DNA of 54,384 nucleotides from an uncultured Burkholderiales bacterium (lineage in GTDB: Bacteria > Pseudomonadota > Gammaproteobacteria > Burkholderiales > Casimicrobiaceae): assembly GCA_937944385.1 (NCBI GenBank), contig CALDYQ010000051.1:1-54384 (forward strand). Reading direction: 5' to 3'. This document shows, one piece after another, positions 1 to 54,384 of this stretch. A program made the translations under genes and the position numbers. Below the pieces are notes generated by a model. That model had not been told where the DNA came from. It saw only the letters and a list, made by a program, of their open reading frames with translations, and did no database searches. Position 1 is the stretch's first letter; every line of letters begins with the position of its first letter.

Positions 1-1556
1 ATGATGAAGGCAATCGAGCCCTTGTAGATCTGCCCGGTGGTCACCGCCGGGATCATGGCGCCGGTCACCCGGTCCTTGTAATCCACACGCGCCGCCACGC
101 TGCGTAGATAGAAGAGTGCGAAGCCGAACGGCGGTGTGAGGAACGAGGTCTGGAGATTCATCGCCACGATCACGCCGAACCAGATCATCAGCGCGGACGC
201 TGGTACGCCGGGCAGGAGTTCGGTGAGCGTCTTCTCGGCCACCGGCGCGAGGATCGGGATCACGATAAAGGCGATCTCGAAGAAGTCGATGAAAAAGCCG
301 AGCACGAAGATCAGCAGATTCACGACGATCAGGAAGCCCCAGGCACCGCCGGGCAGCGCGTCGAACAGATGCTCGACCCACACGTGGCCGTCGGCCGCGT
401 TGAATGTGAAGCTGAAGACGGTGGAACCGATCAGGATGAAGAGCACGAAGCTCGCGAGCTTGGCCGTGGCATCGAGCGCCTGCTTGAGCATCGGCAGCTT
501 CAACTTGCCCTTGACGGCGGCCATGATGAGGGCGCCGAGCGCCCCCATCGCGCCGCCCTCCGTCGGGGTGGCAATACCGAGGAAGATCGTGCCCAGCACG
601 AGAAAGATCAGGACGAGCGGCGGAATCAGCACGAACGTCACCTGCTGCGCAAGCCGCGAGATCAGGTGCAGCTTGAAGAGTTTGTTGCCGAGCGCCAGCA
701 CGAGCGCCACCAGCGAGGCCACCGTCATCGACATGATGAGGACCTCGTCGCCCGGCGCGGGCAGCGTGCGCCCAACCAGGGGGTTGATGATCGATTCGTG
801 CACCCGCGACCACGCGAAACCCGCGGCGCCAGCGATCACGAGCAGCACGAGAAGCGACTTGTGCCCGGAGGCGCCGTTCTCCTCGCGATAGATGCGCGCC
901 TCGGGCGGCAGCGCCGGCACCCACGCCGGACGCGTGATCGCAATTGCCACGATGAAGATGAGATACAGCCCAACCAGCATGAGTCCCGGCACGAGCGCGC
1001 CCTCGTACATGTCGCCAACCGAGCGGCCGAGCTGGTCAGCAAGCACGATCAGCACGAGTGACGGCGGCAGTGCCTGTGCGAGTGTGCCGGAGGCAGTGAT
1101 GGTGCCGGTGGCGATCGAGCGGTTGTAGCCATAGCGCAGCATGATCGGCAGCGAGATCAGGCCCATCGAGATGACCGCGGCGGCCACGACGCCGGTGGTC
1201 GCGGCGAGCAGCGCCCCCACGAGCACGACAGCAATCGCGATGCCGCCACGGACGGGACCGAAGACCTGGCCCACCGTCTCGAGCAAATCCTCGGCCATGC
1301 CGGAGCGTTCGAGGATGATGCCCATGAACGTGAAGAACGGGATCGCGAGCAGCGTGTCGTTCTGCATGATCCCCGCGATGCGCAGCGGCAGCGCCTGAAA
1401 CAGGGCCTGCGGGAACATGCCGAGTTCCATGCCGAGCAGACCGAAGGCCAGCCCGACGGCCGCGAGCGAAAAAGCCACCGGAAAGCCCGACAGAAGGAAG
1501 ACAAAGAGCCCGGCAAACAGCAGCGGCACGAAGTTCGTGACGATGAACTGACTCAT
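1..1556 (-). CDS. dctM: TRAP transporter large permease subunit DctM (partial, 3' end outside window)
   Basis: This is the 12-TM large membrane subunit of a tripartite ATP-independent periplasmic transporter, which imports organic acids using an ion gradient. The open frame reads from ATG at 1556 off the window edge (518 codons seen). The translation begins MSQFIVTNFVPLLFAGLF and is almost entirely hydrophobic helices. It contains the family motif GIATPTEGGAMGA about two-thirds along and ends in a typical ALMIWFGVIVAMNLQTSF stretch. The ATG overlaps the stop of dctQ (ATGA), with AAGGAGG upstream. No DctP solute-binding protein is visible in the window, so the substrate cannot be inferred. Confidence 0.93.
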   Translation of the reverse strand, partial: MSQFIVTNFVPLLFAGLFVFLLSGFPVAFSLAAVGLAFGLLGMELGMFPQALFQALPLRIAGIMQNDTLLAIPFFTFMGIILERSGMAEDLLETVGQVFGPVRGGIAIAVVLVGALLAATTGVVAAAVISMGLISLPIMLRYGYNRSIATGTITASGTLAQALPPSLVLIVLADQLGRSVGDMYEGALVPGLMLVGLYLIFIVAIAITRPAWVPALPPEARIYREENGASGHKSLLVLLVIAGAAGFAWSRVHESIINPLVGRTLPAPGDEVLIMSMTVASLVALVLALGNKLFKLHLISRLAQQVTFVLIPPLVLIFLVLGTIFLGIATPTEGGAMGALGALIMAAVKGKLKLPMLKQALDATAKLASFVLFILIGSTVFSFTFNAADGHVWVEHLFDALPGGAWGFLIVVNLLIFVLGFFIDFFEIAFIVIPILAPVAEKTLTELLPGVPASALMIWFGVIVAMNLQTSFLTPPFGFALFYLRSVAARVDYKDRVTGAMIPAVTTGQIYKGSIAFI

Positions 1557-2182
1557 GCGCGAGCCTCCTTGCCGGCGGCGGCAGCAGCCACGGCTTCCTT
1601 GCGCCGCGCTTCCTCGGCGAGTTCCTCGAGCAGACGCTGCTCGTCTGACTTTTCGGCTTCGCTCACCAGCGGGTCCGGGATGAGCCCGCGCAGGAAGGCG
1701 ATGCGCTTGATGAGCTCGGAAATGCCTTGGAGCAGAAGCAACGCAAAGCCGAGCGGAATGGCCAAATACGCCGGCCAACGGATCAGGCCACCGGCGTTGA
1801 GCGACAACTCACCCGTCTTGTACGCATTGAAGAAGAGCGGCCAGCCGAGCTTGATCACCAGCAGGCAGAACGGGATCAGGAAGAGCACGATCCCCACCAC
1901 GTCGATCCAGTTGCGCGCGCGCGGGGAGAGCCGCGCCGAGACGAAGTCGATGCGCACATGCGCATTCTTGAGGAACACATATCCGGCGCCGATCAGGAAG
2001 ACGTAAGCGAAGAGATACCACTGCAGTTCGAGCGCCGCATTCGAGCTCAAATCGAGCGTCTTGCGCAGGATGGCGTTGGCAGCGCTGATCAACGTCACCG
2101 CAAGGATCAGCCACATGATGAGCTTGCCGACGAGCAGGCTCAGGCGGTCGATCAGACGGCTGATGCTCAGAAGGAATCGCAA
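1553..2182 (-). CDS. dctQ: TRAP transporter small permease subunit DctQ
   Basis: This 209-aa small membrane subunit pairs with DctM. Four hydrophobic helices are visible, and the first half carries the DctQ-type region ALELQWYLFAYVFLIGAGY followed by NAHVRIDF. The C-terminal roughly 40 residues are a charged Ala/Glu/Lys-rich tail, longer than usual. The start chosen is TTG at 2182 because AAGGGGA sits just upstream; the frame stays open to 2587 but that extension is not DctQ-like. The gene is translationally coupled to dctM by a 4-nt overlap. A TACAAT hexamer on the minus strand (2310-2315) could be the -10 of its promoter. Confidence 0.9.
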   Translation of the reverse strand: MRFLLSISRLIDRLSLLVGKLIMWLILAVTLISAANAILRKTLDLSSNAALELQWYLFAYVFLIGAGYVFLKNAHVRIDFVSARLSPRARNWIDVVGIVLFLIPFCLLVIKLGWPLFFNAYKTGELSLNAGGLIRWPAYLAIPLGFALLLLQGISELIKRIAFLRGLIPDPLVSEAEKSDEQRLLEELAEEARRKEAVAAAAAGKEARA

Positions 2183-2418
2183 CGTTGTCCCCTTGTGCCT
2201 TGTGTGTTGGTGTCGTCCCGGGCCGGCGTCACGGCATTCGACGTCGATGCCCGCGTGGGCTGTCAGCTGATCAGGCGTGCGTGTACCCGATCGCCGGACG
2301 GCTGGGCGGATTGTAGGCAGCGCAGCGCCGGCACGGATGCGGGAAAACCGACCCTGCGCGCGGCAAGCAATGAAACCGTTGGTGCCGATTTCCGGTGTCC
2401 GGCAAAACGAATGACGGG

Positions 2419-3777
2419 CTACGCGCCAGCAATCTGCATCGACTCGATCAGAACCGAACCCACCTGCTTCGAGCCCCGCCGGTCGATGTCGCTGCCGATC
2501 GCGACGATGCGCGAGTAGAGCTCGAGCAGATTGCCGGAGATCGTGATCTCCGAGACCGGGTGCACGATCTCGCCGCCTTCGACCCAAAAGCCCGCCGCAC
2601 CGCGCGAGTAGTCGCCGGTCACGGGATTGACGCCCTGCCCCATCAACTCGGTCACCACGAGCCCACGTCCCATTTCTCGAGCGAGGCCGATGAGGTCGGC
2701 CTCGGTGGTCGGGCGCACGAGCAGGTTGTGATTGCCACCCGCATTGCCTGTGGTTCGCAGGCCGAGCTTCCGCGCGGAGTACGCAGAAAGGAAATAGCCC
2801 TGGATCGCGCCGCCTTCGACCACGGTGCGACGCCGGCAGGCCACGCCCTCGGCGTCAAACGGTGCACTGGCGTAGCCCTGCGGTATCAACGGGTCTTCGA
2901 CGATTTCGACCGCAGGCGCGAAGATCCGTTTGCCAACCGAGTCGACTAGAAACGATGTCTTCCGATAGAGCGCGCCGCCGTACAGCGCGCTGACCGCGTG
3001 GCCGATGAAGCCGCTCGCGATCCACGGCGCGAGCAGCACCGGTGCCGTCTGCGTGGCGATCTTGCGCGGATTGAGCCGTGCCACGGCCCGCTCGCCGGCC
3101 CGGCGTCCCACATCGGCCGCGGATTCGAGCTTCGAGGGCACCCTGTGCGAGGTGTACCAGTCATCACGCTCCATGGCGTCGCCCTCGCTCGCCAAGACCG
3201 CGCAATAGAGGTAGTGGGCGCTGGCACGGTATCCGCCCGTGAAGCCGTGGCTGTTCGCGTAGATGAACTCGTTCTCGCTCGTGCTCAGTGTCGCGCCCTC
3301 GGAGTTGTCGATGCGTCCGTCCACCGCGAAGGCGGCGGCTTCGCACTCGCGGGCGATTTCCTGCGCCCTTGTGACATCGATGGCCCAAGGATGATGGAGA
3401 TCGAGATCGGGAACGTCTCGCGCCATGTCCTCGGCATCGGCGAGTCCTGCGCAAGGGTCCGCGTTCGTGAAGCGCGCAATGGCGAGCGCCTTGTCGACCG
3501 CGGCTGCCACGGCCGAGGGCGAGAAGTCCGACGTCGTGGCGTTCCCCTTCGCGTATCCCGGCCCGCCACCCTTCGTGTCCTTGACGTATACCGTCACCGT
3601 GAGGCTTTGCTCGCCGGTGTGCTCGAGAGTTTCCAACTCGCCCATGCGCACGGTGACATTGAGCCCCGCGGATTGGGTGGTTTCAGCCTCGCACTGATCC
3701 GCGCCCTGGGCGCGCGCCCGGTCGAGCGCGGCGGAAGCAACGAGGTGCAGGCGTTCTGTCGGAAGGGCAAGGGGCAT
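2419..3777 (-). CDS. pmbA: Metalloprotease PmbA (TldE), TldD/E partner subunit
   Basis: This 452-aa protein (E. coli PmbA is about 450 aa) forms the TldD/TldE metalloprotease that matures and degrades small peptides. Recognisable segments include RMGELETLEHTGEQSLTVTV near the N-terminus, GYASAPFDAEGVACRRRTVV, the glycine-rich TTGNAGGNHNLLVRP and the C-terminal TGDYSRGAAGFWVEGGEI. As is normal for the TldE subunit, no HExxxH zinc motif is seen. The start is the ATG at 3777; the open frame continues upstream into unrelated sequence overlapping darP. It is divergent from darP, a neighbourhood common in betaproteobacteria. No tldD is in this window. Confidence 0.94.
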   Translation of the reverse strand: MPLALPTERLHLVASAALDRARAQGADQCEAETTQSAGLNVTVRMGELETLEHTGEQSLTVTVYVKDTKGGGPGYAKGNATTSDFSPSAVAAAVDKALAIARFTNADPCAGLADAEDMARDVPDLDLHHPWAIDVTRAQEIARECEAAAFAVDGRIDNSEGATLSTSENEFIYANSHGFTGGYRASAHYLYCAVLASEGDAMERDDWYTSHRVPSKLESAADVGRRAGERAVARLNPRKIATQTAPVLLAPWIASGFIGHAVSALYGGALYRKTSFLVDSVGKRIFAPAVEIVEDPLIPQGYASAPFDAEGVACRRRTVVEGGAIQGYFLSAYSARKLGLRTTGNAGGNHNLLVRPTTEADLIGLAREMGRGLVVTELMGQGVNPVTGDYSRGAAGFWVEGGEIVHPVSEITISGNLLELYSRIVAIGSDIDRRGSKQVGSVLIESMQIAGA

Positions 3778-3963
3778 CGGTACACGCCGATCGGTCGACC
3801 GGCAAGGGAGAACAGGGCTTGCGAGCATATCGGACTGGCAGAATCGTCCTCCATAGCCGTTTCCCGCCTGCCAGCACACGTGACTCGACGCGCCAAGAGT
3901 TTCACCCGCACCGATGTCGTGGTAACCGCGGTTACCGAGGGCAGCCCCGGAAGCGCCCCGACC

Positions 3964-4443
3964 ATGGCGCCATCGAAGTCCGCACTCAAGCGTCAGATGC
4001 ACGCCTTGCAGAACCTGGGCGATCGGATCGCGGGCCTCTCGCCCGAGCAATGGCGCGCGCTTGCGCTGCCCGAGCCGCTCGTCGATGCGCTCCACGAACT
4101 GGGCCGTCTCAAGGCACACGAGGCACGACGCCGGCAGATGCAGTTCATCGGCAAGCTCATGCGCGAGGTCGACCCCGGCCCGCTCGAAGCGCAACTCGAT
4201 CGCTGGGAGGCAGGCACCCGCGCGAACAAGGCCGCCTTCAAGGCGGCCGAGCGCTGGCGCGAACGGCTGCTCGCCGAGCCGGCGGCGGCCGAAGAACTGC
4301 TCGCGGCGCGCCCGGGCCTCGACCCTGCGGCGGTGATGCCGCTCGTCACCGAGGCGCGGCGCGCGCCGGGGAGCGTCGCGGCAACGACCGCTTCACGTAA
4401 GCTCTTTCGCCTGCTTCATGAGTCATTTCTGTCTGCGAGCTGA
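3964..4443 (+). CDS. darP: Ribosome biogenesis protein DarP/YjgA (DUF615)
   Basis: This 159-aa protein belongs to the DUF615/YjgA family, which associates with late 50S ribosomal precursors. The family core is visible as SKSALKRQMHALQNLGDRI near the N-terminus, followed by the conserved EARRRQMQFIGKLMRE helix and a Lys/Arg-rich C-terminus SRKLFRLLHE. The start is ATG 3964 with GGAAG about 10 nt upstream; in-frame GTG codons further upstream would add an Arg/Thr-rich extension unlike the family. It is divergent from pmbA across 186 bp that must hold both promoters, and mogA begins 4 nt downstream of its stop. Confidence 0.9.
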   Translation: MAPSKSALKRQMHALQNLGDRIAGLSPEQWRALALPEPLVDALHELGRLKAHEARRRQMQFIGKLMREVDPGPLEAQLDRWEAGTRANKAAFKAAERWRERLLAEPAAAEELLAARPGLDPAAVMPLVTEARRAPGSVAATTASRKLFRLLHESFLSAS

Positions 4444-4447
4444 ACCC

Positions 4448-5035
4448 ATGGAATCCGTCACGATCGGTCTTCTCTCCATCTCCGACCGCGCCTCGAGCGG
4501 CGTCTACGAGGACCGCGGCATCCCGGCCCTCCGGGACTGGCTCACGAAGGCGGTGAAAAACCCGCTCGAGTTCGTCGCGCGCGTGATTCCCGATGAACAG
4601 GCGCTGATCGAGCGCTCGCTGATCGAGCTCGCCGATCTCGACGGCTGTGACCTCGTGCTGACCACTGGCGGCACCGGCCCGGCGCGGCGGGACGTGACGC
4701 CCGAAGCGACGCTTGCGATCGCGCACAAGGTGATGTGGGGCTTTGGCGAGCAGGCGCGGCAGATCTCGCTCGCCTTCGTGCCCACCGCCATCCTTTCGCG
4801 TCAGGTGGCGGTGGTGCGGAGCCGCAGCCTCATCGTCAACCTGCCCGGCCAGCCCAAGTCGATCCAGGAGACGCTCGAGGGTGTGCGCAACGCCGACGGC
4901 AGCCCACGGGTGAGCGGCCTCTTCGCCGCCGTGCCCTACTGCGTCGATCTGATCGGTGGGCCGTACATCGAAACCGACGAGGCGGTATGCAAAGCCTTTC
5001 GGCCAAAGAGCGCGATTCGGCCGGCAACCGGTTGA
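4448..5035 (+). CDS. mogA: Molybdopterin adenylyltransferase MogA
   Basis: This 195-aa enzyme activates molybdopterin by adenylylation before molybdenum insertion. The MoCF-binding fold is marked by IGLLSISDRASSGVYEDRG at the N-terminus and by the signature TTGGTGPARRDVTPEAT in the middle. The later segment SLIVNLPGQPKSIQETLEG is also typical of MogA rather than MoaB. ATG 4448 follows the darP stop by 4 nt, so the two genes are probably cotranscribed. No other molybdenum cofactor genes are in the window. Confidence 0.93.
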   Translation: MESVTIGLLSISDRASSGVYEDRGIPALRDWLTKAVKNPLEFVARVIPDEQALIERSLIELADLDGCDLVLTTGGTGPARRDVTPEATLAIAHKVMWGFGEQARQISLAFVPTAILSRQVAVVRSRSLIVNLPGQPKSIQETLEGVRNADGSPRVSGLFAAVPYCVDLIGGPYIETDEAVCKAFRPKSAIRPATG

Positions 5036-5288
5036 ACCCGATCTATGCGGGTCTCACGCCGCATCGAACGACGGTCCTTCTGATCGACTCCCGCACGAAC
5101 GGCGCGGAAGCGCGGCCGACGCCATCTCGCGCAGTATCGGTTAGGGCTGATTTTTTGTGACACCGTCGCCACTACGATTGCGCTCGCATGCCACGGGGTG
5201 GCGGGCTGGCGCTGATTCGGTCCGGACATCCTCCGCTCCGGGGGTAGGCCACGCCGAACTGGATGATGCGACGGGCAGGACGTCCCCG

Positions 5289-6830
5289 TCAGTCGGACCA
5301 TGAGCCAACAGGAGGCAGCGAGCCGGCTCCGGCGAGCACCAGCAGCAGCCGGATGACGCCGAGCATATCTGCTCGGCTTCGCGGATCGGCAGAGACGACG
5401 GCCATCGGTCCGCCGTAGCAGCGTCGGACTGCCGCGCGGAAGGCGTCTAGCGACGGCGTAAACTCACACACGCGATTGAGTGCAACGACGACCGGAACGC
5501 CTGGAGCGCGGACTCGGATGAGTGAGAACCAGTGGGACAAACCATCGATTGGCTTCTCGGCGCTCGCATCGACGAGCACGATAGCGCCGTGCGCGCCCTG
5601 TAACAAGGTCTCGGCCACCATCCGAAAGCGCTCCTGTCCGGGCGCGCTGTAGATGAAGATCGGTTCACCCTGCGCATGAAGAACGCCAAAGTCGAAACCG
5701 ATGGTCGTGTCGGATTTGACCTGTCGCTCGCCCTCATTCTGAATGGCGACGTCCATGGTCATTGCCGCCGCCTCGAGGAGCGTTTTCAGGGCGGTGGTCT
5801 TGCCCGATCCGAAATCGCCGCAGATGACGAGTTTGTTCTCGACGGTCCTCGCCCGTGGCGCGGGTGCGGTCTTCTGGCTCGCGGATACGGACGCCCCCGC
5901 GCGGGGCGCAAGACCGAGCAAGCGCGCAAGTGCACGCATGGCTTGCGGCAAAGCGGAGGCGACGCTCTCCGGCCGCGGCACGGCTTGGGCCTCGTCCGGG
6001 GTTGCCAGGGGCAGACGCCGGACCATGGTGCCGCTCGCGAGTCCACAGACGACAAGCGCGCGCGCGAGGTCGCCCGCGCTCGCGCGCGTGCTTTCGACGT
6101 AGGCGCCGACCGTTGAACGCTTCTCTTGTGGCCAGAGCGCAGCGAGCGCCGAGGAATGCGCGAGCACGCCGACCACATCCGGGAAGTCGCAGATTTCTAC
6201 CCAGATTCCATCTGGCACCACGAACCGGTCCCGATGACGCAGGCAGATGGCAAAGCTCAAGGCCTCGAGCGACTGCCATGAGGACCAAGCTTCCTCTGTG
6301 TTCGCCTCGGAGACGTGCGCTGACGCGACCCACTCGCCACCGGCTTCACGGGCCAGCGTCGTGAGATCGACATTGCTTCGAAACCAAGGCTCTCGACCAA
6401 ACTCCACGACGATTCCCGACGCCGGCTTGACCAGGCGCTTTCCGACATGCGCCCTCGCCAGGCAACGGGCGAGCACGTGCTCGAGCAGCCCTGTCACCGG
6501 AACGCGGCCGCCGAATCCGCCGATCGTGATCCCGGAGGATGCGAGCGAAGAGGCAAGCGATTTGCAGAATTCGCCAAAAAGACGCGGTATCGCCAGTCGT
6601 TGGAAATTCAACGCGCCGAGCGAAACGACCGGAATTGCGCGTGCAGAGGCGAACCGGCGCGCCTGCGCCGCGAGGACATCGCCCTCGGCGCATAGCAAGG
6701 CTGCGCAGTCGAAGCGCCCATGCCATGAACGCAGCGAGATGCCGGAGCTTTCCGCCAGTGCGGTGAAATCCGGCAGGCTTAGCTGATTGCGAAGACCTGC
6801 CGGCAAGCCGACATGACGCACGACACGCAC
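5289..6830 (-). CDS. Large protein with C-terminal Ras/CvnD-like small GTPase domain
   Basis: This 513-aa protein has a novel layout. Residues 1-330 match no family I recognise; an Ala/Pro/Arg linker (about 310-330) leads to a P-loop GTPase domain at about 332-505. Visible G motifs are Walker A GDFGSGKTT (338-346), switch I DTTIGFDFG (374-382), and G3 SAPGQERFR (395-403), in which Ser replaces the usual Asp as Thr does in MglA. G4 is ALNRVCE (450-456), lacking the canonical NKxD Asp. The pattern resembles CvnD/COG2229 GTPases of actinobacterial conservons. GTG 6830 is chosen because GAGGGG overlapping the BLUF stop provides a ribosome site. It is the last gene of the BLUF/roadblock block. Confidence 0.85.
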   Translation of the reverse strand: MRVVRHVGLPAGLRNQLSLPDFTALAESSGISLRSWHGRFDCAALLCAEGDVLAAQARRFASARAIPVVSLGALNFQRLAIPRLFGEFCKSLASSLASSGITIGGFGGRVPVTGLLEHVLARCLARAHVGKRLVKPASGIVVEFGREPWFRSNVDLTTLAREAGGEWVASAHVSEANTEEAWSSWQSLEALSFAICLRHRDRFVVPDGIWVEICDFPDVVGVLAHSSALAALWPQEKRSTVGAYVESTRASAGDLARALVVCGLASGTMVRRLPLATPDEAQAVPRPESVASALPQAMRALARLLGLAPRAGASVSASQKTAPAPRARTVENKLVICGDFGSGKTTALKTLLEAAAMTMDVAIQNEGERQVKSDTTIGFDFGVLHAQGEPIFIYSAPGQERFRMVAETLLQGAHGAIVLVDASAEKPIDGLSHWFSLIRVRAPGVPVVVALNRVCEFTPSLDAFRAAVRRCYGGPMAVVSADPRSRADMLGVIRLLLVLAGAGSLPPVGSWSD

Positions 6831-6840
6831 GACAACCCCC

Positions 6841-7266
6841 TCAGCCTGCGAGCGTACGCGTCGGTACGACGGTGAGAAGCAGGCGCTCGACGATTTCGGA
6901 ATCAAGCGTCAAAGGGTCGAATCCCGTGCGGGAAAGCCCGAAAGCCTCGGCCTGTTCGGCGAGGGACTGCATCGGTGCGTAGGCCATCGACCATTCGGCC
7001 CAGAAGCGAACATGCGTCCGGGCGTAGCCGAGAAGTCGCGGATCAGAATGCCGTTTGTCCTGGACAATAAAACAGTAAAGACGGTTGACAGCTTCCGTGT
7101 CCCCCTCGAGCGCCTGAACGAAGTGATTGCTGCCCACGACGAGGAGGCCAGTGATCCCAAGCCTTGGGTTGTTGCGCTGGGCGCTCGCGACAATGGCGCG
7201 CGCATGATTCGGCGCGTGATCGACTGCCCGGCTCGCGTAGATTAAGCGGACGAGGTTCTCGCTCAT
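6841..7266 (-). CDS. BLUF-domain blue-light photoreceptor
   Basis: This 141-aa stand-alone BLUF protein should bind FAD and change the flavin hydrogen-bond network on blue-light excitation. All expected photocycle residues are present: Tyr10 (LIYASR), Asn33 (RNNPRLGITGLL), Gln51 (HFVQALEG), and Trp92 and Met94 (EWSMAY). After the about 95-residue domain there is a roughly 45-residue tail with no recognised output domain, so signalling is presumably by protein contact. Its ATG overlaps the stop of the roadblock gene by 4 nt, and its stop lies 10 nt before the GTPase-protein start. This tight packing makes the GTPase or roadblock proteins its likely partners (inference). Confidence 0.93.
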   Translation of the reverse strand: MSENLVRLIYASRAVDHAPNHARAIVASAQRNNPRLGITGLLVVGSNHFVQALEGDTEAVNRLYCFIVQDKRHSDPRLLGYARTHVRFWAEWSMAYAPMQSLAEQAEAFGLSRTGFDPLTLDSEIVERLLLTVVPTRTLAG

Positions 7267-7661
7267 CGTTCGACCTCAGGCAGCTCCTCGACGAGTTGCG
7301 TGAGTTGGCTCGCAAGGCGCCGTGAATTCGACAGCAAAATACCTTGCGGGCAACTCACATCCGTCACGATCAAGAGTCCGTAGCGACTGGAGATGGTTCG
7401 CATCGACAACTCCCCGCCATCGGTCGTAAGCAAAACCTCGGCGCACGACTGACCTCCGATCTCGCGCGCTGCGCTACCCGTGATTGAGAGAATGGTTGCA
7501 GTGATTGCGGAGAGCCGATCGAAGTCGAGCGGCTGGGCCTGAGCGACGCCGACCACCGTCCGCCCGTCGAGTGTGCAGACAAGGCCACCACGCGCGCGGC
7601 GGGTCTGATCGATCGCCGCGCGCAGATGCTTGGCCATGGCAGTCCGCAACTCCTCTTTCAT
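7263..7661 (-). CDS. Roadblock/LC7-domain protein (MglB/CvnB-like)
   Basis: This 132-aa protein has the single-domain size of roadblock/LC7 proteins that bind and regulate small GTPases (MglB on MglA, CvnB on CvnD). The pattern is visible as an amphipathic N-terminal helix, ARGGLVCTLDGRTVVGVA, a long helix DFDRLSAITATILSITGSAAR, then strands AEVLLTTDGGELSMRTI and YGLLIVTDVSCPQGILLSNSRR. It is translationally coupled to the BLUF gene (ATGA overlap). The ribosome-binding site is poor: a run of seven C directly precedes the ATG. A 208-nt spacer separates it from the second roadblock-like gene upstream. Confidence 0.85.
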   Translation of the reverse strand: MKEELRTAMAKHLRAAIDQTRRARGGLVCTLDGRTVVGVAQAQPLDFDRLSAITATILSITGSAAREIGGQSCAEVLLTTDGGELSMRTISSRYGLLIVTDVSCPQGILLSNSRRLASQLTQLVEELPEVER

Positions 7662-7869
7662 GGGGGGGCACTCGATGCAACAAGGAGGGGGTCATTGATG
7701 GGATTCGACGGGCCAAGGTCTTCGTATTCGGACCGCCCGTCATCCAACTCGAGAGCAGTGACCCGTCCAAAGCAAGCGACGTGCTGGCCGGTCCGCATGG
7801 GCTTTCATCGAAAGTGCCGCCTACAACGCTCAAAGCGGCCGAGGCGAGCCCGTCGAGTACGTCATTTGG

Positions 7870-8268
7870 CTAGACCATGGCCTCGAGGGACGGGCAAGCC
7901 AGTCGGGCTTTCGAAAGCGCCATCCCGATGTTTGCACTATTACGACAGACGAAGACCGCGACTGCGTTTTGCTTTTTTGGTAACCGCAGGAAGACGTGAA
8001 TCAGGTTCGCGCTGTAGACGATGATTTCCCGGAAGTAATGCTCGGCGGAAGCCGTGCCTCGCGCGGCCTTGAAGTGGTTTTCGATGGCGACGACGTTAGG
8101 GCCCTGAAACAGATCGGCGGTCGCCGCAGCGACCAGGTCGAGTACAGCCGCCGGATGGGAGTCCACCGTCTTGACATCGAGCAGTAGACCGCTGTCGACA
8201 TCGACGAGGCCGACCGCAACACATTCCGGGACCATGGCTTGAGCGTCATTGAGCGCTTTGGAGGGCAT
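7870..8268 (-). CDS. Second roadblock/LC7-like protein
   Basis: This 132-aa protein is the same length as the neighbouring roadblock protein and has the same alternation: an N-terminal helix, CVAVGLVDVDSGLLLDVKTV, a helix PAAVLDLVAAATADLFQG, then strands FREIIVYSANLIHVFLRL and NAVAVFVCRNSANIG, and a terminal helix. It is divergent in sequence and I assign it by fold pattern only. ATG 8268 is preceded by AGAAAGG at good spacing; an in-frame TTG at 8274 is less likely. Base composition here looks more AT-rich than the flanking genes, suggesting acquisition by transfer. Confidence 0.65.
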   Translation of the reverse strand: MPSKALNDAQAMVPECVAVGLVDVDSGLLLDVKTVDSHPAAVLDLVAAATADLFQGPNVVAIENHFKAARGTASAEHYFREIIVYSANLIHVFLRLPKKQNAVAVFVCRNSANIGMALSKARLACPSLEAMV

Positions 8269-8536
8269 GTTCAAAAACCTTTCTTGGTTGGGGGTTGGCG
8301 GAACGAACGGCGACCCGTTCCTCTATTCGTTCATGCGCAATGCAAGATCCGTACAAAAAATACGCGGCGATTGTGACTCCCGTACTACTCAAGCTGACCG
8401 AAGCACGATGTTTGCGCGCTCGAAGGCTGTGCGGCGCGTCGAGCCGCCCGGCCGACCCATCGGGCTCGACGAAGACCGCCCATGTTCCAAAGCCGCTGGC
8501 ACGCACGACTCCGGCCTCGAAGGCAATGACGTTCAC
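8246..8536 (-). CDS. Possible remnant of a small gene upstream of the roadblock genes
   Basis: This 96-codon frame opens with GTG 8536 and overlaps the second roadblock-like gene by 23 nt. About the first 40 codons have GC-rich third positions typical of real genes here (VNVIAFEAGVVRASGFGTW, then FVEPDGSAGR), while the later part does not. It has no clear ribosome-binding site of its own. Together with the well-initiated ORF at 8594 in another frame, it suggests one gene split by a frameshift. No family is recognised. Confidence 0.3.
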   Translation of the reverse strand: MNVIAFEAGVVRASGFGTWAVFVEPDGSAGRLDAPHSLRARKHRASVSLSSTGVTIAAYFLYGSCIAHERIEERVAVRSANPQPRKVFEHALQSAQ

Positions 8537-8594
8537 CCCTCGCCGCTGAATTCACGTTGCTCACAACCACTCGTGGGCTCGCGGGCATCTTCAT
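8385..8594 (-). CDS. Doubtful small ORF with strong ribosome-binding site
   Basis: A 69-aa frame starts at ATG 8594 behind an unusually good AAGGAGGGA. Its first residues MKMPASPRVVVSNVNSAARG look acceptable, but the remainder is Arg-rich and resembles out-of-frame high-GC sequence. The neighbouring frame (8246-8536) has more protein-like codon use over the same stretch. The simplest reading is that translation starts here but the downstream coding frame was lost by a frameshift around the GGGG run near 8537. It precedes the roadblock genes and may once have been the first gene of that block. Confidence 0.3.
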   Translation of the reverse strand: MKMPASPRVVVSNVNSAARGERHCLRGRSRACQRLWNMGGLRRARWVGRAARRAAQPSSAQTSCFGQLE

Positions 8595-8673
8595 TTGTCC
8601 CTCCTTGCCACGCTCTCCGGCCCTCGAAAAACTGCAAACATGCCGGGTCATCGCGTTTTGCGTTGGATGATCA

Positions 8674-8694
8674 GGATTAATCTCAGTCTAATCC
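8674..8694. promoter_or_regulatory. Inverted repeat GGATTA-N9-TAATCC, possible operator
   Basis: Perfect 6-bp arms (8674-8679 and 8689-8694) flank a 9-nt spacer, giving the 21-bp dyad spacing usual for a dimeric regulator. It lies about 80 bp upstream of the ATG at 8594, where the promoter of the minus-strand BLUF/roadblock block is expected. No regulator gene is adjacent. The role is inferred from position only. Confidence 0.35.
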
Positions 8695-8930
8695 CATCAA
8701 CCGCTTCCCCGCAAGGACGTCAGCAGTGCGGGTATTCCTCGCGGCTCAGCATCCGCGACAACGCATCGTTCGTCGCCACCGTCGTCGCGTCGTCGGACGC
8801 GCCCAGTGGCTCAGTTGGGGGGGTTTGAGCCAGGCGCGCCCGCATGCCATCCGCCGTGCCGCGACAAAGCGGCCGGAGGGCTGCCTAGGCGAGGCGCCTC
8901 AGTACGGTGCTTGGGCACGGTGTCTGAGCA

Positions 8931-8951
8931 GGATGCCCAAAAGAGGCATCC
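8931..8951. terminator. Hairpin GGATGCC-N7-GGCATCC downstream of the ABC/phosphatase gene
   Basis: A perfect 7-bp stem with a 7-nt loop begins 9 nt after the stop of the ABC/phosphatase gene. There is no T-run after it, so it could be a weak terminator or a 3'-end stabilising structure rather than a strong intrinsic terminator. Confidence 0.35.
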
Positions 8952-8960
8952 ACGCGGCGC

Positions 8961-10193
8961 TTACAACTCGCTCAAAAACTGCCACTGCGCCTCGGATTGC
9001 ACGAACAGCGGCTGCAGTCGCCGAATTCGCTCGAGCGCAGCCAACGGCCTGGTGCCATCGATGCGCGCAACCAGTGCAGCAAGCATGAGACCGGTGCGTC
9101 CCAGCCCGGCCTTGCAGTGCACCACGATGCATTCACCCCGGTCGTGGGCAAGCAACAGCTCATCGAGCACTCGACTGAATGCCAATCTGTCCGGCGGTAC
9201 GCCCATGTCCGGCATCGGCAGATGCACGAGCCGAATGCCGAAGCGCGCAACGTCCTCGCGCGGATACCCCAGTGTCTCTTCGAGATTGACCAGATGCCGC
9301 ACACCATGCGCTGCGAGCGTAGACAGGGAAAGATCGAGCGCTTCGAGTAAACCGGGGCGTGGCATGCCGCCCAGGCTTCGTGGCTTGACCCAGACGAGGT
9401 GCGAGGGCGCACGGAAACGTAAACCCAGCGGTCGGTCGGGGTCATGCCCGACGAGCGGCAGGAGCGTCGCTGGGAGATCGGCCGGGCGCGGTCCGAGCAG
9501 CCAGCTTTGCGCCTTGGTCTCCGACACATGGCGCGCATCATGGGTCGCCAGAACGACGATCCGCGATTGCGCGAACTGCACGAGCGCATCGAATAGCAAC
9601 TTCTGAACGTGCGGGGAGCAATGAGCAGTCAGCTCATCGGCGAGGAGTGCGGGTGGCGACCGAAGAATCGCACGGGCAAGAGCCAAGACCTGCCGAAGTT
9701 CCATCGGCAAGCGAAAAACCGGCTCCAGCCAGATTTCACCCACCAGGTCGGCCAGATTGAAGCGGGCGAGCTGATCGAGGATGACGGTGCGTTGCTCACT
9801 CATCAGGACCGACCCGCGCTCGCTTTGGGTACCAGCGAGTTCGTCACACACCCGCGCGCCGGAACTGCTGGTTCGCTGATGGATGAGCTCGGGCAAACGC
9901 TCGTCTCCGAGGCGTCGACCGTCGGCGCTCCAGTCGCCCCAAACACGCAGAGCGCTTTGATGTCGCTGCGCACCAGCGAGCACTTTGAGCAAGGTGCTCT
10001 TGCCCGCGCCGCCCGCGCCGTAGACGAGATGAAGCGCGCCGCTCTGCCAATCGAAGGACAAGCCTTCGAATGCCACGTGCTCATTGAAGGCCGCACCGCC
10101 GCGCCGCACGCTGAGCCGCCGAATCGGCCCAAGGGTGTGCACCTCACGCGCTCCTGCCTGCACGGATGGGGACATCGGGATACTCTCGTCCAC
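8961..10193 (-). CDS. ABC ATPase domain fused to a dual-specificity protein phosphatase
   Basis: This 410-aa cytosolic protein combines two enzymes. Residues about 22-235 form an ABC-type ATPase: Walker A GAGGAGKST (59-67), a Q-loop candidate Gln106, a degenerate signature LPMELRQ (162-168) in place of LSGGQ, Walker B LLADE (183-187) and a switch His218 (ATHDARH). Residues about 265-410 form a dual-specificity phosphatase of the CDKN3/PTP type, with candidate general acid Asp329 (LPMPDMGVP) and the P-loop HCKAGLGRTG (Cys360, Arg366). There are no membrane segments and no permease gene nearby. GTG 10193 is preferred for its GGGGGGAAG site; ATG 10175 is the alternative. I know of no described protein with this pairing. 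Confidence 0.85.
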   Translation of the reverse strand: MDESIPMSPSVQAGAREVHTLGPIRRLSVRRGGAAFNEHVAFEGLSFDWQSGALHLVYGAGGAGKSTLLKVLAGAQRHQSALRVWGDWSADGRRLGDERLPELIHQRTSSSGARVCDELAGTQSERGSVLMSEQRTVILDQLARFNLADLVGEIWLEPVFRLPMELRQVLALARAILRSPPALLADELTAHCSPHVQKLLFDALVQFAQSRIVVLATHDARHVSETKAQSWLLGPRPADLPATLLPLVGHDPDRPLGLRFRAPSHLVWVKPRSLGGMPRPGLLEALDLSLSTLAAHGVRHLVNLEETLGYPREDVARFGIRLVHLPMPDMGVPPDRLAFSRVLDELLLAHDRGECIVVHCKAGLGRTGLMLAALVARIDGTRPLAALERIRRLQPLFVQSEAQWQFLSEL

Positions 10194-10218
10194 GTTGTGC
10201 AGCTTCCCCCCGCCCGCT

Positions 10219-10488
10219 TCAACTCAGGTCGATCTCGACCCGCTTGAGCCGGGCCCCAGCGCCAGCCTTGATGCGTACGGCAGCCTTGCGCACGCCGAAG
10301 TGGGCGGCCACGAGTGCGACCAGTTCCTCGTTGGCCTTGCCGTCGACTGGGGGCGCTTTCAGATGCGCGGTGAACGTCCCATCGGCTTCCTCCACGAGCA
10401 TCGAGCGCCGAGCGTTGGGCCTGGCCTGCACCTCGATGCGCCGAGTCGTTCGCGCCACCCCAAGCTGCGATGCCGTCGGGTTCTTCAC
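10219..10488 (-). CDS. DUF167/YggU family protein
   Basis: This 89-aa protein has the small alpha/beta DUF167 fold. The signature is present: IEVQARPNARRSML, then FTAHLKAPPVDGKANEELVALVA and the C-terminal VRIKAGAGARLKRVEI. Function is unknown in the family. It starts with GTG overlapping the DUF3147 stop (GTGA), so translation is coupled to the upstream membrane gene. The ABC/phosphatase gene begins 25 nt after its stop on the same strand and may be cotranscribed. Confidence 0.88.
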   Translation of the reverse strand: MKNPTASQLGVARTTRRIEVQARPNARRSMLVEEADGTFTAHLKAPPVDGKANEELVALVAAHFGVRKAAVRIKAGAGARLKRVEIDLS

Positions 10489-10844
10489 CAGAGACTGATG
10501 CCGAAGCGCCTGAGGACGAGCCCAAGTGCAGCAAGGCATGCGAGCGTCATCAGCACACTCGCGCCGAGCGCCCCCCAGAAGCCGAACCGCGCAAGCAGCG
10601 TTGGAAAGAGCGCGAACATCGGCAGGGTCGGCAGCACGTACCAGAACGTGTACCAAGCATGGTTCGCAATAGTCATCTCGGGCACCCGCTCGATGTGCAG
10701 CCAGACGAGCACAAGCACCGTCATGACAGGGAGTGCCGCAATGAAGCCGCCGAGCCGATCGCTGCGCTTGGCCACCTCGGAGACCAGCACGACGAGCGCT
10801 GCCGTGACGGCGTACTTCGTGACCAGTGCGGCCCACCCGTTCAT
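10485..10844 (-). CDS. DUF3147-like integral membrane protein
   Basis: This 119-aa protein has four predicted membrane helices. The family-like pattern is KYAVTAALVVLVSEVAKRSDRLGGFIAALP followed by VWLHIERVP and WYVLPTLPMFALFPTLL. The role is unknown. Its ATG at 10844 overlaps the ctaA stop by 4 nt and its stop overlaps the DUF167 start, so it sits in the ctaA transcription unit. Confidence 0.8.
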   Translation of the reverse strand: MNGWAALVTKYAVTAALVVLVSEVAKRSDRLGGFIAALPVMTVLVLVWLHIERVPEMTIANHAWYTFWYVLPTLPMFALFPTLLARFGFWGALGASVLMTLACLAALGLVLRRFGISLW

Positions 10845-11992
10845 GCGATCCGCTGGGCCCGGCTGCGCCACGCCGCGATCAGCAGTGTGGCCAGCAGCAC
10901 GGCGGCAAAAAAGTTGTGCGCAGTCGCAAGCAGGATCGGCTGGTCGAAGATGACCGTGCCGATGCCGATCAGGATCTGCGCGAGCAGCGCCGTTTTGATC
11001 CAGATCGCCTCACGCCGGAGCCCCGGGTTGCCACGCATGAGCACAAGTGCGGCCGCCACGATGATGACCGTGACCGCGAGTGCACCCAGACGATGCGCCC
11101 AGTGAATCGCTTTGAGTCCCTCGATCGAGAGCATGGTGCCGTCGGGGTTCTTGCCGAGTTCGCGCATGAGCGTGAAGCCCTCGGCGTAATCCACGCGGGG
11201 GGCGAGCGTGCCGTGGCAGCCCGGGAAGTCGGGGCAGGCGAGCACCGCGTAGTTCGTGCTGACCCAGCCGCCCAGGAAGATCTGCCCGTAGAGTGCGGCG
11301 ATCGCGAGCCACACGAGCAAGCGTGCCATCGGGGGTGCGCCGACGCGCGCCGCCTGAACCTCGCCTGCCCGCTCCCGTTCGCGCATCCAGAACCAGATGA
11401 GCAAGGCAAACAGCGTCATCCCGCCGATCAGGTGCGCCGTCACCACGATCGGCATCAGTTTGAGCGTCACCGTCCACTTGCCGAACAGCCCCTGAGCCAG
11501 GACGACCGTAAGCAGAAGAAGCGGCCAGCCCAGTCCCGCGGGGACCATGGCGCCCCCCGCCCGGGCCCGTGCCGACGCATCCGCTGCATGCCAGCGTCCC
11601 GCGGCCGCACGCGCGACCATCACCACGATCAGGGCGCCGATGAAGCTAGCCACATAGCGATGCAGCATCTCGATCCAGGCCTTGCCGTGCGACACCGGTC
11701 CGTGCGTGCCGCCCTGCTCCGCGATCGCTTGGTCGATCTCGGCCTTGGCCTGCGTGGGCAGGAATTGGCCGTAGCACCCCGGCCAGTCGGGGCAGCCTAG
11801 CCCACTGTCGGTGAGTCGAACGAAGGCGCCGAAGGCGATCAGGTCGAGCGTGACAAACGCGGTGAGCGCGACGAGCTTGCCCCAGGAGAGGCGCCACCCG
11901 GCCCACAGCGCCGCGGCGAGGATGCCGACCCAGATCAGCAGGTTGACGGTACTGAGCGAGAACTGCCAGAGGATCGGCGCGTCGGTAGTCAT
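10841..11992 (-). CDS. ctaA: Heme A synthase (COX15/CtaA)
   Basis: This 383-aa multi-pass membrane enzyme oxidises heme O to heme A for cytochrome c oxidase. Two internally duplicated cysteine loops are visible, CPDWPGCYGQ in the first half and CPDFPGCHGT in the second. The expected haem-ligand histidines occur in EMLHRYVAS, VTAHLIGG, IHWAHRLGA and ATAHNFFAA. A minus-strand TACAAT at 12026-12031 would start the transcript about 26 nt upstream of the ATG. It heads the unit ctaA-DUF3147-DUF167. No ctaB or oxidase subunits are in the window. Confidence 0.95.
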   Translation of the reverse strand: MTTDAPILWQFSLSTVNLLIWVGILAAALWAGWRLSWGKLVALTAFVTLDLIAFGAFVRLTDSGLGCPDWPGCYGQFLPTQAKAEIDQAIAEQGGTHGPVSHGKAWIEMLHRYVASFIGALIVVMVARAAAGRWHAADASARARAGGAMVPAGLGWPLLLLTVVLAQGLFGKWTVTLKLMPIVVTAHLIGGMTLFALLIWFWMRERERAGEVQAARVGAPPMARLLVWLAIAALYGQIFLGGWVSTNYAVLACPDFPGCHGTLAPRVDYAEGFTLMRELGKNPDGTMLSIEGLKAIHWAHRLGALAVTVIIVAAALVLMRGNPGLRREAIWIKTALLAQILIGIGTVIFDQPILLATAHNFFAAVLLATLLIAAWRSRAQRIA

Positions 11993-12025
11993 GGTGCGGG
12001 CAGACAGCGTGTAATTGTCGCCACG

Positions 12026-12031
12026 ATTGTA
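12026..12031 (-). promoter_or_regulatory. -10 element TACAAT for ctaA
   Basis: TACAAT on the minus strand lies 33 nt upstream of the ctaA ATG and follows a T-rich stretch. The -35 element is not clear. The intergenic space to ubiB (176 bp) must carry divergent promoters. Confidence 0.4.
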
Positions 12032-12156
12032 AAAAACGGGTGGCGCCCGGTTTCGGAGGGGCCTGCGCTCCGGGTAGCCATGAATATCGACATCGCGCAG
12101 CGCCGCCGAACCTTCGCGGTACGCCGGTGCCGCCCGACGGGTGTCGACGCGGCTCC

Positions 12157-12162
12157 TAGAAT
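12157..12162 (+). promoter_or_regulatory. -10 element TAGAAT 6 nt before the ubiB ATG (leaderless start)
   Basis: TAGAAT ends 6 nt before the ubiB ATG, so transcription would begin at or within a base or two of the start codon. No Shine-Dalgarno sequence is present in the gap. The -35 region CCGACG at 12134-12139 is only weakly consensus-like. Confidence 0.5.
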
Positions 12163-12168
12163 CGGTCT

Positions 12169-13719
12169 ATGCGTTTGTTCCGCCTCGCCCGCATCCTCGG
12201 CGCGTTCCGTCGGCATGGGCTCGATGAGTTCGTCTTTCGCGACGGGTCAAACCCGTGGTTGCGCTTTGCCGGACGACTTCTCGCCACGGGCGGTCACAGC
12301 GAGCCCCGCGGCGTGCGGCTTCGGCGAGCGCTCGAGGAACTGGGCCCGATCTTCGTGAAATTTGGGCAGGTCCTATCGACGCGGCCGGATCTGATCCCGC
12401 CCGACATCGCAGGCGAACTCGCCAAGCTGCAGGACAGGGTGCCACCGTTTCCAGCCGAGCAGGTGCGCGCCGTACTCGAGGCGGCCTACGGCTGCACGGT
12501 CGAAGAGAAATTCACCGCGTTCGACTGGACGCCGGTCGCGAGCGCGTCGGTCGCGCAGGTGCATTTTGCGAAGATCGCGCTCCGGCAGGGCGAGACGACC
12601 GTCGAGCGCGACGTGGCTGTGAAGGTGCTCCGGCCCAACATCCTGCCGGTGATCGAAAGCGATCTTGCACTGCTGCGTGTGCTTGCCCGGCTGGCCGAGC
12701 GCGTCTCTGCCGATGCGAAGCGGCTGCGCCCGCCCGAGGTGGTCGCCGAGTTCGACAAGTATCTGCACGACGAGCTCGACCTCATCCGCGAGGCAGCCAA
12801 CTGCTCGCAGCTCCGGCGCAACTTCGCGGGCTCGTCGCTCCTCTACATGCCTGAGGTGTATTGGGACTGGTGCGAGCCGACCGTGATGGTGATGGAGCGG
12901 CTCTACGCGACCCCGGTGAACCAGGTCGACGAGCTTCGCGCCGCCGGGGTGAACATCGAGAAGCTCGCCCGCGACGGCGTGGAAATCTTCTTCACGCAGG
13001 TGTTTCGCGACGGCTTCTTCCACGCCGACATGCACCCGGGCAACATCGCCGTGCGTACCGACCCGGGCCATGTGGGACAGTACGTCGGCATGGACTTTGG
13101 CATCGTGGGCACGTTGACCGATGTCGATCGGCGCTATCTCGCCGAGAACTTCCTCGCCTTCTTCCGGCGCGACTACCGGCGGGTGGCCATGGCCCACATC
13201 GAATCCGGCTGGGTGCCGCCCGGCACCCGGCCGGATGAACTCGAGAACGCGGTGCGCAGCGTCTGCGAGCCTGTGTTCGACCGGCCGCTCGCCGAGATCT
13301 CGTTTGGCAAGGTGCTCCTGCGGCTGTTCAGCGTCTCGCGCCGCTTCAACGTGGAGATTCAGCCGCAGCTCGTGCTTTTGCAGAAAACCCTGCTCAACGT
13401 GGAGGGCCTGGGCCGTCAGCTCGACCCCTACCTCGATCTCTGGGCCACGGCTCAGCCGTTCCTCGAACGCTGGATGCGCGAGCAAATCGGCCCGGAGGCC
13501 TATCGCCGGCGGCTGCTCGAACAGGCGCCCTATCTCGCCGCCACCCTGCCCGAGTGGCCGCGGCTCATCCACGACGCACTCACCCGCGCCTCCGCGCCGC
13601 CCGCTCCCCCACCGCCACCGGCGACGGTGAGCCTCTGGACGAATGTGTGGCTTGCCCTGATCGCCTTCGCCCTGCTTGCGATACTCGGCACGATTTGGAT
13701 CCCGCTCTTGCTCGACTGA
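12169..13719 (+). CDS. ubiB: Atypical kinase/ATPase UbiB of ubiquinone biosynthesis
   Basis: This 516-aa protein kinase-like ATPase is required for ubiquinone synthesis. Family motifs are visible: the KxGQ motif in [17 protein letters not shown], the Ala-rich loop [14 protein letters not shown], the catalytic [11 protein letters not shown] and the metal-binding [10 protein letters not shown] Pro-rich linker (about residue 470) leads to a C-terminal hydrophobic helix that anchors it to the membrane. The start at 12169 is supported by the adjacent -10 element. It converges with the glutamine-synthetase-like gene with one base between the stop codons. Confidence 0.95.
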
Positions 13720-13720
13720 G

Positions 13721-15181
13721 TCAGAGCAGGTATTCGCGCCGCTGCCAGTTGCGACTCGCGGCGCGGCGCGCCCCCTCGCCGTCGGCGCGGTCCACGGCCT
13801 CGGCATGCCGACGAAGCGCGCTCGTGACGAGTGCCGACCACGCCTCGACGAAGATGGGGCCGAACGTGCGTTCGATGAACGGACTCGCCCGGAAATCGGC
13901 GAGCGCATCCGCCGCCTCCTGCGTGATCAGCGCCCCTTCGGCATAGGGCGATTCACAGGGTGGCGGCGGCATGAGCGATCGTTCCACCCCATCGAGTCCG
14001 GCCGCTGCGAGTGCGGCGAGCACGAGCCAAGGGTTCGCGAGCGGCTCGGGGAGCCGATGTTCGATGCGCGTCGCATCGAGCGAGACCCCGCGCTCGGCGT
14101 CGAGCACACGCAGCATCGCGCCTCGGTTGTCACGCCCCCAGAGATTGCGCTGGGGCGACAGTGCCGCGGCGCGGAAGCGCTCGTAGCCGTTCAACGTGGG
14201 CACCGCAAGTGTGGTCATGGCCGGAGCGTGCGCGAGCTCGCCCGCGATCACCTGCCCGGCGAGTGGCGAGAGACCCTGAGCATCCGCAAAGACGTTGCGG
14301 CCGCTCGCCCGATCCACCCAGCAATGGTGCACATGCCAGCCGCTCGCCATGACGCCTTCCCACGGCGGGCGGCAGATGAAGCTCGAGAACCAGGCCTCGC
14401 GCGCCAGCAACGGCGGTACGAGCCCGCGCAGCAACGCAAGGCTGCGGGCGGCCTCGGCCGCATCCTGCGCATCGAGCACGAGCTCGAACTGGCTCGGCCC
14501 CATCTCGATTTCGAGCGAGGCGAGCGGCAGTCCGAGCGCAGCCGTGATCGAAGCGATGCGGTCGAAGAGCCGCTGGCAGACCCAGGCGTTACGATCAGAG
14601 AGCAGCTGATGGCCCGGGTGCAGAAGTCCGAGCGCATTCGCCTCCGGCGCCCCGCCGGGCCAGGCGGCCTGGTCCGCCGGATCCGGCGGCCGGGCGACCG
14701 ACCAGACGTGGAACTCGACTTCGAGCCCGACGCGCAGCCCGTAACCCGCCTGTCGGAGCCGTTCGAGACTGCCGGCAAGGATGTGCTGCGGGTCGAGCGC
14801 AAGCGCAGCCCCGGTGCGCGCATCCTGCGCCGTGCAGGGCAGGAACGCCACGTGCGGCGTATGCACCGGGTCTGGCACGAGGGGCGGCGCCGAGAGGTCG
14901 GGTCGCCACAGCATGTCCCCCACCATCGCAAAGTCGGTGAGCTGCGGAAACTCATGCGCCATGCGTTCGGCGTCGAACACCGGCAGCGCCGTGCGGCCGC
15001 TCGAATCCTTGAGCGCAAGCGAGGACGCGGCGCGCACACCCTCTGCCAACGCCCGCGGCCAGGCGCGCGGCAACAACGTCTTGGCGTGCCAGCGACCATG
15101 TAGGTCGCACCAGGCAAGGCGCAACTGCTCGATCTTCCTTGACTCCAGCTCGCGCAGGCATTCGGCAGCGGTCAAGACCAC
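13721..15181 (-). CDS. Glutamine-synthetase-like enzyme (gamma-glutamylamide ligase type)
   Basis: This 486-aa protein belongs to the glutamine synthetase superfamily, closer in character to the amine-glutamylating members (PuuA/GlnT-like) than to GlnA. Visible landmarks are IEQLRLAWCDLHGRWHAK at the N-terminus, the metal-binding EIEMGPSQFELV (usual GPGQ has Ser here), the WHVHHCW loop (usual HxHxS) and the nucleotide/glutamate loop DNRGAMLRV. GTG 15181 is chosen behind GGGTGGG; TTG 15175 is possible. It lies 22 nt downstream of the Rieske oxygenase gene on the same strand, an arrangement reminiscent of aniline degradation where a GS-like enzyme glutamylates the amine before dioxygenation (inference). 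Confidence 0.85.
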   Translation of the reverse strand: MVLTAAECLRELESRKIEQLRLAWCDLHGRWHAKTLLPRAWPRALAEGVRAASSLALKDSSGRTALPVFDAERMAHEFPQLTDFAMVGDMLWRPDLSAPPLVPDPVHTPHVAFLPCTAQDARTGAALALDPQHILAGSLERLRQAGYGLRVGLEVEFHVWSVARPPDPADQAAWPGGAPEANALGLLHPGHQLLSDRNAWVCQRLFDRIASITAALGLPLASLEIEMGPSQFELVLDAQDAAEAARSLALLRGLVPPLLAREAWFSSFICRPPWEGVMASGWHVHHCWVDRASGRNVFADAQGLSPLAGQVIAGELAHAPAMTTLAVPTLNGYERFRAAALSPQRNLWGRDNRGAMLRVLDAERGVSLDATRIEHRLPEPLANPWLVLAALAAAGLDGVERSLMPPPPCESPYAEGALITQEAADALADFRASPFIERTFGPIFVEAWSALVTSALRRHAEAVDRADGEGARRAASRNWQRREYLL

Positions 15182-15203
15182 GGTGTGCCCACCCAAACGT
15201 CCA

Positions 15204-16574
15204 TCAGAGCGACCATGGTGAGCGCGCCCGCAATGCGGCGTGCATCTCGACCCAATGCGCAGACCAGTCGGCCGCCCGCGTGATGCCGTCGAAGGTGCGC
15301 AGGCCGTGTATCGCCGCTGGCGCATGGAGCCCGTCCGGAGGCGCCCCATCGCTGCCGCTTGCGGCATCGAGCGCGGCCGCGAGCAGCCGCCGCCAGGCGA
15401 TGATCACCTTGTCCGTGCTGCCCAAATGTTCGCGTGTGCGGTCGGCGATCGGCCCCATGCTCTCGACCGCCCACTGGTCATGCACATTGATGTCCTCGCC
15501 CATGCCGAGGAAGGTCTCCTGCATGCGGGCCGGATCGAACCCCCAATCGTTGTGGCGACCAACCCTCGGGATGTAGTCGGGGAGATCGATGGTGGCCAGG
15601 CGCTGCGCGCGCATGGTCGCCTGATCGAGTGGATCCGCGTAGCTCGTGAAGATCGAGAACCAATAGGTGTGCGTGTCATTCACCGGCAGGTGGTGCTGGG
15701 TGATCGTGATCGTTTCCGAGAGCGGGATCACGAAGGTGTGCGGAAAGAGGGCCTGGGTCACCCGCACATGCATGCGCGCCGCGTCGATCGGCCGCAGTGT
15801 CGTGATCTCCACGCCCCAGTCGGTCGGCGTGAATGCGATTTCGGGTTGCGCTCGCTCGCGCAGCACGCGTGTCATCGGCCAGCGCTCGCCGTCGACCTCG
15901 CCTGCCGAAGCGCCACGAAACTGACGGCCGAACTGCCCTTCGGTCGATTCGTCCCGGAAGTAGCGGTGCAGGTAGGACGGATGCGCTGGATCGATGCCCA
16001 CCTCGAAGGCCTGCAGCCAGTTGCAGCGCCACAGCCCCTTGAAGGCGAAGCTGTGCGATGCCGGTGCCCGGTGACAGGGCAGGTCGGGCGCAGGCGGCGG
16101 CGGGCCATCGCCGAGAAAGGCGTAGACGACCCCGGCACGTTCGACCGCGGGATAGCTCTTCTGCCGCACGGACTGACATAGCCGTGAGTCGGCGGGCTCG
16201 GCGGGCGTTTCGAGACAGCGTCCGTCGGCGGCGAACTTCCAGCCGTGGAACGGGCAGCGCAGCGCGAACTCGGCGCTTCCTTCGGTTGCAGCCTCGTATC
16301 GGGCGAAGGCGAGGTCGGCTCCGCGATGAGGACACGGCCGTTCGAGTAGCCCCCACCGGCTCGGCTCGCCAGGCCGCCCGGCAGCCGCGCGAAAGAGCAC
16401 GAGATCCTCGCCGAGCACCCGCACCCGCTTGACCGGTCGGTCACGCATCCGCGGGTCGAGCGTGGGGTCGAACTCATCGACAAGGGCGATGGGCTGCCAA
16501 TAGTGACGATGGAGGGTGCCACCGGGGGTTCCTGGTCCCACGCGGGTCAGGCGTTCGTTCTGGGCGGCGCGCAT
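15204..16574 (-). CDS. Rieske non-haem iron oxygenase, alpha subunit
   Basis: This 456-aa protein is the terminal component of an aromatic-ring or related oxygenase. The Rieske 2Fe-2S ligands are Cys81/His83 (CPHRGADL) and Cys107/His110 (CPFHGWKF). The mononuclear iron site is indicated by the motif around Glu191-Asp195 with His198 and His203 (DPAHPSYLH). The sequence resembles phthalate-dioxygenase-like single-component oxygenases, which need an external reductase; none is encoded nearby. ATG 16574 has AGGAG 7 nt upstream. It is followed by the GS-like gene and is divergent from a sodium:solute symporter, so the three may form an amine uptake and oxidation module (inference). Confidence 0.92.
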   Translation of the reverse strand: MRAAQNERLTRVGPGTPGGTLHRHYWQPIALVDEFDPTLDPRMRDRPVKRVRVLGEDLVLFRAAAGRPGEPSRWGLLERPCPHRGADLAFARYEAATEGSAEFALRCPFHGWKFAADGRCLETPAEPADSRLCQSVRQKSYPAVERAGVVYAFLGDGPPPPAPDLPCHRAPASHSFAFKGLWRCNWLQAFEVGIDPAHPSYLHRYFRDESTEGQFGRQFRGASAGEVDGERWPMTRVLRERAQPEIAFTPTDWGVEITTLRPIDAARMHVRVTQALFPHTFVIPLSETITITQHHLPVNDTHTYWFSIFTSYADPLDQATMRAQRLATIDLPDYIPRVGRHNDWGFDPARMQETFLGMGEDINVHDQWAVESMGPIADRTREHLGSTDKVIIAWRRLLAAALDAASGSDGAPPDGLHAPAAIHGLRTFDGITRAADWSAHWVEMHAALRARSPWSL

Positions 16575-16714
16575 GCAGGTGCTCCTGGCCCTGATTGACG
16601 AGATGCGTACACGATAGCCGAACGACGCGCGCTCGGCATCGGTGCGTTCCGCCCCCCAACCGCACCGGCGAGGGAGCGCGATTCCAAGTGCCCCTGATCG
16701 CGTAAACACTTGTT

Positions 16715-16742
16715 TTTTCAGCCTTTCCGCGCTTCCTATAAT
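16715..16742 (+). promoter_or_regulatory. Sigma-70-type promoter for the symporter gene
   Basis: A perfect -10 TATAAT (16737-16742) follows a T-rich -35 candidate TTTTCA (16715-16720) with a 16-bp spacer. The predicted leader before ATG 16772 is about 20 nt and contains the GGGGG ribosome site. Confidence 0.65.
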
Positions 16743-16771
16743 CGCGCGTTCACACGTTGCGGGGGCGCGTC

Positions 16772-18211
16772 ATGCTGGTCACGTCGGTCATCGTCTATCT
16801 GGCGCTCACGGTCGCCATCGGTTTGTGGGCCGCGCGCCGGGTGCACGACACGAAAGACTATCTGGTGGCCGGGCGGTCATTGCCCCTGTCGATCAACATG
16901 GCGGTGGTGTTCGCCACCTGGTTCGGGGCCGAGACCGTGCTCTCGGTATCGGCGACCTTCGCCAAGGATGGGCTCGTGGGTGTGCCCGGCGACCCCTTCG
17001 GCGCCTCGGCCTGCCTGATCCTGGCCGCCGTCTTCTTCGCCCGGGCGTTCTACCGCATGAACCTGATGACGCTCGGCGACTTCTACCGCAAGCGCTACGA
17101 CCAGCGCATCGAAGTCTTCACGAGCGCCTGCGTGGTGGTGAGCTACCTCGGCTGGACGAGCGCGCAACTCACCGCGCTCGGGCTCGTGATCTGGGTCATC
17201 TCGGGTGGAGCGCTCACGCTCACGCAGGGCATCGTGATCGGCGCGGCCATCGTGCTCGTCTACACGATCTTCGGCGGCATGTGGTCGGTCGCCATGACCG
17301 ACACGGTGCAGGCGCTCGTGATCATCATCGGGCTCTTCATCGTGGCCTACTTCGTGGGTGACCTCGCGGGCGGCGCGAGCAAGGTCATCGCGCAGGCCCA
17401 TGCCGACGGCAAACTGCAACTCTTCCCGAGCGGCGGCGCGAAGGAATGGCTCGCCTTCAGCGCCGCCTTCCTGACCGTGGCGCTCGGCTCGATCCCACAG
17501 CAGGACGTCTTTCAGCGCATGACCTCGGCCAAGGACGAGAAGACCGCCGTCCGCGGCACGATCGCCGGTGCGCTCATCTACTTCGCGATGGCCTTCGTGC
17601 CGATGTTCATCGCCTACGCGGCGCTCATGATCCAGCCCGAGCTCAAGGACCTGTTCGCAAGCGAGGATTCGCGCGTGATCCAGCGCATCCTGCCGGACAT
17701 CATCCTCGCCCGGGCGCCGCTTGCGATCCAGGTGCTCTTCTTCGGCGCACTGCTCTCGGCGATCCTGTCCACCTCAGCGGGCGCGCTGCTCGCGCCAACG
17801 GCGCTCTTTGCAAACAACGTGGTCCGACCCTTCGTCGGCGAGATGAGTGATCACAAGCTGCTCACCCTCACGCGCATCTGCCTCGTCATCTTCACGACCG
17901 CAGCACTCGTCTTCGCGGTCAACTCCGAACTCACGATGTACGAGATGATCCAGAACGCCTACAAGGTCACGCTCGCCGGTGCGTTCGTGCCGCTCGTCTT
18001 CGGTATCTACTGGAAGAAAACCACGAACGCCGGCGCCGCCGCCTCGATCTTCTTCGGGCTACTGACCTGGGGGCTCGCCGAGTTCGTCGGCTCCGAGACC
18101 GTACCGCCGCAGCTCTTCGGCCTCGTCGCTGCCACTATCGCGATGGTGGTCGTCTCGCTCGCCACGCGGTCCCCGCACCGGGGACATCGCGGCGCGCAGC
18201 GCACACACTGA
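16772..18211 (+). CDS. Sodium:solute symporter (SSS family)
   Basis: This 479-aa permease has about 13 hydrophobic helices. SSS landmarks include RRVHDTKDYLVAGRSLPL after helix 1, the Ala/Thr-rich helix with WFGAETVLS, and LSTSAGALLAPTALFANNV in the conserved core. The substrate cannot be read from sequence. ATG 16772 is chosen over the in-frame TTG 16757 because GGGGG precedes it at proper distance. A hairpin-forming GTCCCC/GGGGAC pair lies inside the last codons (18169-18185). It is divergent from the Rieske/GS-like pair and may import their substrate. Confidence 0.92.
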   Translation: MLVTSVIVYLALTVAIGLWAARRVHDTKDYLVAGRSLPLSINMAVVFATWFGAETVLSVSATFAKDGLVGVPGDPFGASACLILAAVFFARAFYRMNLMTLGDFYRKRYDQRIEVFTSACVVVSYLGWTSAQLTALGLVIWVISGGALTLTQGIVIGAAIVLVYTIFGGMWSVAMTDTVQALVIIIGLFIVAYFVGDLAGGASKVIAQAHADGKLQLFPSGGAKEWLAFSAAFLTVALGSIPQQDVFQRMTSAKDEKTAVRGTIAGALIYFAMAFVPMFIAYAALMIQPELKDLFASEDSRVIQRILPDIILARAPLAIQVLFFGALLSAILSTSAGALLAPTALFANNVVRPFVGEMSDHKLLTLTRICLVIFTTAALVFAVNSELTMYEMIQNAYKVTLAGAFVPLVFGIYWKKTTNAGAAASIFFGLLTWGLAEFVGSETVPPQLFGLVAATIAMVVVSLATRSPHRGHRGAQRTH

Positions 18212-18316
18212 GGCACAGGCGAGCGTCGCAGCCCCCGGACATCTCGCCCCCGAAGCAAAGCGCTCGACATCCGTCCTCCTCCCCGCTTGATCGCCCTGGG
18301 GAGAACGCTCAAGCCG

Positions 18317-18322
18317 TATACT
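18317..18322 (+). promoter_or_regulatory. -10 element TATACT upstream of the TPP riboswitch
   Basis: TATACT lies 33 nt before the riboswitch P1 stem. A TTGATC at 18288-18293 is too far (23 bp) to be an ideal -35, so the -35 is uncertain. The position suits transcription of the aptamer from about 18329. Confidence 0.45.
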
Positions 18323-18355
18323 TTCTCGCGCGCGCGCCACGACGGTGCCCGCGAC

Positions 18356-18449
18356 CCACGCTGGGGGTGCTTCGCGACGAGCGATCGAGGCGAGGCTGAG
18401 ATCACACCCCGGAACTTGAACAAGGTAATGCTTGCGCAGGGAAGCGTGG
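18356..18449 (+). ncRNA. TPP riboswitch (thi-box)
   Basis: The thiamine pyrophosphate aptamer is recognisable from its conserved cores. A GGGGGTGC segment is followed by a variable P3 region, then GCTGAGATCACACC, then the downstream half containing GGTAATGCTTGCGCAGGGAA, which matches the thi-box consensus. A perfect 7-bp P1 stem closes it (CCACGCT at 18356-18362 with AGCGTGG at 18443-18449). About 93 nt separate P1 from the TonB receptor ATG, including its GGAG ribosome site, so control by sequestering that site or by termination is possible. Low thiamine would switch the operon on. Confidence 0.93.
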
Positions 18450-18542
18450 TCGGTTTCGGCTCGATACGGCGCCGCCCTCGGTGAGCTGGCCCGTTCGGTT
18501 CGCAGGCCGCCCTCTCCCTGCCATCGACTTGGAGTTTTTTCG

Positions 18543-20789
18543 ATGGCACGAATCGTTCCCCATTCCATCCGTTCCCCTCGAGGCCATGCGCGCCGACCGC
18601 TGGCGCTTGCCTGTGCGCTCGCGTTCCTGCCGGCGGCAGGCGCGCTCGCTCAGTCGATCGAGACAAAACGCACCGAGCCGGTCACCGTCGTCGGCAAAGC
18701 CGCTCCGGTGCTCGAACAGGAACGCGCCGATGTCGGCGGCTTCGAGGCGCCGCTCAGCCAAACGCCGCAGAGCGTGACGGTGATCAGTGCAGACCTGCTG
18801 GCGGTCACGGGCAGCCGCACCCTCTCTGCCGCTGCACGGCTCGAGGCCGGGCTCGCCGACAGCTACAACACGACGGGCTATCTCGAGAGCCTGTCGGTCC
18901 GCGGCTTCGAGCTCCGCTCGATCGGGAACTATCGCCGCAACGGCCTCGCCTGGAACAACCAGACCTATCACGCAAGCGAGAGCATCGAGCGGATCGAGGT
19001 GCTCAAAGGCGTGACTGGCATGCTTGCGGGCGTCTCGGCCCCCGGCGGGCTCGTGAACTTCGTGAGCAAACGCCCGCTCGCGCAGCCGAGCCATGAGGTC
19101 ACGGTGGATCTCACCGAGCACGGCAACCGGCGCCTGCATCTGGACACGAACTCACGTCTCGGCCCCTCAGGCGGCCTGAGACTCAATCTCGCGCACGAGC
19201 GTCTTCGCCCGCCGATCGAGGCAGCGCAGGGTGAGCGGCAGCTTGCGCACCTCGCCTACAGTCAGGCGGTGGCGGGCGGCCAGCTCGACGTGGACGCTCA
19301 GTGGAGCCGCCACCGACAGCCCTCGGTGCCCGGATTTGGCTTACTGGACCGCGATGGCGATGGGATGGGCGAAACGCTGCCCGCGCTATCGAACGCCCGG
19401 AGACCCGGCCCGGAAACGCTCTCCTCCCGGTTGAACCTGAATGCTCAGCCGTGGTCGCTGCCCATGAATGACGAAAGCGCGCATCTGGGCGCTGAATTTC
19501 GCCGCACGCTCGCGGACGGCTGGGAAGCGCGGCTGGCCGCACGCCACTGGCGCAGCCGGCTAGACGACCGGGTGGCCTTTCCGGACGGTTGCGGCGCAGG
19601 GCCCGTCTTCGTCTATCCCGGCTGGTGCGGTGATGGCTCGGTCGATTTGTATGACTACCGGAGCGAGAACGAGCGCCGCCGCATGACGAGCGCAAGCGCT
19701 CAGCTGAACGGCCGGCTCGAGGGGCTTGGGTTGCCCACCCGACTGACCGTTGGGATCGGTCACTACACGGCGGCCGAACGGCCCGAGCGGTTTCAAGCCT
19801 ACAACTACGCGGGCACCATCAACGGCTACGCTCCGACGCCTCTACCGGCTGCGCCTGAAAAAACCACCAAGAACACGCTGCGCGACGAACGTTCGACCGA
19901 CTTCTTCATGCGCGGCGAGACGAGACTCGCGCAACACACGTTGCTCTTCTGGGGCGCAAACAGCGCTCAGCTCTCGCGCAGCAGCGTCCGCAGCGATGGC
20001 AGTCGGGCGATTGCGCTCGAGCAGCGGCTCACGACCCCCTGGTTCGGCCTCACGCAGGCGCTGCCGATGGTTTCACCCGGACTCGCCGTCTATGCCTCAT
20101 GGGGCCAGGGGGTCGAGGCCGAGGTCGTACCGAACCGTCCGAAGGACTACCTGAACCCCGGCGAGGTGCTGCCCGCGGCGCGAAGCCGTCAATGGGAACT
20201 TGGCAGCAAGTGGCAGCTGACGCCACGGCTCACGGCAAGCATGGCGGTGTTCGAGATCCGCCGTCCGGGCGCAGAGAACATCCCCGGGGCGGACGGGCGA
20301 GCCCTGCGACTGGCCAATGCGAGGACTGACCGGCACCGCGGTGTAGAGGCCACGCTGGCCGGGCGAGTCGATGCCGACACAGCGCTGCATCTGTCGGCTG
20401 CCTGGCTCGATGCACGCATCGTTGCCTCGACTGACCCCGCGAAGATCGGCGAGCGCAGCGCGAATGTTCCCAAGCGCAAGCTCGCTGCCTTCCTCTCGCA
20501 TCGTCTGGCGGCGTTACCTGGGCTGAGCGTGGACGCACTCCTCATCCATGAGGGCGGCAAACGCATCGGCATCCCCGGCGCAGGGACCCTGCCCTCGCAG
20601 ACCCTTCTTGACCTGGGCGCGAGCTACCGCTGGCGGAATGCACTGGGCAGCACCGAGCTTCGATTCGCGGTGAACAACGTGACCCATCGCAGCGGTTGGC
20701 GCGAGGCACCTGCGACCTCCTGGGGCGGGGTCTATCTGTTCCCGGTCCTCGCCCGTACCGCGCGGCTTTCCGTGACGCAGACCTTCTGA
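18543..20789 (+). CDS. TonB-dependent outer-membrane receptor, TPP-riboswitch controlled (probable thiamine receptor)
   Basis: This 748-aa receptor begins with a signal peptide (hydrophobic segment ending GALAQ, about residue 37). A plug domain follows, with a TonB-box-like region EPVTVVGK, SQTPQSVTVI, the SVRGFELRSIGNYRRNG stretch and IEVLKGVTGMLAGVSAPGGLVN. The barrel ends in the expected terminal Phe (RLSVTQTF). Sequence alone looks like a siderophore receptor, but the TPP riboswitch directly upstream and the PnuC-type permease downstream indicate thiamine or a derivative as ligand (inference). ATG 18543 is preceded by TTGGAG. Confidence 0.92.
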   Translation: MARIVPHSIRSPRGHARRPLALACALAFLPAAGALAQSIETKRTEPVTVVGKAAPVLEQERADVGGFEAPLSQTPQSVTVISADLLAVTGSRTLSAAARLEAGLADSYNTTGYLESLSVRGFELRSIGNYRRNGLAWNNQTYHASESIERIEVLKGVTGMLAGVSAPGGLVNFVSKRPLAQPSHEVTVDLTEHGNRRLHLDTNSRLGPSGGLRLNLAHERLRPPIEAAQGERQLAHLAYSQAVAGGQLDVDAQWSRHRQPSVPGFGLLDRDGDGMGETLPALSNARRPGPETLSSRLNLNAQPWSLPMNDESAHLGAEFRRTLADGWEARLAARHWRSRLDDRVAFPDGCGAGPVFVYPGWCGDGSVDLYDYRSENERRRMTSASAQLNGRLEGLGLPTRLTVGIGHYTAAERPERFQAYNYAGTINGYAPTPLPAAPEKTTKNTLRDERSTDFFMRGETRLAQHTLLFWGANSAQLSRSSVRSDGSRAIALEQRLTTPWFGLTQALPMVSPGLAVYASWGQGVEAEVVPNRPKDYLNPGEVLPAARSRQWELGSKWQLTPRLTASMAVFEIRRPGAENIPGADGRALRLANARTDRHRGVEATLAGRVDADTALHLSAAWLDARIVASTDPAKIGERSANVPKRKLAAFLSHRLAALPGLSVDALLIHEGGKRIGIPGAGTLPSQTLLDLGASYRWRNALGSTELRFAVNNVTHRSGWREAPATSWGGVYLFPVLARTARLSVTQTF

Positions 20790-20796
20790 GCCGCGC

Positions 20797-21408
20797 GTGC
20801 TCGACACAGCCTTCAGCCTCCTCGGCACGCCCGTCACCTGGCTCGAGGTGGTCGCCTTCGTGCTTGCGCTCGCGAACATCGTGCTCAACGTGCGCGAGAT
20901 TCACTGGGCCTGGCCGCTCGCGTTCATCTCGAGCCTGCTCTACGCCTGGCTGTTTCAGGCCAGTCGGCTCTATGGCGAGATGGGTGTGAACCTGTTCTTT
21001 GCAGCAAGCGCGCTTTGGGGTTGGTGGCAATGGCTCTACGGGCGCCGAAGTGGCTCGGGGCCGCGGACGCCGGGTTCGTTGCGCGTCGCTCGACTCGATA
21101 CGACCCAGCGCATTCACGCGGCACTGGCCTGGGGGCTCACGTGGGGGTTGGTCGCGGTCGTACTCGGGCAGGCCACCGATTCGGATGTGCCCATCGCCGA
21201 TGCCTTCGTCACCGCAGGCAGTGTGATCGGCACGGTCTTGCTCGGCCGCAAGTTCATCGAAAACTGGTGGGTGTGGCTCATCGTGAACACGACGAGTGTG
21301 GCGCTCTTCGTCTACAAGGCGCTCTGGCTCACGGCCATCCTCTACGCGATCTTCTTCGGGCTTGCGCTCTGGGGTCTTTCGCAGTGGCGCAGGCAGATTA
21401 CCGCATGA
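20797..21408 (+). CDS. pnuT: PnuC/PnuT family vitamin permease, probable thiamine transporter
   Basis: This 203-aa inner-membrane permease has seven predicted helices and the PnuC features WLEVVAFVLALANIVLNVREI, NLFFAASALWGWWQWL and the late motif NWWVWLIVNTTSVALFVYKAL. PnuC proteins carry nicotinamide riboside; PnuT members placed behind TPP riboswitches carry thiamine. Context favours thiamine. GTG 20797 lies 7 nt after the receptor stop and its own stop overlaps the next gene (ATGA), so the three genes form one operon. Confidence 0.9.
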   Translation: MLDTAFSLLGTPVTWLEVVAFVLALANIVLNVREIHWAWPLAFISSLLYAWLFQASRLYGEMGVNLFFAASALWGWWQWLYGRRSGSGPRTPGSLRVARLDTTQRIHAALAWGLTWGLVAVVLGQATDSDVPIADAFVTAGSVIGTVLLGRKFIENWWVWLIVNTTSVALFVYKALWLTAILYAIFFGLALWGLSQWRRQITA

Positions 21409-21926
21409 GGCCGCGCGTGATCGGTCTCGTCGGCGCGGAATGCACTGGCAAAACCGATCTCGCCCAGGCACTCGCGCAGGCCACCGACGGGCTCTGGGTG
21501 CCGGAATACCTGCGCGCCTTCTGCGACACGCGCGGTCGTACGCCACGGCGCGAAGAACAGGCACTGATCATGGAGACGCAACATGCGCACGCCACGGCGG
21601 CTCTCGCCCAGGCGCAGCTCGAAGGGCGGCCGTTCGTCTTCTGTGACACCACGCCGCTCATGACGGCGATCTACAGCCGATACGTGTTTTCCGATCCGAG
21701 TCTGCTACCCCGCGCGCGACTGCTGCACCGGCTGTGCGGCCGTACGCTGCTTTGCACGCCAGACCTGCCGTGGCAGGCCGACGGCATCCAGCGCGATGGT
21801 CCGGAGGCGCGCGCGGCCGTCGACCGACTGCTCCGCGAAGAACTCGCCTTCATGGGCATCGATCCGCGACTCGTCGCAGGCGTCGGAACCGTCCGGCTCG
21901 AGGCGGCTCTCTCCGGCATCGCTTGA
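21405..21926 (+). CDS. NadR-like P-loop kinase in the thiamine operon
   Basis: This 173-aa ATPase resembles the ribosylnicotinamide kinase domain of NadR. It has Walker A GAECTGKTDLA near the N-terminus, WVPEYLRAFCDTRGR, FVFCDTTPLMTAIYSRYVF and the lid-like LCTPDLPWQADGIQRDG. The adenylyltransferase and DNA-binding domains of full NadR are absent. Being translationally coupled to a TPP-controlled PnuT, it most probably phosphorylates imported thiamine (metabolic trapping) rather than nicotinamide riboside; this specificity is inference. Confidence 0.85.
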   Translation: MRPRVIGLVGAECTGKTDLAQALAQATDGLWVPEYLRAFCDTRGRTPRREEQALIMETQHAHATAALAQAQLEGRPFVFCDTTPLMTAIYSRYVFSDPSLLPRARLLHRLCGRTLLCTPDLPWQADGIQRDGPEARAAVDRLLREELAFMGIDPRLVAGVGTVRLEAALSGIA

Positions 21927-21970
21927 CTCTGCAGACGGGCATGACCTGTGCGGCCCGCGCGGCTGCATTG

Positions 21971-21976
21971 CAGAAT
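21971..21976 (+). promoter_or_regulatory. -10-like CAGAAT 7 nt before the yqaA-like start
   Basis: CAGAAT precedes ATG 21984 by 7 nt, the same geometry as at ubiB, the KTSC gene, ldcA, the 33884 gene and rhlE. The match to TATAAT is 4 of 6, so this site alone is weak evidence. Confidence 0.3.
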
Positions 21977-21983
21977 GCTGTGC

Positions 21984-22466
21984 ATGGAAGCTTGGTTCCA
22001 CCAACTGCTTACTGCCCTCTCCCTGCCCCAGTACGGCCTCACGACCCTGTTCCTGATTGCCCTCGTCTCGGCCACGCTTGTGCCGATGGGCAGCGAATTC
22101 GCCGTGGTTGGCCTGCTCAAGCTCAACCCAGAGCTCTTCTGGCCGGCGATGCTCGTCGCGACCGCGGGCAATGCACTGGGCGGCGCAGTCAACTGGTGGC
22201 TCGGCTACGGCGCCAAGCGTGCGCTCGAGCACGTTCGGCACAAGCCCATGGAGGCGAAGGCCCTCGCCTGGCTCGAGCGGCTCGGCCCGAAAGCGTGTTT
22301 CTTCTCCTTTTTGCCTGCCGTGGGCGATCCGCTCACCTCGGTCGCAGGCTGGTTGAAGCTGCCGTTCTGGCCGTGCTTCTGCTGGGGGGCGCTCGGTAAG
22401 TTCATCCGTTACGTCACGATGACCGCAGCGATCCTCTGGGTCTGGCCCGGGTCCTTTGCCTTATGA
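21984..22466 (+). CDS. YqaA/DedA-like inner-membrane protein
   Basis: This 160-aa VTT-family membrane protein shows SATLVPMGSEFAVVGLL, the re-entrant-loop region GNALGGAVNWWLGYG and the conserved RLGPKACFFSFLPAVGDPL. These mark the YqaA branch of the DedA/SNARE-associated superfamily, implicated in lipid or ion homeostasis but of uncertain role. ATG 21984 is preferred; ATG 21975 in the same frame would add three residues. Its stop is 28 nt before the KTSC gene. Confidence 0.87.
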   Translation: MEAWFHQLLTALSLPQYGLTTLFLIALVSATLVPMGSEFAVVGLLKLNPELFWPAMLVATAGNALGGAVNWWLGYGAKRALEHVRHKPMEAKALAWLERLGPKACFFSFLPAVGDPLTSVAGWLKLPFWPCFCWGALGKFIRYVTMTAAILWVWPGSFAL

Positions 22467-22481
22467 ACCGGCCCGCAGACC

Positions 22482-22487
22482 TACAAT
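22482..22487 (+). promoter_or_regulatory. -10 element TACAAT 7 nt before the KTSC gene (leaderless start)
   Basis: TACAAT ends 7 nt before GTG 22495, so the transcript should start at or next to the initiation codon. There is no ribosome-binding sequence in the gap. The -35 candidate TTGCCT at 22456-22461 is spaced 20 bp and is therefore doubtful. Confidence 0.5.
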
Positions 22488-22494
22488 TTCGAAC

Positions 22495-22779
22495 GTGAAT
22501 CGCAAGCCGCTCTCCGCGAGCCGCCTGCGCTCGGCGGGATACGACGAGCGCGAGCGAATACTCGAGCTCGAATTCCGCGATGGCCTGATCCGGCGATACC
22601 TCGCCGTTTCGCCCGAGGTCTACCGCAGACTGATGGCGGCCCCTTCACCGGATGCTTACTTCGCCGACGAGATCGACGAGCGCTTCGCCGAGCGCCGTGT
22701 GGGTCGCGAAGGCAAGTCGGCCGCGGCGGATGCGTTCGACGCGCTTTTCGGCAAGGATTGCCAAGATCGTAAGGATTGA
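22495..22779 (+). CDS. KTSC-domain protein
   Basis: This 94-aa protein carries a KTSC-like domain (the motif here reads [21 protein letters not shown], with Ser-Arg replacing Lys-Thr-Ser). [22 protein letters not shown] follows, typical of the family. The C-terminus is charged. KTSC domains occur alone or with lysyl-tRNA synthetase-like proteins; the function is unknown. Initiation at GTG 22495 is supported by the directly adjacent -10 element. yajQ begins 4 nt after its stop. Confidence 0.82.
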
Positions 22780-22783
22780 ACCG

Positions 22784-23275
22784 ATGCCCTCCTTCGACAC
22801 GGTCAGTGAACTCAACTGGGTGGAAATCCGAAACGCCGTCGACCAGGCGAACAAGGAGATCGGTACCCGCTTCGACTTCAAGGGCTCGGACGCGCGTGTC
22901 GAGCTGAAGGAGAAGGAAAAGCAGTTGATCGTCTACGCCGACGACGAGTTCAAGCTCGGCCAAGTCGACGATGTGCTTCTCGCCAAGTTCGCCAAGCGCG
23001 GTGTGGATACCCGCTCGATCGAGAAAGGCAAGCACGAGAAGATCGGCGGGGACAAGGTCAAGCGCGTGGATGCGTTGAAGGAGGGGCTCGATAGCGACCT
23101 TGCAAAGAAGGTCATCCGCTTGCTCAAGGACAGCAAGCTCAAGGTCACCGGTGCGATCCAGGGCACGACGGTGCGCGTGTCGGGCAACAAAAAGGATGAT
23201 CTGCAGGCGGCGATCACGCTGCTGCGAAAAGAGGTGACCGAGTTGCCGTTGCAGTTCAACAACTTCCGTGACTGA
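22784..23275 (+). CDS. yajQ: YajQ family nucleotide-binding protein
   Basis: This 163-aa protein belongs to the YajQ/UPF0234 family; a Xanthomonas member binds cyclic di-GMP and acts with a transcription factor. The family start [20 protein letters not shown] and the core [18 protein letters not shown] are present, as is the C-terminal [12 protein letters not shown] with the FNNFRD end. AAGGAT precedes the ATG. It overlaps the downstream lipoprotein start by 8 nt. Confidence 0.95.
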
Positions 23276-23504
23276 GCGGGTGAGCCAAATTCTGTTGCGA
23301 TCGCTTCTGTTCGGGCTTGCGAGCGGGGTGCTCGTCGCTGGCTGCCAGCCGTCTAACCCGCCACCCACGCCGCTGCCGACCAAGGAAAAGACCATCGACC
23401 GCGTGAATACCGAACTCGATCGCGCGGCGAAACAGGCCGAAGATCGGCTCAAGGCGGCGGATGAGAAGCCCGCCGGCAAGGACCCCATGAAAGAAGGCTA
23501 CTGA
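23268..23504 (+). CDS. Small lipoprotein
   Basis: This 78-aa protein has a hydrophobic signal [18 protein letters not shown] with a lipobox LVAGC, so it is expected to be cleaved and lipidated at that Cys. The mature part is short and charged ([19 protein letters not shown], an amphipathic helix) with a Pro-rich linker after the Cys. GTG 23268 is used here; GTG 23280 is an alternative. Function is unknown. Its stop overlaps the start of the outer-membrane protein gene, implying coupled translation. Confidence 0.75.
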
Positions 23505-24091
23505 TGTCGCTCATGTTCCACCGCAGCGTTCGCCTCGGTCAGGCGTTGGCCCTGTCACTCGGGCTCGGCGTGGCCCTGCCGAGCCTCGCCCAAAGCGTGC
23601 CCACTGGCACGCTGCCGGCCACGACCGCGGGCATACCCCAGCCCAAGCTCGACGGCGACAGTTGGTGGCGTGAGGGCGACCGCCTCTTCGTCGGCTACTC
23701 GGTCTACACGCTGCACCGCACGAACAACCCCGAGCATGTGAACCGAAACCATCTGGTCACGCTCGAGATCCACTCCGACTTCGATCGCGTCTGGGGCGCG
23801 GACAAGACGCTCTTCGGGGTGTCCACCTTCCGCAATTCCTTTGGCCAGCAGTCGGCCTACATCTACTGGGGGCAGCGCTGGGACCTGAACGACTCGCTTT
23901 ATGCCAAGGTCACCGCCGGCCCGCTCTGGGGTTACCGCGGCAAGTACCGCGACAAGATCCCGTTCAACAAATTCGGGGTCGCGCCCGCCATCATCCCCTC
24001 GCTCGGCGTGAAGCTCGGGCGCGACACCTCGGCCGAGGCCATCCTGCTCGGCTTCAACGCGATCATGTTCGCGGTCGGCCACCGGTTCTGA
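23504..24091 (+). CDS. Outer-membrane beta-barrel protein of unknown function
   Basis: This 195-aa protein has a signal peptide (LALSLGLGVALPSLAQ, cleavage after about residue 30) and an about 165-residue mature part with alternating aromatic strands (SAYIYWGQRW, SLYAKVTAGPLWGY) ending in ...FAVGHRF. A terminal Phe and this length fit a small eight-stranded outer-membrane barrel. Size and an early His (TLHRTNN) recall PagP-type acyltransferases, but I cannot assign that family from sequence. It is coupled to the preceding lipoprotein gene. Confidence 0.65.
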   Translation: MSLMFHRSVRLGQALALSLGLGVALPSLAQSVPTGTLPATTAGIPQPKLDGDSWWREGDRLFVGYSVYTLHRTNNPEHVNRNHLVTLEIHSDFDRVWGADKTLFGVSTFRNSFGQQSAYIYWGQRWDLNDSLYAKVTAGPLWGYRGKYRDKIPFNKFGVAPAIIPSLGVKLGRDTSAEAILLGFNAIMFAVGHRF

Positions 24092-24103
24092 GAGGGCTGA
24101 GCC

Positions 24104-24532
24104 GTGCCGCTGCGTCCCGGATACACGCTCGAGACGATGCGCGATCGCGGGGTCGGCCGTCTACCCGGCCTGATCGGGATCGAGCTCACGCATGTCGCCG
24201 AAGGCCGCATGGAAGCACGGCTTGTGATCCGGCCTGAACTGCTCGCGCCAAATGGCTTCCTGCACGCGGCGACCGTCGTCGCGCTCGCCGACACGATGTG
24301 CGGCTACGGCACGATTGCGCACCTGCCCGAGGGCGCGGAGAACTTCACCACGGTCGAACTCAAGTCGAACCACCTCGGCACCGCGCGCGAGGGCACGATC
24401 GCGGTTGTGGCGACGCCGGCCCATCTCGGCCGCAGCACGCAGGTCTGGGATGCGGTGGTCACCCATGTCGAGACCGGCAGGACGATCGCGCTCTTTCGAT
24501 GCACACAGATGGTGCTGTGGCCCAAGACCTGA
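24104..24532 (+). CDS. PaaI-like hotdog-fold acyl-CoA thioesterase
   Basis: This 142-aa hotdog protein contains LPGLIGIELTHVAEGRMEARL, the active-site region LLAPNGFLHAATVVALADTMCGYG (helix Asp in ADT) and the FTTVELKSNHLG strand typical of PaaI/YbgC-like thioesterases. It probably hydrolyses aromatic or short-chain acyl-CoA, but substrate cannot be read. GTG 24104 follows GAGAGGG. The glycosylase gene begins inside its 3' end. Confidence 0.85.
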   Translation: MPLRPGYTLETMRDRGVGRLPGLIGIELTHVAEGRMEARLVIRPELLAPNGFLHAATVVALADTMCGYGTIAHLPEGAENFTTVELKSNHLGTAREGTIAVVATPAHLGRSTQVWDAVVTHVETGRTIALFRCTQMVLWPKT

Positions 24533-25245
24533 GTTCCCGTCTCGTCGCCGCGGCACAGGCGCTGCGCGACGCGGTCGAGACCCTCACCTTCGGCCCGCCC
24601 ATCACCCACGTGTTGAATCCGCTCGACTACGCTTGGGCACCGCACGAGGCGTATCTTCGCGGCTTCGGAGACACCGAGAAGCGCGTGGTTTTTCTCGGCA
24701 TGAACCCCGGGCCGTTCGGCATGGTCCAGGTCGGTATCCCCTTTGGCGAGGTGGCCGCGGTGCGCGACTGGATGGGGATCGTCGCACCGGTCGCCCAGCC
24801 ACGCACCGCCAACCCGCACCGCCCGGTCGAAGGCTTCGATTGCGCGCGCTCCGAGGTCTCGGGCGCCCGACTCTGGGCGCTCTTCCGTGCGCGCTTCGGC
24901 ACGGCCCAGGCGTTCTTCCAGGAGCACTTCGTACTCAACTATTGTCCGCTCGCCTTCTTCGACCGAGCGCGGAACGTAACGCCCGACAAGCTGCCCGCTG
25001 CTGAGACGGCGCCACTCTATGCCGCCTGCAACGCGCACCTGATCGCTGCGATCGAAACGCTCTCGCCGGAATGGGTCATCGGTATCGGCAGGTTCGCCGA
25101 GGCGCAGGCGCGCAAGGCACTCTCCGGCCGATTCCCGGCCCTTCGCATCGGCGCAATCCTTCACCCCTCGCCCGCGAGTCCCGTCGCCAACCGGGGTTGG
25201 GCAGCCCAGGCCGACGCACAGCTCACGGCGCTCGGCGTGTGGTGA
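24499..25245 (+). CDS. SMUG1-type uracil-DNA glycosylase
   Basis: This 248-aa protein matches the SMUG1/family-3 uracil-DNA glycosylases. The catalytic loop GMNPGPFGMVQ, the FGEVAAVRDWM segment, LNYCPLAFF and the intercalation motif HPSPASPVANRGW are all visible. It removes uracil and oxidised pyrimidines from DNA. ATG 24499 overlaps the thioesterase by 34 nt; GTG 24517 is an alternative. Its stop abuts the stop of the convergent murB with no spacing. Confidence 0.9.
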   Translation: MHTDGAVAQDLSSRLVAAAQALRDAVETLTFGPPITHVLNPLDYAWAPHEAYLRGFGDTEKRVVFLGMNPGPFGMVQVGIPFGEVAAVRDWMGIVAPVAQPRTANPHRPVEGFDCARSEVSGARLWALFRARFGTAQAFFQEHFVLNYCPLAFFDRARNVTPDKLPAAETAPLYAACNAHLIAAIETLSPEWVIGIGRFAEAQARKALSGRFPALRIGAILHPSPASPVANRGWAAQADAQLTALGVW

Positions 25246-26277
25246 TCAGTCGGTGATCACCCTCGGCTCGGGCTCGAGCCGAATGCCGAACTTCGCGGCC
25301 ACGTCGTCGCGGATGTCCTGAGCCAGCTGCCAGATCTCGGCCCCGCTCGCCCCACCATGGTTTACGAGCACAAGCGCGTGCGCTTCGTGCACGCCCGCTG
25401 CGCCGCGGCGGTGCCCTTTCCAGCCTGCGCGCTCGATCAGCCAGCCCGCGGCCAGCTTCACGCGCCCTTCCGGACCCGGGAAACGAGGGCAGTCGGGATG
25501 GGTTGCGATCAAGCGATCGGCGACGGCGGGCTCCACGATCGGGTTTTTGAAGAAGCTGCCTGCATTGCCGATGACTGCAGGGTCGGGCAGCTTGCGGCGG
25601 CGGATCGCGCAGACCGCATTCGACACGTCGCGCGCGCTGGGCGCCTCGATGCCCGCCCGCGCAAGTTCGGCCCGCAGTTCACCGTAGCCGAGCACGGGCT
25701 CGAAGCGCCGCGACAGGCGGAAGCGAACACGCGTGATGAGCTGCTGATCGGGCGGCAGGCGCTTGAACACGCTGTGGCGATAACCGAAGGCGCATTCGGC
25801 GCTCGAGAGCCAGCGGAACGCCCCGTCCTCGAGGTCGAAGACTTCGACCGCCTCGCATGTGTGCGTGATCTCCACGCCGTAGGCACCGATGTTCTGCACC
25901 GGCGCCGCGCCTACGGTGCCGGGAATGAGCGAGAGATTCTCGAGCCCAGAAAGCCCCTGCTCGAGGCTCCAGAGGACGAATTCGTGCCACGACTCGCCCG
26001 CTGCCGCCTCGACCAGCACGCTGTCCCCGGCCGCATCGACCACGGCGCGACCCCTGAGCTGGATGTGCAGGATCGGCCGCTCGATGCGCTCGGCGACGAA
26101 GAGGACATTGCTGCCGCCGCCGAGCACGATCGGGCGGCGGCCGGTTGACGCGGCGCGCCACGCCCTGAGGTCGTCAAGCGATCCGACCGGCCAGCGCTCT
26201 GCCGCAACGGCGGAGAGACCGAACGTATTGCACCGAGCAAGCGAGCCGTCTCGGATGACGGCGGGCAGTGGAGTCAA
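25246..26277 (-). CDS. murB: UDP-N-acetylenolpyruvoylglucosamine reductase MurB
   Basis: This 343-aa FAD enzyme makes UDP-MurNAc for peptidoglycan. The FAD-binding PIVLGGGSNVLF, the SLIPGTVGAAPVQNIGAYG motif, the catalytic Ser region NAGSFFKNP and the C-terminal HALVLVNHGGASG identify a type I MurB. The only sensible start is TTG 26277, overlapping the protease stop (TTGA), which couples the two genes. The 3' end faces the glycosylase gene without a gap. Confidence 0.95.
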   Translation of the reverse strand: MTPLPAVIRDGSLARCNTFGLSAVAAERWPVGSLDDLRAWRAASTGRRPIVLGGGSNVLFVAERIERPILHIQLRGRAVVDAAGDSVLVEAAAGESWHEFVLWSLEQGLSGLENLSLIPGTVGAAPVQNIGAYGVEITHTCEAVEVFDLEDGAFRWLSSAECAFGYRHSVFKRLPPDQQLITRVRFRLSRRFEPVLGYGELRAELARAGIEAPSARDVSNAVCAIRRRKLPDPAVIGNAGSFFKNPIVEPAVADRLIATHPDCPRFPGPEGRVKLAAGWLIERAGWKGHRRGAAGVHEAHALVLVNHGGASGAEIWQLAQDIRDDVAAKFGIRLEPEPRVITD

Positions 26278-27068
26278 GGCGTCGCGCCCCGCGGGACGCC
26301 CTGCGGGTAGCGCTCGCGCAGAATCTTCTCGAGGCGGAGGATGCGATTGGCGACATCCGGGTGGGTGCTCGCCCACTCGGGAATGCGACCGCCACCGCCC
26401 GAGGCACGCTCGAGGATACGCATGACGCCCACCATGGCGCGAGGGTCGTAGTTGGCTTCCGCCATCACGCGCACGCCGAGATCATCGGCCTCGTACTCGT
26501 CCTCGCGGCTGTACTTGAGCATGAGCATCTGGCCGACCATGTTGGAGATCTGCGCGGCATCCATCGAGCCGGTGCCGATCGCGAACGCACCGGTCAGCCC
26601 CTGCTGAAACTGGGCCTTGGCGATGCGCTCGGCACTATGACGTGCGACGACATGCCCGATCTCGTGACCGAGCACCCCGGCCAATTGGCCTTCGGTTTCG
26701 AGCCGAGTGAGCAGCGCCATCGTGATGAAGATCTGCCCGCCTGGCAGCGCAAAGGCGTTGATCGTCCGCGTGTCGGCGAGCACATGGAAACGGAACGGGT
26801 AGCCGGACTTCTGAGCAATCGGCGTCTGCGCGAGGCGCGCGCCGACCCGAGCCACGAGCTCGCGTGCCTGGGGGTTGCTCGTGAGTCCGCCCATCTGCGC
26901 CGCCATCTCGCGCGCTGCCTGCAGGCCCATTTGCACCTCCTGCCTGGGGGAGATGCCGGCCACGCGCTGCTTCTCACCTGTCACGGGATTCACCGACGTC
27001 GAGCCGAAGTAGGAGAACATCGAAAAGGCAGCCATCGCAAGCGCGATGATGAGTTGAAGCTTGCCCAT
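26274..27068 (-). CDS. M48-family zinc metalloprotease
   Basis: This 264-aa protein has an N-terminal hydrophobic segment (IIALAMAAFSMFSYFG) that anchors or exports it and a peptidase M48 core with HEIGHVVARH and the third ligand in EYEADDLGVRVM. The segment NAFALPGGQIFITMALL is typical of the YcaL/BepA/LoiP group, which act in the periplasm on outer-membrane quality control. It is coupled to murB and begins 9 nt after the stop of the membrane-protein gene upstream. Confidence 0.9.
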   Translation of the reverse strand: MGKLQLIIALAMAAFSMFSYFGSTSVNPVTGEKQRVAGISPRQEVQMGLQAAREMAAQMGGLTSNPQARELVARVGARLAQTPIAQKSGYPFRFHVLADTRTINAFALPGGQIFITMALLTRLETEGQLAGVLGHEIGHVVARHSAERIAKAQFQQGLTGAFAIGTGSMDAAQISNMVGQMLMLKYSREDEYEADDLGVRVMAEANYDPRAMVGVMRILERASGGGGRIPEWASTHPDVANRILRLEKILRERYPQGVPRGATP

Positions 27069-27077
27069 CGCCGCGCC

Positions 27078-27542
27078 TCAGCCTCTGAACATGCTCTTGC
27101 GATCGCGCTCGAGCGCCTCGTAGATCCCGCCGCACAGCGCGCCGAAAACGACATGAAAGCCGACCATGAACCAGCTGCGGAAGTCGTAGAACTCCGGAAA
27201 AAAACGGCTCATCGTGTAGGTGTTGATCGCGTACAGCGCTACGCCGAACATCGCCCCGCCGATCAACCCGACCCAGAAGCCCCAGCGGTGCAGGGTGATC
27301 GAGATCACGAGCGAGAAGAACAGGCCGAGCACGAGGTGAATCGCGGCCCCGGCGGCCAGGGCGGCCCCGTTGCTCACGGCTTCGGGATCGAGCGCATCGC
27401 GCCCGAGGGCGATCGTGGCGATCAGCCGAGGCAGCATCAGCGCCTGTTCATGGAGCAGGTGAAGCACCCCCATGCCGCCGGCAAGACTCACGACCGCGGC
27501 CACGATCCCGGCGATGAAACTGGCACGAAGGTCAGGGGTCAT
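27078..27542 (-). CDS. Four-helix membrane protein of unknown function
   Basis: This 154-aa protein has four predicted membrane helices (SFIAGIVAAVVSLAGGMG, AALAAGAAIHLVLGLFF, FWVGLIGGAMFGVALYAI, WFMVGFHVVFGALCGG) with a short charged C-terminus. I recognise no family with confidence. ATG 27542 is chosen; the frame is open far upstream but the extension reads as shadow sequence. A TACAAT about 60 nt upstream could be the -10. It appears to be the first gene of an operon with the M48 protease and murB. Confidence 0.7.
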   Translation of the reverse strand: MTPDLRASFIAGIVAAVVSLAGGMGVLHLLHEQALMLPRLIATIALGRDALDPEAVSNGAALAAGAAIHLVLGLFFSLVISITLHRWGFWVGLIGGAMFGVALYAINTYTMSRFFPEFYDFRSWFMVGFHVVFGALCGGIYEALERDRKSMFRG

Positions 27543-27744
27543 GCGGTGGTGGACCGCAGCGCGGGAGTGCGCCCGATCGATGAAAGCTCTCCGGGTGCAT
27601 TGTAAGCCGCACCCCAGCCCGGGGACACGGAACCGATGGATCGCCATGCCGTACGGTGCTGCGCGTTGACACGCATCAGAACACGCGCCAGCGCCGCGAA
27701 GAAGATTCCCGCAGCACTCCTCTCCGTGTACGCCCGCCGGCTTC

Positions 27745-28340
27745 TTGATCCCCCGACTCGCGACCGGCCGAAGCACCGTTGTCGCCATCGCACTGCTGCT
27801 CCCGATCGGCTCGATGGCCATCGCCCCCACCGGCCAGGCCATCGATTTCGACCAGGTGCCTACTGCCAAGCGCTCGGCCTCGGGGCTGCACCCGACCGCG
27901 CTCGAGGCGCACGAGATGAAGCAGAAGAACCCGCAGAAGGTGCTCTTCATCGACATCCGCACCCGTGTCGAGATCATGCACGTCGGTTTGCCGTGCACGG
28001 TCGACGTCAACGTGCCCTTCCTCGATTTCCCCGAGGTCTGGGAGTGGAGCGATGCGAGCAGCGGCTTCATCCAGATGTCGAACACCCGCTTCGTGCCCGC
28101 GATCGAGGTCCGGCTCGCGAAGACGGGCCTCGGCAGGGACGACCCGATCATCCTGATCTGCCGCTCGGGTATTCGCAGCGCCCACGCCGCGGGCCTACAC
28201 CGTGATCGACGGCTTCGAAGGTGACACGCCCAAGGACGGGGAACGCAAGGGCCAGCGCGTGGTCAACGGCTGGAAGAATGCCAACTTTCCGTGGGGCTAC
28301 AAGCTCGTCAAGGAAGAGATGTACCTCGAAGACGTCTGAG
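27745..28340 (+). pseudogene. Periplasmic rhodanese-domain protein, frameshifted
   Basis: The first frame (27745-28224) encodes an export signal, KVLFIDIRTRVEIMH and the active-site loop ILICRSGIRSAHAAG, then derails into LHRDRRLRR. The expected remainder lies in another frame: AYTVIDGFEGD, then RVVNGWKNANFPWG, ending at 28340. Intact relatives carry about seven more residues between the active-site loop and the VDGFEGD-type motif. The data therefore fit a deletion of about 22 nt that also shifted the frame, near 28192. The catalytic Cys survives but the C-terminal third is lost. It may be a true pseudogene or an assembly error. The TTG start is uncertain. Confidence 0.75.
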
Positions 28341-28431
28341 GGCATCGCCACCTCGGGCAGCTGCGCCCCGCGATTCGTGACGCTCCCCACAGGTAGCGCA
28401 TGAAGCCCACGATGAAGAGGAGCGCGCCCCG

Positions 28432-29106
28432 ATGTTCGGTTTCGGAAAATCCACCCAGTTCATCCCTCCCGCTGCCACGCTTCCGGGCCGCAGCGAGCGC
28501 ATGCCGGTCGCCCCGCGGCATGTCGTGCTCGGTACACCGATGACGCCGCCTTGGCCTGCAGGCATCGAAAGTGCTCAGTTCGGCATGGGCTGCTTCTGGG
28601 GGGCGGAGCGCGAGTTCTGGGAGACACCCGGCGTTTACACGACCGCCGTGGGCTATGCCGGCGGGGCCACACCCAACCCGACCTACCGCGAGGTCTGCAC
28701 CGGCCGCACGAATCACGCCGAGGTCGTGCTCGTGGCCTGGGACCCGGCCAAGCTGAGCTTCGCCCAACTGCTCAAGCGCTTCTGGGAGGCACACGACCCC
28801 ACGCAGGGCATGCGTCAGGGCAACGATGTGGGCACGCAGTATCGGAGCGCCATCTACTGCACCAGTTCACAGCAGCGCGCGCTGGCGGAAGCCACGCGGG
28901 AGCGGTTTCAACAGGCGCTCAGCGCACGCAGCTACGGCGTGATCACCACCGAAATCCGCGGCGGCCGCCCGGGCGATCCCTGCCCGGAGTTCTTCTACGC
29001 CGAGGACGACCACCAGCAGTATCTGGCGAAAAACCCCGGCGGCTATTGCGGTCTCGCCGGGACGGGTGTCACTTGCCCGTTGCCGACCGGGGTAGATGTC
29101 CCATAG
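28432..29106 (+). CDS. msrA: Peptide methionine sulfoxide reductase MsrA
   Basis: This 224-aa enzyme reduces methionine-S-sulfoxide in proteins. The active-site motif is GMGCFWGAE (Cys54), followed by [44 protein letters not shown] and the C-terminal [15 protein letters not shown]. The length including the roughly 50-residue N-terminal extension fits the E. coli-type MsrA. GAGGAG precedes the ATG. It converges with ldcA, 21 bp apart. Confidence 0.95.
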
Positions 29107-29127
29107 CGGTGGCCAGCGCCAGCAACG

Positions 29128-30090
29128 TCAATTGCTTGCGAGGAGCGCCAGCCGTGCCTCGCCCCCGGTCACCGTGAGCCGCACCGGCAGCCCCATCGGC
29201 AGCGTCACGCGGCGTGCGCCGTGGCCAAAGGGAAAACCCACGAACACCGGGCACAGGGCCATGGAACGGAGCGTCTCGACAGCCTCCTCCATCACGAAGG
29301 GGTGGCGCATCCCCGGCGAGGGACGGCAGTCGGCAAACTCCCCGAGGATGATCGCGCGCTGTCGGTCGAGCAGCCCGGCATGCTTCAGCTGCCAGAACAT
29401 GCGCTCCACGCGGTAGGGGTATTCGCCCACGTCCTCGAGCACCAGGATGCCGCCCTCGACCGCAGGCAGCCACGGCGTACCCACGAGATGCACGAGCATC
29501 GAGAGGTTGGTGCCCCAAAGCGGCCCTTCGGTGATGAAGCCCTCGGGCACGCCGCTCGCCCGCGCAGCGGTGGCGTCGAAGGCGGGCCACGTCCACGGGC
29601 TACCTGTGGCAAGGGCATCGAGCAGGCCAAGCCAGTGCTGCTCGCTGAAATCGCGGTCTTCGCCCGGCGAATTCGCGAAGTCGCCCGCGAGCACAGGCCC
29701 GGCGAGGGTGACGAGCCCGCCTCGGGCCAGTGCAGCCATCGAGAAAACGGTCACGTCACTGTAGCCGCAGAAGAGCTTGCCGCTGGCCGCAACACGCGCC
29801 CAGTCGATCCGGTGCACGAGTCGAGAAAGCCCATAGCCACCGCGGGTGAAGAGCACGAGCTCGGCCTCGCTCGCAAGCGCAGCATCGAGCGCCTCGAGAC
29901 GGGCCTCATCGGTGCCCGCGAAGTAGCGCCACGCCCTGCGCGCCGCCTCGGGGACCTCGACCGTGAAGCCGAGTTCGGCGAGCCGCGCCGCACCCGCATC
30001 GATGCGTTCGGGATCGACCGCCCCCGAAAGCGAGAGCGCGTGGATGCGGCGGGGCCGCTCGGGCAGGTGCGTCCGGTGGGGCAGGATCAT
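29128..30090 (-). CDS. ldcA: Muramoyltetrapeptide (LD-)carboxypeptidase LdcA
   Basis: This 320-aa S66-family serine peptidase recycles cell-wall tetrapeptides by removing the terminal D-Ala. The nucleophile region LVLFTRGGYGLSRLV, KLFCGYSDVTVF, the GPLWGTNLSML segment and the C-terminal PVFVGFPFGHG with catalytic His are visible. ATG 30090 is preferred over GTG 30096 because a -10-like CAGAAT ends 7 nt before it, which would give a leaderless message. Confidence 0.92.
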   Translation of the reverse strand: MILPHRTHLPERPRRIHALSLSGAVDPERIDAGAARLAELGFTVEVPEAARRAWRYFAGTDEARLEALDAALASEAELVLFTRGGYGLSRLVHRIDWARVAASGKLFCGYSDVTVFSMAALARGGLVTLAGPVLAGDFANSPGEDRDFSEQHWLGLLDALATGSPWTWPAFDATAARASGVPEGFITEGPLWGTNLSMLVHLVGTPWLPAVEGGILVLEDVGEYPYRVERMFWQLKHAGLLDRQRAIILGEFADCRPSPGMRHPFVMEEAVETLRSMALCPVFVGFPFGHGARRVTLPMGLPVRLTVTGGEARLALLASN

Positions 30091-30097
30091 CGCCACG

Positions 30098-30103
30098 ATT
30101 CTG
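30098..30103 (-). promoter_or_regulatory. -10-like CAGAAT 7 nt before the ldcA ATG
   Basis: On the minus strand CAGAAT is separated from the ldcA ATG by 7 nt with no ribosome-binding sequence between. It matches the geometry seen at five other genes here. The hexamer itself is only a 4/6 match. Confidence 0.35.
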
Positions 30104-30168
30104 CCGAGTTCACTTCTCGAGGCCTGGGCATCGGCTCGACCCGCTGCGAGCGGCCCGAGCGCCGTCGC

Positions 30169-33057
30169 TCAGCCGATCAGCCGCGCGCGCTGGGCCTCGA
30201 GCTTGTCGAGCGTGGCGCTGAAATTTGCAAGCCGCTCACGCTCCTGCGCGACGACCGCAGCCGGAGCCTTGTCCGCGAACGCAGGGTTGGAAAGCTTCGC
30301 GGTGGCGCGGGCGATCTCGCCCTCGATCCGTGTGATCTCGCGGTCGAGCCGTGCCCGCTCCTGCGCGGGATCGACCTTGATCTCGAGCTGCAGGCGGAAC
30401 GCACCGACCACTTGCACCGGCGCGTCGCTTTCGGGCAGCGCGGGGACGATCCGCACGGCCGAGAGCTTGGCCAGCGTCTGAAGATACGGCGCGCACTCGA
30501 AGAGCGTGGCACGCCCCGATGCGTCGGCGAACTCGGCCACGAGCGGCACGCGTTCGGCTGGCGAGAGCTTCATCTCGCTACGCAGCGTGCGCACCGCCGT
30601 CGTGAGCGCCTTCAAGGTCGCCATCCGGGCCGCGGCGTCTGCGTCTTCGAGCGCGGCATCCGGCTCGGGCCAGCGCGCGAGCGAAATCGTCTCGCCCGAT
30701 TTGCCAGCGAGGTCCTTGACCGCCTGCCAGAGCTCCTCGGTGACGAAGGGCATGATGGGGTGGGCCAGGCGAAGGATCACCTCGAGTTCGCGCACGAGCA
30801 CGCCACGTGTGGCCAGCGCCCGGGCCGCATCGCCGGCCTTCTCGGCTTCAGCGAGCTGCACCTTCGCGCATTCGAGGTACCAGTCGCAGTACTCGTCCCA
30901 GACGAACTCGTAGAGCGCACGCGCGGCGAAGTCGAAGCGGTAGCCGTCGAACCCTTCGGCGATCGCGCGCTTGGCCTCCTGCATCCGGCCGAGGAGCCAG
31001 CGGTCGACGAAGGTGAGCGCTTCGAGGGGCGCCTTCGGGTAGGGCCCGTCGTGCCGCCCTTCGGTGTTCATGAGCACGAAACGCGTCGCGTTCCAGAGCT
31101 TGTTGCAGAAGTTTCGGTAGCCCTCGCAGCGCGACAGGTCGAAGTTGAGCGTCATCGACATGTTGGAGAGCGAGGCAAAGGTGAAGCGCACCGCATCCGC
31201 GCCGTAGGCCGGGATGCCTTGCGGGAAGCTCCTCCGGATGTAGCGCTCAGCCTTTTCCTTGTGGGCGGCGAGCATGAGGTCCTTCGTGCTCTTCGCCACG
31301 AGCGGCTCGAGCGCGATGCCGTCGAGCAGGTCGATCGGATCGATCACGTTGCCCTTCGACTTGCTCATCTTGTTGCCTTCGGCGTCGCGCACCATGGCGT
31401 TGATGTAGACGTCGCGGAAAGGCACGCGGTCGGTGAAATGAAGCGTCATCATCACCATCCGGGCAACCCAGAAGAAGATGATGTCGTTGCCGGTGACGAG
31501 CACGTCGGAGGGCAGGTAGATCTGGTCCTGCGCAAAGCGGGCTTCATCGGGCCAGCCGAGTGTGGTGTGGCAGACGAGCGCCGAGGAGAACCAGGTGTCG
31601 AGCACGTCCGGGTCTCGGGTGAGTGGCGCGTCGGCCGGAAGCTTCGCCTTGCTTCTGGCCTCGGCCTCATCACGCGCGACGATCACGTTGCCTGCCTCGT
31701 CATACCAGGCCGGGATCTGGTGACCCCACCAGAGCTGGCGCGAGATGCACCAGTCCTGGATGTTCTCGAGCCAGTGGTTGTAGGTCTGCGCCCAGTGCTC
31801 GGGGAAAAAGCGGATGTCGCCGTTTCTGACCGCATCGAGCGCCCGGCCTGCGAGCCCGCGCGGGTGCTTGGCGGTCGGCTTGCTCGTTGCGACGAACCAT
31901 TGATCGGTGAGCATCGGCTCGACGATCTGGCCCGTGCGCGCGCACAGCGGCAGCTGTAGCCGGTGCGGCTGCACGCCGACCAACGCGCCCTCGGCTTCGA
32001 GCTGCTCGAGCAGGCGAGCGCGCGCTTCGAACCGGTCGAGACCGCGGAGCGAAGCTGGAATGCCCGCCGCATCCGCCGCCTCACCGATGACGACACGGGC
32101 GTCGAGGCTCAGAACCGTGAGCATCGGTAAGCCGTGGCGCAGCCCGACCGCGTAGTCGGTGAAATCATGCGCCGGGGTCACCTTGACGCAGCCGGTGCCG
32201 AAGTCGCGATCGACTGCGCTGTCGGCAATCACCGGGATCAGCCGCCCGGTGATCGGCAGGCGCACCTCCCGCCCAATCCACCGCTGGTAGCGCTCATCCT
32301 CCGGATGCACCATGACGGCGGTGTCACCGAGCATCGTCTCTGGCCGGGTTGTGGCTACGACGAGCGCACCCGAGCCGTCGGCGAGCGGGTAGCGGACCGA
32401 CCAGAGCTTTCCTTCCCGTTCGGTCGCCTCGACCTCGAGGTCGGAGACGGCCGACATGAGCACCGGGTCCCAGTTGACGAGCCGTTTGCCTCGGTAGATG
32501 AGCCCTTCTTCGTAGAGCCGAACGAAGGTTTCGATCACACCGCGGGACATGTGGGCATCCATCGTGAAATAGCCCTGCCCGGCGCCGCTCGCATCGGCAT
32601 AGCCCCAGTTGGCCGAGGCACCGAGCCGCCGCATCTGGCGCGTGATGGTGGAGCCTGAGTGCTCCTTCCACTTCCAGACGCGCTCGAGAAAGGCCTGACG
32701 TCCGAGGTCATGCCGGCTTTTGCCCTCGGCGGCGAGCTGCCGCTCGACCACGATCTGGGTCGCGATGCCTGCATGATCGGTGCCCACGACCCAGTTCGCC
32801 CGGGCACCCTTCATCCGGTGATAGCGGATCAACGTGTCCATGAGCGTCTGCTGGAAGGCATGGCCCATGTGTAGCGTCCCGGTCACGTTGGGCGGCGGCA
32901 GTTGGATCGTGTAGGCCGGAGCATCACCCTCAGACCGCGGGGCGAAGTAGCCCGAGGCCTCCCAGCGGGGGTACCAGCGCTCTTCGATGGCCTTCGGCTC
33001 GAAGGACCTGGCGAGCTGCTCGAGACGGGGGGTAGCGGACGTGTCGGCGTTGGACAT
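30169..33057 (-). CDS. valS: Valyl-tRNA synthetase
   Basis: This 962-aa class I aminoacyl-tRNA synthetase has the HIGH-type motif [15 protein letters not shown] near the N-terminus, an editing domain with [16 protein letters not shown] and the KMSKS motif in [13 protein letters not shown]. It ends with the C-terminal coiled-coil arm typical of ValS ([12 protein letters not shown]-type heptads). ATG 33057 is chosen; the frame extends to 33135 but that part reads as leader. It lies on the same strand as the holC cluster, 131 nt away. Confidence 0.97.
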
Positions 33058-33188
33058 GAGCTGAGAAAGGGCCACGCGCGCGCAAGCGGCGCTTGGTCCA
33101 CGTGGGCCGGAACTAGGAGAACAGGGATACCCCATGAAGGGGGACGGGATATTAGCAAGCCGCCGGCCGCACCACAGGTAGCAGCGGG

Positions 33189-33884
33189 CTATGTCCTGCG
33201 CTGGGCGAGGCGCTCGCGCAAGCGCTGCACCTCGTCCTCCACCGCGCGGGAAACCACGGCCTTCACCTGATCCGCGGTTTCCTCGGCCACCTGATGGGCG
33301 ATATCGGCCGCAACCTGGTTGAGTGCCGGCAGCAGTGCGGCACGCAGCCGCTCCTTCAGCGAACCCGCCGCATGCAATTCGAGCTGCTGCATGGCCTGCG
33401 AGAACACCGCGTGCTGGAGCTCTTCCAGCTTGTCGGCGATACGTTGGTCAAACTGCGCACGCGTGAGGACGATGGCACCGGGCGGAAGGACCGTCGGCGG
33501 TCCGGTATCCGGAGTCGGGGGGCGTCCTGCGACGGGCGCAGGGGCAACCGACGGCGGCCGGGCAGCGGGTGAGGCGAGGGTCTGAGGACCAGCCGTCACC
33601 CGGCGCGGTGCGGCCTGTGCGGAGCGGTTGAATTCAACGATCGAGACTTCCTCGACCTCGGGCAGCGGTATCGCGCTCGTTAGATGGGGCAATCCATCTT
33701 CGCTCATCGCTGGATCGCCCACTGCAGAGCGATTGACCGCGGCAGGACGTATCACCGCGCCCGGCGCGGGGCTGTCAGCGGGCACGAAATCGGTGAGCAC
33801 CGGCAGATCGTCGAGCGACGTCCGCCCCTTTTTCATAAGGCGATCGGCTTGCGCGAGCAGTTCCCGGGCTGATTCGTTCGACAT
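33189..33884 (-). CDS. Conserved hypothetical protein with C-terminal helical region
   Basis: This 231-aa cytoplasmic protein has a short N-terminal helix [18 protein letters not shown], the segment [11 protein letters not shown] (twice echoed in this family as a short acidic motif), and a Pro/Ala-rich middle (about residues 95-140). The long helical C-terminus ([18 protein letters not shown] onward to [10 protein letters not shown]) probably forms a coiled coil. I recognise no domain. ATG 33884 is preceded by a -10-like TATAAC at 6 nt. It follows holC on the same strand. Confidence 0.75.
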
Positions 33885-33890
33885 GGGCCG

Positions 33891-33896
33891 GTTATA
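33891..33896 (-). promoter_or_regulatory. -10-like TATAAC 6 nt before ATG 33884, overlapping the holC stop
   Basis: TATAAC (5 of 6 matches to consensus) contains the holC TAA stop and ends 6 nt before the next ATG. This would let the downstream gene be transcribed separately as a leaderless message. Confidence 0.4.
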
Positions 33897-34320
33897 GCGC
33901 AGCCGCGCTCTGGTGTGAGAGGGCAAAGCCGCGCGTCTTGTAGTGCCTCCAGCGCTCGCGACCGGCGGCGACCGCGGCTGGATCGCGCCCGACGAGTTCC
34001 ACGAGTTCGAGAAAGCGCGCGAAAAACGAGGGCGGCGGCGCTGCGAGATTGATGAGCAGGTCACCCGCGCCCGGATGCTCGGCCGCGTGATCCACCAAAA
34101 CCGGTGTGACCGGCGCAAGCGGAGAGTCGATGCGGACGTGAGCAATGAAGCCCTCGCGCGGCTCCTCCCAGAGCAGCCGCTCGAGGCGTTCCGTCTGGGC
34201 CGCATCGGCCGTGAGCACCCGCACGCGGCGGGGCGCGTCCGGTCGCCATGCACGGACGACCTCTGCATGAGCGGCCAAGACCGGATCGCGCAGGTCGGTC
34301 AGAAAGCGGATCTTCGTCAT
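33892..34320 (-). CDS. holC: DNA polymerase III chi subunit HolC
   Basis: This 142-aa subunit links the clamp loader to SSB. The fold is recognised from VRVLTADAAQTERLERLLW, the WEEPREGFIAHV strand, PVLVDHAAEHPGAGDLLINLAAP and the C-terminal RERWRHYKTRGFALSHQ. Length fits HolC (147 aa in E. coli). Its ATG overlaps the stop of the ThDP-enzyme gene (ATGA). pepA, the usual betaproteobacterial neighbour, is not here. Confidence 0.88.
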   Translation of the reverse strand: MTKIRFLTDLRDPVLAAHAEVVRAWRPDAPRRVRVLTADAAQTERLERLLWEEPREGFIAHVRIDSPLAPVTPVLVDHAAEHPGAGDLLINLAAPPPSFFARFLELVELVGRDPAAVAAGRERWRHYKTRGFALSHQSAAAL

Positions 34321-36071
34321 GGCGCCCGGTCTCGTGCCGTCGCGGCATCCCGGATCGCCGAAAGCGACTGCCCGGGCGTCAAGTCCTCCGGATCCATGGC
34401 GAGTTCGATCAGTACGGGAAGCCGTTCCTCGAGCACCTGCGCGAGCGCGCACTCGAAGGCCGTGTCGAACTCGGCGTTCGTGGCCACTCGATGGCCCCGG
34501 CCACCGAACGCCTGCATGTAGGCCACGAAGTCCGGGTTCATGAGCCGCGTGCCGTAGACGCGGCCCGGATGTTCACGCTCCTGATGCATGCGGATCGTGC
34601 CGTACATGCCGTTGTTGAAGACGATCGTGATGAAAGCGCCACCGTACTGGCGTGCCGTGGCGATCTCCTGGGCGGTCATCAGGAAATCGCCGTCGCCTGC
34701 AAAGTTGATCGTCAGCCGCTCCGGCGCGACGAGCGAGGCCATGACCGCCGCGGGCACGCCATAGCCCATCGCGCCCGAAGTGGGTGCGAGCTGGCTCTTG
34801 CCGCAGTGTTCGACGCCGGAGTAGGGAAAGAAGCGATGCGCCCAAGTGGCGAAGTTGCCGGCCCCGTTGGTGATGATCGCATCCTTCGGCGCCAGGCGAC
34901 GAATCGTCTGCACGACCTGCCACAGGTTGAGCCGTGCCGGTGTCGAGCGCTTGGCGTAGAGGGGCGGTTCGGATTGCCACGCCTCGAGATCGGCACGCCA
35001 GTCGGCCACACGCGCGACCAAAGGCGGAGAGGACGCCTTGATCGATGCTGCGAGCGCGCGGGCAAAGCGATCAGCACCCGCACAGACGTAGCGTTCGGCC
35101 TGATAGACCCGACCGAGCTCTTCCGGGTCGGGGTGCACATGGATCAGCCGCTGCCTGGGCGTAGGAACTTCGAGCAAGGTGTAGCCCGACGTGGTCATCT
35201 CGCCCAGCCGCGCGCCGATGACGAGCACCACATCGGCCGCCCGGATCCGCGCCGCGAGCCTCGGATTGATGCCGATGCCGACATCACCCGCGTAATTCGG
35301 ATGCGCGTTGTCAAACGTGTCCTGAAAGCGGAAGGCGCACCCGACCGGCAGGGCCAGGGCTTCGGCGATTTCGCGCAGCGCCCGCGCGCCGTCTCGCGTC
35401 CACCCGTGCCCCCCGACGATCACGAACGGTCGATCGGCACGCGCGAGCGCCTCGATCACGGCCGCCACGTCCTCTGCCGTCGGCGCCGCAACCACCGGGC
35501 GGTGAGGCGCTGCATCCGGCACGGTGGCGCTCGCGGTCAGCATGTCCTCGGGCAGGGCGAGCACGACCGGGCCGGGACGACCGCTGGTTGCGGTCTGGAA
35601 CGCGCGGGCGATGTACTCGGGTACTCGCGCCGCATCATCGACCTGCGCGACCCACTTGGCCATCGGGCCGAACATGCGCCGGTAATCGATCTCCTGGAAG
35701 GCTTCGCGCTCGACCATGTCGTTGCCGACCTGGCCGATCAGGAGCACCATCGGCGAGCTATCTTGGAACGCCGTGTGCACCCCGATCGAGGCATTGGTCG
35801 CCCCCGGCCCGCGGGTCACCAGACAGACGCCCGGGCGACCCGTCAGCTTGGCGTAGCTCTCGGCCATGAAGGCGGCCCCGCCCTCATGCCGACAGACCAC
35901 GAAGCGGAAGCGCTCCCCTTGTGCATGAAGCCCGTCGAGCACCTCGAGATAGCTCTCACCGGGCACACCGAAGGCGATCTCGACGCCCTGGCGGATCAGT
36001 TGGTCGGCCACCAGCTGGCCGCCCCTGCGCTCGGGTGGAAAAGCGGGAGGTTCAGGGGCGCCGGGGCTCAT
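34317..36071 (-). CDS. Thiamine-diphosphate-dependent enzyme, acetolactate-synthase-like
   Basis: This 584-aa protein has the three-domain IlvB-type layout. The catalytic Glu lies in CRHEGGAAFMAESYAKL (about residue 63), followed by LVTRGPGATNASIG, a central FAD/CoA-like domain, and the ThDP-binding motif GDGDFLMTAQE...NNGMYG in the C-terminal domain. It resembles acetolactate synthase large subunits, but there is no small subunit (ilvH) next to it and it is not in an ilv operon, so the reaction could be a different decarboxylation or carboligation. Its stop is coupled to holC. Confidence 0.85.
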   Translation of the reverse strand: MSPGAPEPPAFPPERRGGQLVADQLIRQGVEIAFGVPGESYLEVLDGLHAQGERFRFVVCRHEGGAAFMAESYAKLTGRPGVCLVTRGPGATNASIGVHTAFQDSSPMVLLIGQVGNDMVEREAFQEIDYRRMFGPMAKWVAQVDDAARVPEYIARAFQTATSGRPGPVVLALPEDMLTASATVPDAAPHRPVVAAPTAEDVAAVIEALARADRPFVIVGGHGWTRDGARALREIAEALALPVGCAFRFQDTFDNAHPNYAGDVGIGINPRLAARIRAADVVLVIGARLGEMTTSGYTLLEVPTPRQRLIHVHPDPEELGRVYQAERYVCAGADRFARALAASIKASSPPLVARVADWRADLEAWQSEPPLYAKRSTPARLNLWQVVQTIRRLAPKDAIITNGAGNFATWAHRFFPYSGVEHCGKSQLAPTSGAMGYGVPAAVMASLVAPERLTINFAGDGDFLMTAQEIATARQYGGAFITIVFNNGMYGTIRMHQEREHPGRVYGTRLMNPDFVAYMQAFGGRGHRVATNAEFDTAFECALAQVLEERLPVLIELAMDPEDLTPGQSLSAIRDAATARDRAP

Positions 36072-36111
36072 GGCGTAGGAGCGTAACAGCCAGCTCGACC
36101 CGGCAACCCGA

Positions 36112-36696
36112 TCAAGGTCGCAAATCCTTGACCAGATCGGCCAAGGTCTCGGCAGGAATGACTACGTGCATCGGATAGTTGCCGTGGTCGCAGCCCAGGG
36201 TGGCTGAGGCCCCGGCAAGCAGCGCGGCACGCGCGGCCGCCGGGAACTCGAAGCGCAAGAAATGCACCGACGAGGTCTTCTCGTGGTTCTCGCGGTCGAG
36301 GTCTTCATCGGCGATCGCATAGACGCGCGGCTGGCCTTCGACATCGACGAACATCCGATCCTCGATGCCGATCAGCTTCGCCAGCTCGCGCCGCCGTTCG
36401 TTGACATCCGGATACTCGAGCATCATCGTCGCCTTCCAGTTCGTGCCGTCCGGAATCAGCGGGTTGTAGGCATCGAGCTCGGACTGGATACCCTCCTCGT
36501 CAAAGATCTTCTCGACGCGGAGCATCTCCTGGATCTGGTAGCGGATCGTCATCTCGTCTTCGAACTGCACACGCAGGTGCTCGCCCAGCTGCACCGAGCG
36601 GAGCTTGCGGTGACGGATGAGTGCCGCCTTGTTCTCCTTGATCCACTTGTGATAGGTCTCGAGCGACATCAGGTCGCTTGCAGTCAGCGTGGTCAC
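36112..36696 (-). CDS. DUF3501 family protein
   Basis: This 194-aa protein carries the DUF3501 signature: LMSLETYHKWIKENKAALI, LGEHLRVQFEDEMTIRYQIQEMLR and the later HFLRFEFPAAARAALL. The role is unknown, but the gene consistently accompanies rubrerythrin and a GlpC-like Fe-S protein, implying a peroxide or redox function. GTG 36696 follows GAGGAG at 7 nt. It is the last gene of that cluster, 45 nt after the Fe-S gene. Confidence 0.87.
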   Translation of the reverse strand: MTTLTASDLMSLETYHKWIKENKAALIRHRKLRSVQLGEHLRVQFEDEMTIRYQIQEMLRVEKIFDEEGIQSELDAYNPLIPDGTNWKATMMLEYPDVNERRRELAKLIGIEDRMFVDVEGQPRVYAIADEDLDRENHEKTSSVHFLRFEFPAAARAALLAGASATLGCDHGNYPMHVVIPAETLADLVKDLRP

Positions 36697-36741
36697 ACTC
36701 GTACTCCTCAATGGCTGATGCGATACAGGGGTGTCGTGCGC

Positions 36742-38100
36742 CTAGCCCAGTCCGTAGGCACGAGCGACAAGTGAAATTGGATGCGCGAGCTCAGGCCGTG
36801 CCTCACCGAAATTCCCCTCGCGGATGCCCTGCTCGATGTGGTGCCCAGCCAGCTGACAATCCGAGCTGATGAACGCCGGTGCTCCCCCCGTCGGTTGAGC
36901 CATTGCCCGGAACACGGGCTTGCCGATCTTCATCGCGTTGGCATGGTGCGCCTTCTTGACGCCGTAGGTGCCCGCGTGGCCCGAGCAGCGCTCGACCGTG
37001 TTGACGGTCGTGCCAGGGATCAGCTTGAGCAGTTCTTCGGTCTTCTTGCCCATGTTCTGCACACGGCTGTGGCAGGGCACGTGATAGCTCACGATGCCCA
37101 GTTCCAGCTTGAAATCGGTCTTGAGCAAGCCGTCCTTGTGCCGCGCGACCAGATACTCGAACGGGTCCCACATCGCCGCCTGCACGGCCTTCGCCTCGGC
37201 GCTCTCGGGCATCAAGAGCGGGATCTCCTGCTTGAACATGAGTGCGCAAGACGGGATCGGCGCGAGGATCGCATAGCCTTCTCGTGCATAGCGTGCGAGC
37301 ACAGGCAGGTTTTTCGCCGCGAGTTCGGTCACGCCATCGAGGTCACCGAGCTCGAGCTTGGGCATCCCGCAGCAGGCCTCCTTCTCGACGAGCTCGCAGG
37401 GGATGTCGTTGTGTGCGAGCACGGCGAGCAGGTCGAGCCCGATACCGGGCTCGTTGTAGTTCACGTAGCAGGTGGAAAAGATCGCGACCTTCCCGGGCGT
37501 GCGTTCGCCGTTCTTCGCGGGAGCGCCTGCCCGCGGCGCCTGTTTGGCTTGGCGTCGGAAGCGCTTGGTTGCGAGTTCCGGCAGCCAGGCCTTGGCGTCC
37601 ACACCGAGCATGGACTCCATGCGCTTTCGAGCGAACTGCGTGCGATTGACCGCGTTCACGGTCTGCACCACGACCGGGATGCCGGCCAGGCTGCCATGCA
37701 CATCGGTCGAAGCGAGGAAACGCTCTGCGCGACTCACCTCTCCTTTCTTGAACTTGACCGCCTTCGCGCGCAGCATGAGGTGAGGAAAGTCGACGTTCCA
37801 CTCGTGCGGCGGCGTGTAGGGACATTTGGTCATGTAGCAGACGTCGCACAGATAACACTGGTCGACCACCTTCATGTAGTCGCTCTTCGCGACGCCATCG
37901 ACCTCCATGGTCGAGGACTCATCGATCAGGTCGAAGAGCGTGGGAAAGGCGTTGCAAAGACTCACGCACCTGCGGCAGCCGTGGCAGATGTCGTAGACCC
38001 GCTCGAGTTCGCGATTCAACGCGTCCTCGTTCCAGAACTCGGGGTTCTTCCAGTCGATCGCGTGTCGGGTGGGCGCTTCGAGGTTGCCTTCTCGTGACAT
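36742..38100 (-). CDS. GlpC/HdrD-like Fe-S oxidoreductase
   Basis: This 452-aa protein has an N-terminal pair of 4Fe-4S clusters (ICHGCRRCVSLCNAFP at about residues 38-53 and QCYLCDVCYMTKCPYTPP at about 81-98). Two C-terminal cysteine-rich CCG-type domains follow (STCYVNYNEPG with EACCGMPKLELG; SYHVPCHSRVQ with ERCSGHAGTYG), as in GlpC and heterodisulfide reductase subunit D. It likely passes electrons to rubrerythrin for peroxide removal (inference from neighbours). It lacks a membrane segment. Confidence 0.88.
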   Translation of the reverse strand: MSREGNLEAPTRHAIDWKNPEFWNEDALNRELERVYDICHGCRRCVSLCNAFPTLFDLIDESSTMEVDGVAKSDYMKVVDQCYLCDVCYMTKCPYTPPHEWNVDFPHLMLRAKAVKFKKGEVSRAERFLASTDVHGSLAGIPVVVQTVNAVNRTQFARKRMESMLGVDAKAWLPELATKRFRRQAKQAPRAGAPAKNGERTPGKVAIFSTCYVNYNEPGIGLDLLAVLAHNDIPCELVEKEACCGMPKLELGDLDGVTELAAKNLPVLARYAREGYAILAPIPSCALMFKQEIPLLMPESAEAKAVQAAMWDPFEYLVARHKDGLLKTDFKLELGIVSYHVPCHSRVQNMGKKTEELLKLIPGTTVNTVERCSGHAGTYGVKKAHHANAMKIGKPVFRAMAQPTGGAPAFISSDCQLAGHHIEQGIREGNFGEARPELAHPISLVARAYGLG

Positions 38101-38131
38101 GGTGAGCTTTGGTTTTGGTTGACTGTGGTGC

Positions 38132-38226
38132 CTTTGCCGAATCCGACGTGCACGTGACGGCCGGATTCATAGGCCGGATGCGCAGGCCGGATTCGGCAAA
38201 GCCCGCTCGCAAGCGAGCGAACGGGC
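38132..38226. repeat. Nested inverted and tandem repeats between the rubrerythrin and Fe-S genes
   Basis: A perfect 14-bp inverted repeat (CTTTGCCGAATCCG at 38132-38145, complement at 38188-38201) encloses a 10-bp palindrome ACGTGCACGT (38146-38155). It also encloses three tandem 13-bp units beginning GGCCGGAT (38159, 38172, 38185). A further hairpin, GCCCGCTCGC/GCGAGCGAACGGGC, follows at 38201-38226. The arrangement could form alternative RNA structures in the rubrerythrin to Fe-S intergenic transcript or bind a regulator. Confidence 0.8.
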
Positions 38227-38248
38227 TTGCGGTCGGCTGACCTCCGAC

Positions 38249-38668
38249 TTAGTCCTGCAAGGCTTCGAGCGCCTTCTGGAAGCGGTTCGCGTGTGAACGC
38301 TCGGCCTTGGCCAGCGTCTCGAACCAGTCGGCGATCTCATCGAAGCCTTCCTCGCGCGCCGTCTTGGCCATGCCCGGGTACATGTCGGTGTACTCGTGCG
38401 TTTCGCCGGCGACAGCGGATTTCAGGTTGTCGCGGCTCGAGCCGATGGGCAGGTCGGTCGCTGGGTCGCCAACCATTGCGAGGTAGTCGAGATGGCCATG
38501 AGCATGACCGGTCTCGCCCTCGGCGGTGGAGCGGAAGAGCGCGGCCACGTCGTTCTGGCCCTCGACATCTGCCTTGTTTGCGAAGTACAGGTAGCGGCGG
38601 TTCGCCTGGCTCTCGCCCGCGAAAGCCGCCTTCAGGTTCTCGTGCGTTTTCGTGCCCTTCAGATTCAT
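38249..38668 (-). CDS. Rubrerythrin (di-iron ferritin-like protein)
   Basis: This 139-aa ferritin-like protein has the di-iron helices [55 protein letters not shown] and [16 protein letters not shown], each with the Glu or ExxH ligands. The C-terminal rubredoxin domain of classical rubrerythrin is absent. It reduces hydrogen peroxide with electrons probably supplied by the Fe-S protein downstream. AAGGAG precedes ATG 38668. Confidence 0.93.
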
Positions 38669-38863
38669 GCGATCTCCTTGATGAAAGCAGCGCCGCGTAG
38701 AGGACAGGGTAGGAACTCCCCGCAACTCGACGCGACAGCCCGAATTTTGTCCACGACAAAGGCAAGCGTGGCGAAACTTTCTTGACAGATTGATCGTCGC
38801 TATCGATGAGTGAAAGGAAATGACGGCGCCCCCTGGGCGCAGCCGAGCCCCATCCGCGTGCAC

Positions 38864-38893
38864 GAGACATGCGCGGGCCGCGGTGCGTAAAAT
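38864..38893 (+). promoter_or_regulatory. Promoter GAGACA-N18-TAAAAT, leaderless start for the RhlE-like gene
   Basis: TAAAAT (38888-38893) ends 6 nt before ATG 38900, with a GAGACA -35 candidate 18 bp upstream. The transcript would start at the initiation codon. A perfect TTGACA also occurs at 38782-38787 but has no suitable -10 after it. Confidence 0.55.
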
Positions 38894-38899
38894 TCAGGC

Positions 38900-40462
38900 A
38901 TGCAAGAACGCACGACTCCTGAGGCGCCCGCCCCGGCAGACGGCGCCGAGTCGACGCCCGCGGCCGCGCTGCCCTCCACCGCCAATCTCGCCGCCACCGT
39001 GGCAGCCGAGTCCTCCGGGCCCACGTTTGCCGAACTGGCGCTCCCCGAGCCGATCCTACGCGCGGTGGCCGAAAAGGGCTATGACAGACCGACGCCGATC
39101 CAGGCGCGGGCGATCCCGGTTGTGCTCGAAGGTCGGGACGTCATGGGCGGTGCACAGACCGGTACCGGCAAGACAGCCGCATTCACCCTGCCGATCCTCG
39201 CGCGCATACTCAAGCACGCGAACAGCTCGCCTTCACCAGCGCGGCACCCGGTCCGCGCGCTGATGCTTGCGCCTACGCGAGAACTGGCCATCCAGATCGC
39301 CGAGAGTGTGGAAACCTATGCCAAGTACACGGGGCTGCGTTCCACCGTGGTGTTTGGCGGTGTCGATATCCGCGAGCAAACCAAGGCCGTTCGCGCCGGC
39401 ATCGAGATTTTGGTGGCCACGCCCGGGCGCCTGCTCGACCATTACGAGCAGAAAAACGTCTACCTCAATCAGGTCGAGGCGCTCGTTCTGGACGAAGCCG
39501 ACCGCATGCTCGACATGGGCTTTCTGCCCGACATCAACCGCATCATCAGCCTCCTTCCCGCGGCGAGGCAGAGCCTTCTCTTCTCTGCCACTTTCTCTGA
39601 TGAGATCAAGAAACTCGCCGACCGGATGCTCAAACAGCCGGTGTTGATCGAGGTGGCGCGCCGGAACACCGCTGCCGAGACCGTCACGCAGCGTATCTAT
39701 AAGGTTTCGAGTGACGACAAACGGCGCCTGCTCGCTCATCTCGTCCGCTCGCAAAACCTGAGTCAGGTGCTCGTGTTCTGCCGAAGCAAGCTCGACACGG
39801 CGCGGCTTGCGCGCGCGCTCGAACGTGATGGTTTCGCCACCACCGCGCTCCACGGTGACAAGTCTCAGGAGGAGCGGCTAAAGGCACTGGAGGCGTTCAA
39901 GTCGGGGGCGGCAACGATCCTCGTCGCCACCGACGTGGCGGCGCGCGGCCTCGACATCGAGGAACTGCCTACGGTCATCAACTACGAACTGCCCTTCGTG
40001 GCCGAGGACTATGTGCACCGCATCGGCCGCACCGGCCGCGCAGGCGCGAGCGGTACCGCGATCTCCTTCGTCTCCCCAGACGACGAACGTCTGCTCGGTG
40101 AGATTGAAAAACTCCTCAAACGCAAGATCGAGGTGGCGCCTTTGCCTGACCTGTCGTCGCGTCCGCCGCGCGACGGCACCGCCCAACGCGGCGAGCGCCG
40201 GGAGCGAGCTGATCACGGCGATCGGACCCCAACCCCGCCGCGCGGCAGTCCGCGTGACAAATCCCATTTCGACCTCAACCCGGACCAGCCGGCGGCGCGA
40301 TTGCCCGCACCCGCCCTGCGTGGACGTCGGCCGCGTGAAATCTGCGCGCTGCTGCGCGCGCCGGTGAAGCCTGCGCCCATCGAGGCGACACCCGCGAGCC
40401 AGGCAACCGAGACGTCCCTGAAGCGCGTCGAGCACGACCATCTGCAGGACGTCTCCGCTTGA
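38900..40462 (+). CDS. rhlE: DEAD-box ATP-dependent RNA helicase, RhlE-like
   Basis: This 520-aa helicase has the full motif set: Q-motif region PTPIQARAIP, motif I AQTGTGKTAAF, motif Ia APTRELA, motif II LDEADRMLD, motif III FSATFS, motif V ATDVAARGLDIE and motif VI HRIGRTGRAG. The N-terminal 40 residues are Pro/Ala-rich, and the C-terminal tail after about residue 405 is basic and disordered as in RhlE. Its stop overlaps the ybaK start. Leaderless initiation may matter in the cold, when such helicases are induced (inference). Confidence 0.93.
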   Translation: MQERTTPEAPAPADGAESTPAAALPSTANLAATVAAESSGPTFAELALPEPILRAVAEKGYDRPTPIQARAIPVVLEGRDVMGGAQTGTGKTAAFTLPILARILKHANSSPSPARHPVRALMLAPTRELAIQIAESVETYAKYTGLRSTVVFGGVDIREQTKAVRAGIEILVATPGRLLDHYEQKNVYLNQVEALVLDEADRMLDMGFLPDINRIISLLPAARQSLLFSATFSDEIKKLADRMLKQPVLIEVARRNTAAETVTQRIYKVSSDDKRRLLAHLVRSQNLSQVLVFCRSKLDTARLARALERDGFATTALHGDKSQEERLKALEAFKSGAATILVATDVAARGLDIEELPTVINYELPFVAEDYVHRIGRTGRAGASGTAISFVSPDDERLLGEIEKLLKRKIEVAPLPDLSSRPPRDGTAQRGERRERADHGDRTPTPPRGSPRDKSHFDLNPDQPAARLPAPALRGRRPREICALLRAPVKPAPIEATPASQATETSLKRVEHDHLQDVSA

Positions 40463-40950
40463 ATCGGCCACTCTCGAGCAATGCACAACGTGTGCAGGAG
40501 GCCCTGCGCACGGCCGGCAGCATGGCTTTGGTGCACGAGTTCGACCAGGCTTGTCGCACCTCGGCGGAAGCCGCGACCGTGCTCGGCTGCAACATCGCGC
40601 AGATCGCCAAGAGCGTGATCTTCCGGGGCTGCATGAGCGGCCGCTCGATTCTGGTCATCACGAGCGGTGCGCAGCGCGTGGACACGGCGAAGGTGGCGCA
40701 GCTAGCGGGTGAATCACCCGCCAAGGCAGATCCCGATTTCGTGCGCGAGCACACGGGTTTCGTGATCGGTGGCGTTGCGCCACTCGCGCACACGAAGCCC
40801 GGCCTCGTACTCATGGACGAGACTCTACTCACCTTCCCGACCGTCTTCCCCGCCGGCGGCACGCCCCAGGCCCTGTTCGAAATCGCGCCTGCCGAGCTCG
40901 TGCGTGTGAGCGGTGCGCGCGTGGCTGATGTGATCGAGGCGCGAACATGA
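40459..40950 (+). CDS. YbaK/ProX-type aminoacyl-tRNA deacylase
   Basis: This 163-aa protein has the YbaK editing-domain fold: ALVHEFDQACRTSAEAATVLGC, the conserved Lys in IAKSVIFRG, and the GESPAKADPDFVREHTGFVIGGVAPLAH loop. Members hydrolyse mischarged tRNAs (Cys-tRNAPro, Ala-tRNAPro). The TTG start overlaps the helicase stop (TTGA), and its stop overlaps the acetyltransferase start, so the three genes are translationally coupled. Confidence 0.87.
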   Translation: MNRPLSSNAQRVQEALRTAGSMALVHEFDQACRTSAEAATVLGCNIAQIAKSVIFRGCMSGRSILVITSGAQRVDTAKVAQLAGESPAKADPDFVREHTGFVIGGVAPLAHTKPGLVLMDETLLTFPTVFPAGGTPQALFEIAPAELVRVSGARVADVIEART

Positions 40951-41441
40951 GCGCCCCGGACGAGCTCGTCATCCGGCCAGTCGAGCGCGAGGATCTGCCG
41001 GTGCTCCACCGGCTCGTGCGCGCGCTTGCGGTGTACGAGCGACTCGAACATCTCGTGGTCTCCACGCCCGCCGATTTCGAACGCGAACTGTTCGGACCGG
41101 AGGCGCGCATCGAATGCGTGCTCGCCGAAGTCGCGGGCACCCCGATCGGCTTTGCGCTCTGGTTCCACAACTTCTCGACCTTCCTTGGCCGCAAAGGGCT
41201 CTACCTCGAAGACCTCTTCGTCATCCCCGAAATGCGCGGTCGCGGCTATGGCAAGGCGCTCCTGCGCCACCTGGCGCAGATCGCCGTCGAGCGCGGCTGT
41301 GGCCGTTTCGAATGGAGCGTGCTCGACTGGAACGCGCCCTCGATCGCCTTCTACGAGGCGATGGGCGCCACCGTGCTGCCCGACTGGCGGATCGTGCGGA
41401 TGACGGGGGAGACGCTGCGGAAATTCGGCGCAGACAGCTGA
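40947..41441 (+). CDS. GNAT-family N-acetyltransferase
   Basis: This 164-aa acetyltransferase shows the diamine-acetyltransferase-like N-terminus IRPVEREDLPVLHRLVRALA, the central KGLYLEDLFVIPEMRGRGYGKALL acetyl-CoA loop (RGRGYG) and the C-terminal WSVLDWNAPSIAFYEAMGA. The substrate may be a polyamine or other small amine. A 9-bp stem hairpin begins directly at its stop codon. Confidence 0.92.
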   Translation: MSAPDELVIRPVEREDLPVLHRLVRALAVYERLEHLVVSTPADFERELFGPEARIECVLAEVAGTPIGFALWFHNFSTFLGRKGLYLEDLFVIPEMRGRGYGKALLRHLAQIAVERGCGRFEWSVLDWNAPSIAFYEAMGATVLPDWRIVRMTGETLRKFGADS

Positions 41442-41482
41442 TTTCGGAACGATCGGTTCCGAAAAATGGAAAAATTGTTTCC
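41442..41482. promoter_or_regulatory. Two palindromes between the GNAT gene and malate synthase
   Basis: The first is TTTCGGAAC-N5-GTTCCGAAA (41442-41464, perfect 9-bp arms); the second is GGAAA-N5-TTTCC (41468-41482). Both share a GGAA core with 5-nt centres, and another GGAAA occurs at 41490-41494. They may be operators controlling malate synthase, or the first may be a 3' hairpin of the GNAT operon; no T-run follows on the plus strand. Confidence 0.45.
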
Positions 41483-41585
41483 GCGCGTCGGAAAAAGTAT
41501 CCAAAATCCGTTTCGCACCGCAGCAAGCGCGACGCACGTGACCGCCTTGCGTCTACGCATTCCTTCTTTTCATCCGAAGTTCCCC

Positions 41586-43169
41586 ATGAGCCTCACCCTC
41601 CCCGCTGGCCTCGAGATCAAGGCCCCCGTCAGCCCGGCCTTTGCCGAAATCCTCACCCCGGACGCACTGGCTTTCGTCGCCCAATTGCATCGGCAGTTCG
41701 AGCCCCGTCGCCGCGAGTTGCTCGCGGCACGCGCCGAACGTGCCAAGCGCCTCGATGCCGGTGAACGGCCCGACTTTCTGCCCGAGACCGCCCACATCCG
41801 CAATGACCCCTCGTGGCGCGTGGCACCACTGCCCAAGGCGCTCGAATGCCGCCGCGTGGAAATCACGGGTCCGGTGGATGCGAAGATGGTCATCAACGCG
41901 TTCAACTCGGGCGCGGACAGCTACATGACCGATTTCGAGGACTCGAACGCGCCTTCATGGGAGAACCAGATCCAGGGGCAGATCAACCTGAAGCGCGCCA
42001 TTCGCCGCGAGCTCGCGCTCGAACAGAACGGCAAGCTCTACAAGCTGAACGACAAGATCGCCACCCTCCAGGTGCGCCCGCGCGGCTGGCACCTCGACGA
42101 AAAGCATGTGCTGGTCGATGGCGAGCGCGTCTCGGGCGGCATCTTCGACTTCGCGCTCTTCTTCTTTCACAACGCGAAGGAGCAGATCGCGCGCGGCGCC
42201 GGGCCGTTTTTCTACCTGCCCAAGATGGAGTCGCATCTCGAGGCGCGGCTCTGGAACGACATCTTCTGCGTCGCGCAGGACACGCTCGGCCTGCCGCGCG
42301 GCACGATCAAGGCCACCGTGCTGATCGAGACGATCCTTGCCGCCTTCGAGATGGAAGAGATCCTCTACGAACTGCGCGAACATTCGGCCGGGCTCAACGC
42401 GGGGCGCTGGGACTACATCTTCTCCTGCATCAAGAAGTTCAAGCTCGACCGGAACTTCTGCCTCGCCGACCGCGCAAAAGTCACCATGACCTCGCCCTTC
42501 ATGCGCGCCTACGCCCTGCTTTTGCTCAAGACCTGTCACAGGCGTGGCGCGCCAGCGATCGGCGGCATGAGTGCGCTCATCCCAATCAAGAACGATCCCG
42601 AGAAGAACGCGATCGCGATGCAGGGCATCGTGAACGACAAGCGTCGCGACGCGACGGATGGGTACGACGGCGGCTGGGTCGCGCACCCGGGTCTCGTCGA
42701 GCCGGCCATGGCGGAGTTCGTGGCCGTGCTCGGCGACCGGCCCAACCAGTGGGACAAGCAACGCGACGATGTCACCGTGACCGCTGCGGATCTGCTCAAC
42801 TTCCAGCCCGAGACACCGATCACTGAGGGCGGTCTGCGGATGAACATCAACGTGGGCATTCACTACCTCGGCGCCTGGCTCGCGGGCAATGGCTGCGTGC
42901 CCATCCATAACCTGATGGAGGACGCCGCCACGGCCGAGATCAGCCGCTCGCAGGTCTGGCAGTGGATCCGCTCGCCAAAAGGGGTGCTCGAGGATGGCCG
43001 TAAGGTCACCGCGGAGCTCGTGCGCACGCTCGTGCCCGAGGAGCTGGCCAAGGTGAAGGCCACGGGTGCCGTGGGCAAGTTCGACCGCGCGGCCGAAATC
43101 TTCACCGAGATGAGCACCCAGGAGACGTTCGCCGAGTTCCTGACGCTGCCGCTCTACGAAGAGATTTGA
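41586..43169 (+). CDS. aceB: Malate synthase A
   Basis: This 527-aa glyoxylate-cycle enzyme condenses glyoxylate with acetyl-CoA. Isoform-A features include [18 protein letters not shown], the [14 protein letters not shown] motif, the catalytic region [13 protein letters not shown] and the [14 protein letters not shown] loop, with [18 protein letters not shown] near the end. The length matches the E. coli enzyme (533 aa). Isocitrate lyase is not in this window. ATG 41586 lacks a strong ribosome site. A terminator follows at 43192. Confidence 0.96.
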
Positions 43170-43191
43170 TCGACTTGGAGGGCTTGACGGA

Positions 43192-43213
43192 ACGGGGCTT
43201 CGGCCCCGTTTTT
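43192..43213 (+). terminator. Intrinsic terminator of aceB
   Basis: Stem ACGGGGC/GCCCCGT with a TTCG tetraloop followed by a T5 run, 23 nt after the aceB stop. Confidence 0.9.
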
Positions 43214-43319
43214 CATGCATTCATCTATGCGTTGAAGACCGATGCTGCCGTCGTCGAGTTGCCGACCGGAGCACGCGCCTACAGAATTCGTGCGTCGATC
43301 GAATCAAAGGGAGAGCCGA

Positions 43320-43556
43320 ATGAGCGCACACCACGAAGAAAGTTTCATCAAGACACCCAAGCAACTCATCATCGTCAGCATCTTGGCGTTCGTCATTCCC
43401 GTTGCCATCGCACTCATCGCGGCGCTGGCTGTCACCCGCTCGCTCTTCCCCGCCGCCGCGCCGGCCGACAAGCGCGAGGCGCTGGTCAAACCGGTGGGAG
43501 GCTTTTCGATGATGAACCGCGAAGCAGCCTCCCTCAAGGAACTGCCGCAGAAGTAA
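43320..43556 (+). CDS. Small membrane protein resembling the anchor of the nearby cytochrome c
   Basis: This 78-aa protein has one membrane helix and a short periplasmic tail. Its N-terminus (SFIKTPKQLIIVSILAFVIPVAIAL) aligns closely with that of the cytochrome c at 44173 (GFIKTPKQLIIAGALALVTPVAIAM), but it has no CxxCH haem site. It may be an assembly factor, a small subunit, or a paralogue that lost the haem domain. GGGAGA precedes ATG 43320. The terminator of aceB separates it from the upstream gene. Confidence 0.82.
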   Translation: MSAHHEESFIKTPKQLIIVSILAFVIPVAIALIAALAVTRSLFPAAAPADKREALVKPVGGFSMMNREAASLKELPQK

Positions 43557-43989
43557 GGCGGATCGCTCGGCTTGACGGTCGCTCTCCCTCTACTACCAGA
43601 CCGAGGAGAGGACCATTTGCTCCCTCTCCTCCGGGAGAGAGTCGGGGTGAGGGCTACTCACTCGCTTGAAACCACGCTCGTTCGCACGCTCGCTCGCACG
43701 CCGGCCAGCACGCCGTGCGTGCGGGTCGCACGTTGCGACAGGGTTTACGGCAACTCGACCTCATGTACGTCAGCAACCCGCGTGAGGATGCGACGTGTGC
43801 AGTGCAGCGAAGCAAGACCCAACGGCTCCGACTCATCGCGATCGGCTCGCCCGACAGGAGTGCTCGGCATTCGCTCACGCTCATGTCCTCACCCCTCGCT
43901 CTCGCTCGGGGCCGCCCCGCAGGGGCGTCCGCTCGGCTCGCGCCGAGCGTCGAACGAATTCACGACAGGTTCGCCTCCTGTCGGTCTCT
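43557..43989. other. Gene-free stretch with repeat-like sequence
   Basis: I see no gene in these 433 bp. It contains a REP-like palindrome at 43621-43653, an inverted partial copy around 43887-43900, runs of CGCTCGC-type simple sequence and a 14-bp duplicate of the tRNA-Arg 3' end at 43848-43861. The composition looks unlike coding sequence on both strands. Confidence 0.6.
43621..43653. repeat. REP-like extragenic palindrome
   Basis: CTCCCTCTCCTCCGGGAGAG followed by GTCGGGGTGAGGG resembles the dispersed extragenic palindromes common in many proteobacteria. A reverse-oriented CCTCACCCC at 43887-43895 mirrors the GGGGTGAGG at 43644-43652, as in paired REP elements. Confidence 0.55.
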
Positions 43990-44066
43990 TGGCGCGCCCG
44001 ACAGGAGTCGAACCTGTGACCTTTGGCTTCGGAAACCAACACTCTATCCAGCTGAGCTACGGGCGC
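43990..44066 (-). tRNA. tRNA-Arg (anticodon CCG)
   Basis: A full cloverleaf is readable on the minus strand: acceptor arms GCGCCCG/CGGGCGC, D-arm with AGCTGGATAGAG, anticodon stem TTGGT/GCCAA around loop TTCCGAA (anticodon CCG, reading CGG codons), and a T-arm with GGTTCGACTCC. The terminal CCA is encoded. A TATAAT on the same strand (44077-44082) lies just upstream. Confidence 0.96.
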
Positions 44067-44072
44067 TGAGCA

Positions 44073-44127
44073 CTCGATTATAGGCACCGGTCGCCAATCG
44101 CTCGGCGATGCGGCACCTATAATCGAG
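44073..44127. promoter_or_regulatory. Mirror-image divergent promoters for tRNA-Arg and the cytochrome c gene
   Basis: A perfect 12-bp inverted repeat (CTCGATTATAGG at 44073-44084, CCTATAATCGAG at 44116-44127) places a consensus TATAAT on each strand. The minus-strand copy suits the tRNA (start about 11 nt downstream) and the plus-strand copy the cytochrome gene (leader about 45 nt). A smaller dyad, CGCC/GGCG, lies at the centre. -35 elements are not obvious. Confidence 0.7.
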
Positions 44128-44172
44128 GCTCACGTATTCGACTTTTCATGGGGTTCGCGCCCCAAGCCATTC

Positions 44173-44661
44173 ATGAGCGGCGAAGGTTTCATCAAGACAC
44201 CGAAGCAACTGATCATCGCGGGGGCGCTGGCACTCGTCACGCCGGTGGCGATTGCCATGCTCGGAGCCCACTTGGTTACCGGCAGCAAGCGTATCGACCC
44301 GAATGAGTCGCCCGCGAGCGTCGAACAACGCATCCGTCCGATCGGAGAGCTGGTCAAATCGGAGGGGACTGCACCGCCACCGGCGGCCGCGCCCGCGGTA
44401 GCGGCCGTGGCCACCAAGCCCCGAAGCGGCGAAGAGGTCTACCAACTCGCCTGCGCTGCCTGCCACGGTGCGGGCGTGGCGGGCGCGCCCAAGACGGGCG
44501 ACAAGGCGGCGTGGGCGCCGCGCATCGCGCAAGGCGTGGCCACGCTCTACAAGCACTCGATCGAGGGCTTCAAGGGCATGCCGGCACGTGGCGGCAACTC
44601 GAGCCTGACGGACGACGAGGTCAAGGCGGCCGTCGACTACCAGGTGGCCCAGTCGAAGTAG
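44173..44661 (+). CDS. Membrane-anchored cytochrome c, c5 family
   Basis: This 162-aa protein has an N-terminal membrane anchor (KQLIIAGALALVTPVAIAML), a Pro/Ala-rich linker (about residues 60-80) and a class I cytochrome c domain with the haem site CAACHGAGVAGAPKTGD and the Met-ligand region GFKGMPARGG. This is the cytochrome c5/CycB layout, a periplasmic electron carrier to terminal oxidases. The anchor is shared with the 78-aa protein at 43320. A strong terminator follows. Confidence 0.92.
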   Translation: MSGEGFIKTPKQLIIAGALALVTPVAIAMLGAHLVTGSKRIDPNESPASVEQRIRPIGELVKSEGTAPPPAAAPAVAAVATKPRSGEEVYQLACAACHGAGVAGAPKTGDKAAWAPRIAQGVATLYKHSIEGFKGMPARGGNSSLTDDEVKAAVDYQVAQSK

Positions 44662-44689
44662 GCGCACGACGGTGTACGGCTGTCGACGG

Positions 44690-44719
44690 AGGCGCGCCCT
44701 GAGGCGCGCCTTTGTTTTT
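44690..44719 (+). terminator. Intrinsic terminator of the cytochrome c gene
   Basis: An 8-bp stem GGCGCGCC/GGCGCGCC with a 4-nt loop is followed by TTTGTTTTT. It sits 29 nt after the stop codon. Confidence 0.92.
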
Positions 44720-44736
44720 GGTGAGTGACCGCCCCC

Positions 44737-45567
44737 ATGAGCACCTACGTCGTTGGCGACGTCCAAGGCTGTGACGCGGAACTCGGCGAGTTGCTATCGC
44801 TGATCCGCTTCGACCCAGCGCGCGACCGGGTCTACTTCGTTGGCGATCTGGTCAACCGCGGTCCCGCATCGGCCGCGGCGCTCCGTCGGGTCAAGCAGCT
44901 TGCCGATGCAGGCGCGGCCGACAGCGTTCTAGGCAACCATGATTTCTTCCTGATCATGGCCCACGCGGGCCTGGCTCGACCGCATCCAGGCGACACGCTC
45001 GACGACGTGCTCGCAGCCCCCGACGCCGATGCGCTGATCGAGTGGCTCCGGCATCGCCCCCTGCTCCTTGATCTGCCCTGGGCGACGCTCGTGCACGCGG
45101 GGCTCTTGCCCGCCTGGGATCTGCCCGAGGCGCGCCAACTGGCCCGGGAGATCGAATCGGCGCTACGCACCCCCGACCCCTTGCCGTTTCTTCGCGAGCT
45201 CTTCGGCAACGAACCGCGAAAGTGGTCGCCTGATCTCGTCGGCATGGCGCGCGCGCGGGTCGTCGTCAATGCTTTCGCCCGGATGCGCTTTTGCAGCGCC
45301 GACTCCACGTTGGAATTTGCCGAAAAGCGGGATCGCACCTATGCGCCGACGGGCTTTTCGCCGTGGTTCGCCCATCCAGAGCGCGGTTCGCGTTCGCGCC
45401 GCGTGGTGGCCGGCCATTGGTCGAGCGAAGGATTCAGACGCTGGCCGAACGTGACGCTGCTCGACTCGGGCTGCCTCTGGGGCGGCGCCCTGACTGCACT
45501 GCGGCTCGACGATGAGGCCGTGTTTCAGGTTCCGAGTCGGCAGCCGGCCAGTCTCATTGTGGATTGA
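44737..45567 (+). CDS. apaH: Symmetrical bis(5'-nucleosyl)-tetraphosphatase ApaH
   Basis: This 276-aa metallophosphoesterase hydrolyses Ap4A to ADP and removes Np4 caps from RNA. The metal motifs GDVQGCDAEL, GDLVNRGP, LGNHDFFL and HAGLLPAW are in order, and the C-terminal GHWSSEGF and LDSGCLWGG are typical. ATG 44737 is preferred; GTG 44725 would add four residues. It converges on the acyltransferase gene. Confidence 0.95.
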   Translation: MSTYVVGDVQGCDAELGELLSLIRFDPARDRVYFVGDLVNRGPASAAALRRVKQLADAGAADSVLGNHDFFLIMAHAGLARPHPGDTLDDVLAAPDADALIEWLRHRPLLLDLPWATLVHAGLLPAWDLPEARQLAREIESALRTPDPLPFLRELFGNEPRKWSPDLVGMARARVVVNAFARMRFCSADSTLEFAEKRDRTYAPTGFSPWFAHPERGSRSRRVVAGHWSSEGFRRWPNVTLLDSGCLWGGALTALRLDDEAVFQVPSRQPASLIVD

Positions 45568-45570
45568 GCG

Positions 45571-46305
45571 TCATCGTTGACCGCGGACTGCCGCCCGCAC
45601 CAGTTCTTCGGCCCGCTCGGCAACCGCGCGGCGGTGCAGGCCACGGCAGTGGATGGCCTCGAGAAAGCGCACCTCGGCGGTCACGGCGCCCGCCCGGGCA
45701 AGCGCGCGCAGCGAGTCGACGAGCGTCATCTCCCCAATGTAGGCCGCCGCATCCGTCCAGCGACCGTGCCGATCCAAGTAACGGATCGCGACCACCCAGA
45801 CCTCCCCGCCCACGGCGACCACCGGTTCCAAAAGCGAGGCATGGAACTTGAGCACGTCGTCGCCACGGCTGGTCGTCCCCTCGGGAAAGACCGCGACCGT
45901 CTCACCCGCCTCCATGAGGCCATGGATCACCGAGGCCAGACGGTGCGTCTCGCGCCGGTTGTTCCGGTCGATGAACACGGTGCCAACGTTCTCAAGCAGC
46001 CGACCGACGATCGGCCACTGCCGGAGTTCGCGCTTGGCGATGAAGTGACACGCCCGCTCGGTGTTGAGGGCGAAGATGTCGGCCCAGGACACGTGATTCG
46101 CAACCAACGTCACCGGGCGATCGGCCGTCTTCGGGAAGCCGATCGCACGCACATCGATGCCGGTGATGCGGAGCAGCTCGCGCGACCAGCGCCGGTTGAT
46201 CTCTCGGCGGCGTACGGGGTCGGCGCGCCGGTAGCTCGTCTGCGAGATGTAGAGCCCCTGAACGAGCTTAGAACTCATGCGCAGTGCAGTCAGTGGTACT
46301 CTCAT
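45571..46305 (-). CDS. 1-acylglycerol-3-phosphate acyltransferase-like protein (PlsC family)
   Basis: This 244-aa acyltransferase has the catalytic NHVSWADIFAL (NHxxxxD), a VFIDRNNRRE acceptor-binding motif, FPEGTTSRGDDVLKFH and the late VWVVAIRYLD strand. These mark the PlsC/LPLAT family making phosphatidic acid or remodelling lipids. ATG 46305 is chosen; TTG 46341 would add 12 residues. There is no obvious ribosome-binding site at either. Confidence 0.87.
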   Translation of the reverse strand: MRVPLTALRMSSKLVQGLYISQTSYRRADPVRRREINRRWSRELLRITGIDVRAIGFPKTADRPVTLVANHVSWADIFALNTERACHFIAKRELRQWPIVGRLLENVGTVFIDRNNRRETHRLASVIHGLMEAGETVAVFPEGTTSRGDDVLKFHASLLEPVVAVGGEVWVVAIRYLDRHGRWTDAAAYIGEMTLVDSLRALARAGAVTAEVRFLEAIHCRGLHRRAVAERAEELVRAAVRGQR

Positions 46306-46460
46306 GCGACGGGTGACGGGTGCAGCCGGATCGGGCGTCAACTATGATTCATCGAACGTTCGCCCACGTGGGATCGCGTCGATGTCATGATTGCCGGGCA
46401 GTCGCCGTCTATACAGCGAAGCCCATCGAAACAGTCTCATTTCCGGCAGGGAGCGCCTCT

Positions 46461-47522
46461 ATGTCTCGAATTCTTGCATTGACTCTGACTGCGGTTGCGG
46501 TCGCACTGGCGGGCTGCGAGGCGACCCGGCCCAAGCTCGGCTCCGAAAGCGCCAAGACGACCGCCACCGGTTCGGCGGGTGGAGCAGCCGCGCAGAACGT
46601 GAACGCCCAACTGGGCCGCTGTGACCGCCCTGTAGGCACGATCGCACTGGTCGAGGATCAGTCGCTCGACTGGTATCGGTGGTACGTGGAGAACTACCGT
46701 CTGGGCTCGACCGCACCGGTGCTCCGCCTGTTGATCCAGCAGTCGAACTGTTTCATCGTCGTCGAACGTGGCCGCGCCATGCGCAACATGGAGCAGGAGC
46801 GGTCGCTCCAGCGTTCGGGCGAGCTGCGTCAGAACTCCAACTTCGGCCAGGGCCAGATGGTTGCGGCGGACTATTCGCTCACGCCCGAGGTGCTCGTGAG
46901 CGCCCGCGGCACGAGCGGTCTCGGTGCAGCGCTCGGCGGCTTCGGCGGTCGCCTCGGCGCCATGGGTGCGGTGGCCGGTGCCGTCCGCACCAATGAGGCG
47001 GCCGTGATGCTCACCCTGGTCGACAATCGCTCAGGCGTGCAGGTCGCGGCGGCAGAGGGCTCATCGTCCAACACCGACTTCAACCTGGGGGGTCTCCTCG
47101 TGGGCTCGTCAGGCTTCGGCGGTGCCGGTGGGTACACCAACACGCCGCAGGGCAAGGTGGTGAGTGCCGCCTTCACCGACGCCTACAACAACATCATCAA
47201 GGCGGTGAAAAATTACTCGCCCCAGTCGATGGGCGATCGCGGCATGGGCACCGGGGGTCGCCTCACGGTCGAAGGCAGCTCGCAGCAGCAGGGCGCGCCG
47301 ATTGCGGCGTCGCAGGCGGCTGGGCCTTCGTCGACCGGTCATGCCAATATGAGCATGACAGCGGCCCAACAGAAGCTCAATCAGCTCGGCTATGACGCAG
47401 GCACGCCGGACGGAATGCTCGGACGGAAAACGGTCGAAGCGTTGCGTGCGTTCCAGCGTGACCGCCGGATTCCGATCACCGGCCAGCTGGATCAGGCCAC
47501 GATGAACGAACTGGCCAAGTAA
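46461..47522 (+). CDS. CsgG-like lipoprotein with C-terminal peptidoglycan-binding domain
   Basis: This 353-aa protein begins with a lipoprotein signal (ILALTLTAVAVALAGC, lipobox ALAGC). A CsgG/HfaB-like domain follows (VLRLLIQQSNCFIVVERG, then DYSLTPEVLVSARGTSG and VMLTLVDNRSGVQVAAAEG, ending near VSAAFTDAYNNIIKAV). After a Ser/Gln-rich linker the last about 60 residues form a PG_binding_1 domain (AQQKLNQLGYDAGTPDGMLGRKTVEALRAFQ is its hallmark, positions 296-326). It would sit in the outer membrane and tether to peptidoglycan. No curli genes are nearby. GGGAG precedes ATG 46461. Confidence 0.87.
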   Translation: MSRILALTLTAVAVALAGCEATRPKLGSESAKTTATGSAGGAAAQNVNAQLGRCDRPVGTIALVEDQSLDWYRWYVENYRLGSTAPVLRLLIQQSNCFIVVERGRAMRNMEQERSLQRSGELRQNSNFGQGQMVAADYSLTPEVLVSARGTSGLGAALGGFGGRLGAMGAVAGAVRTNEAAVMLTLVDNRSGVQVAAAEGSSSNTDFNLGGLLVGSSGFGGAGGYTNTPQGKVVSAAFTDAYNNIIKAVKNYSPQSMGDRGMGTGGRLTVEGSSQQQGAPIAASQAAGPSSTGHANMSMTAAQQKLNQLGYDAGTPDGMLGRKTVEALRAFQRDRRIPITGQLDQATMNELAK

Positions 47523-47543
47523 ATCGGCCGGTCACCCCGCAAA

Positions 47544-47566
47544 AAAGCCCGCTTCGGCGGGCTTTC
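47544..47566. terminator. Bidirectional terminator between the CsgG-like gene and the response-regulator gene
   Basis: Stem GCCCGC/GCGGGC with TTCG loop, flanked by A6 on the left and T-rich sequence on the right. On the minus strand it has a perfect T6 run, and on the plus strand TTTCTGGTTT, so it ends both convergent transcripts. Confidence 0.92.
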
Positions 47567-47596
47567 TGGTTTGGATGTCATGCGGCGCGCCGATGC

Positions 47597-48256
47597 TCAC
47601 GCCGCCTCGCGTCGCGTCGGCGCCTGCCGATCGATCAGGCCGTGAACCGTCGCGTACTTCACGAGATCGACCACCGAATGCGCCCCCAGGCGCCGCTGCA
47701 CGGCCACCTTGTGCGTGCTGACCGTCTTGATGCTCAGATGCAGCTTGTTGGAAATTTCGGTCACCGACAGCCCCTGCACGAGCAACGCAAACACCTCGAA
47801 CTGCCGGTCGGACAGTTTGGTGTGGGGCAAATCGCTGTTGGCGACAGGCGGTGGCGGGGGAGCAGACACCGGACTTGCCGCAGCAGCCAGTACGGTCGCC
47901 ACCAGTCGTGTGGGAGCGACGTTCTTCTCGAGAAATGCGTAGGCCCCGAGTTGAATGGCCCGCTCGGCATAGATCGAGGGGTCGTACATCGAGCAGACGA
48001 TGATGCGTAGTCCCGGGGCCTCGTTGCGGATGTGGCGAAGCAGCGCCAGCCCCTCACGCCCGGGCATCCCGAGATCGAGGATGGCTACGTCCGCTGGCGC
48101 CTTCGCCAGCATCTGCAGCAGACTGCTGCCGTCGCTCACCTCGCCGACGACGCGGATTTGCGGGCTCCCGGCCAGGATGGCTGACAAGCCAGCGCGCACG
48201 ACGGGATGGTCATCGGCAATGATGACGCGGACAGCGGTTGATGACGACGTGGACAT
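47597..48256 (-). CDS. NarL/LuxR-family response regulator
   Basis: This 219-aa regulator has a receiver domain (acidic pocket IIADDHP, phospho-acceptor Asp61 in AILDLGMPG, Lys in FLEKNVAP) and a LuxR-type helix-turn-helix (LSDRQFEVFALLVQGLSVTEI with SIKTVSTHK). A Pro-rich linker joins them. ATG 48256 follows AAGGGG. It is on the same strand as, and 306 nt downstream of, the hybrid kinase gene, its probable phosphodonor via the kinase HPt domain. Confidence 0.93.
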   Translation of the reverse strand: MSTSSSTAVRVIIADDHPVVRAGLSAILAGSPQIRVVGEVSDGSSLLQMLAKAPADVAILDLGMPGREGLALLRHIRNEAPGLRIIVCSMYDPSIYAERAIQLGAYAFLEKNVAPTRLVATVLAAAASPVSAPPPPPVANSDLPHTKLSDRQFEVFALLVQGLSVTEISNKLHLSIKTVSTHKVAVQRRLGAHSVVDLVKYATVHGLIDRQAPTRREAA

Positions 48257-48562
48257 GAATCGACCCCTTGAAATCTTGACGGGCAAGCCTCGTCCGACCA
48301 CCGCGGACGCGCAAAATCCGAGCATTGGCCTCGTGAACCTTATCGGTGCAATGTCGCGGCCCCTCGCCGCGACCCAGCGTCCTAGGCGGGCGCGCTCCGC
48401 CGGAGAGCCGGTCAGGCGCGATCCTCGCGTTTTCAGTCGCAGGCTTTACTCACAGATCATATTGTCGGCCCTGCATGCCGGTTCGCCACATCACCGCCGC
48501 CAAAGCGGAGTATTTTTACCGTCAGTGACGCACACGCCGCACCACGCCACATGGTGCAACGG
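48257..48562. other. Spacer between the hybrid kinase and response-regulator genes
   Basis: No convincing gene is seen in these 306 bp. A minus-strand TATGAT at 48456-48461 in a locally AT-richer patch is a possible -10 for the response-regulator gene, giving a leader of about 190 nt. No terminator hairpin with a T-run is evident after the kinase stop. Confidence 0.35.
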
Positions 48563-51500
48563 TCAGATGGCTCGGTACTGTCCTTCAAATCGAGCAAGCG
48601 CGTCGAGCAGCAGGCCCAACTCCTGATCAAGACGTGCCTGTGTCATGCCCAGGCGGCCCTCCATGAGGGCCCGGCTCACATCCGCCAGCCGATGTGCGCC
48701 CAGCAGGGCTGCAGCGCCTGCAATTCGGTGCGCGGCGTTCTTCGCCAAATCGCTTCGACCGGCTGAAACCGCCTGCTGCCAGCGCGCCACATCCTTGGGT
48801 AGCTCCTCACGCGCCAGTCGCAGCAAGCGTTCGACAACCGACGAATCAGCCTGCGCCGCACGCACCAGGCCGTCGAGAATCCGCTCATCGAGAATGGCCA
48901 ATTCACTTGCTGCGGCGGGTGGTGACGCTGCGACCTCACCCTCGCATGCTGCCTCGATCGCAGCGGCGATCATGTCGGAGGTCGCGGGCTTGGTCACGAA
49001 GCCCTGCATCCCCGCCTCACGCGCCGCCTCGCGATCACGATCGAGCGTGCTGGCCGTGAGCGCAAGCAGCGCGGGCGGCTGAGCGCCTCGTCCCTTGGCC
49101 GCCTCGATGATGCCCCGCGCCGCGTCGAAGCCGCTCATGTCGGGGAGGTTGAGATCCATGAGCACCACGTCGTAGTGCTCGCGCTCCGCAGCTTGGAGCG
49201 CTGCCTGACCAGATGCCGCCGCATCTACCGAATACCCCCGGCCGCGCAAGCCGACGGCGACGATCTCCCGATTCACCGGATGATCGTCGACCACGAGAAC
49301 GTGTCGCGCCACCGAAGGGCGCTTTGGCAGCGGCTGCAGCGCAGGCTCTTCATCGACATCGCCAAGCGGAATGATCAGCCGAGCCGTGGTTCCCGTCCCG
49401 GCCTCACTTTCGATCTCGAGACTACCGCCCAGCGCCTGGGCCAGCTGACGCGAGAGAAATAGACCGACACCATGGCCGGGCGCCCCCCGGACGCTGCCGC
49501 TGCTCGCGAACAGTTCGAACAGACGCTCCTTCGCATCCTCGGGGATGCCCACGCCTGTGTCCTCGACCGCGAAGGCGAGACAACGCATCTGGCCGCGCAC
49601 CACCCGCGACAGCCGCAGTGCGATGCGCCCCACGCTCGTGAACTTGATCGCGTTGCTGAGCAGGTTGACGAGGATCTGGCGCAAGATTGCGCCGTCGCTT
49701 GCAATCGTCCGGGGCGCATCGTCAGCAACATCGAGCACGACCGGGACGGCCTGCTTGGGCGCGGCCGCAACCGCCACCCGGCGGGCATCCGTGACGAGCG
49801 CAACGACGTCGACCGGTGTCTTGACGACCGGAACCTCCCCGCCCCGTGAGGCCCCCTCCAGTCGGGCTTGCATGAGTACGGTATCGGCCAGCGAGATGAG
49901 CGACCGGCACGCCGCTTCGATCGTGCAGAGTCGCTCCTCCAGTTCGGCAAGGGGCACGACGGGAGCGTCCTCTGGGCCGCCGCCCGACTTGCCAATGGCG
50001 CCCTGAGCCTCCTGCGCACCGTGTATGCCCTGCTCAGCCACCGCAACAACGCGAGCACGCAAAGCTTCCGCGCTTCCCACGAGGGTCTGCAGCGGCGTAC
50101 GGATTTCGTGGCTCAGATAGGCGGCAAAGCGTGCCTTTTCCTCGGCAGCGGCACGCGCCGCCTCGGCGCTGCGCAAGAGTTCCTCCTCGTACAGGCTGCG
50201 CCGGGCGACCTCGGCCTGCAACTCCTCGGTCGTCGCACGAAGTGACTGGGTCCGTTCCTCGACCCGCGCCTCGAGCGATTCGTTGAGCCGGGCAAGCTCG
50301 GCGCGCTGCGTCTGGCTCTCGGTCCAGGCCTCGCGCCAGCGCCCGAACACGTCTCGAAACGCGCGCTCGAGCATGACCAGCTCGGCGAGCGACAGCCGCG
50401 TCGGCGGCAGCGTCTTTGTTGTTGCATCGGTCGAAGTCGCCAGATCGACCAGTTGTCCCACGTCGCGCGTGACTCGCCGGAGCACCCAGAGCCCAAGAAG
50501 GAGAGTGACTACGAGCGCGACACAGATGACCGCGAACAGCACCATCGCCTGACGGACGACGGGAGAAAAGAAGTCATCGCGCGGGATCGCCACGAGCACG
50601 TGCCAGTCGAGCCCCGGCACGTCGACGATACGTCGTGCGGCGAGGTCGATCGACTCGCCACCCGAGGCAAGCTTGGCGATCAGCGGTCCAGCCTCGAAGA
50701 ACTTGTGCGGCGGCTGAGCGAGCCACCACTGTGCGGCCTGGCTGATGAGCGGCACGGCGCTGTCCTTCGCCAAGGGTTGATCAGTGCTGCCTGCCTCGGC
50801 CTGCACCACGCCGGACGCACCTCCCGTTGCGTGCCCCGGCACGGACTGCGCGACCAGGCGACCGGCGCCGTCGACGATGAAGGCCACGCCGTTCTCACTC
50901 ACGCGCAGACCCCGCATGAAATCCGACAGTTCGGCCAGCACGATGTCGGCCGCTGCAATGCCCAGCAGATGCCCCTGTCCATCGCGCACGGGCAGACTCG
51001 CCGTCGTGACCATCTGCCCGGACGCAAAGGAACGATACACCGGCGTCCAGGTCAGGCGGCCGCGGTCGAGGGCCGCCGTGAACCAGGGCCAGTCGGGCGC
51101 ACGGAAGAGCCGCGTCTCGGTCTCGATCTGGCGCAAACGCTGCCCCGTCGGATCGAGTGCGTACACCGCCCTGGGCCGAGCTGGATCGCGCTGCACGCGC
51201 TGGATCGCCGGCGCATCCTCAGGCGGGTTGCTGCGATCGACGCCGATGAAGGCGCCATCGGCCCGCGCGAAATAGACGTAGCTGGCCGAGCGGCTGGCCA
51301 CGAGGGTCGCGAAGATGCGATCGGCGAGCGCCTCGATGTCGGTCTGCGCCTCGATCAGCTTGGAATCAGGGCGCCGCAGCGAGGGAAACGCCGAAGCGAG
51401 CAGCAACGAGGCCTCCTGCAGCTGGTGCACCGCGATGCGCTCCACGCGCTGCGAAATATCGGTCACCAGTTGCCTGGATAGGTGATCGGCTGCGCGAACG

Positions 51501-51658
51501 CCCGTGAACAGCGCCACACCCCCGATCAGGAGGCTGGGCAGAAGCACGAGCCCGACGAACGGCAGCGTGAGCAGCGTGCGCAGCCGAAGTACCGTGCCCC
51601 GTCCACCTTGAGAACGACCCGCTCCGGTATCTTCTGGACGACTCTGGCGCGCTGACAT
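48563..51658 (-). CDS. Hybrid sensor histidine kinase (dCache-HisKA-HATPase-REC-HPt)
   Basis: This 1031-aa inner-membrane phosphorelay kinase has a first TM at about 29-52 and a periplasmic Cache-like sensor at about 55-365. A second TM lies at about 371-394, then a HAMP-like and coiled-coil segment to about 505. The HisKA H-box SHEIRTPLQTL has His517. The ATPase domain shows an N-box NLLSNAIKF, DTGVGIP and GHGVGLFLSR. The receiver has Asp835 (VLMDLNLPD) and the HPt has His977 (NAAHRIAGAA). All phosphotransfer residues are present. The ligand is unknown. It is followed by a LuxR-type regulator. Confidence 0.93.
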   Translation of the reverse strand: MSARQSRPEDTGAGRSQGGRGTVLRLRTLLTLPFVGLVLLPSLLIGGVALFTGVRAADHLSRQLVTDISQRVERIAVHQLQEASLLLASAFPSLRRPDSKLIEAQTDIEALADRIFATLVASRSASYVYFARADGAFIGVDRSNPPEDAPAIQRVQRDPARPRAVYALDPTGQRLRQIETETRLFRAPDWPWFTAALDRGRLTWTPVYRSFASGQMVTTASLPVRDGQGHLLGIAAADIVLAELSDFMRGLRVSENGVAFIVDGAGRLVAQSVPGHATGGASGVVQAEAGSTDQPLAKDSAVPLISQAAQWWLAQPPHKFFEAGPLIAKLASGGESIDLAARRIVDVPGLDWHVLVAIPRDDFFSPVVRQAMVLFAVICVALVVTLLLGLWVLRRVTRDVGQLVDLATSTDATTKTLPPTRLSLAELVMLERAFRDVFGRWREAWTESQTQRAELARLNESLEARVEERTQSLRATTEELQAEVARRSLYEEELLRSAEAARAAAEEKARFAAYLSHEIRTPLQTLVGSAEALRARVVAVAEQGIHGAQEAQGAIGKSGGGPEDAPVVPLAELEERLCTIEAACRSLISLADTVLMQARLEGASRGGEVPVVKTPVDVVALVTDARRVAVAAAPKQAVPVVLDVADDAPRTIASDGAILRQILVNLLSNAIKFTSVGRIALRLSRVVRGQMRCLAFAVEDTGVGIPEDAKERLFELFASSGSVRGAPGHGVGLFLSRQLAQALGGSLEIESEAGTGTTARLIIPLGDVDEEPALQPLPKRPSVARHVLVVDDHPVNREIVAVGLRGRGYSVDAAASGQAALQAAEREHYDVVLMDLNLPDMSGFDAARGIIEAAKGRGAQPPALLALTASTLDRDREAAREAGMQGFVTKPATSDMIAAAIEAACEGEVAASPPAAASELAILDERILDGLVRAAQADSSVVERLLRLAREELPKDVARWQQAVSAGRSDLAKNAAHRIAGAAALLGAHRLADVSRALMEGRLGMTQARLDQELGLLLDALARFEGQYRAI

Positions 51659-51773
51659 TTCCCCGCAGTTCTCCGACGTTCAGGCTGATCGGCGTCCGCT
51701 CGTGCTCCGACGATTGGATCGCATTGTGCCCAGTCGAGCCGGACGGCTGGGTCAGGTCATGCCGCGTGCGCGG

Positions 51774-53550
<1,777 letters not shown>

Positions 53551-53625
53551 GGTTGTCCCGCGTCGGCGCAACGCTCGACCCCCGCGTTAGGATGACGTTT
53601 CGATCTCGATTGCGCGAAAGCTCCC

Positions 53626-54372
53626 ATGCCCCTCAACCCGCCCCGGCATCGACCCTTCCTCCTCGTGGTGACGACGCTTCTCGCCGTGAGCATCATCAAT
53701 GCCCCGTCACACGGCAACACGACAGCCGACTCGCCGGTCCCGGCGCGTGACGTACTCACGCTCGACGCCGCGGTCGCAACTGAGGTGACGCCCGACCTGG
53801 CCGTGATCACGCTCGCCGCCGAGGCCGCAGGCGCGGACGCCGCGGCCCTCACGCGCGAGGTTCAGCAAGCAATCAACGCCGCTCTCGCGCTCGCCAAGAC
53901 CACCCGAGACATCGAGGCGCGTACCGGCGGCTTCAGCACCCAGCCGCGCTGGAACACGAAGGGCGGGCGCGACGGTTGGACCGTGCGGGCGGAACTCATC
54001 CTCAAGTCCAGGGATTTCGGCGCGCTGGGTACGCTCGCCGGTCGACTGGTACAGCAAAAGCTCATGATCGTGTCGAGCGGCTTCGAGGTCTCCCGCGACC
54101 TCCGAGAGCGCGAGGAGGCTGCGCTGATCGAACGCGGCATCGCCGCCTTTCAGGCCAAGGCACGCACGGCGGCCCGGGCCTTCGGTTTCACGGCCTTCAA
54201 CCTCCGGGAGGTGAACCTCGGCACGATCAATGGCGAGCTGCGTCCGCAACCCCGCCCGATGCTGGCCCGCGCGGCCGAGATGGCTGCGGCACCGCCCGAG
54301 CCGGTGGCGATCGAGGCCGGGCGGGTGACACTTTCGCTGTCGGTCAGCGGATCCGTCCAACTCGTCAAATGA
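53626..54372 (+). CDS. SIMPL-domain (DUF541) periplasmic protein
   Basis: This 248-aa protein starts with a signal peptide (FLLVVTTLLAVSIINAPSHG) and carries the SIMPL/DUF541 fold. DVLTLDAAVATEVTPDLAVIT, the long helix REVQQAINAALALAKTT, then GGFSTQPRWNTKGGRDGW and ending with VTLSLSVSGSVQLV. Relatives include E. coli YggE, which lowers oxidative damage by an unknown mechanism. It is divergent from the kinase/dnaJ pair. Confidence 0.9.
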   Translation: MPLNPPRHRPFLLVVTTLLAVSIINAPSHGNTTADSPVPARDVLTLDAAVATEVTPDLAVITLAAEAAGADAAALTREVQQAINAALALAKTTRDIEARTGGFSTQPRWNTKGGRDGWTVRAELILKSRDFGALGTLAGRLVQQKLMIVSSGFEVSRDLREREEAALIERGIAAFQAKARTAARAFGFTAFNLREVNLGTINGELRPQPRPMLARAAEMAAAPPEPVAIEAGRVTLSLSVSGSVQLVK

Positions 54373-54384
54373 GCCTTGGACGCA

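Follow-up and report, generated by a model that had tools for sequence, protein, structure and literature searches.

A BLUF photoreceptor gene inside a Ras-like GTPase/roadblock cassette: a putative light input to bacterial GTPase signalling

Little is known about the signals that feed into bacterial Ras-like GTPase/roadblock systems, and a block of four minus-strand genes from an uncultured Burkholderiales bacterium of the Casimicrobiaceae raises the question whether light could be one of them. The block lies in contig CALDYQ010000051.1, of which the whole stretch analysed (54,384 nucleotides) is hereafter called the window. A photoreceptor input would be a signal that can be switched at will, making the path from sensor through roadblock protein to GTPase accessible to dissection in vitro. 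The preliminary description of this DNA had listed two roadblock proteins, a stand-alone BLUF protein and a protein with a C-terminal GTPase domain in four successive genes, and all four reading frames are indeed open, with the boundaries given in Table 1. The tight packing that it reported for three of these genes is also found: robl1 and the BLUF gene overlap by 4 nt (7263-7266), and 10 nt separate BLUF from the GTG start of the GTPase gene (6841/6830). The BLUF gene is interior, between robl1 and the GTPase gene, and 208 nt lie between rob0 and robl1. No promoter-like sites were found in the block, by a scan that is a weak test in a genome of 66% GC.

Table 1. Features of the GTPase/roadblock block in the window and of the related PAS-LOV genes in congeners
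Feature	Position	Strand	Basis
Rob0, second roadblock-fold protein, 132 aa	7870..8268	-	second-family profile and AlphaFold model
Robl1, roadblock/LC7 protein, MglB-like, 132 aa	7263..7661	-	Pfam PF03259 and cassette Robl profile
Stand-alone BLUF protein, putative blue-light receptor, PixD-like, 141 aa	6841..7266	-	Pfam, PixD match, photocycle residues
Ras-like GTPase domain, COG2229/MglA type, residues ~324-513	5289..5861	-	profiles, model, motifs
N-terminal part of the 513-aa GTPase protein, residues 1-323	5862..6830	-	coding-like GC3
Insertion between mog and the COX15 side, approximate extent	5036..10218	.	congener gene order, low GC/GC3
PAS-LOV gene, cassette head in three congeners	L026:9217-9981, L027:2231-3028, L029:2315-3313	-	

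The BLUF protein matches its Pfam family (PF04940) with an E-value of 2.7e-24 and 85.5 bits, against a curated cut-off of 25, and its nearest solved relative is PixD (Slr1694) of Synechocystis (E 5e-19, over residues 4-121). In BLUF domains a Tyr and a Gln take part in the photocycle and an Asn contacts the flavin. The residues previously noted as intact, Tyr10, Asn33, Gln51 and Met94, are all present. Three further BLUF proteins (L036, L037, L038) are encoded in the same genome, away from roadblock genes.

Both 132-aa proteins had been named roadblock proteins. Robl1 matches Robl_LC7 (PF03259, E 8.9e-7, 29 bits against a cut-off of 23) and also the Robl profile of the cassettes described below (50 bits, E 2e-14). 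Rob0 has no match in Pfam, Robl_LC7 included, at E<=1, and is recognised by the profile of a second roadblock family built from cassettes of other genomes (73.6 bits, E 1.4e-21); none of 1000 shuffled Rob0 controls scored as high, the maximum being 6.1 bits. This family, usually encoded by the last gene of the cassette, can be aligned with the Robl profile by hhalign (probability 80%, E 1e-5), and the nearest Rob0 relatives found, from Ghiorsea, are 34% identical. Structure modelling, proposed earlier as a check, places Rob0 in the roadblock fold, since the best PDB matches of its AlphaFold model (pLDDT 86.1) are MglB structures (Foldseek E 3.8e-7, TM ~0.6-0.7). Given the profile match, the hhalign link and the MglB-like model, both names are right, and Rob0 is a protein of the roadblock superfamily.

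The C-terminal GTPase of the 513-aa protein is confirmed as a Ras-superfamily domain (residues ~330-500), with Roc and Ras matching above their cut-offs. It is modelled at a pLDDT of ~90, its structure matches Rab/Arf GTPases, and it carries a P-loop, GDFGSGKTT, at residue 338 and a PGQ switch motif, YSAPGQ (in YSAPGQERF), at residue 394. The canonical G4 motif NKxD is not present in this GTPase, which has ALNRVCEF there instead; G4 is degenerate in several cassette relatives too. A profile of its relatives also matches MglA. In the GTPase tree it forms a very long branch (3.19). The model of the N-terminal ~325 residues is of low confidence, and GC3 is coding-like throughout the 513-aa frame, this part included.

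The reasoning that GTPase and roadblock genes belong together is borne out by other genomes, since in several phyla these families are found together in a conserved cassette. Among the matches listed, the order regulator-GTPase-Robl-Rob2 recurs in Comamonadaceae, Lysobacteraceae, Microbacteriaceae and others, and the cassette is found in gamma- and zetaproteobacteria and in Actinomycetota (GTDB). The GTPase relatives, both within the same family and order and in the GTDB genomes of these lineages (among the matches listed), mostly adjoin a regulator and a Robl gene, often with a second roadblock protein. The regulators upstream of the GTPase relatives form one coherent family (66 of ~70 upstream ORFs). 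In the window the GTPase, Robl and Rob2 families are encoded together as in the cassette, but the order differs, with BLUF inside and an N-terminal part on the GTPase, and the block contains no separate regulator gene. The widespread cassette is thus present here in a divergent and rearranged form. The N-terminal part may be the counterpart of the regulator that other cassettes encode as a gene of its own; its comparison with 66 cassette regulators (hhalign, HMM) did not rise above shuffles, and only against regulators from the same bacterial family did a borderline similarity appear, to the regulator C-termini, which 6 of 1845 scored shuffles equalled.

Other long frames were seen at related loci. 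At L127 (2440-3945, minus strand), and also at L134 and L031, a Ser/Thr protein kinase is fused to a Ras-like GTPase; these ORFs were rejected as examples of the fusion seen in the 513-aa protein because their N-termini are kinases. In many related cassettes (L103-L123) the regulator is immediately preceded by an ORF of ~500 aa, and such an ORF is FimV/TPR-like by eye in L033 and has no Pfam match in L123. In Comamonadaceae (L069, L120, L124), the long ORFs that follow Rob2 were judged to be spurious frames, having no Pfam match and being mutually unrelated.

The block had also been described as AT-rich and possibly transferred, and both points are supported. Of all 1.5-kb stretches in the window, the one at 7.25-8.75 kb has the lowest GC (60.0%; window mean 65.9%, SD 2.0), and GC3 is 0.71-0.73 in the block genes versus 0.81-0.86 in neighbouring genes, with BLUF (0.711) close to other block genes (0.707 and 0.73). 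In several congeners mog and COX15 are 140-700 bp apart, and compared with these the window has ~5.2 kb extra between the two genes, the right edge being only approximate. The block forms an insertion of low GC at this place. This insertion and the low GC and GC3 support horizontal acquisition, and the block was likely transferred as one unit. A plasmid search returned only weak GTPase matches, from Deinococcus and Streptomyces. The same insertion contains a gene (8961-10193, minus strand) for a 410-aa protein in which an ABC-type ATPase is fused to a dual-specificity/tyrosine phosphatase domain, with a GC3 as low as that of the block.

The presence of BLUF beside roadblock genes is rare. Among 300 genomes of the order, BLUF occurs in 103 and roadblock in 30, and among 398 genomes of the phylum roadblock occurs in 52, of which 11 also have BLUF. 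The two are adjacent in the window only (386 bp between match starts); the other 17 genomes with both that were checked keep them at a distance of at least 11 kb, and unrelated genes separate the closest pair. A BLUF gene considered as a member of a roadblock operon in genome G478 was rejected, being 11 kb away with other genes between. The search for conserved co-occurrence suggested in the preliminary description did not support conservation of the BLUF version, which is unique among the 300 genomes of the order and the 52 roadblock-bearing genomes of the phylum. Likewise, a GTDB scan gave no second BLUF cassette among the matches listed, and rarer copies may exist. By rough arithmetic (4 BLUF genes in ~2,500), the probability that a BLUF gene falls by chance into a particular cassette of four genes, or next to it, is <1%, but this window was picked for its BLUF.

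A second photoreceptor was found at such cassettes, and this observation is free of the BLUF-based selection because it was made after the window was picked. In three congeners (G001, G006, G014) a PAS-LOV gene lies directly upstream of regulator-GTPase-Robl-Rob2. Its product has an intact photoactive cysteine motif, G[RK]NCRFLQG, and a LOV domain for which matches to the YtvA family (4e-36) and to phototropin LOV (1e-27) were obtained. Among 51 genomes searched, full-length PAS-LOV is present only in these three, each copy being at the cassette, with 47-83% identity among them. The three LOV cases probably share descent and are therefore taken as a single pairing, with BLUF as the other. In the GTPase tree the window protein does not group with the GTPases of the LOV cassettes, a placement that its long branch makes unsure. 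Of the six cassette-bearing genomes of the genus, four encode a flavin-based receptor for blue light at the cassette, three of them LOV and one BLUF, and ~80 other GTPase loci have neither BLUF nor LOV within the flanks read.

Further sensory genes are present at related cassettes. Stand-alone PAS protein genes adjoin a roadblock gene in L031, L127 and L134, a PAS-GGDEF-EAL gene is found at the cassette of L139, and ODP and protoglobin genes at those of G478 and L033. Together with the Ser/Thr kinases mentioned above, these genes support a GTPase/roadblock core that takes exchangeable sensory inputs, light among them. In G478 (L143:1328-8067, minus strand), an ODP diiron protein gene and two protoglobin-like genes are interleaved with the roadblock genes.

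From these data, we consider it somewhat probable that the block is a Ras-like GTPase sensory cassette with two roadblock partners and BLUF as its light input. The strongest support for light as the input is that two unrelated flavin photoreceptors are found at one type of cassette in one genus. BLUF might instead be a chance passenger that landed in a real GTPase/roadblock cassette with transferred DNA and has its partner elsewhere, as could be expected from a block that is an insertion, in a genome with three more BLUF proteins distant from roadblock genes, and from the lack of a second genome with BLUF in such a cassette. However, the interior position of the gene, its 4-nt overlap with robl1 and its matching GC3 speak against a stray gene, and so does the LOV receptor that the congeners have, independently, at a cassette of this kind, which makes a passenger rather unlikely.

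The oxygen, redox or energy inputs suggested by the PAS, ODP and protoglobin genes of other cassettes would agree with a BLUF protein that serves the GTPase cassette as a flavin or redox sensor, or as a mere scaffold, and not as a light switch. We find this improbable, as all four photocycle residues are present and the LOV protein of the congeners keeps its cysteine motif, blue light being the input common to BLUF and LOV. Finally, the very long GTPase branch and the lack of a separate regulator gene could indicate decaying or non-functional transferred DNA, with a divergent GTPase that no longer works, but the four open reading frames, the conserved P-loop and switch motifs, the coding-like GC3 across the 513-aa frame and the intact BLUF residues make such decay very improbable.

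What is shown directly is gene content and fold; for light control, contact between the proteins, the sense of the effect and its output, we propose the following for a cassette with BLUF as its light input. Blue light would alter the hydrogen bonding around the BLUF flavin, and BLUF would then bind or release a partner encoded next to it, which could be one of the roadblock proteins or the N-terminal portion of the GTPase protein. This change of partner would shift the GTP/GDP state of the GTPase, which in its GTP form would act on a downstream machine. By analogy with PixD-PixE and MglA, this output would most plausibly be cell polarity or type IV pili. The genome of the window has three pilT-family genes above the cut-off, and MglA is described as stimulating type IV pili in Myxococcus in work cited by PMC9090330. 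The two pairings suggest that light can feed directly into GTPase signalling in bacteria. That flavin photoreceptors, BLUF here and LOV in the congeners, were plugged at least twice into the GTPase/roadblock cassette as a natural light-gated switch is a proposition that we regard as evenly balanced; we found no paper on such a route, and no description in the open-licence literature of BLUF or LOV combined with roadblock, MglA, MglB or a small GTPase. If true, Ras-like GTPases would join the known outputs of BLUF and LOV, and the cassette would offer a natural template for optogenetic control of GTPases.

Among known systems, the MglA/MglB pair of Myxococcus and Thermus similarly consists of a Ras-superfamily GTPase encoded with a roadblock/LC7 partner; the Rob0 model is closest to MglB and the GTPase profile matches MglA. 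In that polarity system the roadblock protein is the GAP of the GTPase, with polar localisation. The window differs by its two roadblock families, the extra N-terminal part of its GTPase and the interior photoreceptor gene, and its GTPase, of the PGQ/COG2229 kind, has a sequence distant from that of MglA. The actinobacterial conservons (AGPS) also combine sensor, roadblock and GTPase in one operon; they comprise CvnA-D and the accessory GAF protein CvnF, and accessory sensory proteins feed the G-protein system (PMC13343842). Neither a CvnA-type histidine kinase nor CvnC is among the ORFs and Pfam matches of the block, and its input would be a BLUF protein, not a GAF protein or a kinase. As for the PixD-PixE system of Synechocystis, it shares with the window a short BLUF protein, PixD, the nearest solved relative, which signals by protein contact: PixD contacts PixE, a PATAN response regulator acting on PilB1, and thereby steers type IV pilus phototaxis (PMC7690835). 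In the block the neighbours of BLUF are roadblock proteins and a Ras-like GTPase, with no PATAN domain found among them. The PAS-LOV cassettes of the three congeners, for which we found no paper describing a PAS-LOV protein with a regulator-GTPase-roadblock cassette, differ from the window in having LOV in place of BLUF, a separate regulator gene, another gene order and GTPases that are not closely related to that of the window (33-36% identity), and they share with it, in the same genus, a gene for a blue-light flavoprotein that adjoins members of these GTPase and roadblock families.
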